DNA of 42,944 nt from Thermomonas sp. (GTDB taxonomy: Bacteria > Pseudomonadota > Gammaproteobacteria > Xanthomonadales > Xanthomonadaceae), in the NCBI RefSeq assembly GCF_020850895.1, contig NZ_JADZDS010000097.1, forward strand, positions 1 through 42,944, written 5' to 3'. The position numbers and the translations under genes are program-made. The notes under the pieces are model-generated. The model was given only the letters and a program-made list of their open reading frames with translations. It did not search any database and had not been told where the DNA came from. Shown piece by piece: positions 1 to 42,944 of this stretch. Numbering within the stretch: position 1 is the stretch's first letter; each line of letters begins with the position of its first letter.

Positions 1-1322
1 ATGTAGCCGGCCTTCAAATCCTGCAGGTTGTCGCCGCCGACCGCCGCCGCGCAGCACACCACCGCGCCGATCATGATCGCCGCCACCGCGCCCAGCGGCG
101 CGCCGTTCACCCCCACCGCCTGCTTGCCAGCCTCGCCCAGCAGCACCAGCAGCACCGCCGAGGCAAACAGGATGGTGGCGATGGTAATTCCCGACACCGG
201 ATTGTTGGAACTGCCCACCAGTCCGGCCAGATAGGCCGACACCGACACGAACAGGAAGCCGGCCACGATCATGATGATCGCCATCGGGATGCTCACGTGC
301 CACAGGCCGACGATGGCCTGGTACAGGCCCAGCAGCGGCAGCACGAACACCACCAGCGCGATCAGCATCCACTTCATCGGCAGGTCGCGCTCGGTTTCCG
401 CCACCAATTCACCGCTGCCCTTGCGCGCCGCGGCAATCCCGCTCTTCACGCCCGACAGCAGCGATTTGCGCAAGCTGAACAGCGTCCACACGCCGCCGAT
501 CAGCATCGCCCCGACGCCGAGGTAGCGGATCTTGGCCGACCAGATCGCACCGGCGATATCCTCCGCACCCGCACCCACGATTTTCTGCGCCAGCGCCGGA
601 TCGCTGTCGAGGAAGAAGGCGTGGTAGATCGGGATCGCGATATGCCAGGACAGGATCGAACCGGACACCACCACAATCCCGATGTTCAGGCCGACGATGT
701 AGCCCACGCCCAGCAGCGCCGGCGACAGATTGGTGCCGAGGTAGCCGAGGTATTTGCCGAAGAATCCGGCGCCAGCGGCGGTGTCCGGAATCAGCCGCAT
801 GCCGCTGGCCGCCGCGGCCTTGATCAACCCGCCCAGGGTCGCTGAAAACGCCAGGATCTTCAGCCCCGGCCCCGGGTTTTCGCCGGCTTTCAGGACTTCC
901 GCCGCCGCCTTGCCCTCCGGGAACGGCAGCGGCTCTTCCACGATCATCGAACGCCGCAGCGGCACCGAGAACAGCACGCCCAGCAACCCGCCCAGGCCCG
1001 CGATCGCCAGCACCCACAGGTATTTGAAGTCCTGCCAGTAGCCTAGGATGATCAGCGCCGGGATGGTGAAGATCACCCCCGCCGCGATCGACGACCCCGC
1101 CGACGCGCCGGTCTGGACGATGTTGTTCTCCAGGATGCTGCCGCCGCCAAGCAAGCGCAGCACCCCCATCGACACCACCGCCGCCGGGATCGCGGTGGCG
1201 ATGGTCAATCCGGCGAACAATCCCAGATAGGCATTCGCCGCCGACAGGATCACCGCCAGCACGATTGCCAGCACCACCGCACGCAGCGTCAACTGCGGCA
1301 CCTTCTCACCCGGGTTCGACAT
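1..1322 (-). CDS. OPT-family oligopeptide transporter (C-terminus cut by window edge)
   Basis: This is an inner-membrane transporter of the oligopeptide transporter (OPT) family, expected to import small peptides or metal-peptide complexes. The leftward frame opens with an ATG at 1322 (MSNPGEKVPQLTLRAVVL) and stays open for 440 codons to the window edge, so the C-terminal part is missing. It shows many hydrophobic segments and typical OPT motifs: the NIVQTGASAGSSIAAGV stretch near residue 66, a PLPFPEG loop, and GGDNLQDLKAGY at the cut edge. The substrate cannot be told from the sequence. The gene stands alone; the nearest upstream gene is the toxin-antitoxin pair, transcribed the same way, about 250 bases away. 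Family assignment is firm; symbol left empty. Confidence 0.9.
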   Translation of the reverse strand, partial: MSNPGEKVPQLTLRAVVLAIVLAVILSAANAYLGLFAGLTIATAIPAAVVSMGVLRLLGGGSILENNIVQTGASAGSSIAAGVIFTIPALIILGYWQDFKYLWVLAIAGLGGLLGVLFSVPLRRSMIVEEPLPFPEGKAAAEVLKAGENPGPGLKILAFSATLGGLIKAAAASGMRLIPDTAAGAGFFGKYLGYLGTNLSPALLGVGYIVGLNIGIVVVSGSILSWHIAIPIYHAFFLDSDPALAQKIVGAGAEDIAGAIWSAKIRYLGVGAMLIGGVWTLFSLRKSLLSGVKSGIAAARKGSGELVAETERDLPMKWMLIALVVFVLPLLGLYQAIVGLWHVSIPMAIIMIVAGFLFVSVSAYLAGLVGSSNNPVSGITIATILFASAVLLVLLGEAGKQAVGVNGAPLGAVAAIMIGAVVCCAAAVGGDNLQDLKAGY

Positions 1323-1578
1323 CAGCGATCCTTTCAGACAGGCAGCCGGGCAACGCTAGCCGCTGCGGGCGGGCAAGTCCAGTATCGCTTGCGCAAACTC
1401 ACGACCTAGCGCCGCGGCGAAACACCTTCCCCCCATGGATTCAGGCTCTGCACGTGCGCCTGCACGGCGATCTGCGCCCGCGGATGCACCTCGGTGCAGC
1501 GCGCAGCATCATGTTCCTGCCGGCCAGCTTCAACGGCTGCTTGCCGACGCGCAAAGTCGCGGGAACCTGACTGAATTG

Positions 1579-1833
1579 TCAGGCGACAGATTTGATCTGC
1601 CAGCCGGGAAACACGAGAACGGCAGGATGGCAGCGCAAGGCCGTACCCAGCGTCTTGGCACGTTCCACACCCAGATTGACCCGGCCATTTTCAATGCTGG
1701 AAATGGTGGTCTGAGGGATGCCGCACAGGGCGGAGAGCTGCGTCTGGCTGAGCCCCTGCAGTTCGCGGATGATGCGCACCGATTCACCGGGCGTGACGTC
1801 GATGCGCTTTTTGGCGGGAATGAGTCTGCGCAT
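1579..1833 (-). CDS. XRE/HigA-type antitoxin of a type II toxin-antitoxin pair
   Basis: An 84-residue DNA-binding protein that probably neutralises the toxin encoded just upstream and represses the shared promoter. Residues about 17-65 form a lambda-repressor-like helix-turn-helix (SVRIIRELQGLSQTQLSALC followed by IPQTTISSIENGR). It starts 2 bases after the toxin stop codon, so the two are one transcript with the toxin first, the order usual for HigBA-like systems. After the helix-turn-helix there is only a short hydrophobic tail (AVLVFPGWQ), which may be the toxin-binding part. The role follows from gene pairing and domain; no specific family name is claimed. Confidence 0.82.
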   Translation of the reverse strand: MRRLIPAKKRIDVTPGESVRIIRELQGLSQTQLSALCGIPQTTISSIENGRVNLGVERAKTLGTALRCHPAVLVFPGWQIKSVA

Positions 1834-1835
1834 AT

Positions 1836-2123
1836 TCAGCGTTTCCGATAGTCATGTGGAGTCACTCGAACGACCTGGACAATCATCACATCCGCCTCGA
1901 TGGAATAGACGACACGCCATTGTTCGTTCAGCCGAGAGGATCTGCAACCTTTCCAGTCGCCCGAGAGTGCCTCATCCCGGAAGCCCTTGATGGCGCGAAG
2001 CCCTTGCGGGCCGGAAAGCATGGCAATGTCCTTCCATTTTTCATAGCGCTTGAGGATTTCGACGGGAACACGCCCGGAAGAGAGTTCCTTGTCCGCCTGG
2101 CGATGTTCAAGTATCTTCCACAT
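1836..2123 (-). CDS. RelE/ParE-superfamily toxin
   Basis: A 95-residue protein resembling RelE/StbE-type toxins, which usually cleave mRNA on the ribosome. Recognisable features are a basic N-terminal helix region (KRYEKWKDIAMLSGPQGLR), a central WKGCRSSRLNEQWRVVYSI strand segment and the C-terminal VVRVTPHDYRKR, where the His-Asp-Tyr-Arg tail is characteristic of this subgroup. The start is ATG 2123. No convincing Shine-Dalgarno sequence precedes it, which would fit a very short or absent leader. It is followed after 2 bases by the XRE antitoxin. Whether it acts as an mRNA interferase or in another way is inferred from the family only. Confidence 0.82.
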   Translation of the reverse strand: MWKILEHRQADKELSSGRVPVEILKRYEKWKDIAMLSGPQGLRAIKGFRDEALSGDWKGCRSSRLNEQWRVVYSIEADVMIVQVVRVTPHDYRKR

Positions 2124-2128
2124 TGTTT

Positions 2129-2158
2129 ATTGTGACTAGGTTAAATATAGCATGTCAA
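2129..2158 (-). promoter_or_regulatory. Candidate promoter of the toxin-antitoxin pair
   Basis: Reading leftward there is a consensus TTGACA (2153-2158). Two -10 choices follow: TATATT at 2144-2149 preceded by TGC (an extended -10), or CACAAT at 2129-2134, 18 bases after TTGACA. The first gives a leader of about 14 bases; the second would start transcription on or next to the toxin ATG. The region is AT-rich compared with its surroundings. An antitoxin operator is expected here but no clear palindrome could be fixed. Confidence 0.35.
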
Positions 2159-2312
2159 GCGGTAACAATGCACAGCTGTCCGCTGTCATTTGGCCACTGA
2201 ACCCACTTCGCCACGCGGCTGCAGCAACCAAACCCCGCCCTACCAACACTCACCCCTACAATCCCCCCACTATCCCACCCAGGCCACGCCCTTGACCGCA
2301 GCCGCCAGCGCC

Positions 2313-4055
2313 ATGCCCGCCCGCGAGGATTTCCTTGGTCATCCCAAGGGGGTTTACGTCTGTTTTTTCACCGAGATGTGGGAGCGCTTCTCGTTTTACG
2401 GGATGAAGGCGCTGCTGTTGTTGTATCTGATCAAGTACCACCGGTTCGGGGATGCATCGGGGCTGGATCTGCTGGGGGCTTACGGCGGGCTGGTGTACTG
2501 CCTGCCGGTGATCGGTGGCTTGTTGGCCGACCGCTGGTTGGGGATGCGCAAGGCGGTGACGTTTGGCGGCATCCTGCTGGTGCTGGGGCATCTGGGCATG
2601 GCGGTGGAAGGCCATGCGGCCAGTGTCGTGAACGGGGTGGTGGTGCGCGATGAGGGTGCGCTGCGGGTGATGTATCTGTCGCTGGCGCTGATCATCATGG
2701 GTGTGGGTTTCCTCAAGCCCAACATTTCCACCATCGTCGGCAAGCTCTACGCGGACAACGATCCGCGCCGCGATTCCGGGTTTTCGCTGTTCTACGCCGG
2801 GATCAACCTCGGCGCCCTGTTCGCTTCGCTGGTGTGCGGCTATGTTGGCGAAACCTGGGGCTGGAAGTACGGGTTCGGCGCCGCCGGCATCGGCATGGTG
2901 ATCGGGCTGGCGATGTTCCTGTGGGGCCAGCGCTACCTGCACGGCCACGCCGAACCGCCGCGGCCGCAGGCGCTGCGCGAATCGGTGGCCGGGATCCGTC
3001 GCGAATGGCTGATCTATGCACTGGCCGCGCTGGGCACGCTGCCGGTGGCCTGGCTGATGTGGGCCACCGCCAACGGCGCGTTTGCGCTGGGCGGCCAGAT
3101 CTCGCTGGCGCTGCTGTTGATGATCGTGGTGCTGGGCGCGGTGCTGGTCTGGTTTGGCTGGTTCATCGGCGCCCGCTGCACCAAGGTCCAGCGCGAGCAG
3201 ATGCTGGCGATGATGGCGATGATCTTCATGGCGCTGGTGTTCTTCACCCTCTACGAGCAGACCTACGGTTCGTGGGTGACGTTCACCGATCGGCTGCTGA
3301 CCAAGGACATCGTGCCGGCAATGGTGGTGCGCGACGGCACGCCCTGGCCCTGGTCCACGGTGTCGCTGCTGCTGGCGCCGCTGGCGTTCTTCCTGGCGGC
3401 GCGGATGTCCGACCGCAACCCGGATTCGAACGCACCGCGCACGCTGTTTCTGGTGGCCAGCGCGGTCATCCTGGTGCTGCTGATCCGCGACTGCGTGGCA
3501 CTGCCGCAAACCGCCGGTTCACTGACGTACCTCGGCGCGTTTTTCCTGGTCGCGCTGGCGCCGATCTTCACCGCGCTGTGGGGCTGGCTGGACAAGCGCA
3601 GGCTGGACCCGTCCAAGCCGACCAAATCGGCCATCGGGCTGCTGTTCGGCGGGCTGTCGTTCGTGCCGATGGCGCTGGCGGCGCAGCAGGTGGGCGCCAC
3701 CGGCGCGATCGCCAGCGTGTGGTGGCTGGTGCTGGCCTACCTGATTCTGGAAATCGGCGAGATGTGCCTGTCGCCGGTGGGGCTGTCGGCGGTGACGCAG
3801 CTGGCGGTGCCGCGCGTGGTCAGCCTGATGATGGGCACCTGGTTTTTGGCGACGGCATTTTCGGAAACGCTGGCGGCGCTGTTCGGCAAGCTGGCCGCCA
3901 TCGATGTGCCCGAGGGCGAGGCCATGGATCTGGTCGCCGCGGCCGCCAAATACGAGCACCTGTTCTGGCTGCTGATGTGGATCGGGATCGGCTGCGCGGT
4001 GCTCGCCTTCCTCGTCGCGCCGCTGCTGCGGAGGATGATGCACGGGGTGAAGTGA
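2313..4055 (+). CDS. POT/PTR-family proton-dependent peptide transporter
   Basis: An inner-membrane proton-coupled importer of di- and tripeptides (POT family, DtpA/PTR2-like). From ATG 2313 the protein is 580 residues, with about 12-14 hydrophobic segments. The diagnostic proton-coupling motif ExxERF is present as E21-M-W-E24-R25-F26, followed by the FYGMKALLLLYL helix. Further signatures are the GVGFLKPNISTIVGKLY loop and FSLFYAGINLGAL. The frame extends upstream to a TTG at 2190, but that extension is low-complexity and Pro/Thr-rich, so ATG 2313 (or TTG 2292) is preferred; no strong ribosome site marks either. The next gene, a secreted peptidase, starts 76 bases downstream in the same direction, suggesting joint peptide use. 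Confidence 0.93.
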   Translation: MPAREDFLGHPKGVYVCFFTEMWERFSFYGMKALLLLYLIKYHRFGDASGLDLLGAYGGLVYCLPVIGGLLADRWLGMRKAVTFGGILLVLGHLGMAVEGHAASVVNGVVVRDEGALRVMYLSLALIIMGVGFLKPNISTIVGKLYADNDPRRDSGFSLFYAGINLGALFASLVCGYVGETWGWKYGFGAAGIGMVIGLAMFLWGQRYLHGHAEPPRPQALRESVAGIRREWLIYALAALGTLPVAWLMWATANGAFALGGQISLALLLMIVVLGAVLVWFGWFIGARCTKVQREQMLAMMAMIFMALVFFTLYEQTYGSWVTFTDRLLTKDIVPAMVVRDGTPWPWSTVSLLLAPLAFFLAARMSDRNPDSNAPRTLFLVASAVILVLLIRDCVALPQTAGSLTYLGAFFLVALAPIFTALWGWLDKRRLDPSKPTKSAIGLLFGGLSFVPMALAAQQVGATGAIASVWWLVLAYLILEIGEMCLSPVGLSAVTQLAVPRVVSLMMGTWFLATAFSETLAALFGKLAAIDVPEGEAMDLVAAAAKYEHLFWLLMWIGIGCAVLAFLVAPLLRRMMHGVK

Positions 4056-4131
4056 AGCTGAATCGGCATGGCCTATTCTCCTGTCGGTCGCTGCTACACT
4101 CGGGAACTTGATCGCAACGAGTCCTGACCGT

Positions 4132-6129
4132 ATGCCCGCACTGCGCCCGCTCACCTTTGCACTCGCCGTCACTCTCGCCGCATCACTGGCTCCGCAAAGC
4201 AGTCTTGCCGCCAAGAAGCCGGCGCAAAACAGAAGGCCTGCGGCCGCGTGCAACGATTTCTACGCCGAGGCCAACAAGGGTTGGCTGGCCGCCAACCCGT
4301 TGCCGTCCAGCGGTGCGGTGTCCGCGCTGGGCGAGTTGGCGATGCATGCACAGCAGCAGCAGCGGCAGTTGCTGGAAACGGCCATGCGTGCGCCGCAAAA
4401 CGATGTCCAGAAACTGCTCGGGGACTTCTGGGCCAGCGGCATGGACGAGGCGGCGGTCGAAGCTGACGGAGCAACGCCCATCGCCCCGCTGCTGCAACGC
4501 ATCGCGGCCATCCGCAGCAACAAGGATGTCGCACCCGCGATCGCTGCCTTGCACCAGGTCGGCATCCCGGTGGCGTTCCAGTTTGGCGCCGACGTTGACC
4601 TGCGCGATCTCGGCCGTCACCTCGGGTACTTCAGCCAAGGCGGTATCGGCCTGCCGGATCCCGCCTATTACACGCGCACCGACGACGACACCCGCGCATT
4701 GGTCACGCGCTACACCGATTACATCCGCAAGATCCTCGCCCTGACTGGCGTCCCGCAGGCCGAGATCGAGCGCCAGACCGCGCTGGTGCTGGACATGGAG
4801 CGGCAGATCGCGCAATCGGCCCGCCCGCTCGCGGACCTGCGCGATCCGCGCAACAACTTCGCGCCGGTGGCCACATCCGGCCTCGGCAAGCAATTCCGCA
4901 ACCTGCAACTCGATGCCTTCCTCAAGGCGCAAGGCATCAGCGACGACACGGTTTCGATGTCCAACCCGGAGATGTTCGCGAAAATCGACCGCCTGGTCGG
5001 TTCCCTGCCGCCGGCGCAGTGGCAAGCCTACCTGCGTTTCCGGGTCGGCGATTCGATGGCCCCCTATCTTTCGCAATCCTGGCGCAATGCAAGCTTCGAT
5101 TTCCGCGGTCGGGTGCTGCTTGGCCAGACTGGACCGGCTCCGCGCTGGCAACAGGTGCTTGATGCGATCAACCTGGCCGCCGGGCCGATGCTGGGCCGGG
5201 AATACGCCGCCGCCCACCTCAACGATGCCACCCGCCGTCAGGCCGAGCACATCGCACTGCAGGTCCGCGACGCCCTGAAACAGGCGGTTGGCCGCAGCAG
5301 CCTCCTCGGAGAGGCCGCGCGCGCAGAGGCGATCCGGAAACTGGACCGGCTGCGGATCGAAGTCGGCTCCCCGAGCTACGACATCGACTTCAGCATGCAG
5401 CCGATGGGTCGTGGCAGTTTCGGCAGCAACATGCTGATCGCCTCCAGCTGGCGCCATCGGCAGGAGATGCGCCGGATCGGCAAGAACAGCGCCGCACGCC
5501 GTTGGGACGTGTTGCCACAGCAGCCAGCGCTGGCTTATGACCTCGCGCAGAACCGCCTGATCATCACCGCGGCCACGCTGCAGACGCCGGTACTCGACAT
5601 GGCGATGCCGGAGGGCAATCGCTACGGTGCCTTCGGCGCATTGGTCGGGCACGAACTCAGCCACGCCATCGGCGGCCGCGGCCGCCACGTCGATGCCGAC
5701 GGCAATGTGCGTGACTGGTGGGGCGCTGCGGAGTCGACCGCATGGGAGGCACTTGCCGCGAAAGTCTCGACACTGTATTCGGCGCTGCCCTACCCGGGCC
5801 TGAGCGGAGTCAAGGTCAATGGCCCGCTGACCCGGGACGAGGACATCGCCGACCTTGCGGGGGTCGAACTCGCCTTCGCCGCCCTGAACGCAGCGCAACC
5901 CAGCGCAAGCGGGCAGACCCGGAAGGCATTCTTCACCGGTTGGGCACAGCTCTGGGCCCAGCGCGTGACAGCCGGCGAAGCGCAGATCCGCGCCCAGCAG
6001 GACGTGCGTGCGCCGGGCGAATGGCGTGCCAACGTCCCGCTGATGCAAAGCAGCGGGTTCGCAGCGGCCTGGGGCTGCCCGGCCGGAGTCCCGATGCAGG
6101 CCACGTCCCCGGTTCGGATCTTCGACTGA
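4132..6129 (+). CDS. Secreted M13-family (PepO/neprilysin-like) zinc metallopeptidase
   Basis: A zinc peptidase of family M13, which cleaves short peptides and is usually exported. From ATG 4132 it has 665 residues, the usual length. Residues 1-26 look like a signal peptide (hydrophobic LTFALAVTLAASLA, then a Ser-Leu-Ala-Ala site). The N-terminal CNDFYAEANKGWL motif is typical of the M13 N-domain. The catalytic zinc site is HELSH (507-511), with the third ligand in the motif D-E570-D-I-A-D574. A TTG 24 bases upstream would precede the signal peptide and is less likely. The substrate-strand motif, normally NAxY, reads PALAYD, a mild departure. Its position behind a peptide transporter fits periplasmic peptide processing. 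Confidence 0.92.
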   Translation: MPALRPLTFALAVTLAASLAPQSSLAAKKPAQNRRPAAACNDFYAEANKGWLAANPLPSSGAVSALGELAMHAQQQQRQLLETAMRAPQNDVQKLLGDFWASGMDEAAVEADGATPIAPLLQRIAAIRSNKDVAPAIAALHQVGIPVAFQFGADVDLRDLGRHLGYFSQGGIGLPDPAYYTRTDDDTRALVTRYTDYIRKILALTGVPQAEIERQTALVLDMERQIAQSARPLADLRDPRNNFAPVATSGLGKQFRNLQLDAFLKAQGISDDTVSMSNPEMFAKIDRLVGSLPPAQWQAYLRFRVGDSMAPYLSQSWRNASFDFRGRVLLGQTGPAPRWQQVLDAINLAAGPMLGREYAAAHLNDATRRQAEHIALQVRDALKQAVGRSSLLGEAARAEAIRKLDRLRIEVGSPSYDIDFSMQPMGRGSFGSNMLIASSWRHRQEMRRIGKNSAARRWDVLPQQPALAYDLAQNRLIITAATLQTPVLDMAMPEGNRYGAFGALVGHELSHAIGGRGRHVDADGNVRDWWGAAESTAWEALAAKVSTLYSALPYPGLSGVKVNGPLTRDEDIADLAGVELAFAALNAAQPSASGQTRKAFFTGWAQLWAQRVTAGEAQIRAQQDVRAPGEWRANVPLMQSSGFAAAWGCPAGVPMQATSPVRIFD

Positions 6130-6168
6130 CCCCAGCCCCCGGTCATCGACAGCGCGTTCGCGGCTTCG

Positions 6169-6195
6169 GGCAACGCTGATTCATTCAGCGTTGCC
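6169..6195. terminator. Perfect 11-bp hairpin between convergent genes (solo copy of a repeat terminus)
   Basis: GGCAACGCTGA (6169-6179) and TCAGCGTTGCC (6185-6195) form an 11-bp perfect stem with a 5-base loop. It ends exactly at the stop codon of the rhomboid gene and lies 40 bases after the peptidase stop, so it could serve both transcripts. There is no T-tract on either strand, so it is not a classical intrinsic terminator. The arm recurs as hairpin A of the nested-hairpin element at 25494-25668. Confidence 0.6.
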
Positions 6196-6864
6196 TCAGC
6201 GCACGCTGCGCAGGTTCGGCGGACCCCGTCGCCCTGTCCCGAACGGTCCCTGCCCACGCCAATGGCGGATCAGCAGCCAGCCAAACAGCATCCCGCCAAG
6301 GTGTGCGAAATGCGCCACGCCGGGCATCCAGCCATTGAAGCCGGCACCCAGTTCGAACAGGCCATACAGGATGACCAAGGTGCGCGCCTTCATCGGAATC
6401 GGCGGGAACAGCAGCATCACGCGTTGGTTCGGAAACAGCAGGCCATAGCCAAGCAGCAATCCGAACACGCCACCGGACGCACCAAGGGTCGGATACGGCA
6501 TGGCGCCCTGGGCAACCGACCAAGAACCAACGCAAAGCTGGCATAGGCCGGCACCGAACACGCAGACCAGGAAGAACGTCAGGAACCGCTTCGTTCCCCA
6601 CACATATTCCAGCGGCGCGCCGAACATCACCAGAGCCAGCATGTTGAAGCCCAGGTGCATCGGGCCACCGTGCAGGAAGCCGTAGCTGAGCAATTGCCAT
6701 GGCATGAACGCAGGAGCCGAGCCGGACGGGTCGTAAACCGCGCCACTCCACGGCCACAGCATCAAGAAAGAGAGTGCTTCATTGCCGAGTGCGAACTGCA
6801 GGCCGAAGCCGACCACATTGGCGATCAGCAGCGCCTTGGTGATGCGGGGAATGTCGAACGCCAT
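6196..6864 (-). CDS. Rhomboid-family intramembrane serine protease
   Basis: A 222-residue integral membrane protease that cuts substrate helices within the lipid bilayer. Six hydrophobic segments are visible. The catalytic serine is S130 in TLGASGGVFG (the GxSG motif), and the partner histidine is H188 in HFAHLGG. The oxyanion-supporting loop HLGFNM (H70, N74) is present. Start is ATG 6864. The gene lies 41 bases after the stop of the ATL gene in the same direction, so the two may be co-transcribed, though no functional link is obvious. The C-terminal tail after residue 200 is Gly/Arg-rich and probably cytoplasmic. Substrates are unknown. Confidence 0.93.
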   Translation of the reverse strand: MAFDIPRITKALLIANVVGFGLQFALGNEALSFLMLWPWSGAVYDPSGSAPAFMPWQLLSYGFLHGGPMHLGFNMLALVMFGAPLEYVWGTKRFLTFFLVCVFGAGLCQLCVGSWSVAQGAMPYPTLGASGGVFGLLLGYGLLFPNQRVMLLFPPIPMKARTLVILYGLFELGAGFNGWMPGVAHFAHLGGMLFGWLLIRHWRGQGPFGTGRRGPPNLRSVR

Positions 6865-6905
6865 CCGGGCGGGATCCAGGTTTCGTTGCAGTGCATCATA
6901 ACGGG

Positions 6906-7265
6906 TCAGCGCGGCGCCCAGACCGCCGCGTCCAGGGTTTCTTCAGCTTCGGCCATCTGCACTCGGCCGTTGCGGACGGCCACACCCTCGGCGCGCAGGC
7001 GCTTGGCCTGTTCGCGGAACGGCCGAGAACCGGCGGCGAAAGCGATGCGTCCGTCGGCGCGCAAGATCCGATGCCAAGGCAGGTCGGCATCGTCGTTTTC
7101 CCCCAGCACCCGCGCCACCAATCGTGCGCGACCGGGCAAGCCGGAACGACGCGCGATCCCGCCATAACTGGCGACTTCGCCACGCGGCACCGCGCGGATC
7201 GCATCAAGGATGCGCTGGCGCGTGGAATCGTTGCCTTCAGGCGTAACCATGATCCGGGTTAGCAT
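6906..7265 (-). CDS. Alkyltransferase-like protein (ATL, MGMT family lacking the acceptor cysteine)
   Basis: This 119-residue protein matches the C-terminal DNA-binding domain of O6-alkylguanine-DNA alkyltransferase (RILDAIRAVPRGEVASYGGIA; ARLVARVLGEN). The acceptor motif PCHR is replaced by P63-W64-H65-R66, so it cannot accept an alkyl group. Such ATL proteins are known to bind O6-alkylguanine in DNA, flip the base and pass the lesion to nucleotide excision repair. Start may be ATG 7265 or ATG 7250; neither has a strong ribosome site. It precedes the rhomboid gene on the same strand. The call is firm because the tryptophan in place of cysteine is directly visible. Confidence 0.93.
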   Translation of the reverse strand: MLTRIMVTPEGNDSTRQRILDAIRAVPRGEVASYGGIARRSGLPGRARLVARVLGENDDADLPWHRILRADGRIAFAAGSRPFREQAKRLRAEGVAVRNGRVQMAEAEETLDAAVWAPR

Positions 7266-7298
7266 ACCGGTTCACCCGTTCGCGCTTCGTGCCGCCCC

Positions 7299-7709
7299 AT
7301 GAACAATTTCGAACAGATCCACCAGCACCTGCGTGCCGCGGACTATCGCCTGTTGCTGGAGGAACCCGGGCTGGCCTGTGTCGAGCTGACCCTGCGGCAG
7401 GGCAAGCGACACCAAGCGATCTTCCTGACCGAACTGCAGGACGACGACGGTCGCCGCTTCCTGCGCGTGAGCACCTCGATCGCCCCGATCACCGGGCTGG
7501 ATGCACGCAAGGCGCTGGCGTTCAACTGGGAAAGCCGGGTCGGCTACCTCGCCATCGGTGAACTCGACGGCGTGCGTTACCTGCAGTTGTGCGAGAACCG
7601 TCCCTATGACAGCCTGCTGCCTGCGGAAGTGGATCGGTTGATCCTCGAAATCGGCGGCACCGGGGACGCCATGGAAATGCGTCTGTCGGCTGGCGGGGAC
7701 TTGCTCTAA
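7299..7709 (+). CDS. Conserved hypothetical protein, small alpha/beta fold
   Basis: A 136-residue acidic cytoplasmic protein with no signal peptide or membrane segment. It begins with a short helix (MNNFEQIHQHLRAADYRLLL), followed by alternating strands (LACVELTLRQG, HQAIFLTELQD, RFLRVSTSIAPI) and a GYLAIGELDGVRYLQLCENRPYDSLL segment. This pattern resembles the YbjN/type III secretion chaperone-like fold, but that is a guess from strand order only. It stands alone between the ATL gene (divergent, 33 bases away) and pit (convergent). No function can be assigned. Confidence 0.75.
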   Translation: MNNFEQIHQHLRAADYRLLLEEPGLACVELTLRQGKRHQAIFLTELQDDDGRRFLRVSTSIAPITGLDARKALAFNWESRVGYLAIGELDGVRYLQLCENRPYDSLLPAEVDRLILEIGGTGDAMEMRLSAGGDLL

Positions 7710-7811
7710 AGCCCACGCACCGAAGCGCCTTCGGGGCCGTGGCCGCAACGCGCCCACCGCTGCAATTCGCCGGGCGCACGACACGCCAACGCGCATCTCC
7801 AACGCCGCAGA

Positions 7812-8933
7812 TCAAGCCCAGCCAAGGACCTCCAGCAGGCGATAGAACAGCCAAGCCACCGTCGCTGACGCCGGGATCGTCAGGATCCAAGCCCAGATGA
7901 TCCGCTCGATGGTGTTGATCTTGAGTTTGCGCGGGTTCTTGGCGAATCCCACGCCCATGATCGCGGTGGATACCGTGTGGGTCGTCGAGACCGGCATGCC
8001 GAAATGGGCCGCCGTCATCAACACCGTGGCCGAACTCGTATCGACGGCAAATCCATCCAGCGGATGCAGCTTGACCATCTTGTGACCCAGCGTCTTGATG
8101 ATCCGCCAGCCGCCTGAAGCAGTGCCCGCCGCCATCACCAGCGCGCAGGTCACCACGATCCACGTCGCCACCTCCGCACCCGCCGACTGCGCCGGATGCA
8201 TGAACGCAAGCCAGTGCGGCAGATCGTCCAAGGCCCCGCTTGCTTCTGCCCCGACCAAGGTCAGGGCGATCACGCCCATGGTTTTCTGTGCGTCGTTATG
8301 GCCATGCGCATACCCCATGTATGCGGCGGACAGGATTTGCAGCTTGCCGAACAACGCATTGATCCAGCGCGGCCGGGCCAGCCGTCGCAACCAGCCCTTG
8401 GTGCGCTCCAGCCCGGATATCAACGTCCACAGCAGCACCATCAGGGTCAATCCCAACAGGAAGCCGACCAGCGGGGACGTCACCATCGGGACGATGACTT
8501 TCCACACCAGTCCCTTGCTCTTGGTCCAGTCGGCCGCGCTCTGGATCCAGATCAGCGCATCCCAGTTCATGTGCGCGGCCGACAGCGCCGCGCCGCACAA
8601 CCCTCCGATCAATGCGTGCGAGGACGATGACGGCAGCCCGAACCACCAGGTGACCAGGTTCCAAACGATCGCGCCCAGCAGTGCGGACAGCACCAACTGG
8701 GAGGAGGCATCCACGACTCCGGTATTGACAATGCCGGTGGCGATTGTGGCCGCGACCGCGGTGCCCGTCAGCGCACCCAGCAAATTGGTGACCGCCGCCA
8801 ACCCCACCGCCTGCATGGGCGTCAGCACCTTGGTGGCCACCGAAGCGGCGATGGAATTGGCGGTGTCATGGAAGCCGTTGATGAACTCGAAGATCAGCGC
8901 GGCGACCACGACGACAAGGACAAGCGTCAGCAT
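7812..8933 (-). CDS. PiT-family inorganic phosphate transporter
   Basis: A 373-residue inner-membrane permease that imports phosphate (often as a metal-phosphate complex) with a cation. The duplicated PiT signature is clear: FINGFHDTANSIAASVATK near residue 18 and YAHGHNDAQKTMGVIAL in the second half, each with the conserved G-H-D/N-D/A pattern. ATG 8933 is chosen because it starts immediately before the first membrane segment (MLTLVLVVVVAALIFEF); longer in-frame starts run into the upstream gene. The PhoU-like gene ends 13 bases upstream, so the two form an operon. Expression is likely controlled from the Pho-box promoter at 9610-9643. Confidence 0.95.
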   Translation of the reverse strand: MLTLVLVVVVAALIFEFINGFHDTANSIAASVATKVLTPMQAVGLAAVTNLLGALTGTAVAATIATGIVNTGVVDASSQLVLSALLGAIVWNLVTWWFGLPSSSSHALIGGLCGAALSAAHMNWDALIWIQSAADWTKSKGLVWKVIVPMVTSPLVGFLLGLTLMVLLWTLISGLERTKGWLRRLARPRWINALFGKLQILSAAYMGYAHGHNDAQKTMGVIALTLVGAEASGALDDLPHWLAFMHPAQSAGAEVATWIVVTCALVMAAGTASGGWRIIKTLGHKMVKLHPLDGFAVDTSSATVLMTAAHFGMPVSTTHTVSTAIMGVGFAKNPRKLKINTIERIIWAWILTIPASATVAWLFYRLLEVLGWA

Positions 8934-8946
8934 CCGGGCGCGTCCG

Positions 8947-9573
8947 TCAGGAATTCTTGAGCACGATTTGATAGGCAACCACGCCGGCCTCGCGGCAACG
9001 GTCGATCGCCTTTTCGAGGATTTCAAAGAATTCCTTGAGCAGGAACATCTGCAGGCTGTCGAGCTTGCCCGAGTAGATCTCCCGGTACAGTTCCAGCATC
9101 AGCCGATCGGCCTCGTTCTCGATCGATCGCAGTTTCTCGTTGAGCGCGGTCATGCGATCGAGGTTCATGTGCTCGAGTTGGTCGACCATCTCCACGACCA
9201 CCCCTGCCGCCTGTTCCAGCATCGCTGCCCGCGGCGCGAAATCGATGTTCCCGAGGTGCTGCACCGCCAGCGCATAGCGATCGGCGAATTTCTCGATCTG
9301 CTTCGGGATCTTGTGCAGCGCCGACCCCAACGCTTCGATGTCCTCGCGCTCGATCGGAGTGATGTAGCTGTCCACCAGCGCTTGGCTAATCTTGTCGGCA
9401 GCCGTGCGTTCGCGCAGGCGGGCTAGCTTGAAGGCGTCCAGCGCCGGCTCGCGATCCGGATCCCGCATCATCGCGTGCAACGCCTTGGCGCTGTCGAAGG
9501 CAGCCGCGGCAGCATCGTCAAGGAGGGCATAGAACTGGGTGCCGGATCCGAATATGGTCTGCAGTGAAAACAT
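8947..9573 (-). CDS. PhoU-like Pit accessory protein (DUF47 family)
   Basis: A 208-residue all-helical cytoplasmic protein of the DUF47/PhoU-like family, repeatedly found paired with PiT transporters and thought to modulate them. It starts MFSLQTIFGSGTQFYALLDDAA and shows the family's helix motifs, including REDIEALGSALHKIPKQIEKF and SIENEADRLMLELYREIYSG. The gene is first in the two-gene operon with pit (13-base spacing). No Shine-Dalgarno sequence is obvious before ATG 9573. Control by phosphate starvation is suggested by the Pho box upstream. Confidence 0.92.
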   Translation of the reverse strand: MFSLQTIFGSGTQFYALLDDAAAAAFDSAKALHAMMRDPDREPALDAFKLARLRERTAADKISQALVDSYITPIEREDIEALGSALHKIPKQIEKFADRYALAVQHLGNIDFAPRAAMLEQAAGVVVEMVDQLEHMNLDRMTALNEKLRSIENEADRLMLELYREIYSGKLDSLQMFLLKEFFEILEKAIDRCREAGVVAYQIVLKNS

Positions 9574-9609
9574 GGCGCGTCCGCGGGGTCGTAGGGGGCA
9601 ATGCGCGGC

Positions 9610-9643
9610 ATCCTAACGTCCCTATGTGACGCGTTCGTGACAG
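9610..9643 (-). promoter_or_regulatory. Candidate Pho box and -10 element of the phoU-like/pit operon
   Basis: Reading leftward, 9643-9626 contains CTGTCAC, four bases, then GCGTCAC: two 7-base half-sites at the 11-base period used by PhoB (consensus CTGTCAT-N4-CTGTCAT/C). Ten bases further on is TAGGAT (9610-9615), placed where the -10 of a PhoB-activated promoter should be. No separate -35 is present, as expected when a Pho box replaces it. Predicted transcription start is near 9603, giving a leader of about 30 bases. Confidence 0.55.
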
Positions 9644-9792
9644 TCCCGCGGCTGCTATCATGCCCACGCGCCACGCACAGCCATGGATTCCAACCCGATC
9701 CCACCGCCCCGTTCCGTGCATTGCCCCTGCTGGCAAGCGTTGCCGATCACAGGCAGCACACCGACTGCACGCGACCATCCTGGTATCCGCCC

Positions 9793-11112
9793 GTGCTGGA
9801 ACTGCTGATTGTCCTTGCCTTGCTCATCTTCAACGGCTTCTTCGCACTGTCGGAGATGGCGGTGCTCACCTCGCGCAAGGTCCGCCTCAAGCAACAGGCG
9901 GAAACCAGCCGTGGCGCACGCACCGCGCTTGAACTGGCTGAACGCCCGGAACGATTCCTGTCCACGGTCCAGGTCGGCATCACCAGCATCGTCATCTTGA
10001 CCGGCATGTACGGCGGCGACGCCATCGGCCTGCGCATCGGCCACTGGCTGGCGGTCAACGTGCCCACCCTCGGCCGCCATTCCGAAACCGTCGGCAACGT
10101 GCTTGCGGTCACCGTGATCACCTACCTCAGCATCGTGATCGGTGAATTGATTCCCAAGCGACTGGCGCTGTTGGCACCCGAGCGCATCGCCGCGACGGTG
10201 GCAACGCCAATGCGTTGGCTGGCTTGGTTGGCAAACCCCATCGTCGGGCTGCTGAGCGCGACCGTGCACGCCTTCCTCGCCCTGTTCCGGATCAAGAGCG
10301 GCAGCGACGACCAAGTCACCGAGGAAGAAATCCGGATGCTGGTCAGCGAGGGCCACGAACAGGGCGTGATCGACATCGACGAACGCAACATGGTCAATCG
10401 GGTGATGCGCCTGGGCGACCGCACCGCCGACAGCCTGATGACGCCGCGCACCCGGATCGCATGGCTGGACACCACCGCCACCCTGCAGGAAAACCTCGCG
10501 GTGATGCTGGAGCATGCGTATTCACGCTACCCGGTCCACCGCGGCAGCGACGCCGACGTGGCCGGCATGCTGGAGGTCAAGACCCTGCTGGACGAATTGG
10601 GCCGGCCGCGCCCGGACCTGTTCAACGACATCCGCCCTGCCCTGTTCGTGTCGGAATCCACCCACGCAATGAAGCTGCTGGAGCTGTTGCGCGAAGACCA
10701 GCAGTCGGCGGCGCTGGTGGTCGACGAATACGGCGACATCCAAGGCATGGTGACGATTGCAGACATCGTCGATGCGGTGATCGGGCGGCTCCAGACCGGC
10801 AGCGACGCCGACGACGGCGAAGCCTTGGTGGTCGAACGCGAGGACGGCTCGCTGCTGGTCGATGGCGGCCTGCACATCGACGAGCTGCGCGAGTTGACCG
10901 GCGAGCGCATCCCGGATGCCGACGAGATGGAATTCCATACCGCCGCGGGACTGGTGATCGCCCATTTCGGACGCATCCCGCGGGTCAGCGAATATTTCCG
11001 GATCGGCCAGTGGCGGATCGAAGTCGTCGACCTCGATGGCCCGCGCGTCGACAAACTCCTGCTGCAACGCGAGGTGCCCACGCCCCAACCGGCAGACCGG
11101 CAAGACGCATGA
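9793..11112 (+). CDS. CNNM/CorC-HlyC family membrane protein with paired CBS domains
   Basis: A 439-residue inner-membrane protein of the DUF21-CBS-CorC_HlyC type, often annotated as hemolysin family and linked to magnesium or cobalt efflux and tolerance. The N-terminal membrane domain begins VLELLIVLALLIFNGFFALS; the EMAVLTSRKVRLKQ loop and VITYLSIVIGELIPKRLAL are typical of DUF21. A cytoplasmic CBS pair follows (ADSLMTPRTRIAWLD and AALVVDEYGDIQGMVTIADI), then a C-terminal CorC/HlyC domain (DEMEFHTAAGLVIAHFGRIP). GTG 9793 is chosen because it matches the usual start; the frame runs further upstream to 9601, but that part is not protein-like. It converges on the GGDEF-EAL gene 12 bases away. 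Confidence 0.88.
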   Translation: MLELLIVLALLIFNGFFALSEMAVLTSRKVRLKQQAETSRGARTALELAERPERFLSTVQVGITSIVILTGMYGGDAIGLRIGHWLAVNVPTLGRHSETVGNVLAVTVITYLSIVIGELIPKRLALLAPERIAATVATPMRWLAWLANPIVGLLSATVHAFLALFRIKSGSDDQVTEEEIRMLVSEGHEQGVIDIDERNMVNRVMRLGDRTADSLMTPRTRIAWLDTTATLQENLAVMLEHAYSRYPVHRGSDADVAGMLEVKTLLDELGRPRPDLFNDIRPALFVSESTHAMKLLELLREDQQSAALVVDEYGDIQGMVTIADIVDAVIGRLQTGSDADDGEALVVEREDGSLLVDGGLHIDELRELTGERIPDADEMEFHTAAGLVIAHFGRIPRVSEYFRIGQWRIEVVDLDGPRVDKLLLQREVPTPQPADRQDA

Positions 11113-11124
11113 AGCCTGCTGCGA

Positions 11125-13251
11125 TCAGCCGAGCAAACGGACGAAATCGACCGCGGCCAAGGGCTCGCTGAGCCAGTAACCCTGCACGAAATCGCCATCG
11201 CGCTCGCGCAGCAGGTCGTATTGGCCACGTTGCTCGACGCCTTCGGCCACGACCACGATCCCGAGCGAATGCGCCATCGCCATGGTGGCGCTGGTCAACG
11301 CAAGATCGCCAGGGTCATCAAGCAGGTCGGTAATGAAACTGCGGTCGATCTTCAGGCCATCCACCTGCACCCGGCGCAGGTGATTGAGGCTGGAATAGCC
11401 GGTGCCGAAGTCATCCAACCACACCCGCACGCCCAGGTTGCGCAGCTTGGACAGCAAGTCCGCGGCATGCGCCACGTCGCGGATCACCGCGGTTTCAGTC
11501 ACCTCGAGATGCAACAGGTTGGCGGCGAGTCCGCTTTTTCGCAATGCCTCGGTGACCTGAGCGAACAGGCCGGAACTGCGCAACTGGCGCCCCGACACGT
11601 TCACCGACACGAACGGCCGCGAGCCGTCAGCAAGCGCCGGCCACTGGGCCGCCTCCCGGCACGACAGGGCGAGGACTTGTTCACCAATCTCGTCGATCAG
11701 ACCGCTTTGCTCGGCCACCGGGATGAACGCTTCCGGCGCAATCGCCCCTTCCACCGGATGGGCCCAGCGCAGCAGCGCCTCGGCGCCAACCAGCACGCGA
11801 TCGCGGGTCCGGTAGATCGGCTGGTAGACCACCGACATCTCGCCGCGCTCCCAAGCACCGCGCAGGTCCTGCTCCATCCGCAGCCGCTGCATCGCATCCT
11901 CGTCAACTGCACGACTGTAGAAACGAAAGCAGTTCTTGCCGGCGAATTTGGCTTGGTACATCGCGATGTCGCCGCATTTCATCAACTGCGAGGTGGTATT
12001 GGCATCGTCCGGGAAGACCGCGATCCCGACCGAAGTCCCCAACACCAGACGCCGCCCGTGGAGCAGCAGCGGCTGGGCCAGGTCATGGACCAGCGCTTCG
12101 GCAATCCGGGTCGCCTGCCCGCGCAAGTCGGTGCCCGCCACGGCCTCCAGCAAGATCACAAACTCGTCGCCACCGAGACGAGCAACCAAGGTCCTTGCAC
12201 CGTCCTTCTGGGCCACGGCATGTTCGATCCGGGCCGCCGTCTGCACAAGCACGTCGTCGCCCGCCTCGTGCCCGAGGGTATCGTTGATTCCCTTGAAGTC
12301 GTCGAGATCGGCAAACAGCAGTGCAAGCTGGCAGCCGGTCCCGTGCATTTCGCGCAGGCGCTGTTCCAGGTCAGCCCGGAACGCCAGCCGGTTGGCCAGT
12401 CCGGTCAGGGCATCGCTGTAGGCGGCCCGACGCATGTCACGGTCATGTCGCGCCACGCTTTCACGCATGTGCTCGAAGGCGTGGACTAGGTCACCCAGCT
12501 CATCGTTGCGCTCCGCCACCGGGACCGGCGAGGAAAAATTGCCGCTTTCGATTTCCCGCGCGGCGTCGGCGAGTTTCCTGATCGGCTGCACCAGGATCCG
12601 CTGTATCATCACGGCCCCGAAGACGCACACCACCGCCAAACCAAGGCACATCAGCAGCAGGCCCCACAGTCCGCGCCGGCTGACCTCGGAAAGCCGCGAG
12701 CGCAGCCCGCTGAGCGTCTCCTCCTCGGCCTGCGCGGCCGCAGATGACGAGTAGCCGATGCGAACGCCGCCCAGTCGCTCGTTGCCGACCGAGATCGGAC
12801 GGGAAACGTCAATGCGCTCGCCAGCCTGCAACACCATGGGTCCATTTGCTGCCACGATCCGGGATGCAAGTGCGTCCTGCATCGGCCGGCCATAGGCCGG
12901 GATATCCCCCGAACCATCGTGGAGGATGCGGCCCTGCGGGTCATAAACGAGGACGTAGGTGACGTTCGGCGCCCGCTTGGCGTCGCGCGCGAGGTTGCCG
13001 ACATCCTCGAGGTCGAAGAAATAGAGCGGATTCGCCAGCGAATCGGCGAGCTGATGAACCTGCGCCTCGCCGCTCTGGCGCAGTTGGGCCCTGAGCAACG
13101 ACTGGGTGCTCTGACGGGCAATCTCGAACGTCTGGCGCTCACCGCTCATCTGCTGGAACCACAGCCCCAGCGTCAATATGAGCATCAGCATGAACACCAC
13201 CACCATCGCGGTGGTGTAGCGCCACTGCAGGCTCGATCGGCGGATGTTCAC
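11125..13251 (-). CDS. Membrane GGDEF-EAL protein (diguanylate cyclase/phosphodiesterase) with HAMP domain
   Basis: A 708-residue cyclic-di-GMP enzyme. It has a membrane helix at about 13-33, a periplasmic sensor region at about 35-192, a second helix at 194-218, a HAMP linker at about 216-268, a GGDEF domain at about 275-440 and an EAL domain at about 455-705. The cyclase motif is intact (GGDEF, 360-364); the usual RxxD inhibitory site just upstream is absent. The EAL domain keeps E491-A-L-L-R-W, DDFGTGYSSL and KIDRSF, so both activities are possible. Its ATG overlaps the stop of the upstream PhnD-like gene by four bases, implying that the periplasmic binding protein reports a ligand to its sensor domain. 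Confidence 0.95.
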   Translation of the reverse strand: MNIRRSSLQWRYTTAMVVVFMLMLILTLGLWFQQMSGERQTFEIARQSTQSLLRAQLRQSGEAQVHQLADSLANPLYFFDLEDVGNLARDAKRAPNVTYVLVYDPQGRILHDGSGDIPAYGRPMQDALASRIVAANGPMVLQAGERIDVSRPISVGNERLGGVRIGYSSSAAAQAEEETLSGLRSRLSEVSRRGLWGLLLMCLGLAVVCVFGAVMIQRILVQPIRKLADAAREIESGNFSSPVPVAERNDELGDLVHAFEHMRESVARHDRDMRRAAYSDALTGLANRLAFRADLEQRLREMHGTGCQLALLFADLDDFKGINDTLGHEAGDDVLVQTAARIEHAVAQKDGARTLVARLGGDEFVILLEAVAGTDLRGQATRIAEALVHDLAQPLLLHGRRLVLGTSVGIAVFPDDANTTSQLMKCGDIAMYQAKFAGKNCFRFYSRAVDEDAMQRLRMEQDLRGAWERGEMSVVYQPIYRTRDRVLVGAEALLRWAHPVEGAIAPEAFIPVAEQSGLIDEIGEQVLALSCREAAQWPALADGSRPFVSVNVSGRQLRSSGLFAQVTEALRKSGLAANLLHLEVTETAVIRDVAHAADLLSKLRNLGVRVWLDDFGTGYSSLNHLRRVQVDGLKIDRSFITDLLDDPGDLALTSATMAMAHSLGIVVVAEGVEQRGQYDLLRERDGDFVQGYWLSEPLAAVDFVRLLG

Positions 13252-14213
13252 TCGACTTCCCTGCGTACGCGCTGCACTCCACGGCCCAGGCTACGCAGCA
13301 TCGCCCGGTCCTGTGCCGTGATCGGAACAAAGCGCGAGGTCCCCATGAAACTGCGCAACGCGGCTGCGGCGGCGGGATCGCTGGCCGCTTCCAGCAGGAC
13401 TTCGCGCAGGCGCGCCTCTAGCCGAGGGTCCAGGCCATTGCGCGCCAGCATCACCGCACGCGGGACGTCCTCGCTCTGGCCGATGACCCGGAAATCGCGA
13501 GCAAACACCGAAGGCATGCGCTGCGGGTGGCCCCAGTCGATGTTGCTCAACACCCCGGCGGCAACCAGGCGCTTGTGCACCCATGTGGAGATATTGAGCT
13601 CGGTTCGTGCAAAAACGTAGCCGATCCGACCAGCCGCGGGCCGATCGGTCGGCGACAGCAGCGGCTCGAGCGATTCCCCGGCATCCAGCAATTGCGCCGC
13701 CGGAAGGTAGTAGGCGCTGGTCGACAATGGATTCTGGAACGCCACACTGTGGCCTTGGAGGTCATGCAAGGTGTGGATGGGGCTGTCCTTGCGCACGAAG
13801 AAAATCGCATGGTAGTGCGACACCCCGTCGCGCTCACTGATCAAGAACGAATGGGCCACCCCGCGGTCTTCCAGTCCTGCGGCATTGCCCGCGGTTTCAT
13901 TGATCAGGTCGACGCGGCCGCGGCGCAGATAGCTGGACATCTGCTGCAGGTCGCGCGCCATCAGGATTCGGCCACTGCGGATGCCCACGTCATGCAGGCG
14001 CGGAACAAGGTATTGCAGCAGCGGCTCGAGCTGCTCGTAATGGGCCTTGGGATCGTCGCTGATCCGTCCCAGCACCAGCACGCTGGACTCACCGCCCACA
14101 TCATTCGCGTCCTGCGCCGAGACTGTCGGAGCAAAGGAAAAAAGCAGTCCGAGCACGCAAACGAGCGCCCACAGGAGACGAGCCGAGGCTGGCGGCATGT
14201 TTCGTACAAACAT
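13248..14213 (-). CDS. PhnD-like periplasmic substrate-binding protein coupled to the GGDEF-EAL enzyme
   Basis: A 321-residue exported binding protein of the PhnD/phosphonate-type periplasmic family. From ATG 14213 (or the in-frame ATG 14195) a signal peptide is seen (LLWALVCVLGLLFSFAPTVSAQ). The family's ligand-site loop SVAFQNPLSTSAYYLPA matches the STSGY-P pattern of PhnD homologues, preceded by the inter-lobe DSPIHTLHDLQG. There is no permease or ATPase gene nearby; instead the downstream, 4-base-overlapping gene is a GGDEF-EAL sensor. The protein therefore probably serves as a sensor subunit rather than a transport component. The frame continues upstream to 14522, but that section lies opposite trmJ and is not coding. 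The ligand is unknown. Confidence 0.87.
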   Translation of the reverse strand: MFVRNMPPASARLLWALVCVLGLLFSFAPTVSAQDANDVGGESSVLVLGRISDDPKAHYEQLEPLLQYLVPRLHDVGIRSGRILMARDLQQMSSYLRRGRVDLINETAGNAAGLEDRGVAHSFLISERDGVSHYHAIFFVRKDSPIHTLHDLQGHSVAFQNPLSTSAYYLPAAQLLDAGESLEPLLSPTDRPAAGRIGYVFARTELNISTWVHKRLVAAGVLSNIDWGHPQRMPSVFARDFRVIGQSEDVPRAVMLARNGLDPRLEARLREVLLEAASDPAAAAALRSFMGTSRFVPITAQDRAMLRSLGRGVQRVRREVE

Positions 14214-14223
14214 CCCGTCAAGA

Positions 14224-15030
14224 CTACAGGATTTCGCCGTCGCCAGTGCGCTGTCCGGCAAGCCGCGCCATGCGTTCGGAATCGGCAAGGATCCCGTGCA
14301 GCAGGCGAACTTCGGCGGCATCGAGGTTGGCGCGCAGGTACAGCCGCCTGAGCTTGCGCAGTGCAGAATCCGGCGTGCGTCCCTTGTGGAAATCGATGGC
14401 GTCGAGGGTCGTGGCCAAATGCTCGAACAGGCCTTCGAGTTGGGCGTGGGTTGCTGCCTCGGCGCTCGGTGGCGGCGTGCGCGTTCCTTCCACGCGTCCG
14501 GCACCCTCGCCGCCGGTGTCACCGAGCAGTGCGCACCGCAGCTCGTAGCTCAGCACCTGCACCGCCGCCGCGAGGTTGAGCGAACTGAACTCGGGATTGG
14601 AGGGGATGTGCACGGCGCCATGGCACAGGGCCATCTCGGCATTGTCGAGGCCGCTGCGCTCACGCCCGAACACCAGTGCCACCGGCCCGTTGGCCGCGGC
14701 GAGCACCGCACGCCCGGCGGCGTCGCGAGGATGCATCGGTTCCAACTGGATGCGCCGGTTGCGGGCAGTGCAGCCCAGAACCCAACGGCAGTCGGATATC
14801 GCCTCGACCAGGCCGGCAAAGACCGGGGCAGCTTCGATCAAGTCATCGGCACCCGCGGCCATGGCATGGGTGTCGCGATCGGGCGCCTTTTCAGGCGCCA
14901 CCAGCACCAGTCGGGTCAGGCCCATGGCCTTCATCGCCCGTGCCGCCGATCCGATATTGCCGGGATGCTGGGTACCGACCAGCACGATGCGCAGGTTGCG
15001 TTCGAGCGTCGCTTGCGATGTTGCATCCAT
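14224..15030 (-). CDS. trmJ: tRNA (cytidine/uridine-2'-O-)-methyltransferase TrmJ
   Basis: A SPOUT-class RNA 2'-O-methyltransferase that modifies position 32 of tRNAs using S-adenosylmethionine. From ATG 15030 it has 268 residues. The N-terminal knotted domain shows LRIVLVGTQHPGNIGSAARA, MKAMGLTRLVLVAPE, VALVFGRERSGLDN and HIPSNPEFSSLNLAAAVQVL, all SPOUT motifs. The C-terminal part (DAIDFHKGRTPDSALRKLRRL) is the TrmJ-specific extension. It ends 10 bases upstream of the PhnD-like gene on the same strand, so it may share a transcript. It is divergent from suhB, an arrangement seen in related bacteria. Confidence 0.93.
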   Translation of the reverse strand: MDATSQATLERNLRIVLVGTQHPGNIGSAARAMKAMGLTRLVLVAPEKAPDRDTHAMAAGADDLIEAAPVFAGLVEAISDCRWVLGCTARNRRIQLEPMHPRDAAGRAVLAAANGPVALVFGRERSGLDNAEMALCHGAVHIPSNPEFSSLNLAAAVQVLSYELRCALLGDTGGEGAGRVEGTRTPPPSAEAATHAQLEGLFEHLATTLDAIDFHKGRTPDSALRKLRRLYLRANLDAAEVRLLHGILADSERMARLAGQRTGDGEIL

Positions 15031-15123
15031 GTGCCAATGGTAAACTCTCCGCCCCGGACCCGAGCCGGACGCGCTCTTTTCCATCATCGTCCTTGACGCC
15101 TTATGCCTGCGAGGCCCTTTGCC

Positions 15124-15945
15124 ATGCAAAAACCGATCGTCAACGTCATGGTCAAGGCGGCACGTGCAGCCGGTGGCGTGCTGCTGCGCGGAATGAACAA
15201 GCTGGATGCGATCAGCGTGGTCGAAAAGGACCGGCTGGACTACGCCAGCGAGCTGGATGACCAGGCCGAAAAAGCGATCATTCGCGAACTGAAGCGTGCC
15301 CATCCCGATGCCTCGTTCCTCGGCGAGGAAGGCGGTGCCCAGGGACGCGGCGGCGCGCTGTTCGTGATCGATCCGCTGGATGGCACCAGCAACTACCTGC
15401 GCGGGTTCCCCCACTGGTGCGTCTCCATCGCCTTGGTCGAAGGTGGGGTGGCGCAGCACGGCGTGGTGTTCGATCCCTTGCGGAACGAATTGTTCCTTGC
15501 CAGCCGCGGTGCAGGTGCAGTGCTCAACGACCGCCGCATCCGCGTCTCCGAGCGCAAGGACCTCAACGGCGCCGTGCTGGCCACCGGCTTCCCGCCGCGC
15601 GAACGAGAACGCGCCCCGGCGCAGCTCGAATGCCTGCGCGGCATCCTGCAGCAGGCCGAGGATTTCCGTCGCACCGGATCTGCGGCACTCGACCTGGCCT
15701 ATGTCGCCAGCGGTCGCTGCGACGGCTATTTCGAAGCCGGCTTGAAGGCTTGGGACGTCGCCGCCGGACAATTGCTGGTGCGCGAGGCCGGCGGCCGAGT
15801 CTGCGATTTCCGTGGCACGCAGCCCGGCCCGATGGCTGCGCGCGCGGCCGACAGCAGCCACCAGGTCATTGCCGGCAACGTGAAACTTACCGACGTACTG
15901 CAGAAGGCCATCGTCGATTCCGGTTACGCAGCGGCGTTCCGCTGA
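15124..15945 (+). CDS. suhB: Inositol-1-monophosphatase SuhB
   Basis: A 273-residue magnesium-dependent phosphatase of the inositol monophosphatase family; in enterobacteria SuhB also takes part in rRNA transcription antitermination. Metal-binding motifs are intact: the GEEGG segment, DPLDGTSNY, and the C-terminal [18 protein letters not shown] 15124 gives the usual N-terminus ([14 protein letters not shown]), with GAGG in the preceding bases; an in-frame ATG at 15103 adds only seven residues. It is monocistronic, divergent from trmJ and convergent with secF, with a strong hairpin in between. Confidence 0.94.
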
Positions 15946-15973
15946 CCAACGCAGGTCTGCAGCACGCATAACA

Positions 15974-16001
15974 CAAGGCCGCGCAGTGCGCGGCCTTGCT
16001 T
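15974..16001. terminator. Bidirectional intrinsic-like terminator between suhB and secF
   Basis: An 11-bp perfect stem (CAAGGCCGCGC, 15974-15984; GCGCGGCCTTG, 15988-15998) with a 3-base loop lies 28 bases after suhB. The flanks are only modestly T-rich (CTT to the right, and TTGTGTT on the opposite strand), so it can serve both converging genes. Confidence 0.75.
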
Positions 16002-16051
16002 CGACAAGCCATGCACGGGGCCGGGAGCAAGCGCACCCGGACCCACTGCTG

Positions 16052-17014
16052 TCACGGCCGCTTGGCCAGCTCCGCGTGGTCCTTGGCCTTGGGCATCAGG
16101 TCCTGCTTGCTGACCTTCAACCCGCCGATGGTCAGCAACGCACAGGAAATGAAGATCGACGACAGCGTGCCGATCACGATGCCGATCATCTGCGATTCCG
16201 CCATCCCGCGCAGCGAATCGCCACCAAACAGATACAACGCCAGCGCGGTCAGGAACGCGACGAATGACGTGATGACGGTACGCGACAGGGTTTGGTTGAC
16301 CGACTTGTTCATGATATCGGTCGGGGCCAGGCGCAGGCTGCGGAAGTTTTCGCGCACGCGGTCGAACACCACGATGGTGTCGTTGATCGAGAAACCCATC
16401 ACCGAAAGGATGCCGGCCAGCACATTGAGGTCGAACTCGTGCCGGCTGATCGCGAACCAGCCCGCGCAGACGATGACGTCATGCAAGGTGCCGATGGTTG
16501 CCGCGATCGCGAATTTCTTCTCGAACCGTATCGAGATGTACAGCAGGAAACCGATGATCACGAACAGCGCCGCATACATGCCGTTCAAGGCCAAGTCCTT
16601 GCCGACCTCGGCACTGATCACCGAACTGCTGCGCTTGGTCGCCGGATTGCCCTGGAGCGAGGCCGCCCGCGCCACCGCGTCACCGATGCTGGATGCCTTG
16701 TTCTGGTCGCCCTCCTTCTTGTCGTCGGTCTGCAGGCGCACCAGCAGGTCGTGGTCGCTGCCGAAACTCTGCACCTCCGCGCCATGGAAGCCGGCCGCGA
16801 CCAGTTGTTCGCGGACCCTGTCGACATTGGGTTTCTGCGCGTAGCGCAATTCGACGCCGACACCACCGGTGAAGTCGAGCGAGAAATTGAACCCTTGCGT
16901 CATCATCGCGATGATCGAGGCGAACATCAGCACAGCAGCAACCGTCAGCGAGGCCACGCGCATCCGCATGAAGTCGATGTTGCTGTTGTAGGGGAACACA
17001 TTGAAAGGCTTCAT
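16052..17014 (-). CDS. secF: Protein translocase subunit SecF
   Basis: A 320-residue inner-membrane protein that with SecD uses the proton gradient to pull secreted proteins out of the SecYEG channel. It has an N-terminal membrane helix (residues about 17-40), the FSLDFTGGVGVELRY motif, a periplasmic region at about 45-135 and five more membrane helices, with typical SecF motifs (VMGFSINDTIVVFDRVREN; SRTVITS). It starts at ATG 17014, 12 bases after the secD stop, and is the last gene of the queA-tgt-yajC-secD-secF operon. Confidence 0.97.
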   Translation of the reverse strand: MKPFNVFPYNSNIDFMRMRVASLTVAAVLMFASIIAMMTQGFNFSLDFTGGVGVELRYAQKPNVDRVREQLVAAGFHGAEVQSFGSDHDLLVRLQTDDKKEGDQNKASSIGDAVARAASLQGNPATKRSSSVISAEVGKDLALNGMYAALFVIIGFLLYISIRFEKKFAIAATIGTLHDVIVCAGWFAISRHEFDLNVLAGILSVMGFSINDTIVVFDRVRENFRSLRLAPTDIMNKSVNQTLSRTVITSFVAFLTALALYLFGGDSLRGMAESQMIGIVIGTLSSIFISCALLTIGGLKVSKQDLMPKAKDHAELAKRP

Positions 17015-17026
17015 CGCATGTGCTCC

Positions 17027-18895
17027 TTAGATCGAGACCGACTGCAGCTTGCGCTTGCCGCCGTAGATCGCGGTCGCGATACCACGCGACACCGATACCG
17101 CCGTATAGGCCGAGGTGATGATGCCGAGCATGGTGGTCATGCCGAAGCCCTTCAGCGGACCACTGCCGAAGGCGAACATCGCCAGACCGGCCAGGAAGGC
17201 AGTGACGTTGGCGTCAAGGATCGTCCCGGACGCACGCTCGTAGCCTTCGGCAATCGCCTTTTGCGCCGGCAACCCGAGCCTCAACTCCTCGCGTATTCGC
17301 TCGTTGATCAGCACGTTGGCGTCCACCGACATGCCCACGGTCAAGGCGATGCCGGCGAGGCCGGGCAGGCTCATGGTGGCTCCGATCATCGACATCAGTG
17401 CGAACACCATCACCAGATTGATCAACAGCGCCAGACAGGTGATCAGGCCGAACATCCGGTAATAAACGAGGAAGAAGCCGAGTGCGAACAGGAACGAATA
17501 GGTCACTGCCTTGAGGCCGCGATCAATATTTTCCCGGCCCAGGCTCGGGCCGATGGTGCGCTCGTCGACGAAATCCATCGGTGCCGCCAGCGCGCCTGCG
17601 CGCAGCAGCAGGGCCAGGTCCGCGGCCTCCTTCATGCTCTCGAGGCCGGTGGTCTGGAACTGCCTTCCGAGGGTGTCCTTGATGTCGGCGACCGAGATCA
17701 CCTGCTCGCGGGTGCGGGTGCTGTGGACTTCCCTGCCATCGACGATCCTCACTTCCGGGATGCGTTCGATGAAGACCACCGCCATCTTCTTGCCGACGTG
17801 GACGCTGGAATAATCGAACATGCGCTGCCCGCCGGCGGCGTTCAGTCGCACGCTGACCGCCGGCGACCCCGACTGCGAATCGAAGAACGAGGACGCAGTC
17901 TGCAGCTGTTCACCTGAGGCAATCACGCGCTTGTTGAGCAGGACAGGTATCGGCTTGCCGTCCGGCCCCAGTTGCTTGAGATAATAGATCCGCGCCTCCG
18001 GCGGCACGTTGCCGGTATCACGCGCTTCGATCGCATTGCCCTCGACCACCCCGCGGTATTCCAGCGTGGCGGTGGCGCCAAGGATGCGCTTGGCCTGCGC
18101 GGTGTCCTGCACGCCCGGCAGCTGGATCGCGATGCGGTCAGCGCCCTGGCGCTGGATGATGGGTTCGGCCACGCCCAATTCGTTGATGCGGTTGCTCAGG
18201 GTGCCGATGTTCTGCTGCACGGCATCAGTGAGGTACTTGTCCAACTCGGCCTGCGGGATAGTGACGGTGATCGTCTCGCCGTTGTTGTCGATCCGGTAGG
18301 TCGGCATGGTGGTGACGATCAGCCGCTGTGCCGCGTCGGCGTTCTGCCCGCTGGACAGCCTGGCGACGACCGTGTTGTTGGCGGCGGGTTCCACCGAGAT
18401 GTAGCGGATGTGGTTGTCGCGGAACACGCCGCGGATATCCTCGGCGGTCGACTCGAACATCTTCTGCATCGCTGCGTGGCGATCAACCTGCATCAGGAAG
18501 TAAACGCCACCTTGCAGGTCGAGGCCCAGCAGCATCGGCTTGGCCTTGATCGCCGCCATCCAGTCCGGCACCGTCGAGGCCAGGTTGAGCGCCACCACGT
18601 AGTCGCCGCCCACCAAACCGCGCAACACGCCGGCAGCGCGCGACTGCTCTTCGGCCGAAGCCATACGCACCAGCAGGTTGCCATTGCTCTGGATTTCAAC
18701 CTCCTTGGCCTGCAGGTGCGCCGCCTTGAGCGCGGTCTCGACCTTGGCGCGGAAGGCCGCATCCACGGTGGCCCCGCGGTTGGGCGTGATCTGCACCGAC
18801 GGGTCCGACGGGTACATGTTCGGCACCGCGTACAAGGCGCTGAGCAGCAGGATCAGCACGGCGATGGCATATTTCAGGCGGCTGTAGACAAGCAT
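17027..18895 (-). CDS. secD: Protein translocase subunit SecD
   Basis: A 622-residue SecD with a first membrane helix (residues about 7-24), the conserved LGLDLQGGVYFLMQVD motif, a large periplasmic P1 domain and a C-terminal block of five helices containing GMSVDANVLINERIREEL. It acts with SecF and YajC at the SecYEG translocon. Start is ATG 18895, 60 bases after yajC. Length and motif order are normal for the proteobacterial form. Confidence 0.97.
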   Translation of the reverse strand: MLVYSRLKYAIAVLILLLSALYAVPNMYPSDPSVQITPNRGATVDAAFRAKVETALKAAHLQAKEVEIQSNGNLLVRMASAEEQSRAAGVLRGLVGGDYVVALNLASTVPDWMAAIKAKPMLLGLDLQGGVYFLMQVDRHAAMQKMFESTAEDIRGVFRDNHIRYISVEPAANNTVVARLSSGQNADAAQRLIVTTMPTYRIDNNGETITVTIPQAELDKYLTDAVQQNIGTLSNRINELGVAEPIIQRQGADRIAIQLPGVQDTAQAKRILGATATLEYRGVVEGNAIEARDTGNVPPEARIYYLKQLGPDGKPIPVLLNKRVIASGEQLQTASSFFDSQSGSPAVSVRLNAAGGQRMFDYSSVHVGKKMAVVFIERIPEVRIVDGREVHSTRTREQVISVADIKDTLGRQFQTTGLESMKEAADLALLLRAGALAAPMDFVDERTIGPSLGRENIDRGLKAVTYSFLFALGFFLVYYRMFGLITCLALLINLVMVFALMSMIGATMSLPGLAGIALTVGMSVDANVLINERIREELRLGLPAQKAIAEGYERASGTILDANVTAFLAGLAMFAFGSGPLKGFGMTTMLGIITSAYTAVSVSRGIATAIYGGKRKLQSVSI

Positions 18896-18955
18896 CGGTC
18901 AACCCTGTTGGCGGCGTGCGCCAAACCGAAGTGGATCAGTGGGAAACGGAACGAC

Positions 18956-19300
18956 TCACGCCGACTTCAGCGTGCCCTTGGGCAAGACATTGCCGACGGC
19001 GCCCTTCTGCACGCGCAATTGCACGCCAGCGGCCACCTCGACGGTGATGAAACTCTCGCCGATCGCGGCCACCGTCCCGGCGATGCCGCCGCTGGTGATG
19101 ATCTCGTCGCCCTTGGCAAGCTTCTCGATCATCTGCCGGTGCTCCTTCTGTCGCTTCAACTGCGGGCGGATCATGATGAAGTACATGATCGCGATCAGTG
19201 CGATGAAGAACAGCGACGAAGACAGCAAGCTACCGGCCTGGGCGGGACCCGCGGCCTGCGCGTGGGCAACTGGAATCAGGAAATCGAGAGGGTTCATCAT
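18956..19300 (-). CDS. yajC: Preprotein translocase subunit YajC
   Basis: A 114-residue single-span inner-membrane protein of the SecDF-YajC complex. The membrane helix covers about residues 27-45 (LLSSSLFFIALIAIMYFIMI), followed by RPQLKRQKEHRQMIEKLAKGDEIITSGGIAG, the hallmark of YajC. Two consecutive ATGs (19300, 19297) are possible. It lies between tgt and secD in the conserved operon. Confidence 0.96.
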   Translation of the reverse strand: MMNPLDFLIPVAHAQAAGPAQAGSLLSSSLFFIALIAIMYFIMIRPQLKRQKEHRQMIEKLAKGDEIITSGGIAGTVAAIGESFITVEVAAGVQLRVQKGAVGNVLPKGTLKSA

Positions 19301-19399
19301 GGATCCGGGGGAGATGGGTTCGAACAGCCGACAAAGCGGCCAGCCGCGTATTATGCCACGCGTGGCTACTGGTGCCGGGACGAGGGCACATCGAGGCCT

Positions 19400-21561
<2,162 letters not shown>

Positions 21562-21588
21562 GCGCGGCTGGCTGCTTTGGCAAGCCCC

Positions 21589-21594
21589 ATTGTA
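21589..21594 (-). promoter_or_regulatory. Candidate -10 element for the queA operon
   Basis: Leftward TACAAT (5 of 6 match to TATAAT) lies about 30 bases before the queA start, in the short gap after the lrp-like gene. Only a weak -35 (TTCGAG, 16 bases upstream) can be paired with it, so read-through from the upstream gene is also possible. Confidence 0.35.
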
Positions 21595-21604
21595 ATGAGT
21601 ACGG

Positions 21605-22036
21605 TCAGCGCTCGAACTTGGTCGACAGGATGATCGAGGTATTGGTGCGCTCCACCCCGTCGATGGTGCCGATGCGGTCGGTCAGCACATCCATCTCGCC
21701 GACGCTGGTGGTGGTGGCAAGCGCGATCAGGTCGTGGCCGCCGCTGATCGAATACAGCACGCGGACTTCGTGCATCCCGCGCAACGCCTTCACCACCGCC
21801 ACCATCTGCCGCGGCCGCAGGGTGATCAGGATGTGCGCACGGATGCGGCTCTGCTCGAGTTCCTGGTCGATCCGCACCGTGTATCCGCAGATCACGCCCT
21901 GACGTTCGAGCCGGGAAATGCGGTTTTGCACCGTGGTGCGGGACAGCCCAAGCTTGCGGGCGATGTCGGCGGTGGAGGCACGCGCGTTCTCGCGCAATAC
22001 ACAGAGCAGCTGTTCGTCGGCGGGTGAAATCGTCAT
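21605..22036 (-). CDS. Lrp/AsnC-family transcriptional regulator
   Basis: A 143-residue regulator with an N-terminal winged helix-turn-helix (DEQLLCVLRENARASTADIA, then GLSRTTVQNRISRLERQGVI) and a C-terminal RAM/ligand-binding domain (ALRGMHEVRVLYSISGGHDLI). Such proteins sense amino acids and act as octamers on DNA. ATG 22036 gives the normal N-terminus; the longer frame to 22165 overlaps the divergent promoter. It is transcribed away from a class III aminotransferase, which is its likely target, and lies just upstream of queA, possibly contributing to that transcript. Confidence 0.93.
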   Translation of the reverse strand: MTISPADEQLLCVLRENARASTADIARKLGLSRTTVQNRISRLERQGVICGYTVRIDQELEQSRIRAHILITLRPRQMVAVVKALRGMHEVRVLYSISGGHDLIALATTTSVGEMDVLTDRIGTIDGVERTNTSIILSTKFER

Positions 22037-22101
22037 ATCGGCAAAGAATAACGTCGGTTCGCCCAAATTACCCGACGAAAAAGGCGAATCCCACCTTCCG
22101 A

Positions 22102-22129
22102 TTGACCGCAAACCAGCGATAATTATGAG
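22102..22129 (+). promoter_or_regulatory. Candidate promoter of the aminotransferase gene
   Basis: TTGACC (22102-22107) and TATGAG (22124-22129) are 16 bases apart. An overlapping GATAAT (22118-22123) lies within the small palindrome ATAATTAT, which could also be part of a regulator site. This is the 140-base divergent gap with the Lrp-type gene. A good ribosome site, GGGAG, lies 8 bases before ATG 22180. Confidence 0.4.
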
Positions 22130-22179
22130 TTTTCCAGCCGCGCAAGCGTGCGGCCTCAGGTCCATCGGGAGATTCCACC

Positions 22180-23673
22180 ATGCAACTCATCGACACCCTC
22201 GCCCCGCTGCGCGCGCACGGCAAGGCCCGCACCACCGGCCTCGACGACGCCACCGTGCTCGACTTCGCCGCCCGTGATCCGCAGCTTGGCCAGGCCATCG
22301 CCGCCGCTGCGGACGAGTACGCGCGCATCCGCGCCGAATTCCCGGATCTGCTGGAAATGGACGAAGCCGCGCAGGCGCATGAAGTTCAGTCCGGCTTCGT
22401 CAATTTCTATGCCGAAGATGCCGCCAATCCCTACGTGGCGCTGACCGCACGCGGTCCGTGGATCGTCACCCTGAAGGGCGCGGTGCTGTACGACACCGGC
22501 GGCTACGGCATGCTCGGCTTCGGTCACACCCCGGAGGCGGTGACCGCGGCGATGGCCAAGCCGCAGGCGATGGCCAACATCATGACCCCGAATGTCTCGC
22601 AGCTGCGCTTCGCGCAGGCGATGAAACGTGAAATCGGCCAGACCCGAGGTGGTTGCCCCTATGTCTCCTTCATGTGCCTGAACTCTGGTTCGGAATCGGT
22701 GTCGCTGGCCTCGCGGATCGTCGACGCCAATGCCAAGACCATGACCGACCCGGGTGCCCGCCACGCCGGCAAGACGATCAAGCGGCTGGTGGTCAAGGGC
22801 GCCTTCCACGGCCGCACCGAACGCCCGGCGCTGTATTCCGATTCCAGCCGCAAGAACTATGTGCAGCACTTGGCCAGCTACCGCGGCGAGGATTCGGTGC
22901 TGACCGTGGCGCCGTACGACATGGACGCGCTGCGCAAGGTGTATGCGGATGCCGACGCCAACGGCTGGTTCATCGAGGCGATGTTCCTCGAACCGGTGAT
23001 GGGCGAAGGCGACCCGGGCCGCAGCGTGCCGGTGGCTTTCTACAACCTCGCCCGCGAGTTGACCACCGAACACGGCAGCCTGTTGCTGGTGGATTCGATC
23101 CAGGCCGGCCTGCGTGCCACCGGCTACCTGTCGATCGTCGACTACCCCGGCTTCGAGGGCGTCACCCCGCCGGACATGGAAACCTACTCCAAGGCGCTCA
23201 ATGCCGGCCAGTACCCGCTGTCGGTGGTGGCAGTCACCCCGAAGGCTGCCGCCTGCTACAAGCGCGGCCTGTACGGCAACACCATGACCGCCAACCCGCG
23301 TGCGCTGGACGTGGCCTGCACCGTGCTCGGCCAGATCACCCCGGCCCTGCGCAGCAATATCCAGCAGCGCGGTCGCGAGGCCCTTGCCTTGCTGGAAGCC
23401 CTCAAGGCCGAGCTCGGCGGGCAGATCACCAAGGTGCAGGGCACCGGCCTGCTGTTCTCCTGCGAATTGACCAAGCAGTTCAAGGGCTACGGCGCGGGCT
23501 CCACCGAGGAGTGGATGCGTGAACGCGGCATCGGCGTGATCCACGGCGGTGAAAATTCGCTGCGTTTCACCCCGCAGTTCGGCGTGAGTTCGGACGAACT
23601 CAAGCTGGTGGTGTCGATGGTCAAACGCGCCCTGCTGGAAGGCCCGCGGCTGGAGCAGGCCGAAGCGGCCTGA
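22180..23673 (+). CDS. Class III PLP-dependent aminotransferase
   Basis: A 497-residue pyridoxal-phosphate enzyme of the class III (omega/ornithine-type) aminotransferase family. Family features are YDTGGYGMLGFGHTPEAV near the cofactor-domain start, LNSGSESVSLASRI, VVKGAFHGRTERPALYS, the EPVMGEGDPGRSVP acceptor loop, LLLVDSIQAGLRATG (cofactor aspartate) and the Schiff-base lysine in YSKALNAGQYPLS. An N-terminal extension of about 80 residues is longer than in ornithine aminotransferase, resembling lysine- or aspartate-annotated relatives. The divergent Lrp/AsnC gene suggests amino-acid-dependent control. The substrate cannot be decided from sequence alone. Confidence 0.9.
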   Translation: MQLIDTLAPLRAHGKARTTGLDDATVLDFAARDPQLGQAIAAAADEYARIRAEFPDLLEMDEAAQAHEVQSGFVNFYAEDAANPYVALTARGPWIVTLKGAVLYDTGGYGMLGFGHTPEAVTAAMAKPQAMANIMTPNVSQLRFAQAMKREIGQTRGGCPYVSFMCLNSGSESVSLASRIVDANAKTMTDPGARHAGKTIKRLVVKGAFHGRTERPALYSDSSRKNYVQHLASYRGEDSVLTVAPYDMDALRKVYADADANGWFIEAMFLEPVMGEGDPGRSVPVAFYNLARELTTEHGSLLLVDSIQAGLRATGYLSIVDYPGFEGVTPPDMETYSKALNAGQYPLSVVAVTPKAAACYKRGLYGNTMTANPRALDVACTVLGQITPALRSNIQQRGREALALLEALKAELGGQITKVQGTGLLFSCELTKQFKGYGAGSTEEWMRERGIGVIHGGENSLRFTPQFGVSSDELKLVVSMVKRALLEGPRLEQAEAA

Positions 23674-23698
23674 TCCAACCCACCAGCAATGCCATGCC

Positions 23699-23725
23699 GG
23701 GGCGGCCAAGATCGCCCCCCGTTTT
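23699..23725 (+). terminator. Intrinsic terminator after the aminotransferase gene
   Basis: GGGGCG (23699-23704) pairs with CGCCCC (23713-23718) across an 8-base loop and is followed by CCGTTTT. It lies 26 bases after the stop codon and separates this gene from upp. Confidence 0.7.
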
Positions 23726-23766
23726 CATGCACGACTGGGCGCTGTCGATTCGGTTAGCCTTGCGGC

Positions 23767-24399
23767 ATGAAAACCATCGTCGTCGACCATCCGCTGGTTC
23801 GCCACAAGCTCGGCAAGCTCCGCGACATCCAGACCGATCCGGTGCATTTCCGCCAGTTCGCCGGTGAGATCGCCGCCCTGCTTGCCTTCGAAGCCACCCG
23901 CGACCTGCCCACCGAGGCCTGCGAGGTGCAGACCTGGGCCGGACCGCTCGACGTCGAGCGCGTGCGCGGCGACAGCCTCACCCTGGTGCCGATCCTGCGT
24001 GCCGGCCTCGGCTTCCTGCCCGGCGTGCAGGCCTTGCTGCCGTCCGCGCCCGTGAGCGTGATCGGCCTGCGCCGCAATGAAACCACCCACCGACCGGAAA
24101 GCTACTACCAACGCTTCGCCGACCGCATGGATCAGCGCACCGCCCTGCTGATCGACCCGATGCTCGCCACCGGCGGCAGCGCGGTGGCGGCCATCCAATT
24201 GCTCAAGGACGTCGGCTGCAGGCGGATCAAATGCATCTTTCTGGTCGCCGCACCGGAAGGCTTGGCGGCACTCGAGGTGGCGCACCCGGACATCGAAGTC
24301 TACGTCGCCGCGGTCGATGATCGCCTGGATGAAAACGCCTACATCCGGCCCGGCCTCGGTGATGCCGGTGATCGCCTGTTCGGTACGCCGGTGGATTGA
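23767..24399 (+). CDS. upp: Uracil phosphoribosyltransferase
   Basis: A 210-residue salvage enzyme that makes UMP from uracil and PRPP. The PRPP-binding loop is LLIDPMLATGGSAVAAI and the uracil-binding part lies near DDRLDENAYIRPGLGDAGDR; VPILRAGLGFLPGV is also typical. Its length matches the family. It is monocistronic between a terminator at 23699 and a palindrome at 24451. Confidence 0.97.
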   Translation: MKTIVVDHPLVRHKLGKLRDIQTDPVHFRQFAGEIAALLAFEATRDLPTEACEVQTWAGPLDVERVRGDSLTLVPILRAGLGFLPGVQALLPSAPVSVIGLRRNETTHRPESYYQRFADRMDQRTALLIDPMLATGGSAVAAIQLLKDVGCRRIKCIFLVAAPEGLAALEVAHPDIEVYVAAVDDRLDENAYIRPGLGDAGDRLFGTPVD

Positions 24400-24450
24400 G
24401 CAGTCACCGCGTGAGGGCTCTCCCCCGCAAACCCTCAACCACCCTTCGGG

Positions 24451-24481
24451 CACCTTCTCCCGCAAGCGGGAGAGGGAGGTG
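24451..24481. repeat. REP-like palindrome between upp and the MBL gene
   Basis: TCTCCCGC (24456-24463) and GCGGGAGA (24466-24473) form an 8-bp stem with a 2-base loop. Outer CACCT/AGGTG arms extend it with a small bulge, and a degraded second half (CTCTCCCCCGC) lies just to the left (24419-24429). Short palindromes of this CTCCCGC type are common between convergent genes in these bacteria; it could stop both transcripts. Confidence 0.6.
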
Positions 24482-24514
24482 CATGGTCCCAAAGGTTTCC
24501 CCCGCGCCCGGCTC

Positions 24515-25402
24515 TCAGCCCAACGCCATCGCCCGCAGCTCCGCCAGCGCGTGGATCGCGCTGAACCGCCCTTTCTCGTCCTTGGCCACCTGCGCCAGCG
24601 CATGCTCGGCGTCGTGGGTGAAAAACAGCCCGACCTCGCGCGCCAGCATGTCTTCGAGGAAGGCGGTTTTCTCGTCGATCAACTCCTCGGCACAACGGTC
24701 GTAGCCCATCGTGATCGGCACGTGCACCCACGGGATGCCGGGAATCAGGTCGGCGCAGAACACCACGCCGCCGTGGGCAGCGCCATCCACAAGTCGCGGC
24801 CCCAACACTTCCGCCAGCAACAGCCCCGGCGTATGGCCATCGCTGTGATGGAAACGCACCGCCGGCCCCAGCGCCTTGCAGAAATCGCCCTCGACCAGTT
24901 CCAGTCGGCCACTGGCTTCCAGCAGGCCGGGCAGTTCCGGAATGAAACTGGCGCGATCACGCGGATGCGGGTGCAAGGCGCGCTGCCAATGCGCCCTGCC
25001 GATCACGAAGGTCGCGTTCGGAAACAGCAACTGCGGCGGCTGGCCTTCCGCCCACGGCGCCAGCAGCCCACCCGCGTGGTCGAAGTGCAGGTGCGACAGC
25101 ACCACCACATCGATGTCCTCATGGCGGAAGCCGGCCTTGGCCAACGACTCCAGCAGCGCGTGATGGTCTTCGACCACGCCGTAACGTTCGCGCAGCTGCG
25201 GTGGGAAAAACGCGCCGATGCCGGTATCGAACAGCACGGTCTTGCCGTTGATGGGTGAGGCCAGCAGCGCGCGGCAGGCCAGATCGATGCGGTTGCGCTC
25301 GTCCACCCGCACCCAGCGCTCCCACAGCGCGCGCGGGGCATTGCCGAACATCGCACCACCGTCGAGTTTCTGGGTATTGCCTTCGATCGACCAAAGCTTC
25401 AT
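24515..25402 (-). CDS. Metallo-beta-lactamase-fold hydrolase
   Basis: A 295-residue MBL-fold enzyme. The metal site is [13 protein letters not shown] (HxHxDH), with further ligands in HHSDGHTPG and [10 protein letters not shown], and a C-terminal FFTHDAEH. The layout resembles the lactonase/arylsulfatase-like cytoplasmic group, but the substrate is unknown. There is no signal peptide. ATG 25402 starts [16 protein letters not shown], a usual beginning for this subgroup. The upstream 557 bases hold repeats only. Confidence 0.9.
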
Positions 25403-25493
25403 GGCCGAAGTGTACGCCGGCCGGCGAAAACCCCGTTGACATCAAACATGACCGGCAACGGCAATAAACCGGCCATCGCGCACACCACCCAAA

Positions 25494-25668
25494 GGCAATG
25501 CTGAATAAGTCCGTCCTGGACATTTTCAGCACCGCCGAGTCCGGCACCCTTCGTCAAGCTCAGGACGGGCATGTCCGGACTCGCCTCACACAGATCAATC
25601 ACTTGCGTGTTTGATCCGTTGCCGGCCATCCTTGGCCGGCAGTCAACGCTGACTTGATCAGCGTTGCC
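25494..25668 (-). repeat. Nested-hairpin element, copy R1
   Basis: Reading leftward the element consists of five hairpins. A: GGCAACGCTGA with TCAGCGTTG. B: GCCGGCC and GGCCGGC around a 6-base loop (25621-25640). C: a GATCAA...TTGATC stem (25593-25616). D: GAGTCCGG with CCGGACTC (25537-25582), enclosing a CTGAGCTTGACGAAGGG insert. E: GCTGAAaATGTCC with GGACtTATTCAGC (25500-25530). The two ends are inverted copies (GGCAACGCTGA versus GGCAATGCTGA), as in small mobile palindromes. It lies between ggt (end) and the MBL gene (start). Confidence 0.75.
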
Positions 25669-25674
25669 CGAAGA

Positions 25675-25781
25675 GCCGCCTGCCTGCGTGATCGGTTCGA
25701 GCGGGCCATGGATGGCCCGCGGCCGCGAATCGAAGCCAGACGCGTAGCTTGAGCGGCGAGCCGATCACGCAGGCAGGCGGC
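25675..25781. repeat. Large palindrome with perfect 21-bp arms
   Basis: The 21-base arms 25675-25695 and 25761-25781 are exact inverse complements (left arm begins GCCGCCTGCCTGCG). Between them are TTCGA/TCGAA (25696-25700, 25730-25734) and an inner hairpin GCGGGCC-ATGGAT-GGCCCGC (25701-25720). The inner CCATGGATGG core is the same as in hairpin B of R2 and R3, so it is probably a relative or module of the nested-hairpin family. It begins 6 bases after R1. Confidence 0.8.
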
Positions 25782-25806
25782 TGGCGCGGACGCCAGCGCA
25801 AATCCG
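25769..25806 (+). repeat. 38-bp direct repeat, copy 1
   Basis: Begins GCAGGCAGGCGGC inside the right arm of the palindrome and continues through GGCGCGGACGCCAGC to CAAATCCG. It matches 25916-25953 at 35 of 38 bases. Within it, GCTGGCG and CGCCAGC are themselves inverted. Confidence 0.75.
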
Positions 25807-25915
25807 TCAGTCACTCAGGGAGAGCGCCCTGCCACCGTGGTTGCGTGGGTTCGGGCGGACAGCGGGGCAAGTGCAGGCGCAGTCCGCGGGTGCCCCACTC
25901 GGGTTCGCCGAACAT
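25807..25915. other. Spacer between the two 38-bp direct repeats
   Basis: No supported gene. It contains a small hairpin (CAGGG/CCCTG near 25816-25831) and GC-rich inverted fragments (GGGGCA/TGCCCC). An open frame on the minus strand (25811-26044) overlaps the end of ggt and is not protein-like. Confidence 0.4.
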
Positions 25916-25953
25916 GCAGGCAGGCGGCCGGCGCGGGCGCCAGCACAAATCCG
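25916..25953 (+). repeat. 38-bp direct repeat, copy 2, next to the ggt stop
   Basis: Second copy of the 25769-25806 repeat (three mismatches), ending 6 bases before the ggt stop codon. The repeat thus marks both the palindrome and the ggt 3' flank. Confidence 0.75.
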
Positions 25954-25959
25954 CGTCGG

Positions 25960-27729
25960 TCAGGGCGAAACCATCACCTCGGCCTTGCCCACCGGATTGC
26001 GCGGATCGCTGCCACCCAGCAGGACGTTGCGGACGCGATCCCACTCCACCGTCTGCAGATTGCCCCAGACATGGCTGGAGCCGCGCCCACCCGCAGCTTC
26101 ATCGGGTGGCAGCTCCAGCGTGTGGCCCCTCGCCCGCAGCTGTGCAGCCGCAGCCGGCGAGACCGCGCCTGGCTCGGCGTCGATCACGTCGGGTAACCAC
26201 TGATGGTGGTAGCGCGGCAAGGCCGCCACCTGCTGCGCATCGAGGCCATCGTCGTAGCCGAGGATGCCGAGCAGGACCATGGTAATGATCCGACTGCCGC
26301 CCGGTGTGCCCAGCACCACCACCTTGTCCGGCGATTCCATGAAGGTCGGTGTCATCGAGCTGAGCATGCGCTTGCCGGGCCTGGGCGCGTTCGCCGCATA
26401 GCCCATCACCCCGAACGCATTGGGCGTGCCGGGCTTGAGCGCGAAATCGTCCATCTCGTCGTTGAGCAACACACCTGTGCCCGGCGCGACCAGGCCGGAA
26501 CCGTACAGCAGGTTCACGGTCTGGGTCGCGCCGACGCGATTGCCCTCGGCATCGATGATCGAAAAATGCGTGGTTTCGTCATCTTCCAGCGGCGTCGGCT
26601 GGCCCGAGAGCAGATTGCTCGGCGTGGCCTTGTCCGGATTGATCGACGCGCGCAGCCCGGCGGCGTAGGCCGGGCTGGTCAGCAGCGCCTGCGGCACCTG
26701 CACGAAATCCGGATCGCCCAGATAGAACGTCCGATCACGATAGGCGCGACGCATCGATTCGACCACCAGATGCACCCGCTGTGCTTCCGGCATCGCCTTC
26801 AGATCATACGGTTCCAGGATTTGCAGCATCTGTGCCAGCGCGATCCCACCCGAGGACACCGGCGGCGCCGTCACGATGTTCCAGTCGTGATAGCGGAAAC
26901 GGATCGGCTCGCGCTCCTTGACCCCATAAGCGGCGAGCTCGGCGTGCGTCCACTGCCCGCCTTCGGCATTGACCGCTGCCACCAATTGGCGTGCCACCCG
27001 GCCGCGGTAGAACCCGTCGAAGCCCCGCTCCGCCAGCAATTCCAGCGTTACCGCCAGTTCCGGCTGGCGGAACACATCACCCTCGGCAATGGGTTTTCCA
27101 TTCGGCGAGAACAGCGCCCGCGAACCCGGATAGCGATCCATCACTGCACGTCGCTGCTGGTAGCCATGCGCCATCCGCGCATACACCGGGAAGCCGTCGC
27201 GGGCGATGCGAATCGCCGGCGCCAGCGTCTGCTTCAGCGGCAGGCGTCCGTATTTTTCCGCGACATGGACCAAAAGCGCAGGCAGGCCGGGAATGCCGGC
27301 CGACCACGGGCCGTTTTCCGCGCGGTCCTGATCAAGGTTGCCATTGTGATCGAGGAAACGCTCCGGCGTCGCCGCCGCCGGCGAGGTTTCGCGGCCGTCC
27401 ACGAAAATGTCCCGCCCGCTTTTTGCGTCGTGCAGCAGCCACAGACCGCCACCGCCCAAACCCGAACTGATCGGCTCGACCACCGACAGCACCGCCGACA
27501 CCGCCACCGCGGCATCGAAGGCGTTGCCACCTTCGCGAAGGACCTGTGCACCCGCAGCAGTTGCCGCTGCGTGTGCACTTGCAATCACCGCGCCGGGCGG
27601 ATGCGCGGGCTCCGTTTGCGCCAGACCCGTCGCCCCCACGCCCAGTGCAAGCAGCGGCAGCAACAGACCGAACGCCGCTGCCGTCAGCCGCGATGCGATC
27701 CCCCAACCGCGACTCTGCACGGACCGCAT
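25960..27729 (-). CDS. ggt: Gamma-glutamyltransferase
   Basis: A 589-residue periplasmic enzyme, made as a self-cleaving proenzyme, that hydrolyses or transfers the gamma-glutamyl group of glutathione. A signal peptide is visible (ASRLTAAAFGLLLPLLALGVGATGLAQ). The large subunit has GGNAFDAAVAVSAVLSVVEP and SSGLGGGGLWLL; autoprocessing occurs before the nucleophile threonine in DDETTHFSIIDAEGN. The small subunit includes LNDEMDDFA, MLSSMTPTF and LGTPGGSRIITMVL. ATG 27729 is preferred over GTG 27747. It follows a lipoprotein gene by 39 bases and is last in the rsmD-coaD-lipoprotein-ggt group. Confidence 0.95.
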   Translation of the reverse strand: MRSVQSRGWGIASRLTAAAFGLLLPLLALGVGATGLAQTEPAHPPGAVIASAHAAATAAGAQVLREGGNAFDAAVAVSAVLSVVEPISSGLGGGGLWLLHDAKSGRDIFVDGRETSPAAATPERFLDHNGNLDQDRAENGPWSAGIPGLPALLVHVAEKYGRLPLKQTLAPAIRIARDGFPVYARMAHGYQQRRAVMDRYPGSRALFSPNGKPIAEGDVFRQPELAVTLELLAERGFDGFYRGRVARQLVAAVNAEGGQWTHAELAAYGVKEREPIRFRYHDWNIVTAPPVSSGGIALAQMLQILEPYDLKAMPEAQRVHLVVESMRRAYRDRTFYLGDPDFVQVPQALLTSPAYAAGLRASINPDKATPSNLLSGQPTPLEDDETTHFSIIDAEGNRVGATQTVNLLYGSGLVAPGTGVLLNDEMDDFALKPGTPNAFGVMGYAANAPRPGKRMLSSMTPTFMESPDKVVVLGTPGGSRIITMVLLGILGYDDGLDAQQVAALPRYHHQWLPDVIDAEPGAVSPAAAAQLRARGHTLELPPDEAAGGRGSSHVWGNLQTVEWDRVRNVLLGGSDPRNPVGKAEVMVSP

Positions 27730-27768
27730 CCGGTCAGGCCGACGCACCGACCAAGCCGGGCATCTCCG

Positions 27769-28257
27769 TCACTTGGCCTCGACGAAGATGTAGTCGACGC
27801 CCGCCGGTGTCACCGCCGCCTTGACCCGATCATTGAGGTTCGGCGGACCGATGAAGACCACCTTGACGCCCTTCATCGAGCCCTGCGGCACCGCCGGGAA
27901 GGCCGCCTCGATCATCTCGACTTCCTTGTCCGACGCCGGTGACGCGAATACCAGCATATTGCCCTGGATGATGCCGCGGCCAAGGTCTTCCTTCAGCTTG
28001 TCCAGCTGGCGACCGTACAGGCCCTCGAAGTCTTCGGTGCTGACCGACGGCAGGAAATACACGAACGGGCTGCCGGTGATCCCTTCCATGTAGGGCTGCA
28101 GCTTGTAATTCAGGTAAGCCACCCAATCCTTTTGCTGATCACTGCTCGGCAATGCGACTGCAACCGGTTCCGCGGCTTGTGGAGCCTCTTGTTTCTTGCA
28201 GGCCGTAAACGGCATCAGCAGGACGAAGACGAGCATCAAGCGCGTCAACATGTTCAT
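27769..28257 (-). CDS. Predicted lipoprotein, conserved hypothetical
   Basis: A 162-residue protein with a lipoprotein signal peptide (MLTRLMLVFVLLMPFTAC, lipid-bearing Cys after FTA), so it is anchored in a membrane and faces the periplasm. The mature part has PYMEGITGSPFVYFLPSVS, then a NMLVFASPASDKEVEMIEAAF beta-alpha unit and MKGVKVVFIGPPNLNDRVKAAV, suggesting a compact alpha/beta domain. ATG 28257 is supported by GGGGA 6 bases upstream; the frame runs further but without such a site. It lies between coaD and ggt on one strand. Function unknown. Confidence 0.85.
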   Translation of the reverse strand: MNMLTRLMLVFVLLMPFTACKKQEAPQAAEPVAVALPSSDQQKDWVAYLNYKLQPYMEGITGSPFVYFLPSVSTEDFEGLYGRQLDKLKEDLGRGIIQGNMLVFASPASDKEVEMIEAAFPAVPQGSMKGVKVVFIGPPNLNDRVKAAVTPAGVDYIFVEAK

Positions 28258-28316
28258 GGCATTTCCCCAAGTTTGTTGATGGTGAACGAAGTGACACGAG
28301 CTTGGCGGGAAGGCGG

Positions 28317-29421
<1,105 letters not shown>

Positions 29422-29481
29422 CGAGGGTGGGAGGGGGCGAGTGTTACCATGCGAGCCATTCTCCGACATTCGCGCATGCCC

Positions 29482-30531
29482 ATGGTCAGTTGGTTCCGCC
29501 GCAAGACGCCCGATGCGCCCGCGAGCGCGCCGACGGCGGCCCAAGCGAACCCGGAAGCCGTGTCACGGGCGAACGATACGCCCGCCGAAGCACAGCCCGA
29601 ACCGGCACCCGCGGCGGCCGGCAAGCTCGGCTGGATGCAGCGCCTCGGCAAGTTGCTGAATACCGACGTGGCCGAGTTGCTGGGCCGCAACCCGATCCTC
29701 GACGATGACCTGCTCGACGAGATCGAAACCGCGTTGATCAGCGCCGATGTCGGCGTGACCGCCAGCACCGAACTGGTGAACATACTGCGCAAGCGAATGA
29801 AGGCGCGCGAGTTTGCCGACGCCAAGGCCCTGCTGACCGCCCTGCGCACGGAGCTGGTCGCCCTGCTGCGGCCAGTCGAGCGTCCGCTGCAGATCGATCT
29901 GACCAAAAAGCCCTTCGTCGTGCTGACCGTCGGCGTCAACGGTGCCGGCAAGACCACCACCATCGGCAAATTGGCACGCCGCTTCAAGGACGAAGGCCGT
30001 GGCCTGATGTTGGCCGCCGGCGACACCTTCCGCGCCGCTGCGGTCGCGCAGTTGCAGGCCTGGGGCGAGCGCAATGGCGTGACGGTGGTGGCACAGGGCC
30101 AGAATGCCGACACCGCGTCGGTTGCCTTCGATGCCCTGCAGGCAGCGAAATCACGCGGCACCGAGGTGTTGATCGCCGACACTGCCGGTCGCCTGCACAC
30201 CCAGGGCGGGCTGATGGACGAGTTGGCGAAGGTCGCCCGCGTGCTGAAGAAGCTCGATCCCGAGGCACCCCATGAAGTCTTGATGGTGATCGATGGCACC
30301 ACCGGCCAGAACGCGATCAACCAACTGCGCAAGTTCAACGAGAAGATCCCGGTGACCGGCCTCGTCGTCACCAAGCTCGACGGCACCGCCAAGGGTGGCG
30401 TCGTGTTCGCGTTGGCACGCGAATTCGGCATCCCGATCCGTTACGCCGGCATCGGCGAGCGCCCGGAAGACCTGCGGGTGTTCGACGCCGAAGCCTTCGT
30501 CGACGCCCTTCTGCCCGAAGCCTTGGGCTGA
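29482..30531 (+). CDS. ftsY: Signal recognition particle receptor FtsY
   Basis: A 349-residue SRP-type GTPase that docks ribosome-SRP complexes at the membrane. After a short acidic/Ala-Pro-rich A region (residues 1-50) come the N domain and the G domain with G1 GVNGAGKTTTIGKLA, the insertion box AGDTFRAAAVAQL, G3 DTAGRLHT, G4 TKLDGTAKGG and the closing GIGERPEDLRVFDAEAFVDAL. ATG 29482 or 29476 are both possible. It is divergent from rsmD, which is a common order. Confidence 0.97.
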   Translation: MVSWFRRKTPDAPASAPTAAQANPEAVSRANDTPAEAQPEPAPAAAGKLGWMQRLGKLLNTDVAELLGRNPILDDDLLDEIETALISADVGVTASTELVNILRKRMKAREFADAKALLTALRTELVALLRPVERPLQIDLTKKPFVVLTVGVNGAGKTTTIGKLARRFKDEGRGLMLAAGDTFRAAAVAQLQAWGERNGVTVVAQGQNADTASVAFDALQAAKSRGTEVLIADTAGRLHTQGGLMDELAKVARVLKKLDPEAPHEVLMVIDGTTGQNAINQLRKFNEKIPVTGLVVTKLDGTAKGGVVFALAREFGIPIRYAGIGERPEDLRVFDAEAFVDALLPEALG

Positions 30532-30664
30532 TGATCCGTAAAGCCCGGACAGCGATGGTGGGCACGCCTTTCGTAGCCGGTTCCACGCGGCTTCGCTGCC
30601 ACATGGAGCCGGCATGTGATTGCTTGTGCCATTCCGAACCGGCGCAAACCCAACGCCCGTGAGC

Positions 30665-31951
30665 ATGGACAAGGCCAGGCTGCCGGCAACTGCACGCCCG
30701 CGTCGGCACTGGCGGCGTCGGCTGCTGGCCCTGTTTGTCGTCTTCGCCGCGCTGGCATGGCTGCTGCAGCCACAGCGCAGCGGCCCCTTCATGCTCGCCC
30801 GCCTCGGGGAGTCCCTGGGCCTGCAGATCACGGTGCAATCCATCGATTACCGGCTGCGCGGCACGCCGGAAGTGACCCTGGACGGCCTCGTCGTCACCCA
30901 GCCCGGCCATCCCGAACCCCTGTTGCAGGCCAGGCATGCGCGGATTGCGCTGCCTTGGCAAACCCTGCGATCCAGGGGCAACCCGCTGGTCTTCGACCGG
31001 ATAGAAGTGGAGGCCCCCAGGCTCGACCTTGTGGCCACACAGCGCTGGCTTGCCTCCCGCCCGCCCGCCCCGCCCACGAAGATCCCGCTGATCACCCACG
31101 GCATCGGCCTCCGTGATGGCAGCATCGTCGCTCCCGACTGGCGTATCGAAGGCATCTCGATCACCGCCGCAACCCTGCATCCGCGTCAACCGCTGCACGC
31201 GCACGTCGCTGGCCGCTACCGCGATGCAACGATCTCCATCCCGGCCAGACTGGAGATCATCATTGCCGACCCGCAGGCCTTGCCCGACGGGATGGCAAGC
31301 ACGATCGAGGCACGCGGCACCCTCGCGCTGATCGGCACGGACTGGGCATTGCCGGCGCAACTCGTCGCCCATGCCCCGCTTCGGTTTGGCGAAGGGACGA
31401 TTCGCATGGATCCAGCCAAGCTCGGCATCGTCGGGCGCTACCGCTCCGGCACGACATCGGTTCCGTTCCGGCTTGGCCTGTACGGACGCATCATCCACGC
31501 GGAAAGCCGCTGGACATTCGACCCAGCCACCGCCGTGCTCGCGGGCGGCGACGTGTTGCCTGAGGTCAGTGTGCGCGGCAGCGCGGTTCTCGGGGAGGAC
31601 TTGCGCCTGCACCTGGCAGGATCCATGGCCTCATGGCCGCAGGCGTGGCCGGCATTGCCGGCGCCGCTGGCAGGCTCACGATCACCCTTTGGACTCACGC
31701 TGGACTACGCCGGCGCACCCGCACTTGACGCCTTGATTTCCCTTGCACTGCGTCGCGACGCAACCCGTTTCGACGCCCGCTTCCGGCGCGCCGACGTGGT
31801 CGCTTGGCTGGACGCAACAGCCGGCTCACCGTTGCCGCCGCTGCAGGGGACATTGGCCACCCCAAGGCTGGTCCTGCCCGGTGCCACGCTGGATGGCGTG
31901 GAGATCGAGATCGAAGACTCCCGCACCACGTCCGATGCCGTCACGCCATGA
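30665..31951 (+). CDS. AsmA-like membrane-anchored protein, N-terminal anchor
   Basis: A 428-residue protein with a basic N-terminus, one membrane helix (LLALFVVFAALAWLL, about residues 20-34) and a long periplasmic part built of beta-strands, with repeated DGLVVTQPG/FDRIEVEAPRLDLV-type segments as in the AsmA/DUF748-like family that bridges or organises the cell envelope. The family call rests on the overall pattern rather than a single motif. ATG 30665 is preferred (GTG 30659 also in frame). The stop overlaps the mutY start (ATGA), so the three downstream genes are translated as a chain. A hairpin with GCCGG/CCGGC arms (about 30574-30614) lies upstream. Confidence 0.72.
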   Translation: MDKARLPATARPRRHWRRRLLALFVVFAALAWLLQPQRSGPFMLARLGESLGLQITVQSIDYRLRGTPEVTLDGLVVTQPGHPEPLLQARHARIALPWQTLRSRGNPLVFDRIEVEAPRLDLVATQRWLASRPPAPPTKIPLITHGIGLRDGSIVAPDWRIEGISITAATLHPRQPLHAHVAGRYRDATISIPARLEIIIADPQALPDGMASTIEARGTLALIGTDWALPAQLVAHAPLRFGEGTIRMDPAKLGIVGRYRSGTTSVPFRLGLYGRIIHAESRWTFDPATAVLAGGDVLPEVSVRGSAVLGEDLRLHLAGSMASWPQAWPALPAPLAGSRSPFGLTLDYAGAPALDALISLALRRDATRFDARFRRADVVAWLDATAGSPLPPLQGTLATPRLVLPGATLDGVEIEIEDSRTTSDAVTP

Positions 31952-33003
31952 GCGCGGCCATCTCCCGGTTCGCCCCACGCCTGCTTGACTGGCACGACCA
32001 GTTCGGTCGCCACCAGTTGCCTTGGCAACACCCGCGCTCGCCCTACCGCGTGTGGCTGAGTGAAATCATGCTGCAGCAGACCCAGGTGGCCGTTGCCACG
32101 GACTACTTCCTGCGCTTCGTTGCAGCACTGCCCGACCTTCCCGCGCTGGCACGGGCGCCGCTCGACCAGGTGCTCGCACTGTGGTCGGGGCTGGGCTACT
32201 ACGCCCGCGCCCGCAACCTGCATTCTGCCGCGCGGCTGTGCATGGCCAAGCACTCCGGAGTGTTGCCGGACAGGATGGATGCGCTGCTGGAACTGCCGGG
32301 CATCGGCCGCAGCACCGCAGGCGCAATCCTTGCACTGGCCCACGACGTGCCCGCCCCGATCCTGGACGGGAATGCCAAGCGCCTGCTGTGCCGGGTGTTC
32401 GCCATCGAGGGCTGGCCCGGGACATCTGCCGTCGAAAAGCAACTGTGGGCCTTGTCGGAAAAACTCTTGCCCAGGGCCAGGCTGGCCACCTACACGCAGG
32501 CGCTGATGGACTTGGGCGCCACCGTGTGCACCCGCGCCAATCCGGCCTGTGGACGTTGCCCGTTGCAGGATTCCTGCCGTGCGCACGCCCAGGGACGCAC
32601 CACGACCCTGCCCACTCCGCGACCGGGCAAGCCACTGCCGCAGCGCGAAGCCCACATGCTGGTCATCAAGGATGCCAAGGCGCGGGTCCTGCTCCAGCAA
32701 CGACCCCCAGCCGGCCTCTGGGCATCCCTGTGGTCGCTGCCGGAGTTACCTGATCGCGCGCAGGCACTCGCATGGTTCCAGGACCGCTTTGATGATGATC
32801 CTGCAGGTGCCGTGCACATGGCGCCTTTCCTGCATGGATTCAGCCACTATCGCCTGAGCATCCACCCGATCCTGATCACCATCAGCGGTACACGCCACCG
32901 GATGACGGACCGCAACGACCTGCGCTGGATGCGTCGCGACGACCTCCCCGTGCTCGGACTGCCAGCGCCAGTGCGCAAGCTGCTCCAGGAGCCAAGCGAA
33001 TGA
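31948..33003 (+). CDS. mutY: A/G-specific adenine DNA glycosylase
   Basis: A 351-residue repair enzyme that removes adenine mispaired with 8-oxoguanine. The catalytic region has SEIMLQQTQVAVATDYF, the helix-hairpin-helix LPGIGRSTAGAILALA, the catalytic aspartate in ILDGNAKRLLCRVF, and an iron-sulfur cluster loop CTRANPACGRCPLQDSC (four cysteines). A C-terminal NUDIX-like 8-oxoG recognition domain follows (RVLLQQRPPAGLWASLWSLPE). It overlaps the AsmA-like gene upstream and yggX downstream by four bases each. Confidence 0.97.
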   Translation: MSAAISRFAPRLLDWHDQFGRHQLPWQHPRSPYRVWLSEIMLQQTQVAVATDYFLRFVAALPDLPALARAPLDQVLALWSGLGYYARARNLHSAARLCMAKHSGVLPDRMDALLELPGIGRSTAGAILALAHDVPAPILDGNAKRLLCRVFAIEGWPGTSAVEKQLWALSEKLLPRARLATYTQALMDLGATVCTRANPACGRCPLQDSCRAHAQGRTTTLPTPRPGKPLPQREAHMLVIKDAKARVLLQQRPPAGLWASLWSLPELPDRAQALAWFQDRFDDDPAGAVHMAPFLHGFSHYRLSIHPILITISGTRHRMTDRNDLRWMRRDDLPVLGLPAPVRKLLQEPSE

Positions 33004-33272
33004 CGCGCCGAGTGCACTGCGTCGTCGACGGCATCGACACCGAAGGCCTGGACTACCCGCCGTGGCCAAGCGCCGCCGGGCTGCGCGTCTACCATGAGGT
33101 GGGCAAACAGGCTTGGCAGCGCTGGCTGGCCCACCAGACCATCCTGATCAACGAATACCGGATCTCACCGATGAACTCGGAACAGCGCGCTTTCCTGGAA
33201 CTGGAAATGGTCAAGTTCCTGTTCGAGGACAGCGTGCACATGCCCCCCGGATATGTCCCGAAGGACGAGTGA
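33000..33272 (+). CDS. yggX: Probable Fe(2+)-trafficking protein YggX
   Basis: A 90-residue protein of the YggX family, involved in iron handling and protection of iron-sulfur enzymes against oxidation. It has the single N-terminal cysteine (VHCVVDG), the GLDYPPWPSAAGLRVYHEV motif and QAWQRWLAHQTILINEYR, all diagnostic. Its ATG overlaps the mutY stop. The mutY-yggX pairing is conserved in Gammaproteobacteria and fits protection of the MutY cluster. Confidence 0.96.
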   Translation: MTRRVHCVVDGIDTEGLDYPPWPSAAGLRVYHEVGKQAWQRWLAHQTILINEYRISPMNSEQRAFLELEMVKFLFEDSVHMPPGYVPKDE

Positions 33273-33313
33273 TTCGCGGGTTCATCGACCGGGAAGCGCT
33301 GGCTGCGCACCGA

Positions 33314-33766
33314 TCAGAGCCGTCCGCGCAAGGCCCTTTCTGCAGCCCGCAGTGCCTCGAGGTCGACCGGCCGAATATCCTGGATGCGGCAGACGAAATT
33401 TTCGCCTCCGACCTTCACCTTGTCGAACCTTGACAGCATGATGCCGTTCAGCGGTTCGAGATCCAGCGTCTGGGCGCCATGGTCCCAGTTCAGGCAGGGC
33501 CCGGACAGGGTCACCAGCCAGCGCTCCCCGGGCCGCAGATCCAGCGAAAAATGCCAGCCGTCGATTCGGCTCCAGCCGATCGGGGTGGTGTAGTTTATCC
33601 GCCGCACCGGGGCACCGGAATGATCCATGTACAGCGCGAGACGCCGCCTTTCCTCGAGGATGGGCGCGTAGGGGCTGATGCCACTGGTGCCGGCCCCACC
33701 AGGATTGGGGGTGGCGCACGAAGCCAGCCCCAACACAACGAATGCGGAAAAGATCGATGTCCTCAT
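33314..33766 (-). CDS. DUF6491-like lipoprotein
   Basis: A 150-residue lipoprotein (signal MRTSIFSAFVVLGLASC, lipid Cys after LAS). The mature domain, with APVRRINYTTPIGWSRIDGWHF, then WLVTLSGPCLNWDHG and NFVCRIQDIRPVDLEAL, matches small xanthomonad lipoproteins of the DUF6491 type: two conserved cysteines and a terminal RI-IRPVD motif. GGGAGG 7 bases before ATG 33766 fixes the start. It converges with yggX. Function unknown. Confidence 0.82.
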   Translation of the reverse strand: MRTSIFSAFVVLGLASCATPNPGGAGTSGISPYAPILEERRRLALYMDHSGAPVRRINYTTPIGWSRIDGWHFSLDLRPGERWLVTLSGPCLNWDHGAQTLDLEPLNGIMLSRFDKVKVGGENFVCRIQDIRPVDLEALRAAERALRGRL

Positions 33767-33810
33767 GACACGCCTCCCATCCACTTGTACCCGCATCTTG
33801 CACGCTCCAG

Positions 33811-33953
33811 GGCAACCTCCGATTAACCCAGAGGTTGCCGCCAGCCATGGACGGCTGGCCACGAATCAATCATGCACGTGATCGATTCGTGCGAGTCGAG
33901 CCTGGGCCTGTGCCGGGCTCGACGTGGGCTGACAACGCCAGGATGGCGTTGTC
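33811..33953 (+). repeat. Nested-hairpin element, copy R2
   Basis: Five hairpins in order. A: GGCAACCTC/GAGGTTGCC (33811-33839). B: GCCAGCC-ATGGAC-GGCTGGC (33840-33859). C: CGAATCAATCA/TGATCGATTCG (33862-33889). D: GTCGAGCC/GGCTCGAC (33895-33923). E: GACAACGCC/GGCGTTGTC (33931-33953). Arms differ from R1 and R3, but pairing is kept. It lies between the DUF6491 lipoprotein start and the tRNA-Phe promoter. Confidence 0.75.
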
Positions 33954-34035
33954 CAGACCTTCCCGAGACCAATCCTGACTGATTCGCAGTCATGTGGATG
34001 AGACGATTGCCAAGAACGGTTCGCATTCGTTCAGC

Positions 34036-34064
34036 TTGCTCGACAAGCCGCGTCCACGTATCAT
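34036..34064 (+). promoter_or_regulatory. Promoter of tRNA-Phe
   Basis: TTGCTC (34036-34041) and TATCAT (34059-34064) are exactly 17 bases apart, 15 bases before the tRNA. The GC-rich discriminator (GCGCGGCC) after the -10 is typical of stringently controlled stable-RNA promoters. Confidence 0.7.
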
Positions 34065-34079
34065 GCGCGGCCTGAACTT

Positions 34080-34155
34080 GGCTCGGTAGCTCAGTTGGTA
34101 GAGCAGCGGATTGAAAATCCGCGTGTCGGTGGTTCGATTCCGCCCCGAGCCACCA
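34080..34155 (+). tRNA. tRNA-Phe (anticodon GAA)
   Basis: A 76-base tRNA with acceptor arms GGCTCGG (34080-34086) and CCGAGCC (34145-34151), discriminator A and an encoded CCA (34153-34155). D-arm GCTCAGTTGGTAGAGC, anticodon stem with loop TTGAAAA (GAA at 34113-34115) and the GGTTCGATTCC T-arm are complete. It is a single gene followed closely by a terminator. Confidence 0.98.
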
Positions 34156-34161
34156 ATACAC

Positions 34162-34195
34162 AACGCCCAACTGTTCTCAGTTGGGCGTTTTCGTT
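34162..34195 (+). terminator. Intrinsic terminator of tRNA-Phe
   Basis: A perfect 12-bp stem AACGCCCAACTG (34162-34173) and CAGTTGGGCGTT (34178-34189) with a 4-base loop, followed by TTCGTTT. It starts 6 bases after the tRNA. Confidence 0.92.
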
Positions 34196-34258
34196 TGTGG
34201 ATTCCGCCCACCACGCTGGGTTCCTGCCTTTTTTCGTGTGCGACCGGGTGCATGAGGC

Positions 34259-34291
34259 AAAAAGCACGACGACCCCGTCAGGGTCGTCGTG
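34259..34291 (-). terminator. Intrinsic terminator of the amidase gene
   Basis: A perfect 11-bp stem (CACGACGACCC and GGGTCGTCGTG, 34265-34291, 5-base loop) followed on the minus strand by CTTTTTGC. It lies 23 bases after the amidase stop. Confidence 0.9.
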
Positions 34292-34314
34292 GTGGAATGC
34301 CCTCGTGTCACGGA

Positions 34315-36240
34315 TCAGTTCTTGATCTGCACATCGTCGACATAGACGAAGAGGTTGTAGCTGGTCTGGGCGTGGTACAGCCAGACCGCATCGAGGGTCA
34401 CCGTCGAGGCGGTGATGGCGCCATTGCCGCCGACCCAGGCGTCCCATTGGGCGGCATCTTCCAGACTCCATTCCACATAGGTCCACGTGTTTGCAGGGAG
34501 CGTGCGGGAAACCGAGCGTTCGGTACCGTCGCTGTCATCCACGCCAAGCGCAACCGACATGCCAGTGCCGGCGGCATAGACCCAGAACCCGACTTTGCCA
34601 TTGGCACGCGTCAGCTGGACGTTGGCCGAGGGTGAACCGCTGCCCGACAACAAGCGCACATTCCAACTGGCCGACGTGCTCGGGTTATCGACCAGCTTGA
34701 CCTGGAGCGAGCAACTGCCGTATCGGCTCATGCTGCAGTAGCGCAGCGCGGTGGACGCCGTGGATATGCCGGTGGTGCTGCCCGAGTAGGTCGGCGAGGT
34801 GTTGAAGTGGCCCACCGTGGACTCGAAGCTGTCGAGCAGCTTTACCGTCCCGGCCGGCGCCGGGTTGAGCAGACTGTAGTAGCGCGACCAGTTCCAGTAG
34901 ATGCCCGGGTCGGTGTGGTCGTTGCCGCTGTAGTGCTGGTGGCCCTTGATCTTGACCGAATCGGACAGCACCACGGAACCGCTCGACGACGGTCCGTTGT
35001 AGGCCGAGCTGCACTTGATCGCGCTGTACTTGCTGCAGAAATTGCGTACCAGCGCGCTGGAGGCGTTGTACATCGCGGTGGTGTACCAGGAACTGTTGCT
35101 GATGTAGCCCTCGTGCTCGATCCCCAGCGTGTAGCTGTTATGGTTGCGCACGTGCCATGCGGTATGTGCGTTGCGCACCATCTGGGTCACCTGCCCGTCA
35201 GAGCTGCGGATGACATAGTGGGCGCTTACCTGCGCCGCCGGGTTCTTGAACCACGAGATGGTGCCGGCATAGCTGCCCTGGGTGGTGTGGATGGTGACGG
35301 CACCGATCGCCGCGCTGCGTGACGCGGTGTAATTGCTGGGGCTGGCCGGATCCCAGATCGCCGGACCGTAGTCGGTGGCGCCCTGCGCTCGGCCAATGGC
35401 TCCGGTGCCTCGCGCCACCAAGGTTTCGCTGAGCGGGTCAATGGCATAGCCATCCGCAACGACACGCCCGCTGCTGATGTCCAAACGCACGAATGGCGCA
35501 CGCAGCAGGACCAGTTGACGGGCGGCAAAGGCGCGCTCCCACTGGATTGGCCGCTCCGGTACGATGGCGCCCCTGTCATTCACGCCGCGGTCCATCGACA
35601 GCAACACGTCAAAAGCAAAGCTCTGGCGCGCAAAGTCATCGATGGCATTGCCGCCGGGCACCGGCGTGAAGCCCGCATAGCGCGCAAGCACCTGGCTGAT
35701 CTGTTCCGGCGCCGGCGCAATGCCGTTGCGTGCGAGGCCGGCGGTGCGGATTTCCTGCGCCAGCAGCGCCGCGGCGGCGAGGATATTGGCGCGACTGTCG
35801 GTCATGATCAGACGCGTAGACAGGCCAGTGAGCCGGGAAGCGGCGGCGACTTGATCGGCGAATCCCTCGCCGGCATACAGTCCCATCACGCCATAGGCAG
35901 TTGGCATGCGGTTGTGGTGGTGTTCGGTGTCGGCAGGCTGCAGCGGCAGCCAACGGCTCTGTGACCAAGCGATGGCTTCCAGCGTGCCCGCCGGGATTTG
36001 CGGATAAGTGCGGTAGGCCTCGGCGAAATACTTGGGCATCACCGAGCGCATGGCGCGCAGTTGCAGCTCTTCCATCTGCAACAGGCGCAACAGCTGCGGG
36101 TCTTCGCCACCGACGACGCGTGCGGGTGCGGCCGGTGCGCCGCCTGTGGCGAGCGCGGGATTTGCGGCCATCGCCGCGGTCGCTGCAAATGCAAAAACGC
36201 CAGCTACCATGCTTGCAAGCAAGCCTGATCGAGTGGACAT
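34315..36240 (-). CDS. Secreted N-acetylmuramoyl-L-alanine amidase with degenerate lytic-transglycosylase-like and C-terminal beta domains
   Basis: A 641-residue secreted protein. A signal peptide is present at residues 1-26 (MVAGVFAFAATAAMAAN). Residues about 55-190 resemble a lysozyme/transglycosylase fold (AIAWSQSRW, AYGVMGLYAGEGF), but the usual catalytic Glu-Ser is replaced by Ser-Gln. The Amidase_2 domain (about 285-435) has zinc ligands in VTIHTTQG and HQHYSGNDHTDPG and GIEHEG near the active site. The C-terminal ~190 residues (from LLDSFEST) form a beta-rich, disulfide-bearing, carbohydrate-binding-like module. GGGGAG 9 bases upstream supports ATG 36240. It probably cuts peptidoglycan outside the cell, in lysis of other bacteria or in wall turnover. 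Confidence 0.88.
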   Translation of the reverse strand: MSTRSGLLASMVAGVFAFAATAAMAANPALATGGAPAAPARVVGGEDPQLLRLLQMEELQLRAMRSVMPKYFAEAYRTYPQIPAGTLEAIAWSQSRWLPLQPADTEHHHNRMPTAYGVMGLYAGEGFADQVAAASRLTGLSTRLIMTDSRANILAAAALLAQEIRTAGLARNGIAPAPEQISQVLARYAGFTPVPGGNAIDDFARQSFAFDVLLSMDRGVNDRGAIVPERPIQWERAFAARQLVLLRAPFVRLDISSGRVVADGYAIDPLSETLVARGTGAIGRAQGATDYGPAIWDPASPSNYTASRSAAIGAVTIHTTQGSYAGTISWFKNPAAQVSAHYVIRSSDGQVTQMVRNAHTAWHVRNHNSYTLGIEHEGYISNSSWYTTAMYNASSALVRNFCSKYSAIKCSSAYNGPSSSGSVVLSDSVKIKGHQHYSGNDHTDPGIYWNWSRYYSLLNPAPAGTVKLLDSFESTVGHFNTSPTYSGSTTGISTASTALRYCSMSRYGSCSLQVKLVDNPSTSASWNVRLLSGSGSPSANVQLTRANGKVGFWVYAAGTGMSVALGVDDSDGTERSVSRTLPANTWTYVEWSLEDAAQWDAWVGGNGAITASTVTLDAVWLYHAQTSYNLFVYVDDVQIKN

Positions 36241-36754
36241 CCGGTGATTCTCCCCAAGGTAACGCGATGATGATTCAGAAGTGGTGCGTGCATCCCCATG
36301 CACCGCCGGGAAGTTAGCACGCATCCGTGGACAAGACTTGTCGCGATGCAACACGTTACCGAACCTCCGATTTAGAGCAACGTTGATTGAGTCGGCGTTG
36401 CCTGCCGACCATGGATGGTCGGCCGCAGATCGATCACCGAAGTGATTGATCCGCGGGAGTTGCGTTCGGGCATGCACCGGACGCAGCGTGTGCTGACACG
36501 TCCAGAAGGGACATGTTCAGCATTGCCTTGAGCAAGCAGCCGAACGGATCACGCATCACGCTGCGCGTCGTGACGCAACGACCTCGCATGAAAGTCCTGC
36601 AACGCCATCATCCACGGACCGGATGCCAGCAAGCCCCGGGATAGCCAGCCTCCGGCCAGCTCCAGGAACGCCGGACCCTGCCCCATCACACCCTGCGTCG
36701 ATTCCAGATTGGCAAGGCATCTGGCCCTGCGGCTGCTTTGGTGGTTCAATGGCG
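36241..36754. other. Intergenic region between the amidase and the TPP riboswitch
   Basis: No gene is supported. It contains the amidase leader and presumably promoter (36241-36376), nested-hairpin copy R3 (36377-36526), and about 230 bases before the riboswitch that should carry the promoter of the thiamine operon. No convincing -35/-10 pair could be fixed. Confidence 0.5.
36377..36526 (+). repeat. Nested-hairpin element, copy R3
   Basis: Hairpins A: GCAACGTTGA/TCGGCGTTGC (36377-36401). B: GCCGACC-ATGGAT-GGTCGGC (36404-36423). C: GATCGATCAC/GTGATTGATC (36428-36451). D: TGCGTTCGG/CCGGACGCA (36461-36485). E: TGCTGA/TTCAGCA around GTCC/GGAC (36491-36522). It ends in ATTGCC, the inverse of the opening GCAACG. 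Same order and spacing as R2; reversed relative to R1. Confidence 0.75.
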
Positions 36755-36838
36755 CCCGAAGCGGGGGTGCCCGGCGTGGCCGGGCTGAGAGAGTCCCTTG
36801 GAACCTGATCCGGTTTGCACCGGCGTAGGGAGCTTGAT
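36755..36838 (+). promoter_or_regulatory. TPP (THI-element) riboswitch
   Basis: All conserved parts of the thiamine-pyrophosphate aptamer are present: GGGGTGC (36764-36770), CTGAGA (36785-36790), CCTTGGAACCTGAT (ending 36809) and GCGTAGGGA (36823-36831), closed by an AAGC/GCTT P1 stem. It lies 69 bases before the TonB-dependent receptor start. The receptor lacks a clear Shine-Dalgarno sequence. TAGGG of the aptamer could pair with CCCTA at 36889-36893 just before the start codon, but this is weak evidence for the switching mechanism. Confidence 0.96.
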
Positions 36839-36906
36839 CGAGGCACTGCGTCCACGTCGGATGCACGCCTGCCGTCGCTTCGCCTATCCCCTACCGGCGT
36901 CGCGAC

Positions 36907-39081
36907 ATGAGTCCCAAGTTCTCCCCCCTGCTGCTTGCCCTGCTGCCGCTGTTGGCCAATGCCCAGTCCACGCGCCCACCGGCGCCCACGACCGACGGCA
37001 ATGAGCAGCCCACCCAGCTGCCCGCCGTGAAGGTGACCGCCCACGATGAGGCCACCCCGCGACAGGAGCGGATCGCTGCCTGGGGCATTGCCACCCCGCA
37101 CGACACCCCGGCGGCGATCAGCGTGATCGGGCGCGACCGCATCGAAGCCCGCCAGATCCGTACCCTGAGTGAACTGGCCCGCGAAGACGCCACGCTCGGG
37201 GACAATTACGCGCCGGTCGGCTATTACCAGAACATCGCGATCCGTGGTTATGCGCTGGACCTCGGCACCGGCTATCGGATCAACAACCTGGCGATGACCG
37301 GCGAACAGCCCATCGCGCTGGAAGACAAGCAGCAGGTCGAAGTGCTCAAGGGCCTGGCCGGCCTGTCCGCCGGGGTGATGGAACCGGGCGGCGTGGTCAA
37401 CTTCGTCAGCAAGCGGCCGGAGGACGTGCGCACGTTGACGCTAGGCGTGGATTCGCGCGGTTCGAGCTATGCCGCGCTGGACCTTGGCGCATGGATCACG
37501 CCGCGCTTCGGCTTGCGCACAAACATCGCCGGCGAACGCATGCACGCCTTCGTGGAGCACGCCGATGGCCGCCGCGCGTTCTTCGCCGTGGCCGCGGACT
37601 GGAAGATCAGCGACGCGACCACGCTCGAGCTGGACCTCAACCATCTCGACAGCGCCCAGCGTTCGGCCTCCGGATACATGCTGATTGGAGGGACGCAGTT
37701 CCCGCAGCACGTGGATCGCCACGCGATGCTCGGCTACCAACCGTGGCAGAAGCCGGTCGCCATCCGCGCCAACAATGCCAGCGCACGCCTGCGCCACGCC
37801 TTCAATGATGACTGGACGCTCCGGCTTGCACTCGGCCGCAGCCGCAGCGTGATCGACGACAACGTCGCCTTCGCCTACGGTTGCTGGTACGTGACGGCCT
37901 GCTCGAACGGCAGCCCGCCCAACTATTTCGCACCGGATGGCAGTTACGACATCTACGACTACCGCAATCCCGGCGATACCCGCACCAGCGACGACGCGCG
38001 GATCACGCTGGAAGGCCACTTCACCACCGGCGGCATCGGGCACGCCCTCACCCTTGGCGTCAGCGCCTTCCATCGCGGTATCAACCGGCATTGGCACGTC
38101 AACGATTACATCGGCACCGGCAACATCAATGATCCGCTGCCGCCCGTGTTCAACCCCTCACCCAAGCAGATCGGCCCGCGCGTGCAGCGCCTGAACAGTT
38201 GGCAGCGGTCTCTTTTTGCGATGGATCGGGTGAGTCTGGACGAGCACTGGCAACTGCTCATCGGCGTGCGCCACATCGACCTCAGCGAACAGGCACGCAG
38301 CAAGAAGAACATCCTCGAACGCGATACCCACCTGCACACGACACTGCCGCAGGTCGCCCTGCTGTGGCAGCCGAATGATGCTCTCACAACCTACGCCAGC
38401 TACAGCGAAGGGCTGTCACTGGGCCAGCAAGCACCGTCATGGACCAGCAACGATGGCGACTCGCTGGCACCACGGCTTTCGCGGCAAGTCGAGGCCGGCA
38501 TCAAATACCGATGGACCCCGCGCCTGGATGTCGATGCCGCCCTGTTCCGCATCCGCCAGCCCTACCAATACGCGCAACCCGACGGCTCCTGGGCCGGCTT
38601 CACCTTCGTCCAACGCGGCGAGGAAGTGCATACCGGACTGGAACTGTCTGCCAACGGGCGCATGGGCGATGCCACCAGCCTGCATGCCAGCCTTGCGCTG
38701 ACGCAGGCACATGCAACAGGCACCGGCACGCCCGCCTATGACGGCCATCAGGTGGTCAACGTGCCGCGCCTGCGCGCCAGCCTGCAGATCGACCACCGGC
38801 TTGCCGGATTGCCGCGAATCACCGTGTTCGGGGGCTGGCGCTATGCCGCAGCCAACCCGGCGACGCCGGACGGGGCATTGAGCGCACCCGCCTACAGCGT
38901 GTTCGATCTCGGCCTGCGGCATGATGGCTCGCTCGATGGCCATGAGGTGAGCACGCAGGTGGGCATCGACAATCTGTTCAACCGCTTCTACTGGCGCGAC
39001 ACCGGCAGCTCGCAGGGCGACAACTACCTGTTCCCGGGCGCACCGCGCCTGCTGCGCCTGACGGTGCGCGTGTCGCTGTGA
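36907..39081 (+). CDS. TonB-dependent outer-membrane receptor, probable thiamine uptake
   Basis: A 724-residue outer-membrane beta-barrel receptor powered by TonB. It has a signal peptide (LLLALLPLLANAQS), a TonB-box-like segment (LPAVKVTAH), a plug domain at about 60-190 (HDTPAAISVIGRDRIEARQ, EVLKGLAGLSAGVMEPGGVVNFVSKRP) and a barrel ending YLFPGAPRLLRLTVRVSL, with the terminal aromatic/aliphatic signature. The TPP riboswitch in front and a PnuT-type permease behind (GTGA overlap) point to thiamine or a precursor as the ligand; the barrel itself resembles siderophore-type receptors. Start ATG 36907. Confidence 0.93.
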   Translation: MSPKFSPLLLALLPLLANAQSTRPPAPTTDGNEQPTQLPAVKVTAHDEATPRQERIAAWGIATPHDTPAAISVIGRDRIEARQIRTLSELAREDATLGDNYAPVGYYQNIAIRGYALDLGTGYRINNLAMTGEQPIALEDKQQVEVLKGLAGLSAGVMEPGGVVNFVSKRPEDVRTLTLGVDSRGSSYAALDLGAWITPRFGLRTNIAGERMHAFVEHADGRRAFFAVAADWKISDATTLELDLNHLDSAQRSASGYMLIGGTQFPQHVDRHAMLGYQPWQKPVAIRANNASARLRHAFNDDWTLRLALGRSRSVIDDNVAFAYGCWYVTACSNGSPPNYFAPDGSYDIYDYRNPGDTRTSDDARITLEGHFTTGGIGHALTLGVSAFHRGINRHWHVNDYIGTGNINDPLPPVFNPSPKQIGPRVQRLNSWQRSLFAMDRVSLDEHWQLLIGVRHIDLSEQARSKKNILERDTHLHTTLPQVALLWQPNDALTTYASYSEGLSLGQQAPSWTSNDGDSLAPRLSRQVEAGIKYRWTPRLDVDAALFRIRQPYQYAQPDGSWAGFTFVQRGEEVHTGLELSANGRMGDATSLHASLALTQAHATGTGTPAYDGHQVVNVPRLRASLQIDHRLAGLPRITVFGGWRYAAANPATPDGALSAPAYSVFDLGLRHDGSLDGHEVSTQVGIDNLFNRFYWRDTGSSQGDNYLFPGAPRLLRLTVRVSL

Positions 39082-39695
39082 GCCTGCCCCTGCACGAGAT
39101 CATCGCCGCCACGCTCAGCGCCACCAGCGTCTGGCTGGGCACCCGCCGCAGTCCGTGGTGCTATCCGGCCGGGCTGGTCTCGGTCAGCGTCTACATCTGG
39201 GTCTATTTCGGCGCCCGGCTGTATTCGGAAGTGCTGCTGCAGTGCATCTGGATCGGCATGCTGGTGCTCGGCTGGTGGCGCTGGCGGCAGCATCTGGATC
39301 GCAGCGGTCACGTCCGCGTGGCGCGGCTGCGGGGCAACGCCGCTGCGCTCCACCTGGCCATCGGCAGCAGTTGCGGGCTGGCGCTGGGCTATGTGATGGC
39401 CACCCACACACCGGCCGCCCTGCCCTGGCTCGACGCCATGCTTACCACCCTGAGCCTGGTCGCGCAGTTCTGGCAGAACCGCCGCCACGCCGCCACCTGG
39501 TGGCTGTGGATCGTGCTGGATCTGGTCTACGTCGGCATGTTCATCAACAAGCACCTGTTCGTCACTGCGGTGCTGTACGCGGGCTTCGTGGTGTTGGCCG
39601 CCAAGGGCCTGCGCGACTGGCGCCGCGCGGCGCAGCAGCAGGCGCAAGCGGATACGACACCGCAGGTTCCCGTCGGAAGCACGCCGCCGGGTTGA
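39078..39695 (+). CDS. pnuT: PnuC-family permease, probable thiamine transporter PnuT
   Basis: A 205-residue inner-membrane protein of the PnuC family, which moves vitamins by facilitated diffusion. About seven hydrophobic segments are seen; family motifs are WCYPAGLVSVSVYIWVYF, the GWWRWRQH turn and WQNRRHAATWWLWIVLDLVYVGMF near the C-terminus. GTG 39078 overlaps the receptor stop codon, so the pair is translationally coupled under the TPP riboswitch. Family members under such riboswitches are thiamine-specific (PnuT) rather than nicotinamide-riboside carriers; the name rests on context. Confidence 0.9.
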   Translation: MSLPLHEIIAATLSATSVWLGTRRSPWCYPAGLVSVSVYIWVYFGARLYSEVLLQCIWIGMLVLGWWRWRQHLDRSGHVRVARLRGNAAALHLAIGSSCGLALGYVMATHTPAALPWLDAMLTTLSLVAQFWQNRRHAATWWLWIVLDLVYVGMFINKHLFVTAVLYAGFVVLAAKGLRDWRRAAQQQAQADTTPQVPVGSTPPG

Positions 39696-39827
39696 ACGCA
39701 ATCCGACTTCACGCCGGATGACATCGGAAGCGTGCCCAAGAGCTCGGCCCCTCGAACCGCGGCATCTGGCGCATTCCCCAGATCCAGTCCTGCCGAGCAT
39801 GGACGCCTCGATCGACACGGACACGGC

Positions 39828-40355
39828 TCAGTACGAAATCAGGAACGCTCCGCCGGTGACGTTGAACGCGGTCGCGGGCGTCGCCGGATCATGGGCGCGG
39901 AAGCTGAATGACGCGCTGATGGAGTCTTGGCGATGCCGCCGGATCATCAGCGTGCCAAAGTTGTGCCGACTCGTATGTGCAAGTCGGCACGGCGGTGCAG
40001 CATCCGCAGAAACTTCCCGGCACGATGGGTCAACGTCCCCAAAGGCTCCATAATCTTCGGCTGTGCCCAGATAGAAGACCCCCTCCTTGCCGGTATAACT
40101 GTGCAACACGAGTTGGATCACTTGACGACCCGAACGGGCCTCGACGAACAGCGCATTGTCCTTGATCCAAAGTCGGCCAGTGCCCGCGAACGGCGTTTCC
40201 CTCCAGCCACCTGGATGCTCCCGGGGATACACGAGCTGGGCCGTGAAGTAGTCGCCTTGGTCGGGAGCATCGTGGATGTTGCAGCCGGGAAGAACGAACA
40301 GCAACAGGGCCACCGCCGCGGTACCGTAGCGGTGCAGTGGGTTCCGTGGCTGCAT
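39828..40355 (-). CDS. Hypothetical lipoprotein
   Basis: A 175-residue predicted lipoprotein (signal YGTAAVALLLFVLPGC, lipid Cys after LPG). The mature part is beta-rich (FTAQLVYPREHPGG, GRLWIKDNALFVEARSGRQVIQLVLHS, SISASFSFRAHDPATPATAFN) with a Cys pair (PSCREVSADAAPPC). AAGGAGG 6 bases before ATG 40355 is the best ribosome site in this area and fixes the start. It converges on pnuT and is divergent from another lipoprotein gene. No family recognised. Confidence 0.8.
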   Translation of the reverse strand: MQPRNPLHRYGTAAVALLLFVLPGCNIHDAPDQGDYFTAQLVYPREHPGGWRETPFAGTGRLWIKDNALFVEARSGRQVIQLVLHSYTGKEGVFYLGTAEDYGAFGDVDPSCREVSADAAPPCRLAHTSRHNFGTLMIRRHRQDSISASFSFRAHDPATPATAFNVTGGAFLISY

Positions 40356-40775
40356 GTCTAGCCTCCTTGAGACGCCACCGCCACATTGCATGCCGCTGCC
40401 TGAATCGGAGCCAGTGCCGCAACGACCGAGGACTTGACTCGGAGGATGCGATGGCCGGGATCGCAAGGAAGAAAGCCCGCTTGAGCCCGGGTTTCGAGTT
40501 CTCTCGCCTGCCACTTCCTGCGGGCCAACGGCCGCGTACCACGGGCGTCTTCCACCTCGGGCGGCCCCCGCGCCGTGGTCACGCATCCACGAGCGCCTGC
40601 CGGCAGCCCAACCGCGTGACGCAGATTTTTTCGATATTGCGTCCTGCACGACACTTCAACATCGGAGTCCACGGCGGCGTCCGTGCAGGCCCGCGAAGCC
40701 TCACGCCCGTCTGTGTCAGACTCAGGCAGCAAACCCACCTCCGAGCGGGCAAATCCGGACGATCAGGAGTTTTCC
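40356..40775. other. 420-base gap between two divergent lipoprotein genes
   Basis: No supported protein gene; open frames here lack protein character. Leftward, TTGAAG and TATCGA 17 bases apart (about 40640-40668) resemble a promoter, and a CCCGG-CTCAAG-CGGGCTTTCTT stretch (about 40470-40492) resembles a terminator, so a small RNA of about 150 bases is conceivable but unproven. Confidence 0.3.
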
Positions 40776-41261
40776 ATGCGCCACGCCTGCCTGTTCATGG
40801 CCACCATCCTGGCAACGTTGTTGGGTGCCGGTGCCACCGGTTGTTCCGGTTCGGGAGACGCCGGGCTCGCGCCTGCCACCCCCTCCGCTTCCGCGGCGGA
40901 TTCTGCAACGGTCGCGACCCAGTCGACGCCGGATTCGACTCAAGCACCGTCCGGGGCTCCCGCCACCTGGCCCCCAGACCTGCAACTTCCGAACGGGATT
41001 GCACTGCTCGGAACGCCGGTCCAGACGGCCGACGGAATGTCTGCAACGCTCAGTTGCTCTGGCAAGGCGTCCACCGCACTGACCGGTCTCACCGCGATGC
41101 TCAACAACGCCGGCTACAAAACGAACTGGCGCTTGCCTGCAGGCGATGCTTCCCAAATCGCCATCCTCAAAGGCAGCGCACGCGGCAAGAACGTGCGCGC
41201 CCAATTCAACGTGACCGCCGAGGGCGTGTGTCACGACGTGGCGTTCTCGGTGAGCGACTGA
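40776..41261 (+). CDS. Hypothetical exported protein, likely lipoprotein
   Basis: A 161-residue exported protein with a signal segment (CLFMATILATLLGAGATGC), a Ser/Thr/Ala/Pro-rich linker (about 30-72) and a small C-terminal domain (LPNGIALLGTPVQTADGMSATLS, LTAMLNNAGYKTNWRLP, IAILKGSARGKNVRAQFNV) with two cysteines (LSCSG, GVCHDV). The lipobox (ATGC) is imperfect. GGAG 6 bases before ATG 40776 supports the start. Function unknown. Confidence 0.78.
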   Translation: MRHACLFMATILATLLGAGATGCSGSGDAGLAPATPSASAADSATVATQSTPDSTQAPSGAPATWPPDLQLPNGIALLGTPVQTADGMSATLSCSGKASTALTGLTAMLNNAGYKTNWRLPAGDASQIAILKGSARGKNVRAQFNVTAEGVCHDVAFSVSD

Positions 41262-41307
41262 CCGCCGCCCTGCGCGGCTGGCGCATGTGCGACGCCCAAG
41301 CCGGGCT

Positions 41308-41544
41308 TCAGAGCGGATCGCTGGACGGATCCCAGGGGTCGGCCGCGCTCAACTGCCCACGCAGCGCGTCCTCATCCGCCGCCGCGATCCAATCCAGCCC
41401 CTCGGCAAGGTTCACCACTTGCAATTGGCCGCGTCGAATCGCGTCGCCGTGCAGCGGACTGAACACCAGCAGGATCACCCCGTAGGACGCATCCAGCACC
41501 GCCGCCTGCCAGCGCTGGCCGTCGGAATCCGCGAATGTGCGCAT
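41308..41544 (-). CDS. Small conserved hypothetical protein
   Basis: A 78-residue acidic protein (MRTFADSDGQRWQAAVLDAS, YGVILLVFSPLHG, ending AADPWDPSSDPL). Similar short proteins starting with MRTF and a W-x-A-A-V strand occur in xanthomonads; no function is known to me. GACAGG just before ATG 41544 may serve as the ribosome site. It converges on the preceding lipoprotein gene and is the last normal-GC gene before the integron. Confidence 0.7.
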   Translation of the reverse strand: MRTFADSDGQRWQAAVLDASYGVILLVFSPLHGDAIRRGQLQVVNLAEGLDWIAAADEDALRGQLSAADPWDPSSDPL

Positions 41545-41651
41545 CCTGTCGACTCTGGTACCAATGCGTCCATTTTAGTCGGATCCGGAAACCTGATGCC
41601 TGAATGCAATTCCAAATACTCAAGACCGCGCAGATCCAAGGACCTCGGAAC

Positions 41652-42623
41652 TCAGCGTCCAAGATCCAGCGGACTGCGCACACCAAGTCCACCACGATTG
41701 AGCACATGAGTATAAATCTGGGTCGTCGATACATCCTTGTGGCCAAGCAGTTCCTGGATCGTGCGAATGTCATAACCCGCCTCCAACAGGTGGGTGGCGA
41801 ATGTATGCCGCAATGTATGCGCGCTAAGCGACTTGACGATCCCGGCTTGAAAGCGCGCCCTCTTGATTGCACGAGACAACACGCCATCATCGACATGGTG
41901 GCGGTGGGTCTTCCCGGTACGAGGATCAACGGAACGATTATCGGAAGGGAACACGAACTGCCATCCGAATTCCTTACCTGCGTTCGGATATTTCCGTGAC
42001 AGCGCGAAAGGCAAGGGAGTTTCCCCGAATCCTTCCGTAAGATCCATTGAATGCAACACGCGTGAGCGCTCGATTTCCCGCTGCAGCGGCTCCTCAAGCG
42101 CGCGAGGAAGCATCGTTCGGCGATCCTTGGCGCCCTTGCCATTGCGCACAAGGATCTCGTTGCGTGAAAAATCCACATCCTTGACCCTCAACCGCAGGCA
42201 TTCCATCAACCGCATCCCCGTGCCATACAGCAAACTGGCCATGAGCCAATTCCGACCATTCAGCAACGATAACAACTGACGCACCTCCTCGCGAGAAAGC
42301 ACAGTTGGCAACCGGCGAGGCCGCTTGGCCCGGAGTACCGACTCCATCCACGGCAGTTCGATGTCCAAAACATCGCGATACAAGAACAACAACGCTGAAA
42401 GGGCTTGGTTCTGCGTACTGGCCGACACCCGCGCTTCAATGGCCAGTTGGCTAAGGAACGCCTCAACCTCCAAGCCCCCCATCTCCCTAGGGTGACGCCG
42501 ACCATTGGCAAAGATGAACCGACGTATCCACCCCAAGTACGCCTGCTCAGTTCGCAAGCTATAGCGTTTTGCGCGTATCTTGCAGCGAACTACCTCCAAC
42601 AGGCCGGGATGTCGCGCAATCAT
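41652..42623 (-). CDS. intI: Integron integrase (IntI, tyrosine recombinase)
   Basis: A site-specific recombinase that inserts and excises integron gene cassettes. Hallmarks are the N-terminal core-binding [17 protein letters not shown], the first catalytic arginine in [51 protein letters not shown] (nucleophile Tyr) and, unlike phage integrases, the IntI-specific insert [21 protein letters not shown]...HRHHVDD. ATG 42623 (323 residues) has AAGGAG 3 bases upstream and matches the usual IntI length; ATG 42665 and GTG 42671 are in-frame alternatives. Base composition is lower in GC than the neighbours, suggesting acquisition. It is transcribed away from the candidate attI. Confidence 0.95.
41825..41841 (+). 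repeat. 17-base sequence shared with the intI upstream region
   Basis: TAAGCGACTTGACGATC occurs here inside intI and again, in the same orientation, at 42700-42716 upstream of it. No similarity extends past the 17 bases. Confidence 0.8.
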
Positions 42624-42699
42624 TGTCTCCTTGGCTACATCCCTATTTTTATCCTCATAATCCATACTCACGCGCCTTCGGCCTCATATCTAGCGATGT

Positions 42700-42716
42700 T
42701 AAGCGACTTGACGATC
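42700..42716 (+). repeat. 17-base sequence, second copy, in the intI leader
   Basis: Exact match to 41825-41841 inside the integrase gene, same orientation, located between the intI start and the candidate attI. Confidence 0.8.
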
Positions 42717-42742
42717 TGTAGCATCAGGTAAAGCATTGTTTT

Positions 42743-42763
42743 CTTGTAAGAAATTTCTTGACC
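42743..42763 (+). repeat. Short AT-rich repeats in the intI-attI gap
   Basis: TTCTTG occurs twice at about a 14-base spacing, and the intervening AAGAAATTTCTT is a 12-base palindrome. TTGACC directly follows and could be the -35 of a cassette promoter, though the facing -10 is poor. It may be a regulator site. Confidence 0.35.
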
Positions 42764-42780
42764 ACCTCACGACCATAGTG

Positions 42781-42829
42781 TTAGCCTCTGACCTACACTC
42801 CGCGTCCGGAGTCTACTAGGCGTTAGACC
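42781..42829 (+). other. attI: Candidate integron attI site
   Basis: Core GTTAGAC (42823-42829) fits the GTTRRRY crossover consensus. Four bases upstream is the inverted half-site GTCTACT (42812-42818), giving an L/R simple site; a further same-direction GTTAGCC (42781-42787) resembles the extra integrase-binding repeats of attI. No inverse RYYYAAC partner at the far end is seen, which argues against an attC. Its position in front of intI on the side away from the gene is as expected. Confidence 0.6.
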
Positions 42830-42944
42830 TCAGCGGTTAAGGAATAAAGCGTTTTACGCAAGAGTTTGTCGGCGCGGCTGTTTCTGATGCACGCTCCGGA
42901 ATTTCCTATCGCGCAATGCGGCATTTCCCGTCTCGACTGAATGC
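42824..42944 (+). other. Start of first integron cassette (cut by window edge)
   Basis: If crossover occurs after G42823, the cassette begins here. No intact gene is visible in these 121 bases: the only ATG frame to the right (from 42888) ends after 17 codons, and a leftward frame open from the window edge to about 42857 could be the end of a gene entering from the right. No attC is present yet. Confidence 0.4.

Follow-up and report, generated by a model that had tools for sequence, protein, structure and literature searches.

A widespread proteobacterial family of IS5-type mobile elements with hairpin loops that may dock CsrA/RsmA

Three intergenic copies, R1, R2 and R3, of one five-hairpin element lie in the stretch of Thermomonas sp. 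DNA analysed in the present study (the window, positions 1 to 42,944 of contig NZ_JADZDS010000097.1, 42,944 nucleotides). They belong to a widespread proteobacterial family of mobile elements of about 150 bases and are copies of an IS5-type MITE. Because two of the hairpin loops, those of B and E, carry the signature preferred by CsrA/RsmA, we propose that the element may be a mobile docking site for this regulator.

The element in the window

An earlier note, made from the letters of this DNA, had described five hairpins, A to E, in one order at all three places, together with compensating changes between the hairpin arms, and both descriptions were confirmed. The RNA folding z-scores of R1, R2 and R3 were -8.4, -8.0 and -7.1, and an equal or better fold was obtained in 0 of 200 shuffles. 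A covariance model trained on 21 copies of the own genome, the three copies included, was run over the window with filters off and returned three strong matches (Table 1); the next best, at 26.9 bits, was the antisense of R2. Reading the sequence, we kept the limits of R1, shifted those of R3 and extended R2, which starts where the note had placed it, beyond the former end at 33953, a position inside the right terminal repeat. R1 is a longer form of the element, its insert sitting in the loop of hairpin D, and R3 is left with one of its two GGA sites, that of hairpin B. At gathering score, Rfam found nothing across the window but one tRNA and one TPP riboswitch.

Table 1. Copies of the element in the window and their hairpins
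Feature	Positions	Strand	Remarks
R1 full element	25494..25668	-	132.3 bits; 23-base insert in hairpin D
R1 hairpin B	25621..25640	-	loop AAGGAT, C-G closing pair
R1 hairpin E and part of right terminal repeat	25500..25530	-	loop AGGAC
R2 full element	33811..33963	+	142.5 bits; IS5-type right end TTGTCCAGACCTTCC
R2 hairpin B	33840..33859	+	loop ATGGAC, C-G closing pair
R2 hairpin E	33929..33956	+	loop AGGAT, C-G closing pair
R3 full element	36376..36527	+	170.1 bits; flanks TTAG / TTGA
R3 hairpin A	36377..36401	+	left terminal repeat folding back on itself
R3 hairpin B	36404..36423	+	loop ATGGAT, C-G closing pair
R3 hairpin C	36425..36454	+	loop CCGAAG; most relatives GNRA-like here
R3 hairpin D	36459..36487	+	
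R3 hairpin E and part of right terminal repeat	36493..36520	+	loop AGAAG, GGA lost

Distribution, ends and target sites

Searches of the own genome and of other Xanthomonadaceae brought many further copies to light. The own genome holds the element at 42 places by BLAST and gives 93 covariance-model matches, 71 of them at or above 44 bits; the model also detected the element in 42 of 198 genomes of a family sample, 35 of 274 of a class sample and 38 of 299 of a phylum sample. As the scans do not score every first-look candidate, all these model counts are lower bounds. Both the pairing and the loop motifs of hairpins B and E persist in 26 gammaproteobacterial families of the sample, and genomes from outside the class show them too; this spread far beyond the Xanthomonadaceae had been missed by the earlier note. 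Records of Pseudomarimonas arenosa and Rehaibacterium terrae match a sequence pattern of the element. Two element queries found no match on plasmids, and one query found none in phages. The note knew of no named family with this layout; no description or name for the element came from Rfam 15 or from a literature search that left most subscription journals outside.

For the analysis of individual copies, 81 of 146 matches and 77 of 85 were kept, antisense partners, weaker matches and one duplicate being left out, which gave 158 copies from 23 genomes of 9 genera. The 134 copies that score at least 80 bits were used for the flank and duplication test and for the analysis of near-identical copies, in which 13 subfamilies of at least three copies, from 7 genera, hold 89 of the 134.

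The terminal inverted repeats, imperfect and about 15 bp long, are like the ends of IS5-family insertion sequences, with a likeness that spans 15-18 bp; thus, the right end of R2 (TTGTCCAGACCTTCC) resembles the IS ends TTGTTCAGACCTTCC, and GGAAACGCTGATTTATTC and GGAAACTCTGAACAAGTC are other like IS ends. The flanking 4-mers are mostly YTAR, the typical IS5 target, and left and right 4-mers are identical in 33 of 134 copies versus 6.0 expected on re-pairing; the duplication is by far strongest, though not exclusive, at the 4-mer offset, the second-strongest offset giving 11 versus 4.1 expected. The flanks in the window are degenerate (TTCG / TTTG for R1 in element orientation, CCAG / CGAG for R2), and no identical duplication was found at R1, R2 or R3. 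In the genus, four loci carry IS5-family insertion sequences that have like ends and are flanked by TTAG on either side. Another 23 loci were examined, and at 10 of them, a figure without chance control, a candidate 1158-1220 bp in length shows similar ends and a YTAR duplication.

From the IS5-type ends and the YTAR flanks with their 4-bp duplication, it therefore follows that the element, which is about 150 bp long, exists in many near-identical dispersed copies and has no transposase inside, is an IS5-type MITE. The earlier likening to small non-autonomous mobile palindromes holds as to mobility, but not as to one long palindrome, as each end folds back on itself. Movement would proceed via an IS5 transposase acting in trans; no PF01609 transposase was found in the element-bearing genomes G006, G015, G019, G425, G442, G326, G280 and G485.

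GGA loops and CsrA/RsmA

The conserved GGA loops had also gone unmentioned in the earlier note. They were counted in an alignment of 58 copies, which joins 42 of 52 class-wide sequences to 16 copies from Xanthomonadaceae; the 52, used out of 69 matches, represent one per sample genome or record, some of which may coincide, and ten of them (L196, L197, L204, L219, L221, L223, L238, L251, L256 and L271) stand outside the alignment. The hairpin B loop reads C[ANGGAN]G in 54 of the 58, one of these being gapped at the first N, and hairpin E, often a pentaloop NGGAN, has GGA in 55 (43 of 46 once the rows fetched by a GGA-containing pattern are removed). No more than 3 of 191 columns are invariant, all in or adjoining the B loop. 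A class-wide count of GGA at the apex is less selected, because the alignment left out L219, which has no B apex, and L221 and L223, which are without the B motif; it gave 60 of 64 for B, 60 of 65 for E, 4 of 64 for C and 15 of 64 for D, with no ANGGA among the last. Search bias is argued against by the letters at B-loop positions 2 and 6, where 20 and 17 of the 21 training copies have T, since class-wide this preference is not kept and both positions vary freely. At hairpin B, GGCACAGGGATGTGCC is found in six of the 17 full class-wide sequences, and the B and E loops lie 91-93 bases apart in 44 of 53 sequences with both motifs (65 examined).

Hairpins exposing ANGGA are named as the preferred CsrA target in PMC7366521, and the RsmA consensus is given as ACARGGAUG in PMC3937308. 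The element likewise exposes ANGGA in a hairpin loop and has at least two GGA sites, R3 with its single site excepted. The own genome encodes csrA, and in the class sample the gene is present in 35 of 35 element-bearing genomes versus 200 of 239 others (p 0.007), an association confounded by kinship and genome size. The CsrA-sponge families of Rfam (clan CL00106) did not reach gathering score on the element: RsmV scored 16.1 bits against a gathering score of 100 (E 0.39) and rsmX 15.4 against 56 (E 0.74), both at chance level.

Taken with the evidence on selection given below, these loops incline us, with some reserve, to the reading that an IS5-type MITE carries a mobile CsrA/RsmA-docking RNA module and that its source lineages are under selection. 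The element would be transcribed through read-through from neighbouring genes; hairpin B, with its ANGGAN hexaloop, and hairpin E, with an NGGAN pentaloop or ANGGAN hexaloop, would then give CsrA/RsmA a docking module of two sites, whose loops hairpins C and D would hold mostly at the spacing noted above, and selection would fall on the source lineages of the binding element, not on individual insertions. More tentatively, and rather against our own expectation, one may go further and picture a selfish element whose two-site CsrA/RsmA-binding RNA is kept across many proteobacterial families and whose dispersed transcripts dock or titrate the regulator. If this is true, genomes gain and lose CsrA sponges through transposition. 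In Xanthomonas, for which PMC3937308 reports a lack of identified rsmB homologues, the elements could then be one source of RsmA-sequestering RNAs for the family. Should CsrA/RsmA bind the loops, a mobile element would have retained a module that docks a global regulator across families while its single copies decay, a new meeting point of transposons and post-transcriptional control. Even without CsrA, we are dealing with a widespread structured element that has no name in the literature searched or in Rfam 15, and with a transposon lineage in which selection acts on how the single strand folds, not on insertion sites.

Selection on the fold and its strand

In the 58-copy alignment, 48 of 56 pairs have changes on both sides, compared with 36.3 in shuffles; cells with two-sided change number 613 versus 204, and covariation amounts to 0.486 versus 0.169, for a structure predicted from this same alignment. 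Covariation thus lies far above shuffled and slid controls and supports the selection on structure that the earlier note had claimed.

The note had left the choice between RNA and extruded DNA. Among mismatches enclosed in stems, G-U outnumbers A-C by 49 to 20 class-wide (one copy per sample genome or record) and by 12 to 3 in the consensuses, while fresh single changes are balanced, with 62 G-U and 56 A-C; for this reason, we hold that one strand folds, and the GGA-bearing strand is supported as the one whose fold is kept. The bias is not visible in the unfiltered 58-row alignment (129 G-U, 116 A-C), a count that includes decayed copies and alignment error. RNAalifold pairs in the 13 consensuses gave 22 G-U versus 2 A-C; because RNAalifold tolerates G-U, this figure is not relied on and a symmetric pair definition was preferred. 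A single-strand fold, as RNA or ssDNA, therefore stands, and selection on a two-strand cruciform is disfavoured by the same enclosed and fresh counts.

The fold could also matter in the same IS5-type MITE as ssDNA, on the lagging strand for instance, with the loops of the folded GGA strand acting in cis as binding sites for a protein of transposition or replication. Such a need in cis for mobility would explain why there is constraint between lineages and no detectable constraint on private changes, and would fit the missing orientation bias reported below; G-T is, moreover, better tolerated than A-C in ssDNA too. We nevertheless think this unlikely: the terminal repeats and the 4-bp duplication point to the ordinary double-stranded DDE transposition of IS5, five IS5 relatives compared by eye have the terminal repeats in common with the element and not the inner hairpins, and no function that would call for ANGGAN loops in DNA is known to us.

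Single copies and gene context

Private changes of individual copies, which the earlier note did not consider, are without detectable constraint: they affect 1.78% of paired and 2.18% of unpaired sites (p 0.19), in a count that skips columns whose commonest letter falls below 70%, so that the evenness applies to non-polymorphic columns only. GGA sites of single copies are changed in 12 of 525 cases, against 228 of 12126 at other sites, and because they change as often as the others, no kept function is seen at the insertion sites. Since private changes reveal no such constraint, the target of selection seems to be the lineages that spread, not individual copies. With shared variation included, paired sites within subfamilies (419 of 10251) are about half as variable as unpaired ones (275 of 3081), which speaks against neutral decay.

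It is quite improbable that the element is an ordinary MITE in which template-switch (quasipalindrome) correction keeps the palindromes matched without selection, the loops being alike by common descent. Private double changes, in which the partner has changed too, do keep 26 sites paired versus 11 broken, no chance expectation having been computed for them; private changes with an unchanged partner, however, break 86 pairs and leave 53 kept by G-U. In 30 decayed copies, changed pairs are 46% broken and 28% compensated, and consensuses of like identity, compared two by two in 46 cases, are better paired (34% broken, 49% compensated). Correction of this kind, disfavoured by the predominance of pair-breaking private changes and by the worse pairing of decayed copies than of consensuses, would neither fix loop letters amid changing stems nor favour G-U over A-C.

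When 154 copies were placed among genes called with a home-made codon score, not a standard gene finder, a gene overlap exceeding 75 bases was seen for one, and 153 were intergenic. Both neighbours are sense to the copy in 37 cases and antisense in 53, so no orientation bias towards genes was found (p 0.11); 24 copies lie in convergent gaps, 20 in divergent gaps and 19 lack a gene call on at least one side. The statement that the copies lie upstream of leftward genes is thus true of R1, R2 and R3 and does not extend to the family as a rule. Copies lie close to gene 3' ends, the sense-sense class at a median of 34 bp behind the upstream gene. This position, the intergenic placement and the lower variation of paired sites with shared changes counted would suit a cis element useful to the host (terminator, mRNA stabiliser or regulator) and kept where it inserted, yet the even private changes at paired, unpaired and GGA sites and the missing orientation bias leave that account little credit for the bulk of the copies, among which individual domesticated ones may exist.

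Comparison with known systems

With the IS5 family and MITEs, the element shares the imperfect terminal repeats, the YTAR targets with 4-bp duplication, the many copies and the intergenic location. It differs in a body that, beyond the ends, is unseen in the five IS5 relatives compared, in folding into five distinct hairpins rather than a single long palindrome, and in keeping structure and loop motifs across families and beyond the class.

AYGGAY loops characterise the TwoAYGGAY RNA motif, whose likeness to the element is by motif name alone. The motif is absent among the Rfam matches on the elements, which is meaningful only if Rfam 15 holds it; it is named in PMC2864571. CsrB/CsrC, RsmX/Y/Z/V and RsmU likewise have several hairpins exposing ANGGA or GGA loops, according to sections of PMC7366521 and PMC7694677. 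They are, however, sRNA genes or 3'UTR-derived RNAs, while the element is mobile, multi-copy and at chance level in Rfam scores.

QMITE1/2 of Coxiella burnetii are MITEs as well, with transcripts predicted to form stable hairpins; QMITE2 differs in its duplications of 7-9 bp and terminal repeats of 23-29 bp (excerpts of PMC5896051 and PMC10969869), and CsrA is named nowhere in the main text of PMC5896051. REP/BIME sequences, including SMAG of Stenotrophomonas, are also abundant palindromic repeats between genes; REPs measure 20-40 bp and bear a GTAG or CGTC tag (part of PMC3733652), whereas the present element is about 150 bp long and has terminal repeats as well as a duplication.

The gyrA RNA (RF01740), listed for Pseudomonas in PMC2864571, spans 88 positions and has no counterpart of hairpins A, B and C, and its second loop consensus, aaGAu, lacks the first G of GGA. 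It matched 0 of 16 class-wide loci, and in the 274 class-sample genomes nothing exceeded the cut-off, with E at or below 0.001 in 1 of 274, the own genome. A kinship of the element with this orphan motif is possible: there is a sense match to the D-E half, at best 43.0 bits against a gathering score of 45, and such sub-threshold matches occur at 8 of 16 loci in one set, 3 of 10 in another and nine places of the own genome.

Distribution and copy number

The element represented by R1, R2 and R3 moves as an IS5-type MITE, and its structure is under selection in the spreading lineages. Each of the three copies is a five-hairpin element, as the earlier note had proposed: their folding z-scores are -8.4, -8.0 and -7.1, and they can be aligned with one another. 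They are also the only strong matches of our family covariance model in the window, all three being among the 21 own-genome copies from which that model was built.

The further copies that the earlier note proposed to seek with such a model were found. With R3 as the sole query, we located 42 places in its own genome (2.53 Mb in 146 contigs). Many of these hits span the full element, with identities of 88-93%. At an E-value of up to 0.01 the model matched this genome 93 times, with 71 of the matches scoring at least 44 bits; the remainder scored below 34 bits, and many of those duplicated a counted element on its antisense strand. BLAST placed the element in 8 of 25 genomes of the genus, including its own. 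By the model, the element occurs in 42/198 genomes at family level (21/54 genera), 35/274 at class level (29/222 genera, 26 families) and 38/299 in a phylum sample, where 3 of the positive genomes belong to the class and the other 35 carry the label "same phylum", 29 of these coming from one family. The three model scans across genomes used stricter filters, and their counts are lower bounds. A pattern scan of named genomes gave at least 117 stretches, with Pseudomarimonas arenosa, Rehaibacterium terrae, Nevskia sp. and Chromatiales records among the matches listed. Near-identical copies within single genomes (G006 is one example with many), together with a subfamily, S2, whose copies come from two genera, suggest recent movement and perhaps transfer. 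Variant forms also occur, including half elements in the own genome (loci L019, L021 and L026) that match only positions 1-83 or about 74-150 of the query, a copy without hairpin D, and occasional tandem elements separated by a few bases.

Selection on structure

The compensating base changes first noticed in the hairpin arms proved real on the alignment of copies. For each of thirteen subfamilies with at least three copies, together 89 copies from 7 genera, the consensus takes up a fold of five hairpins; between consensuses, changed pairs were compensated in 534 cases, one-sided but kept in 187 and broken in 171 (78 comparisons). In an alignment of 58 sequences, scored on a structure predicted from that same alignment, 48 of 56 pairs had changed on both sides (36.3 in shuffles), in 613 cells vs 204 in shuffles, and sliding the partners by one column left at most 49.4% of cells paired, down from 85.9%.

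Single copies gave a different picture. The rate of private changes after insertion was 1.78% for paired and 2.18% for unpaired sites (p 0.19); where the partner was unchanged, they broke 86 pairs and kept 53, i.e., 38% kept vs 35% expected under a simple mutation model. When changes common to several copies were counted as well, paired sites were half as variable as unpaired ones (419/10251 vs 275/3081), which we read as constraint at the level of the lineage, although constraint on the copies could also explain it. Thirty decayed single copies were worse paired than the consensuses at matched identity.

Folding strand and loop motifs

One strand of the element folds. When each handle or record contributes one copy, mismatches enclosed by Watson-Crick stems are G-U in 49 cases and A-C in 20 (p 0.0006); the consensuses gave 12 and 3 (p 0.035), whereas fresh single changes stood at 62 vs 56. 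The unfiltered alignment is at odds with this, its 129 G-U vs 116 A-C lending one-strand folding no support. Both RNA and single-stranded DNA are compatible with a fold of one strand, RNA being favoured because of the loops.

Judged by sequence, the loops of hairpins B and E carry the CsrA/RsmA target motif. In 65 sequences (52 handles or records plus the 13 consensuses), the apex window contained GGA in 60/64 for B, 60/65 for E, 4/64 for C and 15/64 for D; ANGGA was absent from the D apex windows, those 15 included. The B loop has the consensus C-A-N-G-G-A-N-G (C 57, A 57, G 58, G 58, A 56 and G 58 of 58), with both N positions varying freely; 54 of the 58 sequences have the motif complete, one of these showing a gap in place of the first N. 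Since the training copies bear T at these N positions in 20/21 and 17/21, the B-loop pattern was not imposed by the search. The E loop has GGA in 55/58, or 43/46 once the 12 rows fetched by a GGA-containing pattern are removed, and hairpin C mostly has a GNRA-like cap (G 50, A 53, A 47 of 58). Of 65 sequences examined, 53 have both motifs, and in 44 of these the spacing between the GGAs of B and E is 91-93 bases. A passage of PMC7366521 gives hairpins with exposed ANGGA as the preferred CsrA/RsmA target, and one of PMC3937308 gives the sequence ACARGGAUG; hairpin B reads GGCACAGGGATGTGCC, which contains this consensus, in 6 of 17 full class-wide sequences. Furthermore, csrA was present in 35/35 element genomes of the class sample vs 200/239 others (p 0.007), raw counts that ignore kinship and genome size.

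Mobility and proposed mechanism

The mobility suspected in the earlier note is borne out by the near-identical copies, the IS5-like ends and the flanks. The ends read GGCAAYGCTGA or GGAANCTCTGA, and the flanking 4-mers, mostly YTAR, which is the IS5 target, match each other in 33 of 134 copies vs 6.0 on re-pairing flanks, by far the best offset (runner-up 11 vs 4.1 expected). At four loci in two genomes of the genus (L084, L085, L090, L094), IS5-family insertion sequences (PF01609) have ends GGAAGGTCTGAACAA flanked on either side by TTAG. Outside the genus, YTAR duplications with like ends were sought in genomes carrying the element and turned up at 10 of 23 loci, a count without a chance baseline; these candidates are 1158-1220 bp long, with ends such as GGAAACGCTGATTTATTC and GGAAACTCTGAACAAGTC, and one additional candidate had unlike ends. 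By eye, the likeness of five insertion sequences to the element was confined to the ends. PF01609 was found in 7 of 25 genus genomes and 12 of 17 chosen element genomes; thus, in these two sets, some element-bearing genomes show no such transposase. Separately, genome G474 (contig C1, loci L369 and L378) has twelve equal-score PF01609 matches, two pairs of them 1224 bases apart, by sequence a recently multiplied IS5-family insertion sequence.

We infer that an IS5 transposase mobilises the element, acting in trans on its ends. Insertion would occur at intergenic YTAR sites (of 154 copies, 153 overlap any called gene by no more than 75 bases), read-through transcription would follow, and the RNA may dock CsrA/RsmA via B and E, to judge from their loops. 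The copies' GGA sites change as often as others (12/525 vs 228/12126) and orientation relative to genes is unbiased; what benefits would therefore seem to be the spreading lineage, or a source copy, rather than the individual insertion. Another model that would fit is a master copy serving the host as a sponge RNA and shedding dead copies.

Known RNAs and neighbouring features

No match on an element, in the window or at the examined loci, reached an Rfam gathering score, and the literature searches found no description of the element; the first impression, too, was of no known named family with such a layout. The model of gyrA RNA (RF01740) matches the D-E half on the sense strand below threshold (best 43.0 of 45 bits). 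Such matches occurred at 8 of 16 loci in one set, 3 of 10 in another and nine own-genome places; a further set gave 0 of 16, and the 274-genome scan none beyond the own genome. A common origin of the Pseudomonas gyrA RNA motif and the element family is possible.

Positions of features in the window and at other loci
Feature	Location	Position	Remarks
23-base insert	window	25547-25569	loop of R1 hairpin D; like inserts in two copies of genome G019 (L039, L060)
26-nt inverted repeat	window	25674-25782	directly adjoins R1, gamma-glutamyltranspeptidase gene side; arms 96% complementary, 57 nt apart
TPP riboswitch	window	36753-36848	downstream of R3, ahead of TonB-dependent receptor gene
TonB-dependent receptor gene	window	36907-39081	
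Copy without hairpin D	L018 (own genome)	2074-2199	
Tandem elements	L224	737-1028	
Tandem elements	L256	6451-6751	
Tandem elements	L297	1907-2213	
gyrA RNA (RF01740) sub-threshold match	L239	4843-4932	D-E half; element strand
gyrA RNA (RF01740) sub-threshold match	L104	1577-1664	D-E half; element strand

The inverted repeat beside R1 may be either another palindromic element or a terminator.
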